Assembly (NCBI RefSeq): GCF_014201655.1
Contig: NZ_JACHEX010000007.1
Location: 1-48,201, forward strand
Source: Thermosipho japonicus
GTDB lineage: Bacteria; Thermotogota; Thermotogae; Thermotogales; Fervidobacteriaceae
DNA length: 48,201 bases
Direction: 5' to 3'
Below are positions 1 to 48,201 of the stretch, in pieces. Each line of letters starts with the position of its first letter. Position 1 is the stretch's first letter. The notes under the pieces were generated by a model. The model made no database searches. It worked only from the letters and a program-made list of their open reading frames with translations, and was not told where the DNA came from. The position numbers and the translations under genes were made by a program.

Positions 1-233
1 CTACTGTCGATAACTAGCAGTGTGCTAAAAAGTCTTTTTAATTTCTTACTTACTTTCTTTTTTGATAATCTTTTCAATCTATAGTGTATTGTTTGCCTTG
101 AAGGTAGATTACTTATTTTTATTCTTCCATCTAAAAGATAAGCATATAGTCTTCTCATAGATTGAATATTAGTTAAATACATAAGAGATAAAATCAAAAC
201 AAAGATATGATCAGGATACTTTCTTAGATACAT
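1..233 (-). CDS. Probable transposase, N-terminal part (runs off the left edge)
   Basis: An open frame on the minus strand enters from about position 265 with no stop and continues through position 1. The first ATG in frame is at 233. The product is very basic, with a hydrophobic helix near its start (HIFVLILSLMYL), then an Arg/Lys-rich stretch (RQTIHYRLKRLSKKK), and it reaches LVIDS at the edge. A hydrophobic strand ending in Asp is what the first catalytic motif of a DDE transposase looks like, and the neighbourhood is full of decayed mobile DNA. The family (IS4/IS5-like or other) cannot be settled from about 78 residues. The frame stays open upstream of the ATG to a stop near 290, so the true start may lie further up or the 5' end may be damaged. 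Confidence 0.4.
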   Translation of the reverse strand, partial: MYLRKYPDHIFVLILSLMYLTNIQSMRRLYAYLLDGRIKISNLPSRQTIHYRLKRLSKKKVSKKLKRLFSTLLVIDS

Positions 234-262
234 TCTTTTAGATTTAACAAAGACAAGATTAG

Positions 263-883
263 ATATTTTGTTGAGTAATTTTTGTTTTCGAAATAGTTAA
301 ATAAAAATTCATATAAATTATAAACTATAAAAATATAAACGTCAAAATAAATTTATAATAAAAAAGATGGTCATGCTAACTTTTTTGCATAAGTGTGATA
401 CTTCATTTTATTGTTAGAAACACATATGAAAAACTATAAAAGCTTAGAAAATAGCCTAAATTTTTTGAGGATTTTTTAGCGAAAACTTGTTAAATTAAAT
501 TAATGATATATAAGATAAAAATTAGAAAATAAAAATATAAATTCTTTTTAATCAGCTATTTGTGGGATTTGGAATAGATATTGGTCTGATTACTGTATAA
601 TAGTTTTATGCAATTTAACTAATTCAGAAATTCCAAATCTTGTAGATATCACTATAAAATATGTTGTAGTAAAGAAAGTGTTAGAAAAATTTTCCTTTAA
701 GTGTAAAAAGATAAAAACGCTGCTATTTTATTTTAAAACTTACAAACTTGCCATGAATAAATAGGAATAATGGTATATGAGGCATAAGTGAAAAAAGAAC
801 AAATAGTTTGAAAATAACTAAATAATTCTTTTTTATTTGTTTAACTTCCAGGGCTAAGTCCGGTGTGCACTGACTCCAGTAAA
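263..883. other. AT-rich stretch with no intact gene
   Basis: I see no convincing gene here. One plus-strand frame is open for about 71 codons (552-764) without a plausible start. Its reading (for example DYCIIVLCNLTNSEIPNLVDI) faintly resembles the C-terminal end of serine beta-lactamase-like hydrolases, so it could be an eroded gene tail, but this is weak. A 72-codon minus-strand frame at 723-941 has no recognisable features and overlaps the left end of the insertion sequence. Confidence 0.4.
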
Positions 884-2028
884 TGAGACAAGATAAAAAA
901 GAAGTGAAAACACCTCCGAAGTGATACAATATAACCAACAAGGGGGTGTTTTTCTTTGGCTAAGAAAGGTCAAAAGCATTGTATGCTTTGGATATAAAAC
1001 AGGAAGTCATTAGACTTTACATGGATGAAAAAATTCCTAAGAAGATTATTGATTTTCTCTTAGATATCCCTGAAAGTAGAGTTCGATTGTGGAGAGATTA
1101 AAATCTGAGTATGCTTACTTAAAACTTTTGATAGAAAAGATACTTGAAGAAAGAGAAGTAAAAAAAAACTTGAGATAATAAATAAACTAGCAAAAGATTT
1201 TCATATTGAATTTTTGTGTAAGATAGCTGGTATTTCAAAGAGTACATATTACCGTGTATTAAAGAGTAAGGATAGAGGTAAAGAAATCAAAGAGGCGATT
1301 AGAGAGTTATACTTTAAATACAATGGAATATATGGATACAGAAGAATCACAGTTGTTTTGAAAAGAAATGGAAGAAAGATAAATCACAAGAAGGTATATA
1401 GATTAATGAAAGAGATGAGATTATTTGCAAGAATAAGGAAAAAGAATTACATACGAAAAGCAATGATGGAAGCACAATGTATAGAAGAAAACAAACTTAG
1501 AAGGAACTTCAAATGTGAAAGAGTAAATGAAAAGTTTGTAAGTGATATAACACAAATAAATGCAAAAGATGGAAATTTGTATTTAATGATAATTCAAGAT
1601 TTGTATAATAACGAGATAATAGAATATACAGTAGGTGAGAGTAATAATATGGAGTTAGTGACAAATACAATAAAGAAACTGCTAGATAGTGGAAGGTATA
1701 AAGAAGGAAGTATTAAATAAAGGATTTCAATTCACACACATGTATACAGCAAGATTGTTAAAAGAAAAAGGAATAATACAAAGTGTATCAAGAAAGGGTA
1801 CATCGCAAGACAATGGACCAGCAGAAAGCTTCTTTAGTCATTTTAAAGAAGAAATGGTAAAAATAAACAAAGAAAAAACAAAAGAAGAATACAAAAAGTT
1901 AATAGAAGAATACATAAAATTCTGCAACGAAGAAAGATATCAAGTAAGATTAAAAGAACATGGCTCTGGTGGAATACTGGAGCCATGCTGTTTGAAAAGT
2001 AAATTATTAACTTTTTTATTTGTCCACA
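884..2028 (+). mobile_element. Degenerate IS3-family (IS150-like) insertion sequence
   Basis: Two consecutive damaged frames correspond to OrfA and OrfB of an IS3-family element. Imperfect terminal inverted repeats can be aligned: TGAGACAAGATAAAAAAG at 884-901 and, read on the minus strand from 2028, TGTGGACAAATAAAAAAG. Both ends begin with TG, as usual for IS3 elements. No target-site duplication is visible next to these ends, which fits an old insertion. At about 1.15 kb it is slightly shorter than intact relatives, in line with small deletions. The exact ends are inferred from the repeat alone. Confidence 0.6.
956..1101 (+). pseudogene. IS3-family OrfA remnant (helix-turn-helix part of transposase)
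   Basis: A TTG start behind a GGGGGTG ribosome binding site opens the reading MAKKGQK, which hits a stop near 997. In another frame the OrfA-like sequence continues (DIKQEVIRLYMDEKIPKK, then a segment ending RVRLWRD) to a stop at 1099-1101. The product would have been the small DNA-binding subunit that is joined to OrfB by programmed frameshifting. At least one frameshift separates the start from the body, so it should be inactive. Confidence 0.6.
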
Positions 2029-2036
2029 ACTGTTAG
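1102..2036 (+). pseudogene. IS3-family OrfB remnant (integrase-core transposase)
   Basis: The frame beginning near 1214 reads an IS150-type OrfB: an HTH_21-like segment (KYNGIYGYRRITVVLKR) and the first catalytic aspartate in VSDITQI. It stops at 1720, while the continuation lies in another frame (1689-2036) with the third motif region (DNGPAESFFSHFKEEM). A frameshift near 1700-1720 therefore splits the integrase core. The second catalytic motif, normally HSDxG, reads VLNKG, so that aspartate is lost. Both defects make the protein non-functional. The stop at 2036 lies just past the proposed right inverted repeat, so either the natural stop has been lost or the end is slightly misplaced. Confidence 0.75.
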
Positions 2037-2059
2037 GCTTTTTTAATTTCTTGACCATT

Positions 2060-2737
2060 GTTGTATCAATCCTTCCTTTGGTGATTTTTTAATCTTGGCT
2101 TGCTATGTGAATCCTAAGATCAGAATCTTAACATACAAAGCTCTTGAATCGTAGACAGAGTTTGTAAGTAGGTTGAAGGAATACATCCAGGGTATGGAGA
2201 TGTTTAGGGTGTTTTTGAAGCAAAAATTTTCTATAACAAAATTTAATAGGAAAGAGCACGGTAATAAAGATCATTCTGGGGCTTTTAGGTATAGAAAAGA
2301 ACTATGTTTTTGTCAACGACGTGCCGCTGAATAAAATCGAGATAAATTCGTATTATAGCAGAATTGGTTATCTTCCTCAACATTCGATTTTATTCAAGGG
2401 AACGGTTAAAGAAAACATACTTCTTGGAGAAGAGAAATCTCTTGATGATAAACTGCTGGAATTTCTTGATTATCTCGCACTTGAAAAAGAAGTGGAAGAA
2501 GGCGGTCGCAACCTTTCCGGGGGAGAACGACAGAGGATAGCGATAGTAAGAACATTTGCAAAAGGTGATAAAGATCTGTATCTTTTAGATGAACCAACAA
2601 CTTATTTGGATGGAGCAAAGATTAGAACATTAAAAGAAATGATAAAAAGTAAGTCTAGTGAGTCTATAATTCTGATTTTTTTGCACTCCCAAGATTTCTT
2701 GGAAAATTTATGTGATAGCATCGTAGAATTTTCTTAA
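2060..2737 (+). pseudogene. ABC exporter remnant: end of membrane domain plus ATPase lacking Walker A
   Basis: Residues read from 2321 to 2737 form the second half of an ABC ATPase: Q-loop (IGYLPQHSILFKGTVKENILLGE), signature (LSGGERQRIAI), Walker B (DLYLLDEPTTYLDG) and a degraded H-loop (FLHSQD). Upstream, broken frames still read pieces of a transmembrane-domain tail (NPKIRILTYKALES, then SRLKEYIQGMEMFRVFLKQ). Together they suggest an exporter of the fused membrane-ATPase type used for peptides, bacteriocins or lipids. The Walker A P-loop is missing and stops or frameshifts interrupt 2090-2320, so it cannot hydrolyse ATP. It was probably damaged by the neighbouring insertion sequence. Confidence 0.75.
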
Positions 2738-2774
2738 ATTCGTTGAGAAACTTGAGGCAAAAAGCACTTAAAAC

Positions 2775-2867
2775 ATGAAATTTTTTCCATTTTACGGATA
2801 TCTCAGAGAGGATGTCGAAAAATTCGAGAGGAAATACAAAAAGTATTATCCTCTCTTTTTTTTATAG
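2775..2867 (+). CDS. Possible 30-residue peptide downstream of the exporter remnant
   Basis: An ATG frame encodes a short peptide starting MKFFPFYGYLREDVEKFERK and ending in a hydrophobic tail. Peptide precursors often sit beside exporters of this class, which makes it worth noting. There is no good ribosome binding site, and its 3' half coincides with a terminator hairpin, so it may equally be a chance frame or the fragment of a lost gene. Confidence 0.2.
   Translation: MKFFPFYGYLREDVEKFERKYKKYYPLFFL
2826..2864 (+). terminator. Intrinsic terminator upstream of galA
   Basis: GAGAGGA (2826-2832) pairs with TCCTCTC (2849-2855), with an inner TAC/GTA pairing, followed by a run of eight or more T. 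It insulates galA from the decayed region. Confidence 0.75.
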
Positions 2868-2898
2868 AAAGCCTGTTATGGTGATATGATACATTGTG

Positions 2899-2928
2899 TT
2901 ACAATTCAACAGCCAAAAATGGTAGAAT
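2899..2928 (+). promoter_or_regulatory. Predicted sigma-70-type promoter of galA
   Basis: TTACAA (2899-2904) and TAGAAT (2923-2928) are separated by 18 bases. They lie about 30 bases before the GGAGGG ribosome binding site of galA. Confidence 0.55.
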
Positions 2929-2956
2929 ATAATTAAATTATATTTGGAGGGATTGT

Positions 2957-4483
2957 ATGCAAGTAATTAAAGAACTTAAAAATGGAAAAGTGATGTCAAA
3001 GAAAATCAAAGGAAAACTTGGAAAAGTTAAGGTATTTGAAGAAGTATTAAGTGATAATTATATTTTGATCAATAACTGGCAAAGTTGGGGACCAACAAAG
3101 GTTATACCGAAAGATTTTAAGCTTAATATTTCAAAAGAATTTCTTGAAAAAGCGAGGTTTTCACCGAACCCAAATCCTGAATTATTACTAGATTATATTG
3201 TTAGTGACTATTTTATAGCTACGAAAGATAAATTATACGGTTTTTTGTCTTCAAAAATCGGACATCCTTATTTTTTGATAAAGGATGGAAAAATAGAAGG
3301 ATATATCGATTATTTTGAAGAAGAATTTGAAGGTTATATTGAAACAGAACCACTAGTTGTTTTGAGTGGAAATATTGATATGCTTTTGAGAGAGTATGGA
3401 GAACTACTTAGAGATTATAACAAACCACAATTTAAGAAATGGAATCCTGTAGGTTGGTCAAGTTGGTATTATTATTTTGAAAAACTTACTTGGAATGATG
3501 TTTTGAAAAATCTTAAACTTGCTAAAAATTATCCATTTGAAGTTTTTCAAATAGATGACTCTTGGCAAAAAGACATAGGAGATTGGCAGCCAAAAGAAAA
3601 TTTTCCATCATTAAGAGAAATGGCAGAGACTATAAAGAAATTTGGATTTGTTCCTGGAATATGGCTTGCTCCATTTAGTGTATCTGAAACTTCCAGCATT
3701 TTTAAAGAGCACAAAGATTGGCTTGTAAAAGATGATGATGGAAATCCAGAGGTAGCATATCAAAATTGGGGGAAAAATATCTACGCACTTGATCTAAGTA
3801 ATCCAGAAGTTTTAGATTTTATTGAAACTCTTTTTAAAGGCCTAAAAGATTCGGGATTTGAATATTTTAAAATAGATTTCTTATTTGCAGGTGCAATTCC
3901 TGGAAAGAGATATCAAAAAGTATCTCCCATTCGTACATATAGGCTTGGAATGGAGAAAATAAGGAAAACGGTAAATGACAATTTCATCCTTGGGTGTGGA
4001 GCCCCTCTTCTTCCGTCAATTGGTTATGTTGATGGAATGAGAATTGGTCCTGATACAGCACCTTATTATGATTCAAAAATCCCAGATAACTTGGGGCCAA
4101 ATGCGTATAGCGCGCTTCGCAATACAATAACAAGGTATTTTATGAACAAAAAACTTTGGTGGAATGATCCAGATTGTTTGCTTCTTAGAAAAACAGAAAC
4201 GAATCTTACAACAAATCAAAAAAAGATGTTTGCAATAACAGCAGGGATGCTTGATAACATGATATTTGTAAGTGATGATCTAGAACTTGAATTAGATGAT
4301 TTTCTTATTCCGGCTGCTTTGAAATTAAGAGGAGGAGAATATTTTGTAGAAGGAATTATGGACAAGGCATTTACTATTTATACAAGAAATGAAAAAGTTG
4401 GAAAAGTTAAATTTAGAATTTGTCTTGAAACAGAAAAATCTGAGTATTATCCAGATAAAGACTTTTTAAAAGGTAAAAAATGA
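2957..4483 (+). CDS. galA: Alpha-galactosidase, glycoside hydrolase family 36
   Basis: A 508-residue cytoplasmic enzyme with no signal peptide, expected to release alpha-1,6-linked galactose from melibiose- and raffinose-type sugars. The GH36 (beta/alpha)8 barrel motifs are in order: FQIDDSWQ near residue 200, WLAPFSVS, YFKIDFLFAGAI near 305 with the nucleophile aspartate of KIDF, GCGAPLLPS, and RIGPDTAP near 360 carrying the acid/base aspartate. The length and the compact N-terminal beta domain match the short Thermotoga-type enzymes rather than the roughly 700-residue bacterial form. The ATG follows TTGGAGGG at good spacing. The gene stands alone, with its own promoter and a terminator right after the stop, and no transporter or regulator adjoins it. 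Confidence 0.9.
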   Translation: MQVIKELKNGKVMSKKIKGKLGKVKVFEEVLSDNYILINNWQSWGPTKVIPKDFKLNISKEFLEKARFSPNPNPELLLDYIVSDYFIATKDKLYGFLSSKIGHPYFLIKDGKIEGYIDYFEEEFEGYIETEPLVVLSGNIDMLLREYGELLRDYNKPQFKKWNPVGWSSWYYYFEKLTWNDVLKNLKLAKNYPFEVFQIDDSWQKDIGDWQPKENFPSLREMAETIKKFGFVPGIWLAPFSVSETSSIFKEHKDWLVKDDDGNPEVAYQNWGKNIYALDLSNPEVLDFIETLFKGLKDSGFEYFKIDFLFAGAIPGKRYQKVSPIRTYRLGMEKIRKTVNDNFILGCGAPLLPSIGYVDGMRIGPDTAPYYDSKIPDNLGPNAYSALRNTITRYFMNKKLWWNDPDCLLLRKTETNLTTNQKKMFAITAGMLDNMIFVSDDLELELDDFLIPAALKLRGGEYFVEGIMDKAFTIYTRNEKVGKVKFRICLETEKSEYYPDKDFLKGKK

Positions 4484-4485
4484 AG

Positions 4486-4507
4486 ATGCGTCCCAGCTGG
4501 GACGCAT
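4486..4507. terminator. Bidirectional terminator between galA and glyA
   Basis: The 22-base sequence is a perfect inverted repeat (ATGCGTCCCAG/CTGGGACGCAT). It is flanked by A-rich and T-rich tracts, so it can end transcription of both convergent genes. Confidence 0.8.
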
Positions 4508-4514
4508 TTATTCA

Positions 4515-5789
4515 TTATAACTTGATTTTTCCTTCGTAAAGTGGGAATCTGGTGCAGAGATCTTTTACTTTCTTCTGTGTTTTTTCAATGATTTCTTCAT
4601 CTACATTTCCTTCTTCGTCTTTTACATGTTTTAGTACATCTACAATAAGTTCTGCTATTTCTTCCATTTCTGATTCCTTCATTCCTCTTGTTGTAAGTGC
4701 AGGTGTTCCAAGTCTTATACCACTTGCGACAAATGGTGATCTTGTTTCATTTGGAATGGTGTTTTTGTTTACTGTAATGTGGCATTTTCCAAGTGCAATT
4801 TCCGCAGCTTTTCCAGTAACATTTAGTGGGTTAAGATCAACGAGCATTAAGTGGGTATCTGTTCCTCCAGATACAATTCTTAAACCTCTTTTTTCAAGTT
4901 CTTCTGCAAGGGTTTTTGCGTTCTTTACGACTTGTTTTTGATATTCTTTAAATTCATCTGTTAAAGCTTCTTTGAAACATACAGCTTTTGCAGCAATTAT
5001 ATGCATCAATGGCCCACCCTGAATTCCAGGGAATATTGATTTATTAATTGCTTTGTACAATTCTTTATCATTGGTTAAAATCATACCACCCCTTGGTCCT
5101 CTTAATGTTTTGTGGGTGGTGCTTGTTACTATGTGAGCGTAATCTGCAGGATTTGGATATATCCCTGCTGCGACAAGTCCTGCAAAGTGTGCCATATCTA
5201 CTATGAGATATGCTCCTACTTCATCTGCGATTTCTCTAAATTTTTTAAAGTCAATTATTCTCGAGTATGCACTTCCGCCAGCGATTATAATCTTTGGTTT
5301 GTTTTTTAAGGCAAGATTTCTAACCTCATCATAGTCGATTACTTCTGTTTCAGGATTTACACCGTATGGAACAACGTTATATATTCTTCCGGAAAAGTTT
5401 ACAGAAGCACCATGAGTAAGGTGACCTCCATGGCTTAATGACATTCCCATTATGGTATCGCCAGGTTCAGATACAGCAAAATATGCTCCCATATTTGCTT
5501 GTGAGCCTGAATGTGGTTGAACATTTGCGTACTTTACGTTAAACAACTCTTTTGCTCTATCTCTTGCAAGCTTTTCAGCAACATCTACCCATTCACAGCC
5601 ACCGTAGTATCTTCTTCCAGGATATCCTTCTGCATATTTATTAGTTAAAACACTTCCCATAGCCTCAATTACCGCAGGTGATGCAAAATTTTCTGAAGCA
5701 ATAAGTTCGAGTCCGTATTCTTGTCTTTCCCATTCTTTTAATATAACATCATATATTTCAGGATCGGTCTTTTTTATGTTTTCCCACAT
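4515..5789 (-). CDS. glyA: Serine hydroxymethyltransferase
   Basis: A PLP enzyme of 424 residues that interconverts serine plus tetrahydrofolate with glycine plus 5,10-methylene-tetrahydrofolate. It feeds the one-carbon units that MetF and MetH, encoded further along this window, use for methionine. Family landmarks are visible: [13 protein letters not shown] near residue 53, the HSGSQAN segment near 94, SHGGHLTHG near 120, DMAHFAGL near 199, and the PLP lysine in [14 protein letters not shown] near residue 228. The length is typical. The ATG start is preceded by AGGAGGGAT. It is a single-gene unit, convergent with galA and divergent from the pilin gene. Confidence 0.97.
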
Positions 5790-6106
5790 GAGATATCCCT
5801 CCTATGTATTTTGTATGGGTCACTAATATTCTAACATTAACAATATACTTTAAAAACCACAAAAAACACCAATTAAATGCAAAAAATGAAAGAAATCTTT
5901 TTATGACAACGTGTATTTTAATTTTCAGAAGATTTATGATATGATATCAATATAAATTTCAATCAAAATTTTAATTTGTTGGTCGATAATATAATAAATA
6001 GATAATAGACATCCATTTTTAGTTATTTAGTATATATAAGGTTTAGAAGTGAATAAAAATGTACAATTTAAACAAAATGAATTAGAATATAAATCTTTTA
6101 TTAAAT
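5790..6106. other. AT-rich intergenic region between glyA and the pilin gene
   Basis: No gene is seen. The glyA promoter should lie near its left end: on the minus strand TAGAAT (about 5835) with a poor -35 box 17 bases upstream is the best candidate. The rest is very AT-rich, without a riboswitch-like or repeat structure that I can recognise. Confidence 0.4.
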
Positions 6107-6135
6107 TTGGTGATAATAAAGTTTTTTGGTAAAAT
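6107..6135 (+). promoter_or_regulatory. Predicted promoter of the pilin-like gene
   Basis: TTGGTG (6107-6112) and TAAAAT (6130-6135) are spaced by 17 bases and end 43 bases before the pilin start codon. Confidence 0.5.
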
Positions 6136-6178
6136 ATTTTCAGAGAGTTATTTACTAAATTTAAAGGGAGGGGAACAT

Positions 6179-6598
6179 ATGAAAATGAAAAAAGGTTTTA
6201 CTCTAGTTGAACTTTTGATCGTTTTGGCAGTTATTGCCGCATTACTTTCAGTTGCAACACCACTTGCGTTAAACGCGGTAAAAAAGGCAAAAGCAAGTCA
6301 AGTAGCCCAGAACTTTAGGGCTATAAAATCTGCAGTGGAGAATTGGTTTAATACAACCAATCCTAATGATCCAACAACATTAGATGTGGAAAATGATTTA
6401 AAGGGAAAATATCTTAACTCAATTCCTGATGGATTTACAGTATCTGTAGCTGATAGTGGAAGTGGAGTATACACAGTAACTATTGAATATACAAAAAATG
6501 ATATTGCACTTGCAGATGTTCAAAAAAGTGGAATGCCTGAAATTACACAAGATGGAAATAATCTTAAATTAACATTTGATCTTCAAAAGTGGTGGTAA
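6179..6598 (+). CDS. Type IV pilin-like protein with class III signal peptide
   Basis: The 139-residue product begins MKMKKGFTLVELLIVLAVIA. This is a prepilin leader with cleavage expected between Gly6 and Phe7, Glu at mature position 5, and the single hydrophobic helix that anchors the subunit and packs the filament core. The ATG at 6179 follows GGGAGGGG, and a longer frame back to 6107 would overlap the promoter, so 6179 is preferred. The globular part (about 95 residues) has no disulfide cysteines. No pilus assembly genes are nearby, so it depends on a prepilin peptidase and secretion ATPase encoded elsewhere. It could be a major pilin or a type II secretion pseudopilin. Confidence 0.85.
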   Translation: MKMKKGFTLVELLIVLAVIAALLSVATPLALNAVKKAKASQVAQNFRAIKSAVENWFNTTNPNDPTTLDVENDLKGKYLNSIPDGFTVSVADSGSGVYTVTIEYTKNDIALADVQKSGMPEITQDGNNLKLTFDLQKWW

Positions 6599-6617
6599 TA
6601 TAAAATAGTTTTTAGAT

Positions 6618-6643
6618 AAGCCCTCTTAAATGAGGGCTTTTTT
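6618..6643 (+). terminator. Intrinsic terminator after the pilin-like gene
   Basis: AAGCCCTC and GAGGGCTT form an 8-bp stem with loop TTAAAT, followed by TTTTTT. Confidence 0.85.
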
Positions 6644-6718
6644 CTTTGAATATGGAAGAAAATAAGAGAAATTTCTTTTTAATTGATTTAAAAAGAAGTT
6701 TTTAGACCAAAATAAGAC

Positions 6719-6779
6719 TTTACAAACATGGGGGTCTTTTTTATATAATTAGGTTAGTTGATTGAAACAACCAACTAAC
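6719..6779 (+). promoter_or_regulatory. Promoter with palindromic operator for the amino-sugar operon
   Basis: TTTACA (6719-6724) and TATAAT (6744-6749) form a promoter with a somewhat long 19-base spacer. Directly downstream, 6753-6779 is a 27-base inverted repeat with outer arms GTTAGTTG and CAACTAAC and inner TTG/CAA. It covers the expected transcription start, where a bound repressor would block initiation. Because the first gene of the operon encodes a ROK-family DNA-binding protein, autoregulation through this site is a reasonable inference. Confidence 0.65.
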
Positions 6780-6796
6780 ATGAAGGGGTAGGTAGA

Positions 6797-7825
6797 ATGA
6801 TTACAGAGTCTTTGAAAAAAATAATAAGTTATAGCTGGAAAAATAAAGTTGTTACTGCAAAGAATATTTCTTTTGATTTAGGTTTAGAAAAATCCACCGT
6901 ATCGAGAAATATTTCAAAGCTTAGAGGAAAAAATATTTTGATTAAAACAGATGAGTTATCTCCTTCAAATTTGGGAGGAAGAAAAACAATTGTTTATTCA
7001 TTTAACGAAAAATTAGGACATATATTGGGAATTTCTGTTGAGCAAGATGGTATCGAATATGTAAAAACTGATTTGTTTTCTAATGCTTTAGAGAAAAAAA
7101 AGATTGTGCAAAAGATTAATGAAAAAAATATAGCTTTCATTTTAAGAGAAATTATTAAAGAAAACGAAGATATTCTTGGTGTTGGAATTTCTATTCCAGG
7201 TATCATTGAAAATAATACGGTAGTTTTTTCTGAAGCTCTTTCTTTAAAAAATTTTGATCTTGAAAAAACTCTTTTATTAGACATACCAATTTTTGTAGAG
7301 AAAGATTCTATTTGTGGTGCAACAAGATATAGCCTTGAAAGTAAAAATATAGTTTATTTCCAATTGTCTGTTCCATATTATGTAAATGAACCGGTTGGTC
7401 TTGGTGTTGGAATTGTTATTGATGGAAAACCGTACTATGGTCACAGCAATTTTTCTGGTGAGTATAAACTTAATAAAAGTATATACAGTAAAAAGATTTC
7501 ATATGAAGAATTTTTGAAAAAATCGGTTTCTTTAAATGAATTTTTTGATGATATTTCAAAAAAGATAGGTCAAATTTCTAGTATTTTAGATCCAGAAGTT
7601 GTGGTTATAGGTGGAAATATTACTTTAATTTCAGGTATAGAAAAATTAAGAAATTTTGTGGTAGAGCAAGTATATATGTATGAACAAAGAAAGATGAAAA
7701 TAGTTATTGAAGATGCAAAGGAATTTGTGAATGCAGAGGGTGCGGCTATAAATGTGTTAAAAAATATGTTTTTAAAAGAAGAAGGCATTGAATATTTTTG
7801 TAAGAAGGTGATTTTAAATGAATGA
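6797..7825 (+). CDS. ROK-family transcriptional regulator (NagC/XylR type)
   Basis: A 342-residue protein with an N-terminal winged helix-turn-helix (residues about 15-65, including the KSTVSRNISKL recognition-helix region) and a sugar-kinase-like ROK domain (DILGVGISIPGIIENN near 130, EKDSICGA near 170, and GLGVGIVIDGKPYYGHSNFSGE near 205). The usual ROK zinc motif CGCxGCxE is absent, so this is a divergent or non-enzymatic member. Its position first in an operon for amino-sugar uptake and breakdown suggests it senses N-acetylglucosamine, its 6-phosphate or a chito-oligosaccharide and represses the operon through the palindrome just upstream. The ATG follows GGGGTAGGT. The end overlaps the next gene by 8 bases. 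Confidence 0.8.
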   Translation: MITESLKKIISYSWKNKVVTAKNISFDLGLEKSTVSRNISKLRGKNILIKTDELSPSNLGGRKTIVYSFNEKLGHILGISVEQDGIEYVKTDLFSNALEKKKIVQKINEKNIAFILREIIKENEDILGVGISIPGIIENNTVVFSEALSLKNFDLEKTLLLDIPIFVEKDSICGATRYSLESKNIVYFQLSVPYYVNEPVGLGVGIVIDGKPYYGHSNFSGEYKLNKSIYSKKISYEEFLKKSVSLNEFFDDISKKIGQISSILDPEVVVIGGNITLISGIEKLRNFVVEQVYMYEQRKMKIVIEDAKEFVNAEGAAINVLKNMFLKEEGIEYFCKKVILNE

Positions 7826-9152
7826 TTTTGGTAATTTATTCTTTATAGGTTTTCAAAATCAGTTTGATAAAGATTTGTTTGAAAAAATTAATCCATGTGG
7901 CATAATTTTATATCCTGAGAATATGAATGATGTGTATAAGCTACAGATTAACATGGAAAGAGTATATTCACTCTTTGATAAGGGATATCGCTTTTTTATC
8001 TCAAGTGATCATGAGGGAGGGCAACTTGAGACCGTTCCAAATATATTCCCATCACCTGGAAATTTGGCAATTGGAAAGGTGGGGGGAGCATCCGAGTTTG
8101 GAAACTATCTTGCTCATATGTTAAAGCTGCACGGCTTTAATATGGTCTTTGCACCTGTTGTTGATGTAAAACATGAAAATTCGAGCCATGTTACAGGGTT
8201 TAGAGCATATTCTGATGATCATGAAATTGTAAAGATGCGTGCGCTGGAGTTTGTTAGATCGCTTTTAGATGAAAATATCGCCCCTACTTTAAAACATTTT
8301 CCAGGTCATGGAAAGGCAAGAGAAGATTCTCATTTTACTCTTCCGGTAGTTTTAGATTTTGATGAAAGTGATGAAGATATGATGGTTTTTAAAGAACTAT
8401 CAAAACATATTGATTTTATAATGACTGCACATGTTATGTACCCAAAATTAGATGAGGTAGTTGCTACTCTTTCAAAAAAGATTTTAAAAGGTATATTAAG
8501 AGAAAAGTTTGGATATAAAGGTTTAATTATTTCTGATGCGTTTGAAATGAAGGCTCTTTACCAAAATTATTCACCAAAAGAGGTTATAAAAAGATTCTTT
8601 GAGGCAGATGGAGACATAATCCTTATTGGAGATGTCGAAAATCATTATTATCTGATAGAAACCTTTAATTCCATGGTTAAAAATGGAGAGTTGGATATTG
8701 AACTTTTAAAAGAAAAGGTTAAAAAAATAAAGAAGATAAAAGAAAAATATGTATCAGAAACATATCCTACAAGATTTTTATCCAAAATTGCAAAGCAAGC
8801 AATTGATTTTAAATTAGATTTTCCTGTTGTAAATCCATCATTTTTAATCCCCCAAGCAAAAAATCTCAGCCTTGCAGACACATCCCAGAAGGATCTTAAA
8901 TACCTGAGGAATTTAATAAGAGAAGAGTTTAAGGATTCAAAAATTTATACAAGCATCTCAGAAATTAATAATGAAGATACAGTTATATATTTTGTTTTAG
9001 ACAAAGTTGAAAATGTTGATGCAAAGCGTGTTATTTATGTCTTTTTAAGAGATGTATTGAAAAAAGATGTTGAATATGTAAATCCGTATTCTTCAAAGCT
9101 TATTTCAATATATCATGTTTTACAACTTTTTAAAGGGGAGGGGTTACTATGA
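7818..9152 (+). CDS. Glycoside hydrolase family 3 beta-N-acetylhexosaminidase (NagZ-like)
   Basis: A 444-residue cytoplasmic enzyme that probably removes N-acetylglucosamine from imported oligosaccharides or muropeptides. The NagZ-type signature KHFPGHGxxxxDSH is present near residue 160 (KHFPGHGKAREDSH), with the catalytic Asp-His pair. SSDHEGGQ near 57 and ISDAFEMKAL near 240, whose aspartate should be the nucleophile, also match. A C-terminal region of about 130 residues extends beyond the barrel and resembles the second domain of longer GH3 hexosaminidases. It lacks a signal peptide. Neighbouring transporter, deacetylase and SIS genes point to use of GlcNAc as a carbon source rather than wall recycling alone. 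It overlaps the following gene by an ATGA junction. Confidence 0.88.
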   Translation: MNDFGNLFFIGFQNQFDKDLFEKINPCGIILYPENMNDVYKLQINMERVYSLFDKGYRFFISSDHEGGQLETVPNIFPSPGNLAIGKVGGASEFGNYLAHMLKLHGFNMVFAPVVDVKHENSSHVTGFRAYSDDHEIVKMRALEFVRSLLDENIAPTLKHFPGHGKAREDSHFTLPVVLDFDESDEDMMVFKELSKHIDFIMTAHVMYPKLDEVVATLSKKILKGILREKFGYKGLIISDAFEMKALYQNYSPKEVIKRFFEADGDIILIGDVENHYYLIETFNSMVKNGELDIELLKEKVKKIKKIKEKYVSETYPTRFLSKIAKQAIDFKLDFPVVNPSFLIPQAKNLSLADTSQKDLKYLRNLIREEFKDSKIYTSISEINNEDTVIYFVLDKVENVDAKRVIYVFLRDVLKKDVEYVNPYSSKLISIYHVLQLFKGEGLL

Positions 9153-10360
9153 AGCGTATTTTGGTAGTTTTATTGGTTGTAGTTGCACTACTTAGTTTTT
9201 CAAAGACGAAACTAACATTCTGGGGATTTATGATGAACGATGAACATGCAAAAAAGGTGCTTGAAAAATTCATGGCAGAAAATCCAGATATTGAAGTAGA
9301 ATATGTACAACTTTCATGGGCTAACGGATTTGACAAGATAGTAACTGCAATAGCTGGAGGAGAAGATCTAGATGTTGTAGAGTTAGGAAACACCTGGGTT
9401 GCAAATTTTGCAGAAAGAAATGCACTTGAGAGTATGGATAGGTTTTACAAAAATTATGGTAAAGACTATGTCGGATGGAACACAGTATATTATCAAGGAA
9501 GCTATTGGGCAGTTCCATGGCTTCTTGGAACAAGAGCTCTCTTTTATAATTTAGAACTTTTTGAAAAAGCAGGCCTTAATCCTGACAATCCTCCAAAAAC
9601 TTGGGAAGAACTTTATGTAGCAGCAAAAAAGATAAATGAATTATCAGACGATATCTACGGTTTTGGAATGCCAGCTGGAGAAAATTATAGTCCATGGCAA
9701 CAATGGTTCCTACCAGCAGTTTGGGGAACAGGTGGAGATATTATTACGGAAGATGGAAAGAGGGCACTTCTTACTTCTTGTAAGGTAAAAGAAACAGCAG
9801 AATTTTATAAGGCGTTATCTAAGGTTTCTTTAAAGACAAAACAAGCAGACCTTGCAAAAGCATTTGGTGAAGGAAAGATAGGATTATATGTCAGCGGTGC
9901 ATGGGATATTGACTATCTTGAAACAAATTATCCAGAGACACCATTTAACGTTGTATTTATACCAAAGCCAGCAGCATGGTATGGTACACATGCATCATTT
10001 GCAGGAGCAGAAGTTCTTGCAATAATGAAGCATTCTAAACATAAAAAAGAAGCACAAAAACTTGTAGAATTTCTTATAAGACCAGATATTGCAATGGAAG
10101 TTGCAATGATTTGGCCAGCAATATTCCCATCTCACGTTGATGCAGGAAACGATCCATGGTTTGAAGACCATCCAATGCACAAGGTATTCTATGAACAAAA
10201 CAAATATGCAAAACCTGTTCCATCTATTCCTGCATGGCCAAAAGTTCAGGCAGTATTAACCGAAGCAATTGAAAAAATAATACTTCAAGATGCAGATATT
10301 GATACCACGCTCTTTGAGTACAACATGAAAATTCAAAAGATTTTAGACGGAGAAGAATAA
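9149..10360 (+). CDS. Sugar ABC transporter, extracellular solute-binding protein
   Basis: A 403-residue periplasmic binding protein of the MalE/UgpB type (family 1). It starts with a hydrophobic signal peptide (residues 1-19, no lipobox cysteine). The mature part shows the usual TFWGFMMND start, a YYQGSYWAVPWLLGTRALFYN hinge region near residue 115 and many surface aromatic residues suited to sugar stacking. From its neighbours the ligand is probably GlcNAc or a chito-oligosaccharide. An intercistronic hairpin follows the gene, which fits the higher expression usually needed for the binding protein than for the permeases. Confidence 0.88.
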   Translation: MKRILVVLLVVVALLSFSKTKLTFWGFMMNDEHAKKVLEKFMAENPDIEVEYVQLSWANGFDKIVTAIAGGEDLDVVELGNTWVANFAERNALESMDRFYKNYGKDYVGWNTVYYQGSYWAVPWLLGTRALFYNLELFEKAGLNPDNPPKTWEELYVAAKKINELSDDIYGFGMPAGENYSPWQQWFLPAVWGTGGDIITEDGKRALLTSCKVKETAEFYKALSKVSLKTKQADLAKAFGEGKIGLYVSGAWDIDYLETNYPETPFNVVFIPKPAAWYGTHASFAGAEVLAIMKHSKHKKEAQKLVEFLIRPDIAMEVAMIWPAIFPSHVDAGNDPWFEDHPMHKVFYEQNKYAKPVPSIPAWPKVQAVLTEAIEKIILQDADIDTTLFEYNMKIQKILDGEE

Positions 10361-10393
10361 AAATTTCCCCTGCCCAAAAGGCAGGGGATTTTT
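10361..10393 (+). terminator. Intercistronic hairpin/terminator after the binding-protein gene
   Basis: CCCCTGCC and GGCAGGGG pair around a short loop and are followed by ATTTTTT. It lies inside the operon, between the binding protein and the first permease. It probably stops a fraction of transcripts or protects the upstream mRNA end. Confidence 0.75.
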
Positions 10394-10405
10394 GGGGTGG
10401 TTATT

Positions 10406-11284
10406 TTGAAGAGAAAAACACGGTACAATATTGAAACGCTTTTGCTTCTGCTACCTTTTTTGATACTATTTGCAGTTTTTGGGGTTTTTCCTATTGCCTA
10501 TTCATTCTTTATGAGTTTTACAAATTACTCAGCATTGAGTCCTAATTTTAACTTTGTTGGATTGAAAAATTATGTCCGTATGTTTCACGATGAAGTGTTT
10601 TTAATAGCACTTAAAAATACGGTTATCTTTGTTGTTGGAACTATTCCCTTTACAACGGTGATTTCTCTATTGCTTGCCGTTTTAATAAACAGTAAATTTC
10701 TACCATTAAAGGATTTATTTAAAGCTGGCTTTTTTCTTCCAACAGTTGTTTCTATGGTGGTTATTTCAACCACATGGATGTATCTTTACAGTGCAGATGG
10801 ATTTTTCAATAAAATGTTGGAGTTTTTTGGGATGAATCCCATTCCTACTAGCTGGCTTGCACATACAAAAACTGCACTTTTGTCCATAATGATAATGGAC
10901 GTATGGGCAGCTATTGGTTATTATACCATACTCTTTCTTGCAGGACTTCAGAGTATACCGCAGCAATTATATGAAGCTGCAGCAATAGATGGTGCAAGTA
11001 AATCAAAGATCTTTTTTAAAATAACACTACCACTTTTAAAGCCAACTTTATATTTTGTAATTGCGTTAAACACTATAAGGTCATTTCAAATATTCTCAGA
11101 AATCTTTACCATGACAGGTGGAGGACCTATGAATTCAACTCAAACTATTGTGCATTACTTATACATAGTTGGTTTTAGAAACTTTGAAATGGGGTATGCA
11201 TCTGCTATTGCATACGTTCTTGTGCTAATTATTTTCCTTGTAACACTGGTACAAGGAAAATTGCTTAGGAGTGAAAGTATATGA
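10406..11284 (+). CDS. Sugar ABC transporter permease, MalF type
   Basis: A 292-residue inner-membrane protein with six predicted membrane helices and the cytoplasmic EAA loop (EAAAIDGASKSKIFFKITLPLLKP near residue 195) that docks to the ATPase. The TTG at 10406 follows GGGGTGG at suitable spacing; a GTG nine bases upstream would sit inside that ribosome binding site. It pairs with the next gene to form the channel. No ATPase gene is in this operon, so a shared MalK/MsmK-like ATPase from elsewhere must energise it. Confidence 0.88.
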   Translation: MKRKTRYNIETLLLLLPFLILFAVFGVFPIAYSFFMSFTNYSALSPNFNFVGLKNYVRMFHDEVFLIALKNTVIFVVGTIPFTTVISLLLAVLINSKFLPLKDLFKAGFFLPTVVSMVVISTTWMYLYSADGFFNKMLEFFGMNPIPTSWLAHTKTALLSIMIMDVWAAIGYYTILFLAGLQSIPQQLYEAAAIDGASKSKIFFKITLPLLKPTLYFVIALNTIRSFQIFSEIFTMTGGGPMNSTQTIVHYLYIVGFRNFEMGYASAIAYVLVLIIFLVTLVQGKLLRSESI

Positions 11285-12465
11285 AGAAGGCGATTTTGCT
11301 AACAATAATGTTTGTTTTGCTTATAATCTCTCTTTTTCCTATGTTTTCCATGTTTTATACGGCAGTTATTCCAAGTGGTAACCTTACTAGGGTTATTAAA
11401 GAAAGGTATATAAATGACTTTGAAATCAAATATATGAGCTATTTGAGACGTAAAGTAAAATCAAAAGGAAAAATTTCAATTGTAAATGAATCTCCACAAA
11501 GTACTAGATCAATTCTGGTAAGTGGTACAGTGGAGCTTCTTGTTGATAAATTAGATTTACGTGTTGCAAAGTATATAGAATTCTGGGTAAAAGGTGAAGG
11601 AGATTTTTCAGTTGAAATAAGGGATGCTTTTTCAAAGAGCGTTTCAAAAAATTTTAAGGCAACTGGCGGGTGGAAAAAATATGTTATTGATTATAAAGAC
11701 CTGAAGGGAATAAATCTAAAGTATGTATCAAAGTTGATTTTTAATTTTGATGGCCAGTATTACCTTGACGATGTAAAGGTAAAATACAAATTTCCAACAT
11801 TGCTTAACTTTATCAATGTGTTAAAAGAAGATATGTTTTCAAGGTATATTCTTAACAGTTTAATAGTTTCTACGATAGTGGTTATCGGAAATATCATATT
11901 TTCTACTATGGTTGCATATGCATTTGCAAGAAGAAAGTTCTTTGGAAAAAATGTTCTTTTTTCAATAGTTCTTGCAACGATGATGATACCACCTCAAGTT
12001 ACGATTATTCCAATATTTATCATAATGAAAAATATAGGTTGGATCGATACATATTTTGCTCTAACGGTTCCCATGCTTGTAACACCGTTTAGTATATTTT
12101 TGTTAAAGCAGTATATAGAACAACTTCCTATAGAATTGGAGCAGGCAGCTTATGTTGATGGTGCAAATACATTCCAGATTCTTTTTAAAATAATTTTCCC
12201 GCTTTCAAAACCAGCAATAGCGGTAATGGCTATAAATACATTTATTGCAACGTGGAATGACCTTTTCTATCCACTTGTTATGACAAACTCAAGGGAAATG
12301 AGAACGGTACAGGTTGGACTTGCCCTGTATCAGAAACTAAATCAGATAGATTGGCCAAGACTGATGGCAGCATCGTCTATAATAGGTTTACCGGTTATAA
12401 TAATCTTTCTGGCATTCCAAAAACATATAATTTCGGGAATTACAAAGGGGGCTTTAAAAGGATGA
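11281..12465 (+). CDS. Sugar ABC transporter permease, MalG type, with inserted extracytoplasmic domain
   Basis: A 394-residue permease, about 115 residues longer than the usual 275-280. After the first membrane helix (residues about 4-25) comes an insert of about 130 residues before helix 2 begins near 195. The insert is beta-rich and reads like a galactose-binding-fold module: IEFWVKGEGDFSVEIRD, then GWKKYVIDYKDLKG, then YYLDDVKV, the usual last strand of such folds. The topology places it outside the cytoplasmic membrane. The remaining part is ordinary, with the EAA loop EQAAYVDGANTFQILFKIIFPLSKP near residue 280. It overlaps both neighbouring genes by ATGA junctions. Confidence 0.85.
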   Translation: MKKAILLTIMFVLLIISLFPMFSMFYTAVIPSGNLTRVIKERYINDFEIKYMSYLRRKVKSKGKISIVNESPQSTRSILVSGTVELLVDKLDLRVAKYIEFWVKGEGDFSVEIRDAFSKSVSKNFKATGGWKKYVIDYKDLKGINLKYVSKLIFNFDGQYYLDDVKVKYKFPTLLNFINVLKEDMFSRYILNSLIVSTIVVIGNIIFSTMVAYAFARRKFFGKNVLFSIVLATMMIPPQVTIIPIFIIMKNIGWIDTYFALTVPMLVTPFSIFLLKQYIEQLPIELEQAAYVDGANTFQILFKIIFPLSKPAIAVMAINTFIATWNDLFYPLVMTNSREMRTVQVGLALYQKLNQIDWPRLMAASSIIGLPVIIIFLAFQKHIISGITKGALKG

Positions 12466-13370
12466 ACTATACATATTCTGAAATCAAACGTATTCCAGAA
12501 CTTTTAAAAAGAATCGAAAACTACTCTTTAGAATTTAAAAGAGATAAAAAATATGTTTTTGTTGGTTGTGGTTCTTCATTTAACCTTTCTTTGACTGCAT
12601 CTTTAATTCTTGAAAAATTTGGGGTCAAATCCAAAGTTTTAACCGGTGGAAAGGTTATTACTTTTAACTATGTTCCAGATGTTGATGTAGGTATATTTAT
12701 TTCTCGTACTGGAGAATCAACTGAAACTGTAAAAGCAGCGGAGATCTTCAAGAAAAAGGGAGTTTATACAATTGGTATAACATGCGAAAAAGAAACAACT
12801 CTTGAAAAGGTTTGTGATGAAACGTTTGTGTTTGACTTCTTACACGAAGAAAGCATAGTTATGACAGGTTCTTTTGTTGCAATTTTGCATTTTTTAGTAA
12901 AAAGGTATAGTATTGTTGAAAAAGCAAGTAAAATACTAGAGGAATCTGAGAAATTTATAGAAAATCTTGACTTAAAAAAATATAATCACTTTATCTTTTT
13001 GGGATTTGATGAGGAATATGGTATTTCAAAAGAAGGTGCATTAAAGATGCAAGAAATGGCAAGGCAATTTGTAGAATTCCATGAGCCACTTGAGTATAGA
13101 CATGGACCTGTTTCAAGAATTTCTGAGCATTCTCTTGTGGTTATAAATTCAAAAGATACAGAAAATGAGTATATGCTAAAGAAAGATCTCGAAAAATATA
13201 CAAAAGTAATACTTCTAGGTAGAAATGGTGATATTGATATAGGATATGATAATGGACTTGAAACACCTTTAAAAATGATATTTTCTCAAATACTTTCATT
13301 TAAAAGGGCTATAGTTGAAGGTTTAAACCCTGATAAACCTGAAAAACTTTCAAAGAGTGTGATAATCTGA
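12462..13370 (+). CDS. SIS-domain sugar-phosphate isomerase/deaminase-like protein
   Basis: A 302-residue protein with two SIS domains, like the isomerase half of GlmS without the glutaminase half. Visible motifs are FVGCGSSFNLSLTAS near residue 29, the phosphate-binding SRTGESTETVKAA near 84 and, near the end, EFHEPLEYRHGPVSRI. In this operon it probably converts the glucosamine-6-phosphate made by NagA to fructose-6-phosphate and ammonia, replacing a NagB-type deaminase, which is absent here. The start at 12462 follows an AAAAGG site and overlaps the permease stop by four bases. The exact substrate is inferred from context. Confidence 0.8.
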   Translation: MNYTYSEIKRIPELLKRIENYSLEFKRDKKYVFVGCGSSFNLSLTASLILEKFGVKSKVLTGGKVITFNYVPDVDVGIFISRTGESTETVKAAEIFKKKGVYTIGITCEKETTLEKVCDETFVFDFLHEESIVMTGSFVAILHFLVKRYSIVEKASKILEESEKFIENLDLKKYNHFIFLGFDEEYGISKEGALKMQEMARQFVEFHEPLEYRHGPVSRISEHSLVVINSKDTENEYMLKKDLEKYTKVILLGRNGDIDIGYDNGLETPLKMIFSQILSFKRAIVEGLNPDKPEKLSKSVII

Positions 13371-13380
13371 AGGTGAAAAA

Positions 13381-14433
13381 ATGATAATAGATGATGTTCT
13401 TATTGTGGATCCTATTGATGGGGAGTATACAGGAAGTATTGAGTTTGAAGATAAAATATTGAGTATAAGAAAATATGATTGTACACCCAAATACCTTTTA
13501 ATGCCCGGATTTGCTGATACACATACACACGGATACATGGGAATAGATTGTATGCAGAGTACAAAAGAAGAATTTAAGCAATGGGCAGATCTTGTTGAAA
13601 AAGAAGGCGTTACTTATCTTTTTCCAACAACAGTTTCTGCTGATTTTAAAATGTTAGAAGAGATTGTTAAAAAATTTTCTCCAGCTGAACATTCTTCACT
13701 ATTTTTTTTGCATCTTGAAGGACCTTTTATAAATAAGGAAAGGGCTGGGGCTCAAAATAAAGAGTATATCACTGATTTTAATGGAAAAATTGTAGATCTT
13801 GAAAAAGTAAAAATTATGACAGTTGCACCGGAAATTAAAGGTTCTTTTGAACTTTTAAAAATACTAAAAGAAAATAAAGTAACAGCATCAATAGGACATT
13901 CAAATGCAACATTTGATATTTTCAAAAAAGCGTATGATTCTGGAGTAAATAGAATAACACATTTTCCAAACGCTTTGCCACAACTTCACCATAGAGAAAT
14001 AGGAGTGGTTGGAGGAGCATTACTTTATGATGTGTTTGTTGAGGTTATTCCGGATTTAATACATCTTTCTCCAGATTTTTTAAGGTTTGTATATAAATTG
14101 CTTGGACCTGATAGGATAATTCTTGTAACAGATAGTATTTCTGCAACAGGTTTAAAGGATGGAATATATGATCTTGGTGGGTTATTGGTTAAAGTCAAGG
14201 ATGGTATAGCAAGGCTTGAAAATGGTACGCTTGCTGGTAGTACTTTAAAATTTAGTGATGGGTTGAGAAAATTTAAAAAAGTTACTAATTGCTCATTAAA
14301 GGATTTATCAAAAGTATCTTCTTATAACGCTCTAAAGAGCGTAGGTATAGATGGCGGAAGAATAAAAGAAGGATATCCTGCAAAATTTGTGCTTTTAAAT
14401 CAAGATTTGCAGATAATCAAAGTTTATAACTAA
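13381..14433 (+). CDS. nagA: N-acetylglucosamine-6-phosphate deacetylase
   Basis: A metal-dependent amidohydrolase of 350 residues that removes acetate from N-acetylglucosamine-6-phosphate in the cytoplasm. Metal and catalytic motifs are in order: DTHTHGYMG near residue 45, HLEGPFINKERAGAQ near 114, IGHSNA near 171, THFPNALPQLHHRE near 194, and LVTDSISATG with the catalytic aspartate near 250. It is the last gene of the amino-sugar operon, 10 bases after the SIS gene. No clear terminator follows it before the cobalamin operon promoter. Confidence 0.93.
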   Translation: MIIDDVLIVDPIDGEYTGSIEFEDKILSIRKYDCTPKYLLMPGFADTHTHGYMGIDCMQSTKEEFKQWADLVEKEGVTYLFPTTVSADFKMLEEIVKKFSPAEHSSLFFLHLEGPFINKERAGAQNKEYITDFNGKIVDLEKVKIMTVAPEIKGSFELLKILKENKVTASIGHSNATFDIFKKAYDSGVNRITHFPNALPQLHHREIGVVGGALLYDVFVEVIPDLIHLSPDFLRFVYKLLGPDRIILVTDSISATGLKDGIYDLGGLLVKVKDGIARLENGTLAGSTLKFSDGLRKFKKVTNCSLKDLSKVSSYNALKSVGIDGGRIKEGYPAKFVLLNQDLQIIKVYN

Positions 14434-14442
14434 AAGTCTAAG

Positions 14443-14471
14443 TTGATAAAGGTGAAAATTGGTGGTATAAT
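14443..14471 (+). promoter_or_regulatory. Promoter of the cobalamin operon
   Basis: TTGATA (14443-14448) and TATAAT (14466-14471) are separated by 17 bases and lie just before the riboswitch aptamer. Confidence 0.75.
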
Positions 14472-14498
14472 GCATACAGAAAATTGAATATGATGTTA

Positions 14499-14661
14499 AC
14501 ACCTTGGGTACCAAGCAGTTTAAAAGGGAACGCCGGTGGAAGTCCGGGGCTGCCCAGCAACCGTAACCGGGGACGAAATCCACAGAATGCCACTGGGAGT
14601 ATTTCCTGGGAAGGCGTGGAGAGTAGGTTGATCCGGAAGCCGGGAGACCTGCCTAAGGTGT
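14499..14661 (+). ncRNA. Cobalamin (B12) riboswitch aptamer
   Basis: The conserved core of the adenosylcobalamin-type riboswitch is present in order: AAAAGGGAA, GGTGGAAGTCCGGGGCTG, CCCAGCAACCGTAA, GGGGACGAAATCCAC, TGCCACTGGG, TGGGAAGGCGTGGAG, GTAGG, CCGGAAGCCGGGAGACCTGCC. The closing P1 helix is ACACCTT (14499-14505) with AAGGTGT (14655-14661). It sits between a promoter and an intrinsic terminator ahead of cobT, so it most likely turns the whole operon off when cobalamin is plentiful. Confidence 0.97.
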
Positions 14662-14664
14662 AGC

Positions 14665-14705
14665 AATTCCACAAAAGCTAGGGGCTTTTTGTGGAAATTT
14701 TTGTT
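14665..14705 (+). terminator. Riboswitch-controlled terminator
   Basis: AATTCCACAAAAGC pairs with GCTTTTTGTGGAAATT (one bulge), followed by a T-rich run. It starts four bases after the aptamer, as expected for the expression platform. Confidence 0.85.
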
Positions 14706-14731
14706 TAGATATATTCAAAAGGGGGGATTTT

Positions 14732-15766
14732 GTGGATTTAAAACAAAAGGTTATTGATAGGCTAAATAATTTAACTAAACCGGTTAGAAGTCTTGGATAT
14801 CTAGAAGACATTGCACTAAAGATGGCACTTATTCAGAACAAAGAAATTCCAGAATTGTTTAGTGACAAGAGAGTATATGTATTTGCATCAGATCACGGTG
14901 TCGTTGAAAATGGAGTTTCTGCATATCCAAAGGATGTTACTTATCAAATGGTTTTCAATTTTTTAAACGGTGGAGCCGCAATAAATGTCTTTTCAAGACA
15001 TGTTGGTGCAAAGGTTTATGTAGTTGATGCAGGAGTTGATTATGATTTTCAAGATAATCCTTCCTTGATAAAAATGAAGGTAGGTTATGGTACAAAAGAT
15101 TTTACGAAAGGCCCTGCAATGAGCAGAGATGAAGCGGAAAAGTGCATTGAATTTGGTAAAAAAATAGCGAAAGACGCAATAAAAGAAGGAGCAGATCTTC
15201 TTGCTGTGGGGGATATGGGAATAGGAAATACTACAACTGCTTCTACGATTGCTGTTGCGTTTGGATACAACATCGACGATATTATTGATATTGGAACACC
15301 ACTTGATAGTGAAGGAATTAAAAGAAAAAGAGAAGCAATATTAAGAGCGATTGAAGTTAACAGGCCTGATCCCGATGACCCAATAGATGTTCTTTCAAAG
15401 GTCGGAGGATACTGCATAGGTGAAATGGCTGGGTTTATCCTTGAAGCTGCACATTCTAAAGTTCCTGTCGTAATTGATGGTTTTCCTACCACTTCAGCAT
15501 TTTTAATTTCCTACTATCTTGACAAAGATGTTATCAATTACGTATTTAGTGGACACAAATCTTATGTAAAAGGCCATAAAGTTATATTGGATTCTTTAAA
15601 TCTGCGTCCTATTCTCGATCTTGATATGAGACTTGGTGAGGGAACAGGAGCAGTTCTTTCAATGCCTATTATAGAGGCAGCTGTAAAAATGATAAGAGAA
15701 ATGGCCACTTTTGATTCGGCAAATGTTTCAAAAGGAATTGACCAGAGTTTGGAGGATGTAAAATGA
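14732..15766 (+). CDS. cobT: Nicotinate-nucleotide:dimethylbenzimidazole phosphoribosyltransferase
   Basis: A 344-residue enzyme that makes alpha-ribazole phosphate, the activated lower ligand of cobalamin. Family motifs include FASDHGVVENGVSAYP near residue 50, GDMGIGNTTTAS near 165 and LGEGTGAVLSMPI near 310, with the catalytic glutamate of the CobT family. The GTG start follows AGGGGGG. It is the first gene after the riboswitch. It acts late in the pathway, yet the other late genes (cbiA, cbiP, cbiB, cobU, cobS) are not in this window and must lie elsewhere or be missing. Confidence 0.95.
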   Translation: MDLKQKVIDRLNNLTKPVRSLGYLEDIALKMALIQNKEIPELFSDKRVYVFASDHGVVENGVSAYPKDVTYQMVFNFLNGGAAINVFSRHVGAKVYVVDAGVDYDFQDNPSLIKMKVGYGTKDFTKGPAMSRDEAEKCIEFGKKIAKDAIKEGADLLAVGDMGIGNTTTASTIAVAFGYNIDDIIDIGTPLDSEGIKRKREAILRAIEVNRPDPDDPIDVLSKVGGYCIGEMAGFILEAAHSKVPVVIDGFPTTSAFLISYYLDKDVINYVFSGHKSYVKGHKVILDSLNLRPILDLDMRLGEGTGAVLSMPIIEAAVKMIREMATFDSANVSKGIDQSLEDVK

Positions 15767-16110
15767 AAGGTATATTATTAGTCGCTCATGGTAGTAGAGT
15801 TCAAGAAACAAAAGAGATTGCATACAGATATTTTGAAGACTTACGGAAAAAGTATAAAAATTGTAAATTAGGTTTTATGGAATTTAACGAGCCAAGTATT
15901 GAAAATGCTGTAAAGGAATTTTTGAAAGAAAAGGTAGAAGAAATAGTTGTTCTTCCGCTTTTCTTATTTGAAGGAATACATATAAAAAAAGATATCCCAG
16001 AAATTTTAGAAAAATATCCAATAAAGTTCAAGATATTGAAACCTATATTATACGATAAAAGGGTTTCAGGTATTCTTTTTGAAAGGATTGAAAAAGGTGA
16101 AATATACTGA
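15763..16110 (+). CDS. cbiX: Sirohydrochlorin cobaltochelatase, short form
   Basis: At 115 residues this is the small, homodimeric CbiX type (CbiXS) rather than the double-length form. It inserts Co2+ into sirohydrochlorin, committing the tetrapyrrole to anaerobic cobalamin synthesis. LVAHGSR near residue 7 holds the first metal-handling histidine, and FLFEGIHIKKDI near 69 holds the second. It overlaps cobT by an ATGA junction, and its tail overlaps cbiC. Confidence 0.9.
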   Translation: MKGILLVAHGSRVQETKEIAYRYFEDLRKKYKNCKLGFMEFNEPSIENAVKEFLKEKVEEIVVLPLFLFEGIHIKKDIPEILEKYPIKFKILKPILYDKRVSGILFERIEKGEIY

Positions 16111-16714
16111 TCCACTTGAAATAGAGAAAAAGAGTTTTTTAATTATAAGAAAAAATTTGAAAAAAGAACATAAACAAGGTTACTTGGATATTGTAACAAG
16201 AGTGATCCATGCAACTGCCGATTTTGAATTTGAAGAACTCTTAAGATTTAAAAATGATCCTATATCAGTTTTTAAAGAAACTGTGAAAAACGGTGCCAAC
16301 ATAGTAGTTGATACAAAGATGATTAAGGCTGGGATCAGTAAAAAATTCTTGGAAAAGTATAACGTAAAAGTAAAATGCTACATAGATGATGTGGATGTAA
16401 TAAATCAAGCAAAAATTTCCAATTGTACACGCTCTATTGTTGCAATGAGAAAGGCAATTGAGGAGAAAAATAATGATATTTTTGTAATTGGAAACGCACC
16501 AACTGCATTATTTACTCTTTGCTCATATATTGAAAATTCCTCATTTTTTCCAAAACTAGTTATAGGTGTTCCTGTAGGTTTTGTTGGAGCTCAAGAATCG
16601 AAAGAAGTTTTAAATTTGCTTGATGTACCATCTATTACTACAAAAGGTAGAAAGGGCGGAAGTACAGTAGCAGTTGCAATTGTTAATGCGCTTTTTAGAC
16701 TGTTGGAGGAGTAG
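16097..16714 (+). CDS. cbiC: Cobalt-precorrin-8X methylmutase
   Basis: Moves the C-11 methyl group to C-12 to form cobyrinic acid. TRVIHATADFEFEELL carries the catalytic histidine of the CbiC/CobH family, and PTALFTL and the VGFVGAQESKE segment match the conserved core. The frame is open back to 16079, with TTG codons at 16079 and 16088. The GTG at 16097 gives a start MKYTDPLEIEKKSF that fits the family best and lies a suitable distance after AAAGGA. This makes it 205 residues long and overlaps cbiX by 14 bases. Confidence 0.9.
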   Translation: MKYTDPLEIEKKSFLIIRKNLKKEHKQGYLDIVTRVIHATADFEFEELLRFKNDPISVFKETVKNGANIVVDTKMIKAGISKKFLEKYNVKVKCYIDDVDVINQAKISNCTRSIVAMRKAIEEKNNDIFVIGNAPTALFTLCSYIENSSFFPKLVIGVPVGFVGAQESKEVLNLLDVPSITTKGRKGGSTVAVAIVNALFRLLEE

Positions 16715-16715
16715 G

Positions 16716-17774
16716 ATGAAAAAGGAATTAAGGTATGGCTACACGACTGGTTCTTGCGCAACTGCAGCAGCAAAAGCAGCAACTTACATGCTCTTTTACG
16801 ATGAAGTTTTAAAGAGCGTAAAAATAGATCTTCCAATTGGAAAAGAGATAGAACTTGATATTTTTTACATAGAAAGAAAAGAAGGCGAAGTTATTTGTGG
16901 GGTAAGAAAAGATGCAGGTGATGATCCAGACGTTACCCACAACATGATAATCTATGCAAAAGCAGAAAAATCGAAAGAGTTTTTAATAACCGGGGGAGAG
17001 GGGATAGGGATAGTTACAAAGAAAGGTCTTCCACTGCAAGTAGGAGATTATGCAATAAATCCTGTTCCAAGAAAGATGATAGAAAGTGAAGTAAAAAAGG
17101 TTTTACCTTGGGGAAAAAATGTAAAAATTACAATTTTTGCACCAGAAGGAAAGTACATTGCTAAAAGAACGCTTAATCCAAAACTTGGAATAATTGGAGG
17201 TATTTCAATACTTGGTACTACTGGAATAGTAGAACCATTATCAGATGAGGCGTATAAGAAAACGATAGATCTTGAAATTTCAATGGCAAGCAGCGAAAGT
17301 AATGAAATTTGTCTTGTATTTGGAAATTATGGAAAAAATTTTACAAATCTTTCTTCTAAGATGCCGCTTGTTACTATGGGAAATTATGTTGGGTTTGCTC
17401 TTGAATCTGCATGTAGAAATAAAATCAAAAGAGTATATCTTGTGGGACAGATTGGAAAAATGATAAAGATAGCGGGCGGAATTTTTAACACTTATAGCCG
17501 CATTGCTGATGCAAGAAATGAAATTTTTACTGCTTATCTTTCATTGTATGGAATTGATAGAGGCATTCTCGAAAAAGTTATGAATGCAAATACAACTGAA
17601 GAAATACTTGATTTGATAGAAGGAAAAGTTGGAAAAGATTTTTTTGAAAATCTTGCATTAAGGATCAAAGAAAAATGTATTCAATACGTAAAAGGTTGTC
17701 TTGAGGTAGAAGTTGAGATATTTTCACTAAAAAAAGGGCATCTTGCAAAGACCTGGAGTGATTTTATTAAATGA
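16716..17774 (+). CDS. cbiD: Cobalt-precorrin-5B (C1)-methyltransferase
   Basis: A 352-residue enzyme of the anaerobic pathway that methylates C-1 of the corrin ring. It begins with the hallmark LRYGYTTGSCATAAAKAA. Further family segments are EVICGVRKDAGDDPDVTHN and ITGGEGIGIVTKKGLPLQVGDYAINPVPR. The ATG at 16716 follows GGAGGAG, two bases after the cbiC stop. Upstream codons in the same frame lie inside cbiC and are not needed. Confidence 0.95.
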   Translation: MKKELRYGYTTGSCATAAAKAATYMLFYDEVLKSVKIDLPIGKEIELDIFYIERKEGEVICGVRKDAGDDPDVTHNMIIYAKAEKSKEFLITGGEGIGIVTKKGLPLQVGDYAINPVPRKMIESEVKKVLPWGKNVKITIFAPEGKYIAKRTLNPKLGIIGGISILGTTGIVEPLSDEAYKKTIDLEISMASSESNEICLVFGNYGKNFTNLSSKMPLVTMGNYVGFALESACRNKIKRVYLVGQIGKMIKIAGGIFNTYSRIADARNEIFTAYLSLYGIDRGILEKVMNANTTEEILDLIEGKVGKDFFENLALRIKEKCIQYVKGCLEVEVEIFSLKKGHLAKTWSDFIK

Positions 17775-18370
17775 TAACAGTAGTTGGAGTTGGACCTGGC
17801 AATCCAAAACTTTTAACTTCTTATGCCCTTGAAAAAATTAAAGAGGCAAAAGTATTGGTGGGCGGTAAAAGATTACTTGGACAATTTGATACAAAGGCAA
17901 AAAAAATACCGTATGGTAAGAATTTTGATTTGAAGAATATTGATAAATTGGGAGATAGTATAGTAGTTCTTGCCTCTGGTGATCCACTTTTATATGGAAT
18001 AGCAAATACATTACTAAAATACTTTAAAAAAGAGGAGATTGAAATTATTCCTGGAATTAGTTGTGTTCAATACATGGCATCTAAGTTAAAAGTATCTCTT
18101 GATGATGCAAAGGTTGTGAGTTTTCATGGAAGAAGGGAAAAGTTAGAGGAAATATTAAACTACAAAAAGATATTCATTTTTACTGATAAGGTAAACACAC
18201 CGCAAAAGATAGCAAAAGACTTGAGAAAAGCAAGTTGTACAGATTATGTAATTTTTGTAGGGGAAAATCTTTCGTATGAAGATGAAAAGATTTATAAATT
18301 TACTTTGAGAGAACTTGCAGAGTATGAATATGAATTTGGAATAAACCTTGTTCTTCTTTTAGGAGAGTAG
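17771..18370 (+). CDS. cbiE: Cobalt-precorrin-7 (C5)-methyltransferase
   Basis: A 199-residue tetrapyrrole methylase that adds the C-5 methyl group. It corresponds to the N-terminal half of CobL, which here is split into CbiE and CbiT. The SAM-binding loop GVGPGNPKLLT and the second motif LASGDPLLYG are clear, followed by EIIPGISCVQYMASKL. It overlaps cbiD by an ATGA junction and is followed after five bases by its partner cbiT. Confidence 0.93.
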   Translation: MITVVGVGPGNPKLLTSYALEKIKEAKVLVGGKRLLGQFDTKAKKIPYGKNFDLKNIDKLGDSIVVLASGDPLLYGIANTLLKYFKKEEIEIIPGISCVQYMASKLKVSLDDAKVVSFHGRREKLEEILNYKKIFIFTDKVNTPQKIAKDLRKASCTDYVIFVGENLSYEDEKIYKFTLRELAEYEYEFGINLVLLLGE

Positions 18371-18375
18371 ATCTT

Positions 18376-18921
18376 ATGTATTTTGAAGATGAATTTTTTT
18401 TACATGAAAATACACCTATTACTAAATCTGAAATAAGAGCAATTGTGTACTCAAAGCTTAATTTGAATAAAAAAGATATATTGTGGGATATAGGTGCTGG
18501 AAGTGGTGCAATTTCTATTGAAGCGTCTTTCAGGTGCAAGAAAGTTTTTGCTATTGAGAAAAACTTAGAGAGGGTAAAGACAATAAACGAAAATATAAGG
18601 AGAGCAAATGCAAAAAATATTGATGTGATTTTTGGAGAAGCCCCACAGGCTCTTGAAGTTCTACCCTCTCCAACAAAGGTATTTATAGGTGGAAGTGAAG
18701 ATAAGACTCTTGAAATATTAACAGCTGTAAAAAGAAGAATTTTAAATGGTGGAATAATTGTGGCAACTTCTATAACACTTGAAACATTGTATACAATTGA
18801 TAATTTTTACAAAGAGCAAAAGAGAGAAATAATACAGGTTGGAGTAATAAAATTAAGTTCACATAAAAAAAGAATGTTTATAGCAAGAAACCCGATATTT
18901 ATAATTACTGTTTGGAGGTGA
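18376..18921 (+). CDS. cbiT: Cobalt-precorrin-6B (C15)-methyltransferase, decarboxylating
   Basis: A 181-residue class I SAM methyltransferase that methylates C-15 and removes the C-12 acetate carboxyl. The SAM motif DIGAGSGAISIEAS near residue 38 and the substrate-end motif KVFIGGSEDKT near 98 match CbiT. The start ATG follows AGGAGAG. Its last codons carry the GGAGGTGA ribosome binding site used by the next gene. Confidence 0.93.
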   Translation: MYFEDEFFLHENTPITKSEIRAIVYSKLNLNKKDILWDIGAGSGAISIEASFRCKKVFAIEKNLERVKTINENIRRANAKNIDVIFGEAPQALEVLPSPTKVFIGGSEDKTLEILTAVKRRILNGGIIVATSITLETLYTIDNFYKEQKREIIQVGVIKLSSHKKRMFIARNPIFIITVWR

Positions 18922-18927
18922 ACCTTT

Positions 18928-19566
18928 ATACTATTTGGAGTTGGAATTTTTCCAGAAAAAAACATTACTTTGGCAGCAGTTGAGGCACTTAAAAGTTCTG
19001 ATTATATATTTTGCCCAAGAACGGAAAGTGGTTCAATTGCCGCAGAGCTGGTTAAGAAATATGTTCAAAAAGATATAGAGTTTATTGATTTTCCAATGAG
19101 GAAAGACATAAAAATAGATCTTTCAAAAATTTTAAAGCTACTTTTAGAAAATAAGAACGTGTCATTTGTGTCGATTGGAGATCCACTTTTTTATAGCACT
19201 TTTGTCTATGTAATGGATTTTGTAAAAAGCTATGGAATAAAGGTAAAGGTATTTCCAACGATTACTTCTTTTTCATTTGCTGCATCAAAAATTAATTTGC
19301 CTATAGCATTAAAGGATGAAGGAGTTGCAGTTGTACCAGGGACCAATTTAGAGTTAATAGAAAAAGTAACCAATGTTTTTGACAATGTGGTGGTTATAAA
19401 GCCTAGTAGAAATTTTCTAAAAATAGTAGATATTTTAAAAAATAAAGATTTTAAAATATATGTTTTTGAAAATCTTGGATTTGATAATGAAAAGATCTAT
19501 TTAGAAAATATTCCGGAAAGTGTTGGATATCTTTCAATAATTCTTGCAAAGCGAGGGGTAGAATAA
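18928..19566 (+). CDS. cbiL: Cobalt-precorrin-2 C20-methyltransferase, probable AUA start
   Basis: A tetrapyrrole methylase that adds the C-20 methyl group. The first conventional start in frame is a TTG at 18970, but that would cut off the SAM-binding loop. The open frame extends back to the cbiT stop. An ideal GGAGGTGA (18914-18921) lies six bases before an ATA codon at 18928, giving a start LFGVGIFPEKNITLAAVEAL that aligns with the family's GVGxGPxxxxLTLxAVxxL. I therefore propose AUA as start codon (212 residues). The glycine loop itself is divergent: IFPEKN replaces the usual GPGDPE. Later motifs are present (VSIGDPLFYSTF, TITSFSFAASKINLP). The gene is in the right place for CbiL, and no other candidate exists in the operon. 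Confidence 0.85.
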   Translation: MLFGVGIFPEKNITLAAVEALKSSDYIFCPRTESGSIAAELVKKYVQKDIEFIDFPMRKDIKIDLSKILKLLLENKNVSFVSIGDPLFYSTFVYVMDFVKSYGIKVKVFPTITSFSFAASKINLPIALKDEGVAVVPGTNLELIEKVTNVFDNVVVIKPSRNFLKIVDILKNKDFKIYVFENLGFDNEKIYLENIPESVGYLSIILAKRGVE

Positions 19567-20325
19567 ATGGTTTATTTTATTGGAGCAGGCCCAGGTGATC
19601 CAGAGCTTTTAACTTTAAAGGGATATAATGCATTAAAAAGTTGTCAGGTAGTTATTTATGCAGGATCTCTTGTAAATCCGGAGATATTAAACTTTGCAGA
19701 TAAAAGTGCTAAAGTGTTTGATAGTTCGAAAATGACTTTGGAAGAAATATTATCCATTATAAAGCAGTATAGAGATGAGAATATAGCGAGGCTTCATACA
19801 GGTGATCCATCACTGTTTGGAGCAATAAATGAGCAGATAGAGTTTTTGGAAAAAGAGGGTATTCCATACAAGATCATACCTGGAGTAAGTTCAATGTTTG
19901 CAGGGGCTGCAAGTTTAAAGAGGGAACTTACAATTCCTGATATTACTCAAACTGTGATTATTACAAGATACGGTAAAAGAACATTTGTTCCAGAAGATCT
20001 AGAAGAACTTTCAAAGCATAATGCAACAATGGTGTTATTTTTGAGTATAAAATACCTGAAGAAGATTGTTGATATTTTAAAGAGGAATTATCCAAATAAT
20101 ACACCAATTTCAATTGTATACAAGGCAAGCTGGAAAGATGAAAAGATTGTAAGTGGGACACTTGAGGATATTGTTGAAAAAGCCGGTGATATTGAAAGTA
20201 CAGCGTTGATATATGTGGGACATTTCTTGGAAGATATTAAGACAAGATCGAAGTTATATGATAAAACATTTTCGCATATGTTTAGAAAGGCTGAATATGA
20301 AGATAGCAGTTCTTTCGATGACTAA
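19567..20325 (+). CDS. cbiF: Cobalt-precorrin-4 C11-methyltransferase
   Basis: A 252-residue SAM-dependent methylase that adds the C-11 methyl group. The N-terminus FIGAGPGDPELLTLKG is the textbook tetrapyrrole methylase loop. Next come YAGSLVNPEIL, typical of CbiF/CobM, RLHTGDPSLFGA and IIPGVSSMFAGAASLKRELT. The ATG follows directly on the cbiL stop, with GCGAGGGG as ribosome binding site. Its end overlaps cbiG by 29 bases. Confidence 0.95.
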   Translation: MVYFIGAGPGDPELLTLKGYNALKSCQVVIYAGSLVNPEILNFADKSAKVFDSSKMTLEEILSIIKQYRDENIARLHTGDPSLFGAINEQIEFLEKEGIPYKIIPGVSSMFAGAASLKRELTIPDITQTVIITRYGKRTFVPEDLEELSKHNATMVLFLSIKYLKKIVDILKRNYPNNTPISIVYKASWKDEKIVSGTLEDIVEKAGDIESTALIYVGHFLEDIKTRSKLYDKTFSHMFRKAEYEDSSSFDD

Positions 20326-21289
20326 AAATGGTTCAATTATTGCAAAGAAGCTTTTTAATTCTATTGAATGCGATGTATATGTAAAGGAAGATTTTAAATT
20401 TAACGGAGCAAAAATTTTAAATTTTCCTTTGAAAAGGTTTGTAAAGAAAATTTTTAATATGTACGATGCTTTTGTATTTATCATGGCAACAGGTATCGTT
20501 GTAAGGGTTATAGCAGATTGCTTAAAAGACAAATTTGAAGATCCAGCAGTAGTCGTAATAGATGAAAAGGGGACATTTGTTATTAGTCTTCTTTCAGGGC
20601 ATGTTGGTGGGGCAAATGAACTTGCAAAAAAGCTCTCAAAGATTTTAAACGCTCTACCTGTTATAACTACTGCATCAGATGTAAATGGTATTGAGTCAAT
20701 TGATATGATAGCCAAAAGGTATGGTTTTGAAATAGAAAGGCGAGAAGATCTATCAAAAGTTAGTGCAGCTATAGTAAACAGTGAACCTGTTGATTTCATA
20801 GTAGATCCTGAACTTGACATAGAGATTGAAAGTAAGAGCTATAATGATTCAACAGCCCAGGTTTATATTACAAACAAAGTTGTTTTTTCTAAAAAACCAC
20901 ATGTAATATTAAGGCCAAAAAATCTAGTATTAGGCATAGGTTGCAAGAAGAATATAGAATTTAAAAAGCTTTTGCAATTTGTTGAAAACTCCCTTGTATT
21001 TTCAAATTTGTCAAAAAATAGCGTTAGAGCAATTGCAACTGTTGAATTAAAAAAGAAAGAAAAGGCGCTATTGATGCTTTCTGAGTACTTAAGCGTGCCG
21101 CTTAAGATTTATTCGGTAGAGGATATTAAAAAAGTTGAAAGTTTGTTTGAAGGCTCAGAGTTTGTAAAAAAAGTAGTTGGTGTAGGGGCTGTTGCAAAAC
21201 CAGTTGGGTACCTTGAAAGTAATATGGGAAAAGAGTTATTTTATTCAAAAAAAGATGGAATGGTACTTTCAATTTATCAGGATAGGTGA
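20297..21289 (+). CDS. cbiG: Cobalt-precorrin-5A hydrolase
   Basis: Opens the delta-lactone ring of cobalt-precorrin-5A and releases acetaldehyde, a step specific to the anaerobic route. The start at 20297 gives MKIAVLSMTKNGSIIAKKL; an upstream ATG in this frame would lie deep inside cbiF. The N-terminal part has FIMATGIVVRVIA and LLSGHVGGANELAKKLS, and the central linker leads to a C-terminal CobE-like domain beginning LVLGIGCKKN near residue 212. At 330 residues the length is normal. Confidence 0.93.
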   Translation: MKIAVLSMTKNGSIIAKKLFNSIECDVYVKEDFKFNGAKILNFPLKRFVKKIFNMYDAFVFIMATGIVVRVIADCLKDKFEDPAVVVIDEKGTFVISLLSGHVGGANELAKKLSKILNALPVITTASDVNGIESIDMIAKRYGFEIERREDLSKVSAAIVNSEPVDFIVDPELDIEIESKSYNDSTAQVYITNKVVFSKKPHVILRPKNLVLGIGCKKNIEFKKLLQFVENSLVFSNLSKNSVRAIATVELKKKEKALLMLSEYLSVPLKIYSVEDIKKVESLFEGSEFVKKVVGVGAVAKPVGYLESNMGKELFYSKKDGMVLSIYQDR

Positions 21290-21292
21290 TAT

Positions 21293-22006
21293 GTGATGAT
21301 AAAACTTGTAGGGATTGGACCTGGGAATTTGCAATATTTAACATTGAGGGCAAAAGAGGTACTAAAAAATTGTGATGTTGTAATTGGCTACGAAAAATAC
21401 GTTGAGCAAATTGCAGAATTAACAAAATCAAAAGAGACTTACAAATACAAAATGGGACAAGAAGAGGAAAGATGTAAAAGAGCAGTGGAGTTATCAAAGG
21501 AAGGAAAAGATGTCTGTCTTGTCTGTGGGGGAGATCCTGGTATTTACAGCCTTTCGAGTATAATTCTAAATTTAACAGATGATGTTGAAATTATTCCTGG
21601 TATTTCTGCCTTAAATGCCTGTGCTAGCATTTTGGGTTCACCTTTAAGCAATGATTTTGTTGTCTTGAGCTTTTCAGATTATAACGTGGATATTTCAGAG
21701 ATAAAAAAAAGGGTTGAGCTTGCTTGCAAGGCAGATTTTGTGATGGTTATATATAACCCCATAAGCAGGGTTAGATTGAAAAAAAGTAAAGAGATATTTC
21801 AGGTTATTGTGGATAACAAGCCATCCAAAACAAAAGTTGCATTAGTAAAAAATTGCTACAGGGCAGATTTTAGTATGAGAATAATAGAGCTTTCTCAAAT
21901 ATTTGAAAACATAGATTTTATAGACATGAATACAACAATGATAGTTGGAAACAAATATACGTACGAAAATTTTGGAAAATTAATTACACCAAGGTGGTAC
22001 AAATGA
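21293..22006 (+). CDS. cbiH: Cobalt-precorrin-3 C17-methyltransferase (ring contraction)
   Basis: A 237-residue SAM methylase that methylates C-17 and drives ring contraction. IKLVGIGPGNLQYLTLRA, VVIGYEKYVE, VCLVCGGDPGIYSLSSI and IIPGISALNACASILGSPLSNDF are characteristic of CbiH/CobJ. Two adjacent ATG codons (21293 possible via ATGATG) could serve as start. It overlaps cbiJ by four bases. Confidence 0.94.
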   Translation: MMIKLVGIGPGNLQYLTLRAKEVLKNCDVVIGYEKYVEQIAELTKSKETYKYKMGQEEERCKRAVELSKEGKDVCLVCGGDPGIYSLSSIILNLTDDVEIIPGISALNACASILGSPLSNDFVVLSFSDYNVDISEIKKRVELACKADFVMVIYNPISRVRLKKSKEIFQVIVDNKPSKTKVALVKNCYRADFSMRIIELSQIFENIDFIDMNTTMIVGNKYTYENFGKLITPRWYK

Positions 22007-22740
22007 TACTTGTTTTATCCGGGACAAGTGTTGGAAGAAAAATCGCAGATATACTGTCAAAGGAATATAAAGTGCTAGTTTCTACAAAAACAGAATATGG
22101 AAAAAAATTAATAAAAGAAAATGAAAATTTAAAGGCTGTATATGGAGAACTTGATAGAGAAAGTCTAAGGAGTTTAATTTTGAAAAACAATATCAAAGTT
22201 ATTGTCGATGCAACTCATCCTTTTGCAACTATTATTAGTAAAATGGCTTTTGAGGTTTCAAAAGAACTAAATGTAAATTATATAAGGTACTTAGAGGAAG
22301 AAGAAAAAGTTTCATATGAAAATGCAGTATATGTAGAAGATCATAATCAGGCAAAAGAAAAATGCTATGATTTTGACAATATTTTCCTGACCATAGGCAT
22401 TAAGAATTTAGCGGTGTATAAGGATTTGATTGATTCAAAGAATGTCTTTGTTAGGGTTCTTCCAACGGTTGAATCTATAAAGATTTGTGAAGATTTAAAT
22501 ATTTTTCCCAAAAATATAATAGCCATGCAGGGACCGTTTTCTAAGGAGCTTAATTATATTTTGTTTAAAGAAACAAAGGTCCAGGTAGTTGTTACAAAGG
22601 AGAGTAATCTCTTTGAAAAGGTAGGAGCTGCAAAACAACTAGGAATACATTTGATTATTGTTAAAAGACCTAAAGAAGTTAGTGGGAAAAAGGTAAGTAG
22701 TATAGATGAGCTATTGAGGGTGATAAAGGATGTTGAATGA
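22003..22740 (+). CDS. cbiJ: Cobalt-precorrin-6A reductase
   Basis: A 245-residue NAD(P)H-dependent reductase. It begins MILVLSGTSVGRKIADIL, with a nucleotide-binding start typical of CbiJ/CobK. DATHPFATIISKMA near residue 67 is the family hallmark, followed by FLTIGIKNL, VRVLPTVES and MQGPFSKELN. The ATG at 22003 overlaps the cbiH stop, and a longer reading from 21994 is unnecessary. It overlaps the hemA start by 11 bases. Confidence 0.93.
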   Translation: MILVLSGTSVGRKIADILSKEYKVLVSTKTEYGKKLIKENENLKAVYGELDRESLRSLILKNNIKVIVDATHPFATIISKMAFEVSKELNVNYIRYLEEEEKVSYENAVYVEDHNQAKEKCYDFDNIFLTIGIKNLAVYKDLIDSKNVFVRVLPTVESIKICEDLNIFPKNIIAMQGPFSKELNYILFKETKVQVVVTKESNLFEKVGAAKQLGIHLIIVKRPKEVSGKKVSSIDELLRVIKDVE

Positions 22741-23848
22741 TCTAAAAATGATAGGTATAGGAAGAAATGCTCCTCTTTACACTTTGGAAAAGTTTGATTT
22801 TGACGAAAAGGAAATTATTGAGCTTTTAAAAAGTAAAGTAGATGAAGTTGCCGTGCTTAAAACGTGCCATAGAAGGGAAATATATTTTATTGGAGATTTA
22901 AAAAAACTACCTTTTGATTTAGATGAAAATGTAGAAGGATATTTGATACAAAGAACGGGGCTTGATGTTGTAAGACATATATTTAAAGTTTCATCAGGGC
23001 TTGATTCTATGGTTCTTGGAGAACATCAAATTCTTTCACAAGTAAAGAATACGTACAAAAATTATTGTGAAGGAAAATTGTTGAAACGAATATTTAATGA
23101 AGCAATTTCGGTAGGAAAAGAGGTTAGAGAAAGAACAGGAGTTTCAAGAATTCCACTTTCAATAAGTTATATTGCTGTAAAGTTGATTGAGGAACTTAGG
23201 GGAAAAGTTTCAGAAAAAGATATTTTTGTGATAGGCACAGGCCAAATGGGGCAAAAGGTTGTTAAGTATCTTGTTGATAGAAATGCAAATGTGTATATAT
23301 CTAACAGAACAAAGTCAAAGGCTTTAGAAATTAAAAACAGATATCCGGGAGTACATTTGGTTGATTTTTCAAAAAAGTATGAATTTATTTCAAAGAGTGA
23401 TGTTGTAATTAGTGCTACTAATGCACCACACTATGTTGTTGAAAAGGAAAAAGTAAATTCAAGGAAAAAGATATTGCTTATTGATCTTTCAATGCCAAGA
23501 AATATAGATCCTGAACTTTCAAAGTTACATGATCTATACACCCTTGATGATCTACAAAAGATTTCTGAAAAGTATAGGTTATTAAGAAAAGAAAAGATAG
23601 ACATGATGCAAAAAATTTTGGAGCAAAGAATCGAAAGATTTTTAAATTGGTATTATTCACGAAATTTAAAAGAAAAGATAGAAGATGTAATAAAGGTGAG
23701 AGACATTGTCGTGGAAGAAGAATTTTTAAGACTTGTTAACAAACTAGGAAATAAAGAAAATATTGAAAAGATAAAAGAAAGTCTTAGAAGATGTGCAAAT
23801 AGAATGGCAAGTTATCATATCCAATACTTAAAGGGTGAAAGATTATGA
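22730..23848 (+). CDS. hemA: Glutamyl-tRNA reductase
   Basis: Reduces glutamyl-tRNA to glutamate-1-semialdehyde, the first step of the C5 route to tetrapyrroles. 372 residues: the catalytic domain has the nucleophile Cys46 in KTCHRREIY (the usual motif is TCNRxEIY, so His replaces Asn). SGLDSMVLGEHQIL near 88 and AISVGKEVRERTGV follow, then the NADPH domain (IGTGQMGQKVVKYL) and a C-terminal helical dimer domain. It lies inside the B12 operon, so it is probably controlled by the riboswitch. Confidence 0.95.
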   Translation: MLNDLKMIGIGRNAPLYTLEKFDFDEKEIIELLKSKVDEVAVLKTCHRREIYFIGDLKKLPFDLDENVEGYLIQRTGLDVVRHIFKVSSGLDSMVLGEHQILSQVKNTYKNYCEGKLLKRIFNEAISVGKEVRERTGVSRIPLSISYIAVKLIEELRGKVSEKDIFVIGTGQMGQKVVKYLVDRNANVYISNRTKSKALEIKNRYPGVHLVDFSKKYEFISKSDVVISATNAPHYVVEKEKVNSRKKILLIDLSMPRNIDPELSKLHDLYTLDDLQKISEKYRLLRKEKIDMMQKILEQRIERFLNWYYSRNLKEKIEDVIKVRDIVVEEEFLRLVNKLGNKENIEKIKESLRRCANRMASYHIQYLKGERL

Positions 23849-24687
23849 AAATAAAGATTGGAACACGTGGAAGTAGACTAGCTTTAATACAAACTAATAT
23901 GATTGTTGAAAGGTTAAAAAGTAAGTTATCGAATATTTCATTTGAAGTTATACCAATCAAAACAAAGGGCGATATTGTAAAAAAGCCAGTTGAGAAAATA
24001 GGGGGAAAAGGAGTTTTTGTAAGTGATATTGAAAAGCTCCTTTTAAGTGGTGAAATTGATATTGCAATTCACAGTATGAAGGATATGCCAAGCAAGATTC
24101 CAGATGGACTGTATCTAACTTCAGTATTAAAAAGAGAAGATGCAAGGGATGTATTTGTTGGAAAAAATGATTTCTTTTTGCTAGAAAGTGGCGCAAAAAT
24201 AGGAACTTCAAGTAAAAGACGTATGCTTCAATTAAGTATGTTAAGACCAGACATTGAAATAGTACCCATTCGTGGGAACGTTGATACAAGGCTAAAAAAA
24301 ATTGGTGAACTTGATGGAATTGTCCTTGCTGCAGCAGGATTAAAAAGACTTGGTCTTGAGAAAAAAATTACTAATTATTTTTCAATAGAGCAAGTTGTTC
24401 CAGCACCATGCCAGGGAATTTTAGCACTTGAATTTACATCTAAGTTTTTACCTTTATTTGAAGAGGTAAAAGATGAAATTGTAGATCCTGATACAGAGTA
24501 TGTTTCAAAAATAGAAAGAAAAGTTCTTTCTGTATCAGGTTTTGATTGTAACACCCCGTTTGGTTTTTACTGTGAAAAAAATGAGGATCAATTGATTTTT
24601 CACATATTTAAAAATGAAAAAATAGAAAGACTAGTAGTTGATAAAAATATGGCATATGAAGTATTAGGGGAGATAAGATGGGAGTAG
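23845..24687 (+). CDS. hemC: Porphobilinogen deaminase (hydroxymethylbilane synthase)
   Basis: Joins four porphobilinogens into hydroxymethylbilane. The 280-residue protein starts IKIGTRGSRLAL and carries GDIVKKPVEKIGGKGVFV, DIAIHSMKDMPS with the catalytic aspartate near residue 76, and GTSSKRRMLQLSMLRPD. The dipyrromethane-attachment cysteine is in VSGFDCNTPFGF near residue 234, where many homologues read GGCxxP. The first cysteine of the domain is thus placed slightly differently but still available. ATGA overlap with hemA. Confidence 0.93.
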   Translation: MKIKIGTRGSRLALIQTNMIVERLKSKLSNISFEVIPIKTKGDIVKKPVEKIGGKGVFVSDIEKLLLSGEIDIAIHSMKDMPSKIPDGLYLTSVLKREDARDVFVGKNDFFLLESGAKIGTSSKRRMLQLSMLRPDIEIVPIRGNVDTRLKKIGELDGIVLAAAGLKRLGLEKKITNYFSIEQVVPAPCQGILALEFTSKFLPLFEEVKDEIVDPDTEYVSKIERKVLSVSGFDCNTPFGFYCEKNEDQLIFHIFKNEKIERLVVDKNMAYEVLGEIRWE

Positions 24688-26072
24688 TTTACCTTGTTGG
24701 TGCAGGACCTGGAGATTTAAAGTTAATAACTTTAAAGGGATTAGAAGTTTTAAAAGAGGCTGATTGCGTAGTTTATGATCAACTGATAAATCCTAATCTT
24801 TTAAATTTTGCAAAAAATGATGCAAAGCTTATATATGTTGGTAAAGTTGCAGGAAATCATTCCAAAACTCAGGAGCAGATAAACAAAATTTTAGAAAACG
24901 AGGCAAGAAAGGCAAATATAGTTGTTAGGTTAAAAGGTGGAGATCCATTTGTATTTGGAAGAGGCGGGGAAGAATTTGACTATTTAACGCAAAGAGGAAT
25001 TAAAGTAGAAATAATTCCAGGTATAACTTCAGCAATTGCAGTGCCAGCTTATGCAGGAATACCTGTTACACAAAGAGGTATTTCTTCACACTTTCATGTT
25101 TATACAGGACATAGTAAAGATACAAAAATTTACGTAGATAGTGGTACTATAGTATTTTTAATGGTTTCAAAAAACATAGATTTTGTAAAAGAAAAGCTTC
25201 TTGAAAAGTTTTTACCAGACACACCTTGTGCGGTTATAAACAATGGAACGACAAATCTACAAAAAACTTATTTGACATCGATTAAGAATCTTGACGAAAG
25301 GTTATTTGAGTCACCTTCGCTTCTGGTTGTTGGTAATGTTGTAAAAAAGAGAAAAAATTGGTTTGAAGATGGGAAATTATTTGGAAAGAAAATATTAATT
25401 ACAACTCAGTATAGCAAGGATTTTGAAATTTTAGAAAAAAGTGGTGCACAACTTTATTTTGTTCCAACCTTTTATATTAAAGAAAATGTGGAAAAACTTG
25501 AATACCTTGCAAAAAATTTGGATAAATATGAGACATTGATGTTTACAAGTAAAAACGGTGTGCGGTTGTTTTTAAAATGGCTAAAGAAATTCAGAATTGA
25601 CTTAAGAAGTTTAAAAGCAGAGATAGCGGTAATTGGTAAAAAGACTGCAAAAGAATTTGAAAAAGTTGGTGTATTTGCTGACATTATCCCTGAAAAAGAA
25701 CTTTCTGAAAAATTATTTGAAATGATTGATAAAAGAAAAAAGGCAGCATATATAACATCGAATTTGGGGAAGGATATAAATGAGGAGAACATAGAAAAGA
25801 TTGAAATTTATCAAACAATTGAGAACTATAGAATGAAGAAGGTTTTAAATGAAATATTAAAAAAAGAAATGGATTATGTTGTTTTTACAAGTCCATCATC
25901 ATTTTTATTCTTTCTTAAAATGGCAAAACTTAATAAAGAAAAGATATGTGCAATAGGGCCTGTCACTAAAAAATGTATAGAAGATCATGGATACAAAGTT
26001 GAGATAATGCCACAAAAATACACTTATGAAGAACTTTGCAAGGAAATATTGAAAAAGGGGGATAGAGCTTGA
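24678..26072 (+). CDS. cobA-hemD: Bifunctional uroporphyrinogen-III C-methyltransferase / uroporphyrinogen-III synthase
   Basis: A 464-residue fusion. Residues 1 to about 235 are [52 protein letters not shown] and [23 protein letters not shown]. They methylate uroporphyrinogen III at C-2 and C-7 to give precorrin-2. The rest is HemD, the cyclising synthase, with its weakly conserved [14 protein letters not shown] and [13 protein letters not shown] segments. Fusion of the two steps is common in Firmicutes and in thermophiles that make B12 but not haem. It sends all uroporphyrinogen III towards corrins or sirohaem. It overlaps hemC by 10 bases and hemB by four. Confidence 0.94.
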
Positions 26073-27025
26073 TAAAGAGGCCGAGAAGATTGAGAAAAAA
26101 TGAGATTATACGTAGTCTTGTAAGAGAGTATAAGGTTTGTGTGGATGATCTAGTTTATCCTCTATTCATTAAAGATGGTTACAAGTTAAAAGAGGAAATA
26201 GATTCGATGCCAGGTGTTTTTAGATATTCTATTGATACAGCAATTGAAGAGATAAAAGAAGCAAGATCATATGGTATAAAAAGTTTTATACTCTTTGGAG
26301 TGCCTGAGGAAAAGAGTTTAGAGTGTGCACTTTCTGGGATAATTCCAAAAGCACTTAGGCAAATAAAAAGAGAAATTGAAGATATTGTATTGATTGCAGA
26401 TGTTTGCATGTGTGGGTATACAAAAGAAGGTCATTGCGGACTTGTAAAAGACGGCGTTATTTTAAACGATGAAAGTTTGACTGTACTAGCTGATATTGCA
26501 CTGAGTTATGCAAAAGCAGGAGCTGATATTGTAGCACCGTCTGATATGATGGATGGAAGGGTTTACGAAATTAGAAAAAAGCTCGATGAACATAAGTTTA
26601 CCGATACCCTCATAATGTCCTACAGTGTAAAGTACGCATCTTCTTTTTATGGTCCATTTAGGGATGCGGCTCACTCTGCACCGGCTTTTGGAGATAGAAA
26701 AACCTACCAGATGGATTATGCAAATAAAAGAGAAGCTTTAAAGGAAATAGAGCTTGATATTGAAGAAGGTGCAGATATAGTAATGGTAAAACCTGCGCTT
26801 TCTTATCTAGATATAATACACCTTGCAAAAGAAAAGTTTAATCTTCCAGTTGCAGCATACAATGTGAGTGGAGAATATTCGATGGTAAAGGCTGCATCAA
26901 AGATGGGCTGGATAAATGAAAAAGATATAGTGATGGAGATTTTAACTAGTATGAAGAGGGCGGGAGCGGATATAATCATAACTTATCATGCAAAGGATGT
27001 TGCAAAATGGATTACTTGCCAGTAA
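26069..27025 (+). CDS. hemB: Delta-aminolevulinic acid dehydratase (porphobilinogen synthase)
   Basis: Condenses two aminolevulinate molecules to porphobilinogen. 318 residues. The zinc-type active site is visible: [14 protein letters not shown] near residue 111 supplies three cysteines. The Schiff-base lysines lie in [16 protein letters not shown] near 190 and in [11 protein letters not shown] near 243. The start is a TTG at 26069, overlapping the previous stop. It should be a zinc rather than a magnesium-only enzyme. Confidence 0.95.
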
Positions 27026-27453
27026 TTTTAAACATAACAGGTAAGAAATGTTTGATTGTAGGTGGAGGAAAGGTTGCAGCAAGAAAAATAAAATATTTTC
27101 TTGGAAGAGTTGAAATAACAGTAATTTCAAAGGATTTTTGTAGAGAGATAAAAGAAATGGAAGGTGTAAAGCTTGTGAGGAAAGCATATGAATCTTCAGA
27201 TTTAGATGGTTTTGACATAGTTATTGCTGCTACAAATGATGAGAAAACAAATAGGCAGATTTTTCTAGATGCAAGAGATAAGAATGTTCTTGTAAATAAT
27301 GCAACTAGTAAAGAGGATTGTGATTTTTTAATGCCAGCTTTTTTCAACTACAAAGACTTTGTAGTTGCAATTTCAAGCTTTGGTAATTCTCCAAAAGGGT
27401 CAAAAAATCTAAAAGAAAAGATAAAAAAATATTTGGAGGGGTTGGATGTTTGA
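27007..27453 (+). CDS. Precorrin-2 dehydrogenase (CysG N-terminal/Met8p type)
   Basis: Oxidises precorrin-2 to sirohydrochlorin, the substrate of CbiX. The 148-residue protein corresponds to the N-terminal domain of Cys[26 protein letters not shown] gives the NAD-binding loop. [12 protein letters not shown] and [17 protein letters not shown], with the conserved Asp near residue 105, follow, and it ends shortly after [19 protein letters not shown]. The C-terminal dimerisation part is short. It may also chelate Fe or Co weakly, as Met8p does. It overlaps hemB by 19 bases. Confidence 0.9.
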
Positions 27454-28717
27454 GATGGCAAAAAAATATATGTCAGGTGGTGTAAACAGTCCAGTAAGGG
27501 CGTTTAAATCTGTGGAAATGGAACCAATTTTTGTTAAGAGTGCAAGAAAAAGTAAATTAATAGACATAAATAACAAAGAGTACATCGATTATATACAATC
27601 CTGGGGTGCGCTTATTTTAGGACATGCCCACGAGGAAGTTGTTGAAGAAATAAAAAAACAAGCAGAGCTTGGAACCAGTTATGGTTTATGTCATGAACTT
27701 GAAGTAGAAATGGCAAGATTAATTGTAAAGCATATTCCATCGGTTGAAATGGTGCGAATGGTGAATTCTGGAACAGAAGCAGTTATGAGTGCTATAAGGC
27801 TTGCAAGGGCGTATACGAATCGAGAACTCATAGTAAAGTTTGAGGGATGCTATCACGGACATTCAGATGGACTTTTAGTAAAAGCAGGATCTGGCGCATT
27901 GACGTTTGGAATGCCGAGCTCAAAAGGTGTTACTGAGAAGATAGTTTCAAATACGTTAGTTGCAAGGTACAATGATATAGAAAGTGTAAAAGAGTTATTT
28001 GATAAATACGGAGAAAATATAGCATGCGTTATTGTTGAACCTGTTGCAGGGAATATGGGAGTTGTACTTCCAAAGCAAGGATTTTTAGAAGGCCTTAGAG
28101 AGATAACAAAAGAGTATGGTTCACTCTTAATATTTGACGAGGTTATAACTGGCTTTAGAGTATCCATTAATGGGGCACAGGGTTATTATAACGTTCTTCC
28201 AGATATTACAACGCTTGGAAAGATTATAGGCGGAGGACTTCCAGTTGGAGCATACGGTGGAAGAAGAGAAATAATGGAGTTAGTATCTCCACAAGGACCA
28301 GTTTATCAAGCAGGTACGTTATCTGGAAATCCTCTAACACTTGCCGCTGGAATTAAGACAATTAAAATAATTGAAAAAGATCCAGATTTTTATTCTAAAT
28401 TAGACGAATTAGGAAAGTATTTTGAAGAAGGGATTGTCAGTGCATTAGGTGATTTTGATGTTAAGGTTAATAGAATAAAAAGTATGCTTTCTTTCTTTTT
28501 TAGTAAACAAGAGGTTGATTCGTATGAAAAAGTAATGAATTCTGATGTTGAAATTTACAAAAAGCTTTTCAAGTATTTGTACGAAAACGGTATTTTATTA
28601 TCACCATCACCTTTTGAAAGTTTATTTATTTCAGCTTCTCATACAAAGGAAGATATAGAAAAAACGGTACATTACTTTGAAAAATTTTCAAAAAAACTTA
28701 AGGAGGGAAAGGTATGA
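27446..28717 (+). CDS. hemL: Glutamate-1-semialdehyde 2,1-aminomutase
   Basis: A PLP enzyme of 423 residues that converts glutamate-1-semialdehyde to 5-aminolevulinate. [10 protein letters not shown] near the start, [37 protein letters not shown] and [11 protein letters not shown] are conserved. The PLP lysine is in [17 protein letters not shown] near residue 260. With hemA, hemB, hemC and hemD it completes the C5 route within this operon. Confidence 0.96.
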
Positions 28718-29421
28718 GGTTTTTGATGGTTTTATTACTTATTTTTGTAGTTCCATCGTTTGGATTTAGCATGCACATTATGGAAGGTTTTTTGCCACCA
28801 GCCCATGCCACTTTCTGGTACATACTTTCTATACCATTTTTTGTATACGGTCTTTTTGCTATTAGAAGGATATTAAAAGAAAATCCTAAGCAAAAGATGT
28901 TACTTGCTTTTGTTGCTGCTTTTGCGTTCGTGCTTTCTGCAATGAAAATACCGTCTGTTACAGGAAGTTGTTCACATCCAACTGGTGTAGGGCTTGGTGC
29001 GATAATATTTGGCCCCACTACTATGACCGTACTTGGTGCTATTGTTCTACTCTTCCAGGCTCTTCTTCTAGCTCACGGTGGTATAACAACTCTTGGAGCA
29101 AATGTATTTTCAATGGCAATTGTTGGTCCACTTGTAAGTTATTTTGTGTATAAATTGTTTATGAAAACAGGTAAAAGGACACTTGCAGTATTTTTAGCGG
29201 CGTTTTTGGGAGATTTGTTTACCTATGTAACAACTTCTTTCCAACTTGCATTAGCATTTCCAGATAAATCATATGGTATGTGGTATTCATTTGCAAAATT
29301 TCTTGGAATTTTTGCTGTAACCCAGATTCCACTTGCAATAATTGAAGGATTTTTGACTGTTGTAGTTTTAGATATGATCCTAAAATACAACGAGGAGCTT
29401 GCTCTTGGAGGTGAAAAATAA
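28714..29421 (+). CDS. cbiM: Cobalt ECF transporter, substrate-binding membrane component
   Basis: A 235-residue membrane protein. A cleavable signal peptide ([19 protein letters not shown]) precedes the hallmark [13 protein letters not shown], so the new N-terminus exposes the Met-His that coordinates Co2+ in the CbiM/NikM family. [16 protein letters not shown] near residue 89 provides further conserved histidine, and [15 protein letters not shown] near 122 is typical. It imports cobalt for the chelatase CbiX encoded in the same operon. ATGA overlap with hemL. Confidence 0.95.
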
Positions 29422-29723
29422 TGGAAAAAAAGCACATATACATGTTAGTGGCAAGTTTAGTTATAGTAATTATTTCTTTGGTTATTAACAGTGGTGCTGA
29501 ATTTGCTGGAGCAGATGGCATGGCAGAAGAGACAATATCTCAAATTGATTCAAATTATTCACCATGGTTTTCACCGCTTTGGGAACCACCAAGTGGAGAG
29601 ATAGAGAGTCTTTTATTTTCATTGCAGGCTGCCCTTGGAGCTTTGATCATAGGATACTATTTTGGATTTTTGAAAGGAAAAAGGCAGGTAAAAAATGATA
29701 GCGGAAAAAATATCGTACGATAA
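29421..29723 (+). CDS. cbiN: Cobalt ECF transporter accessory protein
   Basis: A 100-residue protein with two membrane helices (about residues 8-25 and 68-85). The conserved extracytoplasmic segment reads GADGMAEETI and YSPWFSPLWEPPSGEIESLLFSLQAALGALI, as in CbiN. It helps load CbiM with cobalt. It shares one base with the cbiM stop and overlaps cbiQ by 29 bases. Confidence 0.93.
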   Translation: MEKKHIYMLVASLVIVIISLVINSGAEFAGADGMAEETISQIDSNYSPWFSPLWEPPSGEIESLLFSLQAALGALIIGYYFGFLKGKRQVKNDSGKNIVR

Positions 29724-30384
29724 TAGGTTTTCAAATATTCATCCGTTACCTAAAATTATATTTTCTTTTTCCATGCTTTTTCTGACATTTTGGTTTAGCA
29801 ATTTTGTAAATGTTTTGGTTATTGTATCAATATTTTTCTTACTTTTTTTTGCGAAAGTTAAAATGACAGACTTTTTGAAGTTTTTCCTTGTAGTTGTTTT
29901 GTTTATTTTTCTTTCAAGTTTAACTCTTTTTTTTGATTTTTCAGCACTTACAGTTCAAAGAGGTCTAAAAGTTTTTGTTAGAAGTGTTGCAGGAACATCA
30001 TGTATACTTTTTCTAATATTTACAACTCCAGTTGTTGATATTATTTCTTTTATTCATTTTAGAATGTTAAAAGATCTAATATTTCTCATATACCGTGCAA
30101 TTTATATACTCATCAAAGTTGTTGAGCAGATGATTACTGCACAAGCAGCAAGGTTTGGTTATACAAATTTTAGAAATACAATTAACAGTATGAAATACCT
30201 TATGTACGGAGCTTTTTCCAGGTCTATTAAATATTCTGAGGAAAGCTATATGGGACTTTCAAGTAGGAATTATAACGGTACTATAGAGATTCTAAAGGAA
30301 TATAGCTTAAATCTGTATATCTTAATTCCTTTTGTGGTTGAAATCATTCTTATTGCTCTGGAGGTTTTTTATGTTAAAGCTTGA
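29695..30384 (+). CDS. cbiQ: Cobalt ECF transporter transmembrane (T) component
   Basis: A 229-residue integral membrane protein coupling CbiM to the ATPase. It shows several hydrophobic helices in residues 15-120. The two short coupling motifs of T components are recognisable in degenerate form: AAQARFGY-like text at TAQAARFGYTN near 145 and ESYMGLSSRNYNG near 182. The sequence is weakly conserved, as usual for CbiQ. Confidence 0.9.
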   Translation: MIAEKISYDNRFSNIHPLPKIIFSFSMLFLTFWFSNFVNVLVIVSIFFLLFFAKVKMTDFLKFFLVVVLFIFLSSLTLFFDFSALTVQRGLKVFVRSVAGTSCILFLIFTTPVVDIISFIHFRMLKDLIFLIYRAIYILIKVVEQMITAQAARFGYTNFRNTINSMKYLMYGAFSRSIKYSEESYMGLSSRNYNGTIEILKEYSLNLYILIPFVVEIILIALEVFYVKA

Positions 30385-31099
30385 AAATGTGTATTTTTCA
30401 TATGAGTCAAAGAATTACATTCTTGAAGATATAAGCTTAGAGTTTAAAAAGGGGTTAAAAATAGCAATACTTGGCAGGAATGGTTGTGGTAAAACAACTT
30501 TGATGCTTTTATGTTCAGGCATTTTAAAGCCAAAAAAAGGAAAAATATTTATTGATGATTTAGAAATTAAAAATCCTGGACTTTTAAAAAAACATGTAGG
30601 TATTGTTTTTCAAAATCCAGATACACAGTTATTAGCTGCAAAGGTTTATCAGGATATTTCTTTTGGTCTTTTTAACATAGGATATGAAAAACAAGTAGTG
30701 AAAAAAAAGGTTGATGAGATAATTTCAAAACTTGGTATAGAACATTTAAAGTACAGGCCAACACAATTTTTAAGTTATGGTCAAAAAAGACTAGTTAGTA
30801 TTGCAGACATTCTTGTAATGGAGCCAGAATATATCTTTCTAGATGAGCCAGAAGCTTACCTTGATTACAAATCATTTTTGAAGGTCCAAGAAATTATTTC
30901 AGAGCTTCCAAAGGAAGGAAAAAGCGTTATTATTTCTACTCACGATAGTGATTTTGCCTTTGAGTGGGCAGATTATATCTATGTCATTGACAACAAAACA
31001 GTTGCTTTACATGGAACACCGGATTATGTATTTTCACAGGTAGAGATTTTGCAAGAAATCGGATTAAAAATTCCGTATGCAAAAAGATTGGAGGTATAG
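30371..31099 (+). CDS. cbiO: Cobalt ECF transporter ATP-binding protein
   Basis: A 242-residue ABC ATPase. Walker A GRNGCGKTT near residue 36, Q-loop GIVFQNPDTQLLAAKVYQDI near 78, signature LSYGQKRLVSIA near 133, Walker B YIFLDEPEAYLD near 155, and H-loop STHDSDFAFEWAD near 188 are complete. The signature is LSYGQ instead of LSGGQ. The ATG at 30371 follows GGAGGTTTTTT; the frame upstream lies inside cbiQ and is not used. Confidence 0.95.
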   Translation: MLKLENVYFSYESKNYILEDISLEFKKGLKIAILGRNGCGKTTLMLLCSGILKPKKGKIFIDDLEIKNPGLLKKHVGIVFQNPDTQLLAAKVYQDISFGLFNIGYEKQVVKKKVDEIISKLGIEHLKYRPTQFLSYGQKRLVSIADILVMEPEYIFLDEPEAYLDYKSFLKVQEIISELPKEGKSVIISTHDSDFAFEWADYIYVIDNKTVALHGTPDYVFSQVEILQEIGLKIPYAKRLEV

Positions 31100-31100
31100 G

Positions 31101-31736
31101 ATGAAGGTATTTTGTTCATTTAGTGGTGGAAAAGATTCAATGCTTGCACTCTACTATGGTCTAGAAAAATACAAAAAAGTGGATTATCTTTTTACAATGC
31201 TCTCAGAAGATTGTATTCATTCAAGAGCTCATGGACTTCCAAAAAATTTATTGGAAAAACAAGCGCAAAGTATTGGTATTAGATTAATTACAAAATGTAG
31301 CAGTTGGAAAGAATATGAAGATAACTTTTTGGGCTTTCTTGAAGAGTATGTAAAAGGCGGAGTTGGTATATTTGGAGATATTGATCTCCAAGAACATCTT
31401 GATTGGGTGGAAAATGTATGTTCAAAAAAAGATGTAGAAGTTTTTGAACCACTATGGTTAAAGAAAAGAAAAGATGTGGTAAGTGAATTTCTTTCTCTTG
31501 GTTTTAAGGCTAAGATTGTTGCGGTAAAAAAAGATTTAGGTATTGAAAAGTACCTTGGAAAAGATTTAACCTTTGATCTTGCAGATGAATTTGAAAAAAT
31601 CGGGGTAGATGCGTGTGGAGAAAATGGAGAATTTCATACCTTTGTATACGATGGTCCTATATTTAAGCATCCAGTTGATTTTAGAGTAAAAGGGACAGTT
31701 CAAAAAGAAAGAAATATTGTATTAGAACTTGAATAG
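31101..31736 (+). CDS. PP-loop ATPase of the DPH6/TIGR00290 family, last gene of the B12 operon
   Basis: A 211-residue adenine-nucleotide alpha-hydrolase-like protein. The PP-loop SFSGGKDSMLAL begins near residue 5. ARAHGLP-like text (SRAHGLPKN) and the family's closing signature GENGEFHTFVYDGPIF near residue 178 identify the COG2102 group. Eukaryotic members amidate diphthamide, which bacteria lack. Being co-transcribed with cobalamin genes, it may perform an ATP-driven amidation or ligation in corrinoid or cofactor metabolism; the substrate is unknown. Amidation is otherwise uncovered here, since cbiA and cbiP are absent. The ATG follows GGAGGTATAGG; the stop codon lies in the terminator stem. 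Confidence 0.8.
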   Translation: MKVFCSFSGGKDSMLALYYGLEKYKKVDYLFTMLSEDCIHSRAHGLPKNLLEKQAQSIGIRLITKCSSWKEYEDNFLGFLEEYVKGGVGIFGDIDLQEHLDWVENVCSKKDVEVFEPLWLKKRKDVVSEFLSLGFKAKIVAVKKDLGIEKYLGKDLTFDLADEFEKIGVDACGENGEFHTFVYDGPIFKHPVDFRVKGTVQKERNIVLELE

Positions 31737-31764
31737 AGGAATTCCCACGTGGAATTCCTCTATT
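31732..31764. terminator. Terminator at the end of the B12 operon
   Basis: A perfect 14-bp stem (AATAGAGGAATTCC with GGAATTCCTCTATT) around loop CACGT. It is symmetric, so it can also end minus-strand transcripts arriving from the flavoprotein pseudogene. Confidence 0.8.
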
Positions 31765-31775
31765 ATTGGTTGACT

Positions 31776-32509
31776 TTACTGATTTTTGTTCTTTGACCTT
31801 TTTTGCATTTTTAGAAATTTTATTTGAAATGAATTTTCCAAATGAAATTGAAAATAAATATGAAAAAGGATCTGTAAAGAATTTGTAGTGGTAATTTTTT
31901 TAATTAATCCCTTTTCGATCCAGTAATTTTTATCTATATCAAGTAGGTTTGTTGCCATTGCTTTTTGTACCTGGATCTTATTAATTTAGTTAATCCAATG
32001 TATCTTTTCAGGGACTTTTCCATAGCATTTATACATTTTTTTTATTTGCTTTTTGCTTCCTTCTCTTTTTTTCAAAGATACGTTTTCCAATTTTTTCATT
32101 TGGTCTCATTCCACATGTTGTTACAACGTTTTCAAGGTATTGGAGTACTTTTTTCCTACGTGATAGTTGCAACTAAAAGTGCAGGTTTTTCTAAAAGCGG
32201 AGGTCTGTGATACCATCTGCATGTCCTATCAAGAAACTTTTTAAATTCCAGAAACATTTTCAATGTATACGGGTGTTCCAAAAACAATACTCTCAGCAGA
32301 TTTGAGTTTTTCCATTAGCTTTTCTGCCTGGTCTTTAATAACGCAAAAATTTTTTTATACACACTTTACATCCAAGACAGTCTTTAATATCATACTCTTT
32401 TAAGTGTATATACTCTACATCATGTGGAAGCTTTTCTGCAATATTTTTTAAAAGTTCAAAGGTTCTTCCCTTTCTTCCACTGCCGTTAATAACCAAGACT
32501 TTTTTTCAT
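31776..32509 (-). pseudogene. NAD(P)H-dependent FMN reductase / iron-sulfur flavoprotein pseudogene
   Basis: Minus-strand frames together read a flavodoxin-fold protein: ATG at 32509, then KVLVINGSGRKGRTFELL and KDCLGCKVCIKK, the cysteine motif of this family. These are followed by VFGTPVYIENVSG, then KKFLDRTCRWYHRPPLLEKPALLVAT, and a C-terminal tail to about 31780. At least three frameshifts break it: a seven-A run right after the start codon, an A/T-rich run near 32350, and one near 32245. The RNase H-like stop overlaps its ATG, so both were once co-transcribed. The homopolymer positions of two of the shifts make recent loss, or sequencing error, possible. Confidence 0.8.
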
Positions 32510-33270
32510 ATAACTACCTCAAAATCTATATTAGATTTATTTGTTTCTGCGGCATGCTTTGCAAGTTCATCTGCAAGTTCGTTGTATTTTACACCTGTGT
32601 GGGATTTTACTTTTTTAAATTTTATCTTTATATCTTTTGCATAATTGTAAAATTTTTCTTTGTAAACTTTTGTAAGAGGTGTTTTTGTCCTCCATTCGCC
32701 AGTTATCCATTTTTCAAGACCTTCATAGTCGTAATATAAGGTTATGCATTTAAATCCTTTTTGCTTTGCAATTTCTAGAGCGTATAAAACAGCAAGGATT
32801 TCTCCACTTACGTTTCTGTGTTTTGCAAGTTTCTCATTTTCTATACTTTTGTAGAATTTTTCAATTTTTTGTGAAAGTATTATTATTGAAAATCCAATTT
32901 TTTTGGTTTCTGAAGAATAGCTGCCGTCTATATAAACCTTTATACAAAAGATATTTTCGACAAACTCATTTGCAACTTCTTTGCTAGTTGCGGATAAAAT
33001 TTTTATTGTTGTAGCTTCACGTTTTTTGTTAAAAAACACTTGAAGTTTCAAGATTTGATTATTCTTTTTTAAATAACATATATGTTGAAATTTATGTCTT
33101 TTTATTGAAATAATTTCAAATTCACTTGGTATTATGGAATAAAAACATTCAAAGCCAGAAGTATCTTTTCCAAAATATTCTATACTTATATCTTTTATTC
33201 TTGGATTGTTAATTATTCTAATGCTATCAATCCTCCCTACTAAAGTATACCATTTTTTGCAAATAAACAA
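32506..33270 (-). CDS. RNase H-like protein with extra N-terminal domain
   Basis: Residues about 120-250 form a ribonuclease HI fold: VYIDGSYS near 132 (first Asp), SGEILAVLYALEIA near 170 (Glu), YYDYEGLEKWITGEW (Asp) and VKSHTGVKYNELADELAK (His and last Asp). All catalytic residues are present, so cleavage of RNA in RNA-DNA hybrids is likely. The first 110 residues match nothing I recognise. The ATG at 33270 lies upstream of an extended -10 box (33244-33249). If that promoter is used, translation must start downstream, and GGGAGG (33237-33232) then points to an ATT codon at 33222. Coordinates give the longest form. Confidence 0.75.
   Translation of the reverse strand: MFICKKWYTLVGRIDSIRIINNPRIKDISIEYFGKDTSGFECFYSIIPSEFEIISIKRHKFQHICYLKKNNQILKLQVFFNKKREATTIKILSATSKEVANEFVENIFCIKVYIDGSYSSETKKIGFSIIILSQKIEKFYKSIENEKLAKHRNVSGEILAVLYALEIAKQKGFKCITLYYDYEGLEKWITGEWRTKTPLTKVYKEKFYNYAKDIKIKFKKVKSHTGVKYNELADELAKHAAETNKSNIDFEVVI
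33244..33252 (-). promoter_or_regulatory. Predicted extended -10 promoter of the RNase H-like gene
   Basis: On the minus strand the sequence TGGTATACT gives an extended -10 box 25 bases after the terminator of the upstream unit. It is followed by TTTAGTAGGGAGG. It lies inside the longest reading of the gene, which bears on the choice of start codon. Confidence 0.45.
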
Positions 33271-33277
33271 AATAAAA

Positions 33278-33303
33278 AAAGTCGGGATAAAGTCCCGACT
33301 TTA
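33278..33303 (-). terminator. Terminator after secreted protein gene 3
   Basis: On the minus strand AAAGTCGGGAC pairs with GTCCCGACTTT-type sequence (stem AAGTCGGGA/TCCCGACTT) and ends in a long T run. It begins at the stop codon. Confidence 0.85.
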
Positions 33304-33855
33304 CCATTTAACGGTAGGTGAAAAAGTAAACTTTATTGGTAATTTATAAATTCCTGCCTTTGTTTGACCTAAAAAATCAGACTTAACAAATTTTAATGAT
33401 AAAGCAAATTTTCCGGATTTTGCTTTTGGAAGCCGCATTATTTTACAAGGATTTATATTTGAAACTCCAAAGTCTTCAAGTGTAATATAATAATACGATT
33501 TGCAAGAATTGTTTCTTGAGAAAAATATTATGAAGTTATTTAAAAGTTCACCTAATTCGTTGTTAAAACTGTTTGATAAAAATTGTACTTCTACTTTAAC
33601 ATCTGCATTTGAATGAAAATTCATTTCTAAGAATTTAAAATTACAATAGAATTTAGAAAAGTTTTTTTGAGATATAACTATGGGTGTGGACTCTATAGTT
33701 ATATCAATCCATTGAAAAACCCTAATTTTAATATTTTCCTCTATTTTTAGTCCATTTAATGAGTTTGTATGAACCGATTTTGGGGCGTTCTGAGACAAAG
33801 CTATTGAAAATAATAACAAAAGAAAGATGAAAGTTAAATATTTTAGCTGTTTCAA
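33301..33855 (-). CDS. Secreted protein of unknown function, paralogue 3
   Basis: A 184-residue protein with an N-terminal signal peptide (residues 1-22, ending SIALSQ). It belongs to a local family of three. Shared landmarks are the VFQWIDITIESTPIVI segment after about 45 residues, the FLEMNFHSNADVKVEVQFL segment and the C-terminal GQTKAGIYKLPIKFTFSPTVKW. The chain looks beta-rich and ends in an aromatic residue. The start is TTG, with GGGGCG upstream. Nothing in it indicates an enzyme; a periplasmic or cell-surface structural role would fit but is a guess. Confidence 0.65.
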   Translation of the reverse strand: MKQLKYLTFIFLLLLFSIALSQNAPKSVHTNSLNGLKIEENIKIRVFQWIDITIESTPIVISQKNFSKFYCNFKFLEMNFHSNADVKVEVQFLSNSFNNELGELLNNFIIFFSRNNSCKSYYYITLEDFGVSNINPCKIMRLPKAKSGKFALSLKFVKSDFLGQTKAGIYKLPIKFTFSPTVKW

Positions 33856-33885
33856 ATGAATTCGCCCCTTTCTATGAGTTTAAAT

Positions 33886-33910
33886 AAAGCCAGGCTTGTG
33901 GCCTGGCTTT
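33886..33910 (-). terminator. Hairpin between secreted protein genes 2 and 3
   Basis: AAAGCCAGGC and GCCTGGCTTT form a perfect 10-bp stem with a five-base loop, followed on the minus strand by ATTTAAA. The T run is poor, so termination may be partial. Confidence 0.7.
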
Positions 33911-33939
33911 GAGAAAAAGCTATTAGTTATTTAATCATT

Positions 33940-34398
33940 TTAGAATGTAACTGTTGGAGAAAAAGTTAATTCAATTTGTATTTCATATGTGCCTGCAGGT
34001 AAATTTTGAGGAACACTATTAATTTGGACACTTAAAGTGTGTTCAGTTGAGTCATTTGCTGGAATTGTATTTCCTTCAGGTTCTGCACCATCAAATAAAA
34101 CATTGGCATCTATAGCTTGTAAATCTTCTGGAATGTTAACATCAGCTGTTATTTCTACGTCATTATTTGAGGTAACAGTGAATTTAAGAACGTCAATTGT
34201 GGCAGGATAATTTTGGTAATCTTCAATGTTATAATCTGTTAATAACCATTTATAGGTAAGATCAATCCATTGATAAACATTAACAGTTATAGTTTTATTG
34301 ATTACGGCTTCATGATTAGTTATGTGAATAGATTCTGCTTCTGCAAAAATAAACATACTTGCCAATGCCACCAATAAAATTACCATAAGTTTTCTCAT
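33940..34398 (-). CDS. Secreted protein of unknown function, paralogue 2 (short)
   Basis: A 152-residue acidic protein with a clear signal peptide (cleavage expected after FIFAEA). It shares NVYQWIDLTYKW with the neighbouring paralogues, a middle segment TSNNDVEITADVNI that corresponds to their SNANVxI region, and the C-terminus AGTYEIQIELTFSPTVTF. It is shorter and more divergent than the other two. The ATG follows an excellent GGAGGGGGA site. No terminator lies between it and paralogue 1, so the two are probably co-transcribed. Confidence 0.7.
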   Translation of the reverse strand: MRKLMVILLVALASMFIFAEAESIHITNHEAVINKTITVNVYQWIDLTYKWLLTDYNIEDYQNYPATIDVLKFTVTSNNDVEITADVNIPEDLQAIDANVLFDGAEPEGNTIPANDSTEHTLSVQINSVPQNLPAGTYEIQIELTFSPTVTF

Positions 34399-34438
34399 AA
34401 TAAATCCCCCTCCTCTAAGTTTTTATAGCTTTTTTCTT

Positions 34439-35047
34439 TTAAAAAGTAACTGTTGGATTAAACGTAAACCTTATTGGTAGTTTATATACTCCAGCTTTTG
34501 TTTTTCCCGTCCAAGCTGCATCTAAATTCAGTAATTTCATAATAACTTTGCCTGAGCTTGCACTTGGAAAAATAACAGTATAATTGTTTTCTTTAATATA
34601 ATCTCCTGTAACAAAAATACGGAAAAATCCTGAATCGTTGTTTGAAAAGTTGTTTACTTGTATGTTGCTATTTTCATCATTAGCATCACAATTTTTCATT
34701 ATGAATGAGATATTAAATTCATCAATAATATTTCCAAATGACTCTCTAAAATATTCATCCAAAAACTCAAGGGTAATGTTTACATTTGCATTTGAAAAAA
34801 AACTCATTTCAAAAAAAGGAGAACCATTTTCTTCAGCATTATCAGTTATGTATGAAGATGAATAGTCTTTGTCAGTAATTGTGATAGGAGTTGACTCAAG
34901 ACTAATATCAATCCATTGATAGACATCTACTTTTATTTCTTTTGACAAAGAAATTGCTTGGTTGCTTATGTGGATAGGAGGTCCATTTATCGAAAAAACA
35001 ATTACAAATGGTAAAAATGAAAGTATAAAAAATAATTTTCTTAGCAC
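34439..35047 (-). CDS. Secreted protein of unknown function, paralogue 1
   Basis: A 202-residue protein with signal peptide (residues 1-19). It has VDVYQWIDISLESTPITI near residue 42, FFEMSFFSNANVNITLEFLDEYF near 80 and the ending GKTKAGVYKLPIRFTFNPTVTF, all repeated in paralogue 3, to which it is closest. The start is a GTG with AAGGGGGG upstream. As first gene of the minus-strand cluster it lies divergent from the BTAD-type regulator, which is the obvious candidate for its control. The function is unknown. Confidence 0.7.
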   Translation of the reverse strand: MLRKLFFILSFLPFVIVFSINGPPIHISNQAISLSKEIKVDVYQWIDISLESTPITITDKDYSSSYITDNAEENGSPFFEMSFFSNANVNITLEFLDEYFRESFGNIIDEFNISFIMKNCDANDENSNIQVNNFSNNDSGFFRIFVTGDYIKENNYTVIFPSASSGKVIMKLLNLDAAWTGKTKAGVYKLPIRFTFNPTVTF

Positions 35048-35344
35048 TTTTGCCCCCCTTTCTTTGTAAATTCATTCGATTTTCAAAGACCAATTTTACA
35101 TGTACATAGTTTAGTTCCATAACCTCTCGTGAAAATTCTAAAAGATGAAATTTAAAAAATTTACTAACTGGCAATAAAATTATTAATAAAAATAATTTTT
35201 TATAAAACATCACCTTTAGCTCTTTTTTGTTGATTTTTGATTATAATTAAAAAATAAATGTTATCAAAATTTCAATAAAATTAGAATATTTAATTATTTA
35301 TTAACGATATGATAATATAATATATATGTGCGAGGTGATTTAAA
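35048..35344. promoter_or_regulatory. Divergent promoter region between secreted proteins and regulator
   Basis: About 300 very AT-rich bases with no gene. A plus-strand -10 box TATAAT (within GATAATATAATATAT, about 35313-35325) serves the regulator. The minus-strand promoter of the secreted-protein cluster must also be here, but I cannot place it with confidence. Confidence 0.4.
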
Positions 35345-36199
35345 TTGTATATAAAAACACTTGGGGAATTTGCCATTTTAGGTTTAGAGGGTATTAAATT
35401 TTCTGATAAAGAAAAGGAAATAATTAGTTATATTGCAATAAAAAGTCATGAAGGATATTTGTCAAGAGAAAGGCTTTTGGAAGACATATGGTATTTTGAT
35501 GACAAATATGTCTCAAATAAGAGGTTGTCGGTTTATCTTACAAAAATAAATAAAAAAATAAAAAAGTTGGGGAGAATATTTTGTAAGGATTCAAAAATAA
35601 AGTTTTTTGGAGAAAAGATAGAATGTGATGCTAAAGCTTTTGAAAAAAATGCTTTAAATTTTCTAGAAAATAAAGACTATGAATATGGAGAAAAAGCTAT
35701 TAGTATTTACAAAGGTAGCTTTCTTGAGGGAGTGTATAATGTATGGGTGGAAAATTTTAGAAACACGTATGAAGTATTATTTTTTGATGTGATATATTAT
35801 TTAATTTCTCTTACAAGCGATTATTTAAAAAAATCCAAATATTTACTTTATTTAACCTATGTAAGTTCTCATGAAAAGATGCTTGAATTAATAAAGAATG
35901 CTAAAGTTTTTGATAATAAAGAAAATTTATTTGTTCCATATGATTTTGCAAAATTTTTATTAGAAAAAAACTTTGAGTTAAGAGATCCAATTTACATCCC
36001 AATATATATTACTCTTGAAAACAGTGTTGATATTTCTAGATTTTTGAGAAAAGGTGATGTGCTATCAAAGAAAGATAATAATACGTTTTTGGTATTACTT
36101 GAAAAAAATCATAATATTTCTATGATTGAGCAAGTTACAAGCTTTTTAAAGCGTTTAGAAAAAAGTGGGATTGAGGTTAAACATTTTGAGGTAAAATAA
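35345..36199 (+). CDS. Transcriptional regulator with winged helix and BTAD-like domain
   Basis: A 284-residue cytoplasmic protein. Residues 1-95 resemble the OmpR/SARP-type winged helix: a LGEFAILGLEGIKFSDKEKEIISYIAI start, then SRERLLEDIWYFDDKYVSNKRLSVYLTKINKKIKKL as the DNA-contacting helices. Residues 98-170 look like a bacterial transcriptional activator (BTAD) helical repeat domain (KDYEYGEKAISIYKGSFLEGV). The last 100 residues are unlike anything I know and might bind a ligand or protein. There is no receiver or kinase domain. The start is a TTG after GAGGTGA. It is divergent from the secreted-protein cluster, so it may regulate it. Confidence 0.65.
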   Translation: MYIKTLGEFAILGLEGIKFSDKEKEIISYIAIKSHEGYLSRERLLEDIWYFDDKYVSNKRLSVYLTKINKKIKKLGRIFCKDSKIKFFGEKIECDAKAFEKNALNFLENKDYEYGEKAISIYKGSFLEGVYNVWVENFRNTYEVLFFDVIYYLISLTSDYLKKSKYLLYLTYVSSHEKMLELIKNAKVFDNKENLFVPYDFAKFLLEKNFELRDPIYIPIYITLENSVDISRFLRKGDVLSKKDNNTFLVLLEKNHNISMIEQVTSFLKRLEKSGIEVKHFEVK

Positions 36200-36223
36200 A
36201 GGCGACCTTTTAAGGTCGCCTTT
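36198..36223. terminator. Bidirectional terminator between the regulator and guaA
   Basis: A perfect 12-bp stem (AAAGGCGACCTT with AAGGTCGCCTTT), flanked by A and T runs, serves the two convergent genes. Confidence 0.85.
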
Positions 36224-36225
36224 AT

Positions 36226-37767
36226 TTATTCCCATTCAATTGTTGCAGGCGGTTTAGAAGTTATGTCATATACTACCCTGTTTACACCATCTACCTCATT
36301 TACTATTCTTTTTGCAACTTTATTTAAAAATTCATGTGGAAGTTTTGACCAATCTGCGGTCATACCATCATAGCTATTAACAGCTCTTAAAGCAATGACG
36401 TTATCATATGTTCTATAGTCTCCCATAACTCCAACGGATCTAATAGGCAAAAATACAGCAAATGCTTGCCATACTTTGTCATATAGATCATTTTTCTTTA
36501 GCTCTTCAATGAAGATATGATCTGCATGTTGCAGTATTTTTATAGCTTCATTTGTTACCTCTCCTATAATTCTTACTGCAAGTCCTGGTCCAGGAAATGG
36601 ATGTCTATTTATCATTTCATCAGGAAGCCCAAGGATCTTTCCAATTTTTCTTACCTCATCCTTAAAGAGATATCTAAAAGGTTCTATAATTTTAAAAGGT
36701 AACTTTTCAGGAAGTCCACCTACATTGTGGTGTGTTTTTATCTTCGCGGCGGCTTTTCGTTCGCTAACTTTACTTTCAATAATGTCCGGATAGAGTGTGC
36801 CCTGGGCAAGATACTTTATGTTTCCATACTTTTCAAGAAGTTTCATCGAAGTTTCATAAAACACGTCTATAAAGGTATGACCTATTATTTTTCTTTTTTC
36901 TTCGGGATCTTCAACACCTTTTAGGTTATTTAAAAACCTTTCTTTTGCATCAACAACGACTATATCTATTCCCAATTTTCTAAAATTTTCTTCTACTTCT
37001 TGTCTTTCGTTTAGTCTTAGAAGACCAGTATCAACAAATATTGGAATTGAGTTTTTTCCAATTGCTTTGTCAAGAAGCAGTGCAACAACTGATGAATCAA
37101 CTCCGCCAGAAAGTCCCAAAATTACTTTATCATTGCCAACTACTTTGCGAATTTCATTTATCTTTTCCTCAATAAAGTCTGACATTTTCCAATTTTTTTC
37201 CATACTTGCAACTTTAGAGACAAAATTTTCCAATATTTTGTCTCCAAAACTTGTATGAGTAACTTCTGGATGAAATTGAACACCGTATATGGTTCCATCT
37301 TTGTTTCGTATTGCAGCATAAGGTGAATTTTCGCTTTCTCCAATAACAAAAAATCCTTCTGGTAATTTTTCGACTCTGTCTGAATGACTCATCCATACGT
37401 CAAATTCTTTAGGTAAGCCTTCAAATAGAGGATCATCTTTTACTTTTAATACAGCATGCCCAAACTCTCTTTTTGGAGATTTTTCTACTATCCCCCCAAA
37501 TTTGTGGACTAGTGATTGAAGGCCGTAACATATTCCAAGGATAGGAATGTTCAATTCTAGGATATAGTCAGGAACAAACGGTGCATCTTTTTCAAAAACA
37601 CTTGCAGGACCACCGGAGAGAATTATTGCCACAGGATTTAAGTTTTGAACTTCTTCTTTTGAAGCGTCCCAAGGAAGTAGTTCAGCATAATAACCTTTTT
37701 CTCTAACACGCCTTACAATAAGCTGAGTATACTGGGATCCATAATCAAGGACAACAACAGTATTCAA
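36226..37767 (-). CDS. guaA: GMP synthase (glutamine-hydrolysing)
   Basis: Converts XMP to GMP using glutamine and ATP. 513 residues: class I glutamine amidotransferase domain with the catalytic Cys in GICYGLQ near residue 80 and HPEVTH near 165, ATP-pyrophosphatase domain with the P-loop [11 protein letters not shown] near 217, then the C-terminal XMP-binding and dimer domain ending [11 protein letters not shown]. The TTG at 37767 is preferred because it follows GGGGGGTG by eight bases; the GTG at 37776 is part of that site. An extended -10 box (TGGTAAAAT) lies just upstream, so it may be transcribed apart from lemA. Confidence 0.96.
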
Positions 37768-37845
37768 AAAAAACACCCCCCAAACTTTTTCAAAAATTTT
37801 ACCATTAAAGAGACTAAAAAAGATAAAAATGATATAAATTATATG

Positions 37846-38406
37846 TTAAAAAGATAAGTCAACGTTTGGGACTTCTTTTTCAGTTTCTTCAACTTTAAAG
37901 AATGGGGCTTCCTTAAATTTAAACATGGAAGCAATTATGTTTGAAGGAAAAACTGAGATCTTTGTATTGTATTTCATCACTATATCGTTGTAAAATTGCC
38001 TTGCGTATGATATTTTGTCTTCTGTTTTTCTTAGTTCTTCCATTAAAGAGCTAACATTTTCGTTGGCCTTTAGATCAGGATAATTTTCTACCACTGCTAG
38101 AAGTTTTGAGAGTGCGCCAGTAAGTTGATTTTCTGCTTCTATTTTTTTACTAATATCTTTGCTTGAAATAGCAGAAGCCCTTGCTTGCAAAACTTTTTCA
38201 AGTGTTTCCTGTTCAAATTTCATATACCCTTTTACACTATTAACAAGATTTGGAATTAAATCATGCCTTCTTTTGAGTTGAACATCAATTTGACTCCAAG
38301 CGTTTTCTATCATCTTTTTAAGTTTTACTAGAGAGTTGTATGTGCCAATAACCCAGAAAAGAATTAATAATATAATACCTAGAATAATCCAAATCAAAAA
38401 CCTCAC
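37846..38406 (-). CDS. lemA: LemA family membrane-anchored protein
   Basis: A 186-residue protein with one N-terminal membrane helix (residues 3-22) followed by a long helical cytoplasmic or periplasmic domain. The family signature YNSLVKLKKMIENAWSQIDVQLKRRHDLIPNLVNSVKGY begins near residue 24. Its role in bacteria is not settled. LemA genes are very often next to DUF2207-type or TPM-type membrane protein genes, as here, suggesting a joint envelope function. Confidence 0.92.
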   Translation of the reverse strand: MRFLIWIILGIILLILFWVIGTYNSLVKLKKMIENAWSQIDVQLKRRHDLIPNLVNSVKGYMKFEQETLEKVLQARASAISSKDISKKIEAENQLTGALSKLLAVVENYPDLKANENVSSLMEELRKTEDKISYARQFYNDIVMKYNTKISVFPSNIIASMFKFKEAPFFKVEETEKEVPNVDLSF

Positions 38407-38418
38407 CTCCTTATTGTT

Positions 38419-40161
38419 TTAAAAAGCGCCTCCGCCTCCACCACCGGAGCCACCGCCAATACCACCAGCTCCGCCTGAAAATCCTCCTTTTCCTGAGGAA
38501 TTTCCATAAACTGTGGAGTGTGCAACTGTAGAAACAACATAAAATTGTCTTCCAAATCTTCTGTATGGATAATAATACACTGTTTCGTTTACGTCGATGT
38601 CTTTAGGTATCAATTTTTTCAAGTGTTTTTCAACCTTATCGGCTATAGAAAGGGCTGTTGCATATACAAGGTAATCTTCCCATAGAACTATAGATTCTGG
38701 TGGATACTGTGAAAGTAGAGAATAATCTGTTAAAAATTTTTCAAAGTTTTTCCATTTGAGGTAGTATTCTCTTCCTTCTTTTGACCAACTACCAAATACA
38801 TCCTTTGGTAAAATAAAGACTCCTGCACCGATGGCAAAAAGTATAGTTGAAAAGACACTCTGGTATGCAAAGTTTATTTTTGAAAAAGAAAAGAATATTA
38901 AAATTGAAGAAATTATAGAAAATATTCCAACTAAATAGGAAAGATAAGTACCAACAACTGATAAATACTTTCTTGATTTTGCAATATCTACAACAAGAGA
39001 CTTGTACGCGTTAAATTCGTCAAGAAAATCTTTTGCAAGTTTTTTATCCTTTGATAAAGTTTTTTTTAGCTGAGAAAAGGAAAAGACATTATCGTAAGAA
39101 TACTTTCTTAATAGCCGATAGAAAAATTTTTCGGTTTCACTTAAATCATTTCCATCTTTGTCGAGGATCTTTATGTATTTACCTTCTTTATCGAGTTCTA
39201 CATATTTCTTTTTATAAAGGTCCATAATTACTGCACTAATTCCATCGGAATCAATTTTGCTTAATTGATTTACAACAATTGCGTTAACAATATCTGGAGA
39301 ATCATTATATGGAATTTCTCTTTCATATATTCCATTGTATGGAATTTGTCTTTCTCTTCCAAAAAAGTTGAATATAAGGGTTAGAAGAACTATTGAGATA
39401 ATTATAAATACAGGTGGTAATATTCTACTTAGAAGAACTTTTGTAGAATAAGTTTTTTCAATTTCTTCTATTTCACTTAAATAAAGGCTGGAATTTTCGT
39501 ATGAGTACTTTAACTTTTTTGGAGGAAATATAAATCTTGCTTCTGCAAATGTATAAGGTGGAAGTTTTTTAATGTTTAAGGTGAATGTATTACCATTTCT
39601 TGAATAATTTATTTTTGGGTGGGTGTATATTTTTTCTACAGTTAAATCTTCTGGGAAGACAAATTTTGCGGTTATGTTGTTGACTGGAGCATCCCATTTT
39701 GCCCCCCAAAATTGTCTAAAGACTTGTGAAATATCACTTCCATTTTCAAGCACGTACTTTGCATCATATGTGACGTGAAGTTCAATGTTTTCAATCTCTT
39801 GCGGTGATATTGGGGTATTTGATACCCACACTCTTGCTTCAAATTCTCTGTTATTTTTCCTTAAAAACTCAACTCTTTCACCATCGACATTTTCAATCCA
39901 CAATTTTACGTTTTCTATTTTTACAGCTCTACTTTGTTCAACATATCTGTATACTCCTCTAAATGGTTTTCTCATCTTGTAATTAATTATTTCATGCACA
40001 TGAACTATACCGTCTTTATCCATTATTTGCTCTATAGTAGCAGAAGTAATTTCATACTTTCCATTCAGGTACCATTGTATATATCCACTGACAAAGAGCT
40101 GAATAGTGACAATTGCAATGATAGAAATAATAACTAATAGTATATATTTTGCAAATTTCAT
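38419..40161 (-). CDS. DUF2207 family membrane protein
   Basis: A 580-residue protein. It has an N-terminal membrane helix (residues about 5-25), an extracytoplasmic beta-rich DUF2207 domain to about 240, a helix near 250, a cytoplasmic region, two further helices near 405-450 and a C-terminal tail that ends in a glycine-rich segment (GGAGGIGGGSGGGGGGAF). This tail type is usual in the family. The ATG at 40161 follows GGGGGGTGAG; an upstream ATG at 40197 would add residues before the signal anchor and lies before the ribosome binding site. It is 12 bases from lemA, so the pair is an operon. Function unknown. Confidence 0.88.
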   Translation of the reverse strand: MKFAKYILLVIISIIAIVTIQLFVSGYIQWYLNGKYEITSATIEQIMDKDGIVHVHEIINYKMRKPFRGVYRYVEQSRAVKIENVKLWIENVDGERVEFLRKNNREFEARVWVSNTPISPQEIENIELHVTYDAKYVLENGSDISQVFRQFWGAKWDAPVNNITAKFVFPEDLTVEKIYTHPKINYSRNGNTFTLNIKKLPPYTFAEARFIFPPKKLKYSYENSSLYLSEIEEIEKTYSTKVLLSRILPPVFIIISIVLLTLIFNFFGRERQIPYNGIYEREIPYNDSPDIVNAIVVNQLSKIDSDGISAVIMDLYKKKYVELDKEGKYIKILDKDGNDLSETEKFFYRLLRKYSYDNVFSFSQLKKTLSKDKKLAKDFLDEFNAYKSLVVDIAKSRKYLSVVGTYLSYLVGIFSIISSILIFFSFSKINFAYQSVFSTILFAIGAGVFILPKDVFGSWSKEGREYYLKWKNFEKFLTDYSLLSQYPPESIVLWEDYLVYATALSIADKVEKHLKKLIPKDIDVNETVYYYPYRRFGRQFYVVSTVAHSTVYGNSSGKGGFSGGAGGIGGGSGGGGGGAF

Positions 40162-40222
40162 TTGCTCACCCCCCGACAAGCAAATTATATCATACAAGAA
40201 AAATAAAGACTATATATAAAAT

Positions 40223-40255
40223 AAATCCCCCCATTGAAACTCTTCGGGGGGATTT
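40223..40255 (-). terminator. Terminator of the methionine operon
   Basis: AAATCCCCCC and GGGGGGATTT form a 10-bp stem, followed on the minus strand by an A/T-rich tail (ATTTATTTTAT). It lies seven bases after the nitroreductase stop codon. Confidence 0.8.
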
Positions 40256-40261
40256 ATAATA

Positions 40262-40807
40262 TTAAATTTTGTTGTACGAGATTATTTCGTTTAAGTCTTT
40301 TCTTTTTAGTTTTGGTTTTGGATCATTTCCATATCCTACTGGTATAATAACTTCCAGTTTATAAGTTGAAAAGTTAAAATCCTGTGGGTTTGGCGGTGTA
40401 TAGGTAAGACTTGAAAGTCCTTTTTCTTCAAGTGCTAGAAGTAGATATCCGACAGATATCCAAGTAGACTCTTTTGAAAATGGAAATCTTTTGTCTGAGT
40501 AAACTAGAATTAAATAAGGAGCTTCCGTTAGAAATCTTTTTTGCCAAGTTATATTATATTCATTTAGAAAATCTTTTAGTTTTCCTTTAGATTTTTCATA
40601 GAATATTTTTTCTTTTTCTTCCACAGATTTTCTAATTTTTTCTTTTAGTTTTTCATCATCGACTATCACGAAATGCCAAGGTTGAGTGTTCATACCTGAT
40701 GGGGCTTCTTTTGCTACGTTTATTGCATATTTTATATCTTCGATATTTACTTTTTCTTTCAAAAATATTCTTGTAGTTTTTCTCTTTTTTGCAATTTCAA
40801 AAATCAT
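40262..40807 (-). CDS. Nitroreductase-family FMN oxidoreductase
   Basis: A 181-residue single-domain nitroreductase-fold protein. Typical parts are the R-x-T-R-I-F-like start KRKTTRIFLKEKV, the FMN-contacting APSGMNTQPWHFVIVDD near residue 34 and ISVGYLLLALEEKGLSSL near 115. The ATG at 40807 follows AGAGGTGA by five bases; a GTG three codons upstream lies within that site. The ribosome binding site overlaps the metH stop, so it belongs to the methionine operon. Its electron acceptor is unknown. It could supply electrons for reductive reactivation of MetH or for the iron-sulfur step of homocysteine formation, but this is inference from position only. Confidence 0.8.
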   Translation of the reverse strand: MIFEIAKKRKTTRIFLKEKVNIEDIKYAINVAKEAPSGMNTQPWHFVIVDDEKLKEKIRKSVEEKEKIFYEKSKGKLKDFLNEYNITWQKRFLTEAPYLILVYSDKRFPFSKESTWISVGYLLLALEEKGLSSLTYTPPNPQDFNFSTYKLEVIIPVGYGNDPKPKLKRKDLNEIISYNKI

Positions 40808-40812
40808 TTTTA

Positions 40813-43134
40813 TCACCTCTTTAAGATTTTTTTGGAAAGTTTAAGACCTTCACTTGCATTTTTTGCATAGTATACTCCAAAATTCTCTGCAATTTCCTTA
40901 TTTAATGATGCTCCGCCAGCGATTATTGGAATTTTTATACCTTCCTTTTCGAGTAAGTCCTTTACTTCTTTTATTCTTCCTATAGTTGTTGTCATCATAG
41001 CAGAAAGTCCTAGTATTTCTGGTTGGTGTTTTTTAACCTCTTCAAGAATTTTTGAGGCTGGAACATCTTTTCCAAGATCAATTACGTTGAACCCCGAACT
41101 TTTAAACAATGTTGCAACGATTTTTTTACCAATATCGTGAACGTCGCCTTCAACTGTTGCAACAATTATTGTGCCTATTTTTTGCTTGTCACTCTTTTCA
41201 AGGAGTGAGTTTAAGTATTCAAAGACAGGAGTTACTGTTTCAGCTGCAAGTATAAGGTGTGGAAGGTATATAACACCTTTTGAATATAGCTCTCCAATGT
41301 GTTCCATAGCTTTTGAAAGGATATTTTGACTTATTTGAAGAGGAGAATATTCTTCAAGTAATCTTTCGATTTCTTGTTTTAATTCTTTTTCTTTCTTTTT
41401 AAGGATCATTTCAACAAGAGGATCTTCTTTTAGAATTTCTTGTTTTGCAAGTTCTTTTCCCTTTAGTACGAGTGTTCCAAAAATAGTGTTCATTGTACAC
41501 TTTTCACTTGTATTTAATATAGCGGCATTGAGCCCTTTGTCTATACATAGTGTTAGAAAAGAAGCATTTAAAGCTTCTCTATTTGGCATTCCAAAACTTA
41601 AATTTGAAAGCCCAATGGATGTCATTAAACCTTCTTTTGATAACAATTCTATTGTTTTAACTGTGACATTTGGATCTTTTTTTGCGCCAACTGGAAGAAC
41701 AAGTGGGTCGACTAAGATGCGATTGCGTTTTATCCCATTTTTTTCAAGGTATTCTACAGCTTCTTTTGCAATTTCAAATCTTTCTTTTGCTGTTTCTGGT
41801 ATTTTATCTTTCATTGTAAGAAGAACAAGCATTCCACCGTATCTTTTAAGTAGGTATATTGCATTGTCTAGTTTTTCCTTTTTAGCTGTAGAAGAATTTA
41901 TTATTGGTCTTCCAACGTATTCCTTTAAAGCTTCTTCCATAAATTCAAACTCTTGTATATCAAGGGAAAGAGGTAGACTTCCAATTTTGTCAAGGGTATT
42001 TACAGCAAGGCTAAAATGTGATTTGTCAAGCAGTTTTTCTATTCCAAGATTTACATCTAAAACATGAGCACCTTCCTGCTCTTGCATAGACGCAAGTTCA
42101 ACAATTTTACTAAAATCTTTGTTCTTTATTTTTTCCTGAAATTTCTTTTTACCTGCTGCATTGATTTTCTCACCAATAATTAAGAAGGGGGAAATCTTTT
42201 GCAATTTAGTTCTGCTTGAGACAAATTCTTCCGCTATAATTTTTCTTTTTTTGGGTTTTCTATTCTTTAAAAATTCAACCATTAATCTTATGTGCTCTGG
42301 AGAAGTTCCACAGCACCCTCCAACAATATTTGCACCTATCTCTACAAAATCTTCCATGTAAATTGCAAACTTTTCTGGAGAGGTTTTGTATACAATACTT
42401 CCATCCCTTTGAAGTTTTGGTTTTCCTGCGTTTGGTTCTACACTGATTGGTTTTTTAGAGTATTGAGCTAGTTCTCTAAAAACTGATAATAATTTTTCGG
42501 GTTCTAATGTACAGTTTATTCCAATAACATCTATATCTAAGTCGTTTAGTAAGCTTGCAAAAATTTCAACACTTGTTCCTGTAACAGCTTTTGAATTTTC
42601 CTCAAAAGTCATTTGAGCAATTATTGGTATATCTTGTGAAAGATCCCTGAGTGCAAGAATTGCGGCTTTTAACTCTTTTAAATCAGACATTGTTTCTATT
42701 ATAAAGCCATCAACTCCGGCGTTTAATAATATTTCACCTTGTTCTTTGAAAACGTCATATGCTTCGTTAAATGAGAGTTCACCCAATGGTTCTATTAAAA
42801 ATCCAGTGGATGAAATATCTCCTAGAACATACACATTTCTTTGTCCGACTGCTTTTTTTGCAATTTTAACTGCGTTATAGTTTATATCTTTTATGTCATA
42901 ACTAACTTTTAACGATTTTAGTTTCAGTCTATTTGCACTGAATGTGTTAGTAAGTAGAAAATCCACACCTGCATCAACATATGCTTTTTGAAGGTCAAAG
43001 ACCATTTCTTTATCTGTAATGTTTAGAGTTTCAATAACACCTTTAAATCCCTTTTTAAAAAACTCTGTACCGTATGCACCATCGAGAAAGTAAATTTTTT
43101 CATTAAGCATTTGTAGAAATTCTTTTCTGTTCAA
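40813..43134 (-). CDS. metH: Cobalamin-dependent methionine synthase without activation domain
   Basis: Transfers a methyl group from 5-methyltetrahydrofolate via cob(I)alamin to homocysteine. 773 residues. The homocysteine-binding barrel (about 1-290) has the zinc cysteines in INCTLEP and GGCCGTSPEH. A pterin-binding barrel (about 310-560) begins IGEKINAAGKKKF. The cobalamin module (about 575-773) has DVHDIGKKIVATL, with the cobalt-ligating histidine, and LSAMMTTTIG. The C-terminal SAM-binding reactivation domain of E. coli MetH is missing; it is supplied by the next gene upstream, as in T. maritima TM0268/TM0269. Start TTG. Confidence 0.96.
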   Translation of the reverse strand: MNRKEFLQMLNEKIYFLDGAYGTEFFKKGFKGVIETLNITDKEMVFDLQKAYVDAGVDFLLTNTFSANRLKLKSLKVSYDIKDINYNAVKIAKKAVGQRNVYVLGDISSTGFLIEPLGELSFNEAYDVFKEQGEILLNAGVDGFIIETMSDLKELKAAILALRDLSQDIPIIAQMTFEENSKAVTGTSVEIFASLLNDLDIDVIGINCTLEPEKLLSVFRELAQYSKKPISVEPNAGKPKLQRDGSIVYKTSPEKFAIYMEDFVEIGANIVGGCCGTSPEHIRLMVEFLKNRKPKKRKIIAEEFVSSRTKLQKISPFLIIGEKINAAGKKKFQEKIKNKDFSKIVELASMQEQEGAHVLDVNLGIEKLLDKSHFSLAVNTLDKIGSLPLSLDIQEFEFMEEALKEYVGRPIINSSTAKKEKLDNAIYLLKRYGGMLVLLTMKDKIPETAKERFEIAKEAVEYLEKNGIKRNRILVDPLVLPVGAKKDPNVTVKTIELLSKEGLMTSIGLSNLSFGMPNREALNASFLTLCIDKGLNAAILNTSEKCTMNTIFGTLVLKGKELAKQEILKEDPLVEMILKKKEKELKQEIERLLEEYSPLQISQNILSKAMEHIGELYSKGVIYLPHLILAAETVTPVFEYLNSLLEKSDKQKIGTIIVATVEGDVHDIGKKIVATLFKSSGFNVIDLGKDVPASKILEEVKKHQPEILGLSAMMTTTIGRIKEVKDLLEKEGIKIPIIAGGASLNKEIAENFGVYYAKNASEGLKLSKKILKR

Positions 43135-43137
43135 CTT

Positions 43138-43683
43138 TTACCACCATCCTATCATACATGTTGTCGTTTTTCTTGGGATCATAATACCACTTTCTAAGAC
43201 CTTTATTTTGGTTACTTTTAATAAATTAATGATAGTTCTATTTTCTCTAATGTCTACATCCTCATATCCTGGAGAAAATCTCATTGTCCCATCTTTGTAT
43301 TTTTGCCTTAACTTTTTATCAAAATTATCATTTAAGGTTTCAAGTGCTTCTGAACCCCACGCATCGAGAATCATTCCAGAAAATACTTCTCCATTTTCTG
43401 TGTAATGTTCTATTTTTTTATCTATTTCTTCTCCAAGTGTGGAGACAAAAAGTGTCATTTTTTTAACACCTTTAAATTTTCCTGGAATTATACTCTTTGG
43501 CAGCTTCTCTATGTTAAATGTTTTGTACCAGATAGTTGGAGATGATAAAAAAAGACCTTCAAGATAAAGATCATTTATCTTTTTGATTAATTCTTCATCC
43601 AGTTTTTCATATCTTGTAGATGCTCTTGCAAGGACTATTTTCTTTTTAGGCATATATTCAAATTTTTCGGGGATATAAATCAC
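43138..43683 (-). CDS. Stand-alone methionine synthase activation (SAM-binding) domain
   Basis: A 181-residue protein that resembles the separate MetH reactivation domain of Thermotoga (TM0269). It binds S-adenosylmethionine and remethylates cobalamin after accidental oxidation to cob(II)alamin. Visible parts are LFVSTLGEEIDKKIEHY, ILDAWGSEALETLND and the RFSPGYEDVDI segment matching the RxxPGY motif that contacts SAM. It ends in an unusual KTTTCMIGWW. The GTG start follows AGGAGGAATTAAT. It is immediately upstream of metH, three bases apart. Confidence 0.88.
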   Translation of the reverse strand: MIYIPEKFEYMPKKKIVLARASTRYEKLDEELIKKINDLYLEGLFLSSPTIWYKTFNIEKLPKSIIPGKFKGVKKMTLFVSTLGEEIDKKIEHYTENGEVFSGMILDAWGSEALETLNDNFDKKLRQKYKDGTMRFSPGYEDVDIRENRTIINLLKVTKIKVLESGIMIPRKTTTCMIGWW

Positions 43684-43694
43684 ATTAATTCCTC

Positions 43695-44609
43695 CTATAC
43701 GTGCTTTAATATTTCTACAATTGCATCGGTATTACTCATTGTAAAAAAGTGTATTCCTGGAACATTTTTTTTTAGTTTTTCAATTAATTTTATTGTGTAT
43801 TTTACTCCAACCCAGAATTCTTCTTTTGGAGTTCTTGCACTATCTAATTTTTCCATCAATTCTTCAGGAATATCTACATAAAAAGTTCCAGGAATTTTTA
43901 ATGCACTTTTGTAGCTTAGAATGGGCTTAAGTCCAGGTATAACTTTTACGGTTATTCCTTCATTCCTTAAAAGTTCGACAAAGTTGAAATACTTTTCTAC
44001 GTCAAAGAACATCTGAGTTATTACAAACTGTGCTCCTGCTTCTATCTTCTTCTTTAAGTACTTTATATCGGTTTTTAGATTTGGAGATTCATAGTGTTTT
44101 TCTGGATAGCCTGCTACACCAATGCAAAAGTTTGTTTTTTTGGCTGTTTGATACAAGTATTTTCCATTGTTCATCTCAGAAATTTGTTGAACAAGCTGAT
44201 ATGCATGATCATACTGCCATTCTTTTTTTATTACGTTTTTCTTTTTATCTCCACGAATAACAAATACATTATCGATTCCAAGAAAATCTAGATCGATTAA
44301 TAATTCTTCAAGCTCAAATTTGCTGTTTCCAATACAGGTAAGATGCGGAACTACATCTACATTGTATCTCATCTTTAATGCTGCAACAATTCCCATTGTT
44401 CCTGGTCTTTTAACTTTTGGAAGTTTAAGAATTTGTCCATCTATTTCATAGTATTCAAGCTCTGGAGGATGTTTGGTTACACTTATAAATGCTGGATTGT
44501 ACGGCATTATTTTGTCTATTGCTTTGTATAGATTATCTGCACTATGCCCTCTAAGTGGTGGTATTACTTCAATTGAGATAAAAAAGTCCTTAATTTGAGA
44601 TATCTTCAT
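43695..44609 (-). CDS. metF: 5,10-methylenetetrahydrofolate reductase
   Basis: A 304-residue flavin-dependent TIM-barrel enzyme that makes 5-methyltetrahydrofolate, the methyl donor for MetH. SIEVIPPLRG at residue 12 holds the catalytic glutamate. FISVTKHP, VPHLTCIGNSKFELEELL, FVIRGDKKK, CIGVAGYPEKHYES and AQFVITQMFFDVEKYFNF are conserved. The ATG is 11 bases after a GGGGTTG site and four bases from the previous stop. Together with glyA it links serine to methionine. Confidence 0.95.
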   Translation of the reverse strand: MKISQIKDFFISIEVIPPLRGHSADNLYKAIDKIMPYNPAFISVTKHPPELEYYEIDGQILKLPKVKRPGTMGIVAALKMRYNVDVVPHLTCIGNSKFELEELLIDLDFLGIDNVFVIRGDKKKNVIKKEWQYDHAYQLVQQISEMNNGKYLYQTAKKTNFCIGVAGYPEKHYESPNLKTDIKYLKKKIEAGAQFVITQMFFDVEKYFNFVELLRNEGITVKVIPGLKPILSYKSALKIPGTFYVDIPEELMEKLDSARTPKEEFWVGVKYTIKLIEKLKKNVPGIHFFTMSNTDAIVEILKHV

Positions 44610-44613
44610 TTTT

Positions 44614-45309
44614 TCAACCCCTTATATTATGTATAGCCTTTATGATTATATTATTATCTATTGTAACAATTATATCTTGTATCTCTTCAAAATTTCTTGA
44701 AAGTAAATTTTTTGCATCATGCACATTTTTAATTTTATTAGATATTGCAGTAGCATATGCATCGGCAAGGGCAGGATCACTGCATACAACTGTAGTTGTA
44801 TCTGTTTTGCCAAAATTTTTTGAATGTCCAATTTTTCTCGAAGATGTTGCAACTCCAAACTCTCCAGGGGGTAATTCTAGGTATAAATTATTATTAGTTG
44901 AAAGTATCATTATAGTTGTTGGTTCATGTGAATAAATATATAAATCTCCACCATTTTCTACTAAAAGTTTTTTTGGGTTTACTATTTTTTTAATATATTG
45001 TCCAATATGTTTTGCGAAAGCACCTGCAACAGCCGCCATTGGTCCAACATTTGCCTTTTTTGAAGCTTTAAGCATATCTTTTGCTACTTTTGGAGCATTC
45101 TCATCAAATGCAATTGGCTTTAAAGATGAAAGAAAAGTTTTTGTTGCGTATCCTTCCAGTTCTTTTCTCAAAGAAACAAGATAGTTGTAAGCTAGAACTG
45201 AAAGTCCCGTATCATCTTTGTCTAATGCAATCCAGAGGTCACTTTCTTTGTATTTTATGGCAAACGAAAAAAGATTATTTCCCATGAAACTTCTGTAAAA
45301 TCTTTTCAA
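44614..45309 (-). CDS. UPF0280 (COG2122) protein, homocysteine-biosynthesis associated
   Basis: A 231-residue protein of the COG2122 group, a thiamine-biosynthesis-like ApbE/NosX-fold family by some annotations. In Methanosarcina the homologue MA1715 was linked genetically to homocysteine synthesis from aspartate semialdehyde. Recognisable segments are MAAVAGAFAKHIGQYI near 95, LVENGGDLYIY near 118 and CSDPALADAYATAISNKI near 180. The TTG at 45309 is preferred: it overlaps the previous stop (TTGA) and follows GGGGG at eight bases. A longer reading from 45348 would overlap the COG1900 gene. The biochemical role is not known. Confidence 0.85.
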   Translation of the reverse strand: MKRFYRSFMGNNLFSFAIKYKESDLWIALDKDDTGLSVLAYNYLVSLRKELEGYATKTFLSSLKPIAFDENAPKVAKDMLKASKKANVGPMAAVAGAFAKHIGQYIKKIVNPKKLLVENGGDLYIYSHEPTTIMILSTNNNLYLELPPGEFGVATSSRKIGHSKNFGKTDTTTVVCSDPALADAYATAISNKIKNVHDAKNLLSRNFEEIQDIIVTIDNNIIIKAIHNIRG

Positions 45310-46604
45310 TTTATCAGCCCCCATGGAAGCTTTATTCCAACGGGGCAAACATCACTACAAACTCCGCAATTTGTACATTTTGTTCTTTCAAACTTTACTG
45401 TGTCATTTTCTATGTATAAAGCATTACAGTATCCTGTACACAAACCGCAATTTACACATTCGTTTTTTATGAGTTTTTCTTGCTTATTACTTTTTGTGTT
45501 TAATTTTTTGTAATCAGATTTTGATGGAAGATAAGCAACTGGTTTTGTAAGGAAAAATTCTCTATTTGTAATTTGTCTTTTTAATTCATTTGCTATTTTT
45601 CTTGATACATTCATACTGGTAATAGGAGCAGTTTTTACGTATTTACCATTTAACTTGATTTTATTACTTTTTAATTCTTGATAAGTTACCTCTCTTATTA
45701 TAGGTTTATCATGTTTTGAGTAGTCTCTTACTGTGGTTACAAGGTCTGAGTTTGAGCGAGTTACATAGTAAGCCATCTCTTCGTCCAGTATAGGAATTGG
45801 AATACCGATTCCTATAAATATAGTAACTCCATATCCTTTAAACTTTGCTGCTCTAATATATTCTCTTGACATTTCTTTTGCATTTCCAATAACTGCTAGA
45901 GTTCTAGAGGGGTTTTTGGGGATGTCTTCTGTACTTGGATTATACTGTGTTCCTTGCCAGACAATGTATCCCTGAGTTCCTCCAAAGAATATTCTAGTGC
46001 CTATTCCTATAGTTTTTAACTTTGGATCTTTTAAAAGTGGACTTAATTCTCCTGAAGTAGCATAAGTAACATTTGAATAATTTGGAAGTAATTTTCCCAT
46101 ATATGTATAAATAGTTTTATTAGAACCATTTGTTGCAGCTGAATAATTTTGATATACATTTCGTGGATTAAAAAAATAGAATTCATTTATGAGCTCTTTA
46201 TTTATGTAACCTTCAATTTTTTTCCTAGGATAACAGTCTGTTCCTTTTGCGTTGGCAGATAAAAATACATCCTGACCAGAAATAAGTTTTTCAATAACGT
46301 AGGAACCACCAATTCCATCTTCCTGAGTTGCTCCCAAAAATCCATCAACAGCGGCAAGACCTCCATGAACAGTGACTCCATCTAACTTTATTTCTTCCAT
46401 TCTCATAGGTGGTGTTGTGTGGCCAAAATTGAAGAAAACACCAGATGAACACATTGGTGAAAAGGTTCCAGTGGTTACTACGTCAACGTTTTCGTATACG
46501 TACTTTACCCCCTTTTCTTTAGAAAGGTTTACAGCTTCTTCTGCTGTTAAAACCACCACTTTTCCTTTTTTTATTTTTTCGTTGATTTCTTCAAAAGTTC
46601 TCAT
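45306..46604 (-). CDS. COG1900 (DUF39) L-aspartate semialdehyde sulfurtransferase-like protein fused to a 2x[4Fe-4S] ferredoxin domain
   Basis: Residues 1 to about 360 are the DUF39 domain, whose methanogen relative (MA1821) takes part in converting aspartate semialdehyde and a sulfide-derived sulfur to homocysteine. Two conserved cysteines stand out, Cys52 in FSPMCSSG and Cys124 in KGTDCYPRK. GRGGT-like text FFGGTQGYIVWQGTQYNP is typical. Residues about 378-425 carry CVNCGLCTGYCN and CTNCGVCSDVCPVG, eight cysteines for two [4Fe-4S] clusters. In methanogens the ferredoxin is a separate protein with a NIL domain (MA1822); no NIL domain is present here. ATGA overlap with the aspartokinase gene. 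Confidence 0.88.
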   Translation of the reverse strand: MRTFEEINEKIKKGKVVVLTAEEAVNLSKEKGVKYVYENVDVVTTGTFSPMCSSGVFFNFGHTTPPMRMEEIKLDGVTVHGGLAAVDGFLGATQEDGIGGSYVIEKLISGQDVFLSANAKGTDCYPRKKIEGYINKELINEFYFFNPRNVYQNYSAATNGSNKTIYTYMGKLLPNYSNVTYATSGELSPLLKDPKLKTIGIGTRIFFGGTQGYIVWQGTQYNPSTEDIPKNPSRTLAVIGNAKEMSREYIRAAKFKGYGVTIFIGIGIPIPILDEEMAYYVTRSNSDLVTTVRDYSKHDKPIIREVTYQELKSNKIKLNGKYVKTAPITSMNVSRKIANELKRQITNREFFLTKPVAYLPSKSDYKKLNTKSNKQEKLIKNECVNCGLCTGYCNALYIENDTVKFERTKCTNCGVCSDVCPVGIKLPWGLIN

Positions 46605-47752
46605 ATAACCCCCTCCCTTGCAAATAGGATATTGTGTATAACATTTAGAATGTTTTTAAGGTTTTTATTTTCTACCAGAAGAATTAAAAAATTTTTCCCG
46701 TCTTTGAGTAACCAAAAGTTAAAATTGTGAAAATAGAGACTATTTAAGATAAGAAGTTTTTTTCCAATGTCTAAATCTCCTCCTACTAGTATAAGTGACA
46801 AGTTTTCTTTTATACTTATTGATGAGAAGTTATCTTTTATACTTTCAAACTTATCTTTTTCTATTATTACGTTTGCGTTGTTTTGAAATATGTCCATGTA
46901 CTTAGCATTTTTGGGTATTTTTTTCAACTTTCCATTTACAAATAAGAGATCTTCTAAAAAACTGATTGATAAAACTCCAACATTAGTTTCATTTCCTATG
47001 ATAGTGGACCCACTTTTGTCTATTCCCTTTATTATTATTGGGATATTTTTAGATTTTGCAGGAGCAATTGCCTTATATTGGATGATCTTTGCTCCAAAAT
47101 ATGCAAGAAGCTCTGCTATTTCATATGAAATTTTTGTAATTGGGAAAGGATTTTTAACAAGTTTAGGATCACAAGTGAATAGTTGACTTACATCTTTATA
47201 TAGAGTTACATTTTCGGCGTCTAATATATTTGCCAAAGTTGTTGCTGTATAGTCACTTCCACCTCGTCCAAGAGTTTTTATTTTTCCATTGTGTATAGCA
47301 TAAAAACCTGGGACAATGTAAATCTTTTTCTCTTTAAAATATGATTTTATACTCCTTTTGAGTTCTAATTTTTTACCATTTTTTGTTAGATTTAGTTCTA
47401 TTTCTTCTGGAAGTTTTTCTTCGACGTTGAAACCTTTCTTTTCTAAAAATAATTTAAGTGCTAGGGAATTACATCTTTCACCGTGAGAGATTATTTTTTC
47501 ATAGTCTGTTTCATTCAAAATTTCATACACTCTTTCTTTTAACTCTTCTGATTCAAAGCCAGTTAAACTGGAAAGCCTTTGATAAATATTTTCAAGGAGT
47601 TCTTTGTTAATTTGGTTATTTAAAAGTAAATCTGTGACCCCATATGGTGCTGAGACAACTATTACTAGGTTGTCTTGATCAAGTAATGGTAGTACTTTAA
47701 AAAAAGAATCTTTATCTTTAAATATGGAACCACCAAGTTTAATAACTTTCAA
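46601..47752 (-). CDS. Aspartokinase
   Basis: Phosphorylates aspartate as the entry to aspartate semialdehyde, here the carbon skeleton for homocysteine. 383 residues. The kinase part starts VIKLGGSIFKDKDSF (usually KFGGTS), then HGERCNSLALKLFL near 127, LGRGGSDYTATTLANIL near 163 and YKDVSQLFTCDPKLV near 185. The last 110 residues form a weak, shortened ACT-type regulatory region. The start is a TTG preceded by AAGGGGGTG. Aspartate semialdehyde dehydrogenase is not in this window. Being first behind the Met-rich leader, it is likely dedicated to methionine synthesis. Confidence 0.9.
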   Translation of the reverse strand: MKVIKLGGSIFKDKDSFFKVLPLLDQDNLVIVVSAPYGVTDLLLNNQINKELLENIYQRLSSLTGFESEELKERVYEILNETDYEKIISHGERCNSLALKLFLEKKGFNVEEKLPEEIELNLTKNGKKLELKRSIKSYFKEKKIYIVPGFYAIHNGKIKTLGRGGSDYTATTLANILDAENVTLYKDVSQLFTCDPKLVKNPFPITKISYEIAELLAYFGAKIIQYKAIAPAKSKNIPIIIKGIDKSGSTIIGNETNVGVLSISFLEDLLFVNGKLKKIPKNAKYMDIFQNNANVIIEKDKFESIKDNFSSISIKENLSLILVGGDLDIGKKLLILNSLYFHNFNFWLLKDGKNFLILLVENKNLKNILNVIHNILFAREGVI

Positions 47753-47776
47753 AATAACACCCCCTTATTTAAAATA

Positions 47777-47810
47777 AAAAAGGCGGCCAGTTTTTACTGA
47801 CCGCCTTTTT
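47777..47810 (-). terminator. Attenuator terminator of the methionine operon
   Basis: On the minus strand GGCGGTCAG (47805-47797) pairs with CTGGCCGCC (47790-47782) through one G-T pair around loop TAAAAA, extended by A/T pairs and ending in TTTTT. It lies between the leader peptide and the aspartokinase gene, so transcripts stopping here never reach the operon. Its 5' arm can pair instead with an identical CTGGCCGCC at 47867-47859. Confidence 0.88.
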
Positions 47811-47852
47811 GCTATTAGTTAATTCCTACTAATTAAAAGCTATAGAGCAAAA
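47807..47852 (-). promoter_or_regulatory. Intermediate hairpin of the leader RNA
   Basis: On the minus strand TTTTGCT (47852-47846) pairs with AGCAAAA (47813-47807), with an inner stem TTAGT/ACTAA. It contains the leader peptide stop codon and adjoins the terminator stem. It may help to space or time the alternative structures. Confidence 0.5.
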
Positions 47853-47959
47853 GATAATGGCGGCCAGTTTTTCCACATGCCGCACATTATCATCATATTT
47901 ACATTTAAGAAAGATTTACTATACATTGAAGTGTGATTCTTAAAGATAATTTCTTGCAA
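47840..47959 (-). CDS. Methionine-rich leader peptide (39 codons)
   Basis: A TTG start at 47959 lies seven bases after AAAAGGGGG, the same type of start as the aspartokinase gene, and about 16 bases after the predicted transcription start. The frame runs 39 codons to TAG at 47842-47840. Codons 22-28 read Met-Met-Ile-Met-Cys-Gly-Met, a density of ATG codons very unlike ordinary protein. An internal ATG (codon 12) is another possible start. These codons overlap the 5' arm of a hairpin that controls an attenuator. The peptide itself probably has no function; ribosome stalling on its Met codons when charged Met-tRNA is scarce should prevent termination. Confidence 0.8.
   Translation of the reverse strand: MQEIIFKNHTSMYSKSFLNVNMMIMCGMWKNWPPLSFAL
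47853..47891 (-). promoter_or_regulatory. Leader hairpin that sequesters the antiterminator strand
   Basis: On the minus strand GATAATG (47891-47885) pairs with CATTATC (47859-47853) and GCGGC (47883-47879) with GCCGC (47864-47860), leaving one bulged T. The 5' arm holds Met codons 25 and 28 of the leader peptide. The 3' arm contains CTGGCCGCC, which is free to pair with the terminator's 5' arm GGCGGTCAG only when this hairpin is open. Confidence 0.8.
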
Positions 47960-47981
47960 TTTTCTTCCCCCTTTTGATGAG

Positions 47982-48009
47982 ATTTTAACAAATAATTTTT
48001 GTTTGTCAA
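47982..48009 (-). promoter_or_regulatory. Promoter of the methionine operon
   Basis: On the minus strand a perfect TTGACA (48009-48004) and TAAAAT (47987-47982) are separated by 16 bases, with a TG extension (TGTTAAAAT). Transcription should begin near 47975. Confidence 0.8.
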
Positions 48010-48029
48010 GGCAATTTTTTAAAAATATG

Positions 48030-48201
48030 TGTTATAATGAATTTGCGTTAATAGAGAGACTAATTTTAAATGTGTGTTACAGCAAGTGGTGTGTAGTTAA
48101 TTAAAATGTAACTTGACTAAGAGTTACAAACGTGGTAAATTAGAAGACGCGTTGGGCGAGGGGTCATTGAAAAATGGATAGCAGTCCTGAGGAAGAAGAG
48201 T
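48030..48201 (+). promoter_or_regulatory. Outward extended -10 promoter and unidentified transcript at the right edge
   Basis: TGTTATAAT (48030-48038) is a strong extended -10 box; the -35 region next to the divergent methionine promoter is poor. The following 160 bases hold no clear gene. A hairpin TGTAACT/AGTTACA lies near 48109-48131, and from about 48150 the DNA is unusually GC-rich for this window, which suggests a structured RNA or leader. An ATG at 48174 after GAGGGG reads MDSSPEEEE to the edge and could be the start of a protein. I cannot assign it. Confidence 0.4.

Follow-up and report, generated by a model that had tools for sequence, protein, structure and literature searches.

Leaders with clustered methionine codons as putative transcription attenuators of methionine operons in the Thermotogae

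Introduction

The control of methionine genes in bacteria has been described in terms of SAM riboswitches, T-boxes or repressors (PMC3766115, PMC4239095). Of the amino-acid attenuators listed in a 2013 survey, those for His, Leu, Thr and Trp had Rfam entries, and Ile/Val and Phe systems had been characterised as well (PMC3766115). In Actinobacteria, a 2005 study detected no conserved RNA structure ahead of the methionine operons (PMC1262725). The window analysed here, a 48,201-nucleotide stretch of Thermosipho japonicus DNA, raises the question of whether a methionine operon can be controlled through the translation of a short leader with clustered Met codons. The original prediction, which proposed such control, had added that no well-characterised Met leader-peptide attenuator was known. 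This holds in the open literature (subscription journals and preprints lay outside the scope of the search), bar one weak, sequence-based prediction that was the sole find: a Met-containing leader, metL (MSTTSDRTPATEATTTPGARCMCRRMCAF), placed before the metNIQ importer operon in a 2021 reannotation of Streptomyces lividans (PMC8079986). Like the leaders described below, the predicted metL contains Met codons, and like some of them it precedes a methionine importer operon. However, its Met codons are few and scattered, it is leaderless, no intrinsic terminator was found, and it comes from a single genome of the Actinobacteria with no conservation shown.

The operon and its leader

The first gene of the operon (46601-47752; this and all features of the operon and leader lie on the minus strand) encodes an aspartate kinase (PF00696, E 1.5e-35; TIGR00657, E 5e-46), begins with TTG and is preceded by GGGGGTG. 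It is followed by a COG1900/HcyBio homocysteine biosynthesis protein with a ferredoxin domain (45306-46604; PF01837, E 3.5e-131), whose family takes in the L-aspartate semialdehyde sulfurtransferase of homocysteine synthesis (PMC12068725), and by the COG1900 partner of the UPF0280 family (44614-45348; NF003323, E 1.4e-50). The methylenetetrahydrofolate reductase MetF (43695-44609; TIGR00676, E 3.9e-79), a MetH reactivation-domain protein (43138-43683; assigned from its place before metH and a PF02965 match just under the cut-off, E 3.3e-05) and the cobalamin-dependent methionine synthase MetH (40813-43134; TIGR02082, E 1e-137; PF02574, PF00809 and PF02310) come next. A nitroreductase-like protein is last in order, after MetH, and the genes overlap or are separated by short gaps. 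Aspartate semialdehyde dehydrogenase was not among the window operon genes. This gene content indicated that the pathway runs from aspartate towards methionine, and the proposal that the operon makes methionine was borne out by the profile matches; the same leader also precedes metQ import genes.

Upstream of the operon, a sigma-70 type promoter (47982-48009) consists of TTGACA (48009-48004), a 16-nt spacer and TAAAAT (47987-47982), with 11 of 12 consensus matches, and both hexamers are the same in another genome of the genus (G001). The leader ORF (47840-47959), supported by orthologues, has 39 codons and a TTG start at 47959, and reads MQEIIFKNHTSMYSKSFLNVNMMIMCGMWKNWPPLSFAL. Its ribosome binding site, GGGGG (47967-47971), lies 7 nt 5' of the start and is kept in G001. 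The promoter and the leader ORF with its G-rich ribosome binding site were all present at the minus-strand positions originally predicted.

The ATG codons 22, 23, 25 and 28 start at 47896, 47893, 47887 and 47878, in full agreement with the predicted positions, but codon 28 (47878-47876) is not conserved, as G007 shows. The conserved core is therefore Met22-Met23-Ile24-Met25 (ATG ATG ATA ATG, 47885-47896). In the orthologous leaders of G001 and G003, which belong to the window's genus, and of G007, from another genus of the same family, the frame is kept while the N-termini have diverged, and all three carry AAYATGATGATAATGYGCGGC in frame. This segment is invariant in four genomes, and an exact copy was found nowhere else in the 103 genomes searched.

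Folding of the leader RNA

The sequence bore out the predicted regions 2, 3 and 4. CTGGCCGCC occurs at 47867-47859 in region 2 and again, letter for letter, at 47790-47782 in region 4; the core of region 3, GGCGGTCAG, lies at 47805-47797, and a T run (47781-47776) follows the terminator stem. Region 3 pairs with region 4 to form an intrinsic terminator of 15 pairs (47777-47810; -23.5 kcal/mol, z -6.6). The 2:3 helix is also present, although it was incomplete as first described. Region 2 (47846-47868) comprises ACTGGCCGCC (47868-47859) and a second part, TTTTGCT (47852-47846), which pairs with AGCAAAA (47813-47807); the latter, together with GGCGGTCAGT (47805-47796), makes up region 3 (47796-47813), which is common to antiterminator and terminator. 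Likewise, the hairpin of regions 1 and 2, GATAATG-T-GCGGC ... GCCGC-CATTATC, was found but not in its predicted extent: it is longer (about 47891-47852; -20.9 kcal/mol, z -5.4) because CATTATC also pairs with GATAATG. As a result of this extension, Met codon 25 falls inside the protector hairpin. In a shuffle test, 0 of 200 shuffles were as good as the terminator (z -6.6), the protector (z -5.4) or the antiterminator segment (z -3.9), and 0 of 500 were as good as the region 2:region 3 duplex (-22.8 kcal/mol).

With region 1 exposed, the best predicted fold up to the terminator loop is the protector, and the main 2:3 helix is unformed. When everything 5' of 47875 was masked, as a proxy for a ribosome at the Met codons, region 2 paired with region 3 and the best predicted fold became the 2:3 antiterminator. 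Moreover, the predicted probability of the 2:3 helix was 0.00 in the ribosome-free RNA vs. 0.82-0.95 with a ribosome at any Met codon; the value of 0.00 with a ribosome at the stop codon arises because the model puts region 2 under or behind the ribosome. In this folding model, the window leader is thus predicted to behave like a classical switch.

Met leaders across the class

Orthologous aspartokinase genes with their upstream DNA were the first source of relatives. The window aspartokinase, used as a query against genome contigs, found no relative. Leaders were collected from operon starts around COG1900, from a pattern search of 103 genomes and from metQ loci; the genomes include a Mesoaciditogaceae bacterium (G073) and a Thermotogaceae bacterium (G023). 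Altogether, 42 leaders share the same layout, and they are spread over eight families (f1, f2, f4, f5, f6, f8, f9 and f11). Methionine biosynthesis genes follow 25 of them and metQ methionine import genes 16, with metN- and metI-like ORFs downstream in four of the metQ loci. The remaining leader (G067; L136, 972-1130) is intact and has its terminator; it looks orphaned because the next long ORF resembles arginyl-tRNA synthetase and no methionine gene lies behind it.

In 42/42 leaders the U tract follows the Met cluster at a distance of 87-115 nt, and the terminators range from -16 to -26 kcal/mol. Nearly all have a Shine-Dalgarno-like sequence ahead of the chosen start, although no such site was scored in G065. 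Most often, the protector hairpin begins with the final base of the last Met codon. Between families the stem letters are wholly unlike, yet self-consistent, and an in-frame Met cluster by a protector, a buried region 2, a stop codon and a terminator recur. Even within the window's own family, other genomes have leaders with Met-Met-Ala/Pro-Met-Met-Met and entirely different stems. The original prediction had named an alignment across relatives as its check, and leaders that keep the stems while losing the Met codons or the frame as evidence against it. The opposite was observed: the in-frame Met cluster is kept in 42 leaders and the stems differ completely from family to family.

Region 2 starts 0-15 nt past the last Met codon. 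By the same method, region 2 was placed 5 nt after the last regulatory codon in E. coli thrL (z -4.5) and at 13 nt in trpL (z -1.0), so the range of the Met leaders is that of textbook attenuators. A measure of whether region 3 pairs with anything upstream failed to separate real from shuffled spacers, and the 2:3 duplex energy was used instead. Against shuffled spacers the median z of this duplex was -3.3 to -4.0 in f1, f5, f8 and f9, -2.1 in f6, a weak -1.6 in f2 and f4, and -1.0 in f11, where most leaders were no better than the shuffles. At equilibrium, RNA without a ribosome favours 2:3 over the protector in most relatives (median P 0.94), and the full-length RNA favours the terminator in nearly every state, so that equilibrium folding cannot tell a stalled from a released ribosome. 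Given these equilibrium preferences, the switch in most relatives must be kinetic, that is, set by the order of events.

Several loci differ in the surroundings of the leader. In one (L087, G005, 6150-7588), an IS-like insert of about 1.4 kb lies between the aspartokinase gene and an intact Met leader with its terminator. In another (L141, G025, around 912-1564), a leader ORF containing Met-Ile-Met, together with a strong terminator, precedes a 174-residue protein that gave no Pfam or NCBIfam match. The gene order MetH-activation, MetH, aspartokinase, COG1900 is seen in L071-L075 and L079, from f2 genera g10 and g11, and in L076, from Fervidobacterium sp. UBA5837 (G009); no Met leader was found at these operon starts. 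The presence of this MetH-activation-first order inside a Fervidobacterium suggests transfer.

Covariation and methionine specificity

Eight Fervidobacterium-type leaders could be compared pair by pair. In the 2:3 helix, two-sided changes occur at 4/11 pairs and 96.6% of cells are paired; the covariation was 0.338 vs. 0.149 for shuffled alignments (0/500), which is support rather than proof because the sequences are few and related. The 3:4 helix of the Fervidobacterium-type leaders has one two-sided pair. Column 75 in region 3 (G/A) co-varies with both column 33 in region 2 (C/T) and column 103 in region 4 (C/T), a three-way change through which one base appears to stay complementary to two alternative partners. 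Covariation in the 1:2 stem (GGTGTACC/GGTACACC vs. GGCGTACC/GGTATGCC) was judged by eye, because in the MAFFT alignment the 1' arms of G011 and G015 are out of place.

The specificity for methionine was assessed by a scan for each of the 20 residues, in which a match was a short ORF that has the residue three times within five codons and a strong terminator behind it (0.72 Mb over both strands). The scanned loci had been picked by COG1900 and not by Met codons. Met gave 19 matches, all belonging to the set of 42 leaders. Other residues gave 0-9 matches each with no common pattern, and several of these were the same leaders or coding overlaps. Furthermore, the Met scan of 80 COG1900 loci, mostly from other phyla, gave one match, in a Mesoaciditogaceae (Thermotogota) record, and the control strand of those 80 loci gave none.

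Proposed mechanism and alternatives

The Met leader is very probably a ribosome-mediated transcription attenuator for which the signal is the supply of methionine, most likely read as charged elongator tRNA-Met. The elements expected of an attenuator were found together: a translatable leader ORF, a cluster of cognate codons, mutually exclusive 2:3 and 3:4 helices sharing region 3, and a protector that a ribosome at the regulatory codons would open. From the observed anatomy, conservation, covariation, Met specificity and gene context, we infer stalling, termination and a response to methionine as follows. When methionine is scarce, a ribosome would stall on Met22-Met25 and cover the 5' arm of the protector; region 2 would then be free to pair with region 3, no terminator would form and the operon would be transcribed. 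When methionine is plentiful, the ribosome would pass region 2 to reach the stop codon, 3:4 would form, and transcription would end before the aspartokinase gene. The same device would govern methionine biosynthesis or import operons throughout the class. The interpretation as a Met attenuator is well supported by the Met cluster kept in 42 leaders, by the methionine operon of the window and by the metQ context.

Three other readings were weighed. The leader could encode an arrest peptide, whose nascent chain would sense methionine or SAM in the ribosome tunnel independently of tRNA charging. Arrest peptides govern other operons, and in these short leaders the residue after the conserved core is C, R, W or Y. 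However, the would-be tunnel residues before the Met cluster vary even within one family, the residue after it varies as well, and the Met run is placed where a starvation stall is needed, which makes an arrest peptide improbable. Less likely again is an undescribed riboswitch in which the AUG repeats are an RNA motif and not codons. Since Met has a single codon, synonymous change cannot part codon conservation from RNA conservation, so the two look alike, and the leader occupies the position that the SAM riboswitch holds in relatives. Yet no conserved RNA core extends beyond the Met run, the families have entirely different stems and loops, and the AUGs hold a 3-nt phase around varied codons (GCT, CCT, ATA, AATACC and TGG). 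In addition, no Rfam family reached its gathering score on the window leader, and no T-box appeared even among the weak matches; the SAM-I covariance model (RF00162) had no match in the window or its own genome, and this riboswitch is absent from the window's family. On these covariance-model results, a known riboswitch or T-box was rejected as a candidate for the window leader. Finally, terminators abound and chance alone yields short ORFs, but an ordinary terminator beside a chance ORF, with no regulation, deserves almost no credence against 42 conserved cases, the Met specificity, the covariation, and the single Thermotogota match in 80 COG1900 loci with none on the control strand.

A Met-codon attenuator faces a particular constraint. 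A shortage of methionine limits not only elongation but also initiation, so the device must act while ribosomes can still initiate on its own leader; and because the start codon of the leader itself calls for charged (formyl)methionyl-tRNA, elongator and initiator tRNA-Met would have to be discriminated.

Relation to known systems

Ribosome-mediated attenuation is already known; methionine as the sensed amino acid, and the spread of such leaders through one phylum, would be new. A close parallel is thrL of E. coli, which likewise has a leader peptide with regulatory codons and alternative 2:3 and 3:4 helices before an aspartokinase gene. In contrast to the Met leader, thrL senses Thr and Ile, its sequence is unrelated, and it belongs to another phylum and pathway branch. 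The three-helix logic of trpL in E. coli is also alike, although trpL senses Trp and has its stop codon ahead of region 2, not after it as in the Met leaders. The methionine-specific T-box RNA of Lactobacillaceae (PMC4239095) reads tRNA-Met charging for methionine genes, as the Met leader would, but binds the tRNA directly without translation and has a conserved RNA core that was not seen here. The SAM-I riboswitch (S box, RF00162) controls the same genes; unlike the Met leader, it binds SAM directly and has no translated leader. A Met-codon attenuator in 42 leaders would add methionine to the sensed amino acids and would explain a possible control of methionine genes in Thermotogota families without SAM riboswitches.

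Exchange and tandem use with SAM riboswitches

Exchange with a riboswitch and use in tandem with one would be new as well, and the loci concerned would show a riboswitch and a leader peptide swapped or combined in nature. Among the 103 genomes, SAM-I riboswitches occur in f9 only. In several f9 genomes metQ is preceded by a SAM riboswitch and not by a Met leader; in the same comparison, a Met leader is present in G072, G076, G081, G096 and G078. In L097 (G084, reverse-complement 7464-7800), a SAM-I riboswitch with its own terminator is followed by a Met leader with a second terminator and then by the aspartokinase gene. We lean slightly towards a broader reading, in which a class-wide Met-codon attenuator has to discriminate the charging of elongator from that of initiator tRNA-Met and, in one lineage or more, stands in series after a SAM riboswitch, giving separate control by SAM and by methionine.

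In L099 (G087, 7453-7790), a SAM riboswitch likewise comes first, and a second leader (..MSDMYNMKINNSIKSNKHKKVLIIGIT) with a terminator lies behind it. In this leader the Met codons are scattered and Lys-rich codons lie closer to the stem; it may have decayed or may sense something else. The window itself also contains a cobalamin riboswitch on the plus strand, at 14489-14670 (RF00174, 120 bits).
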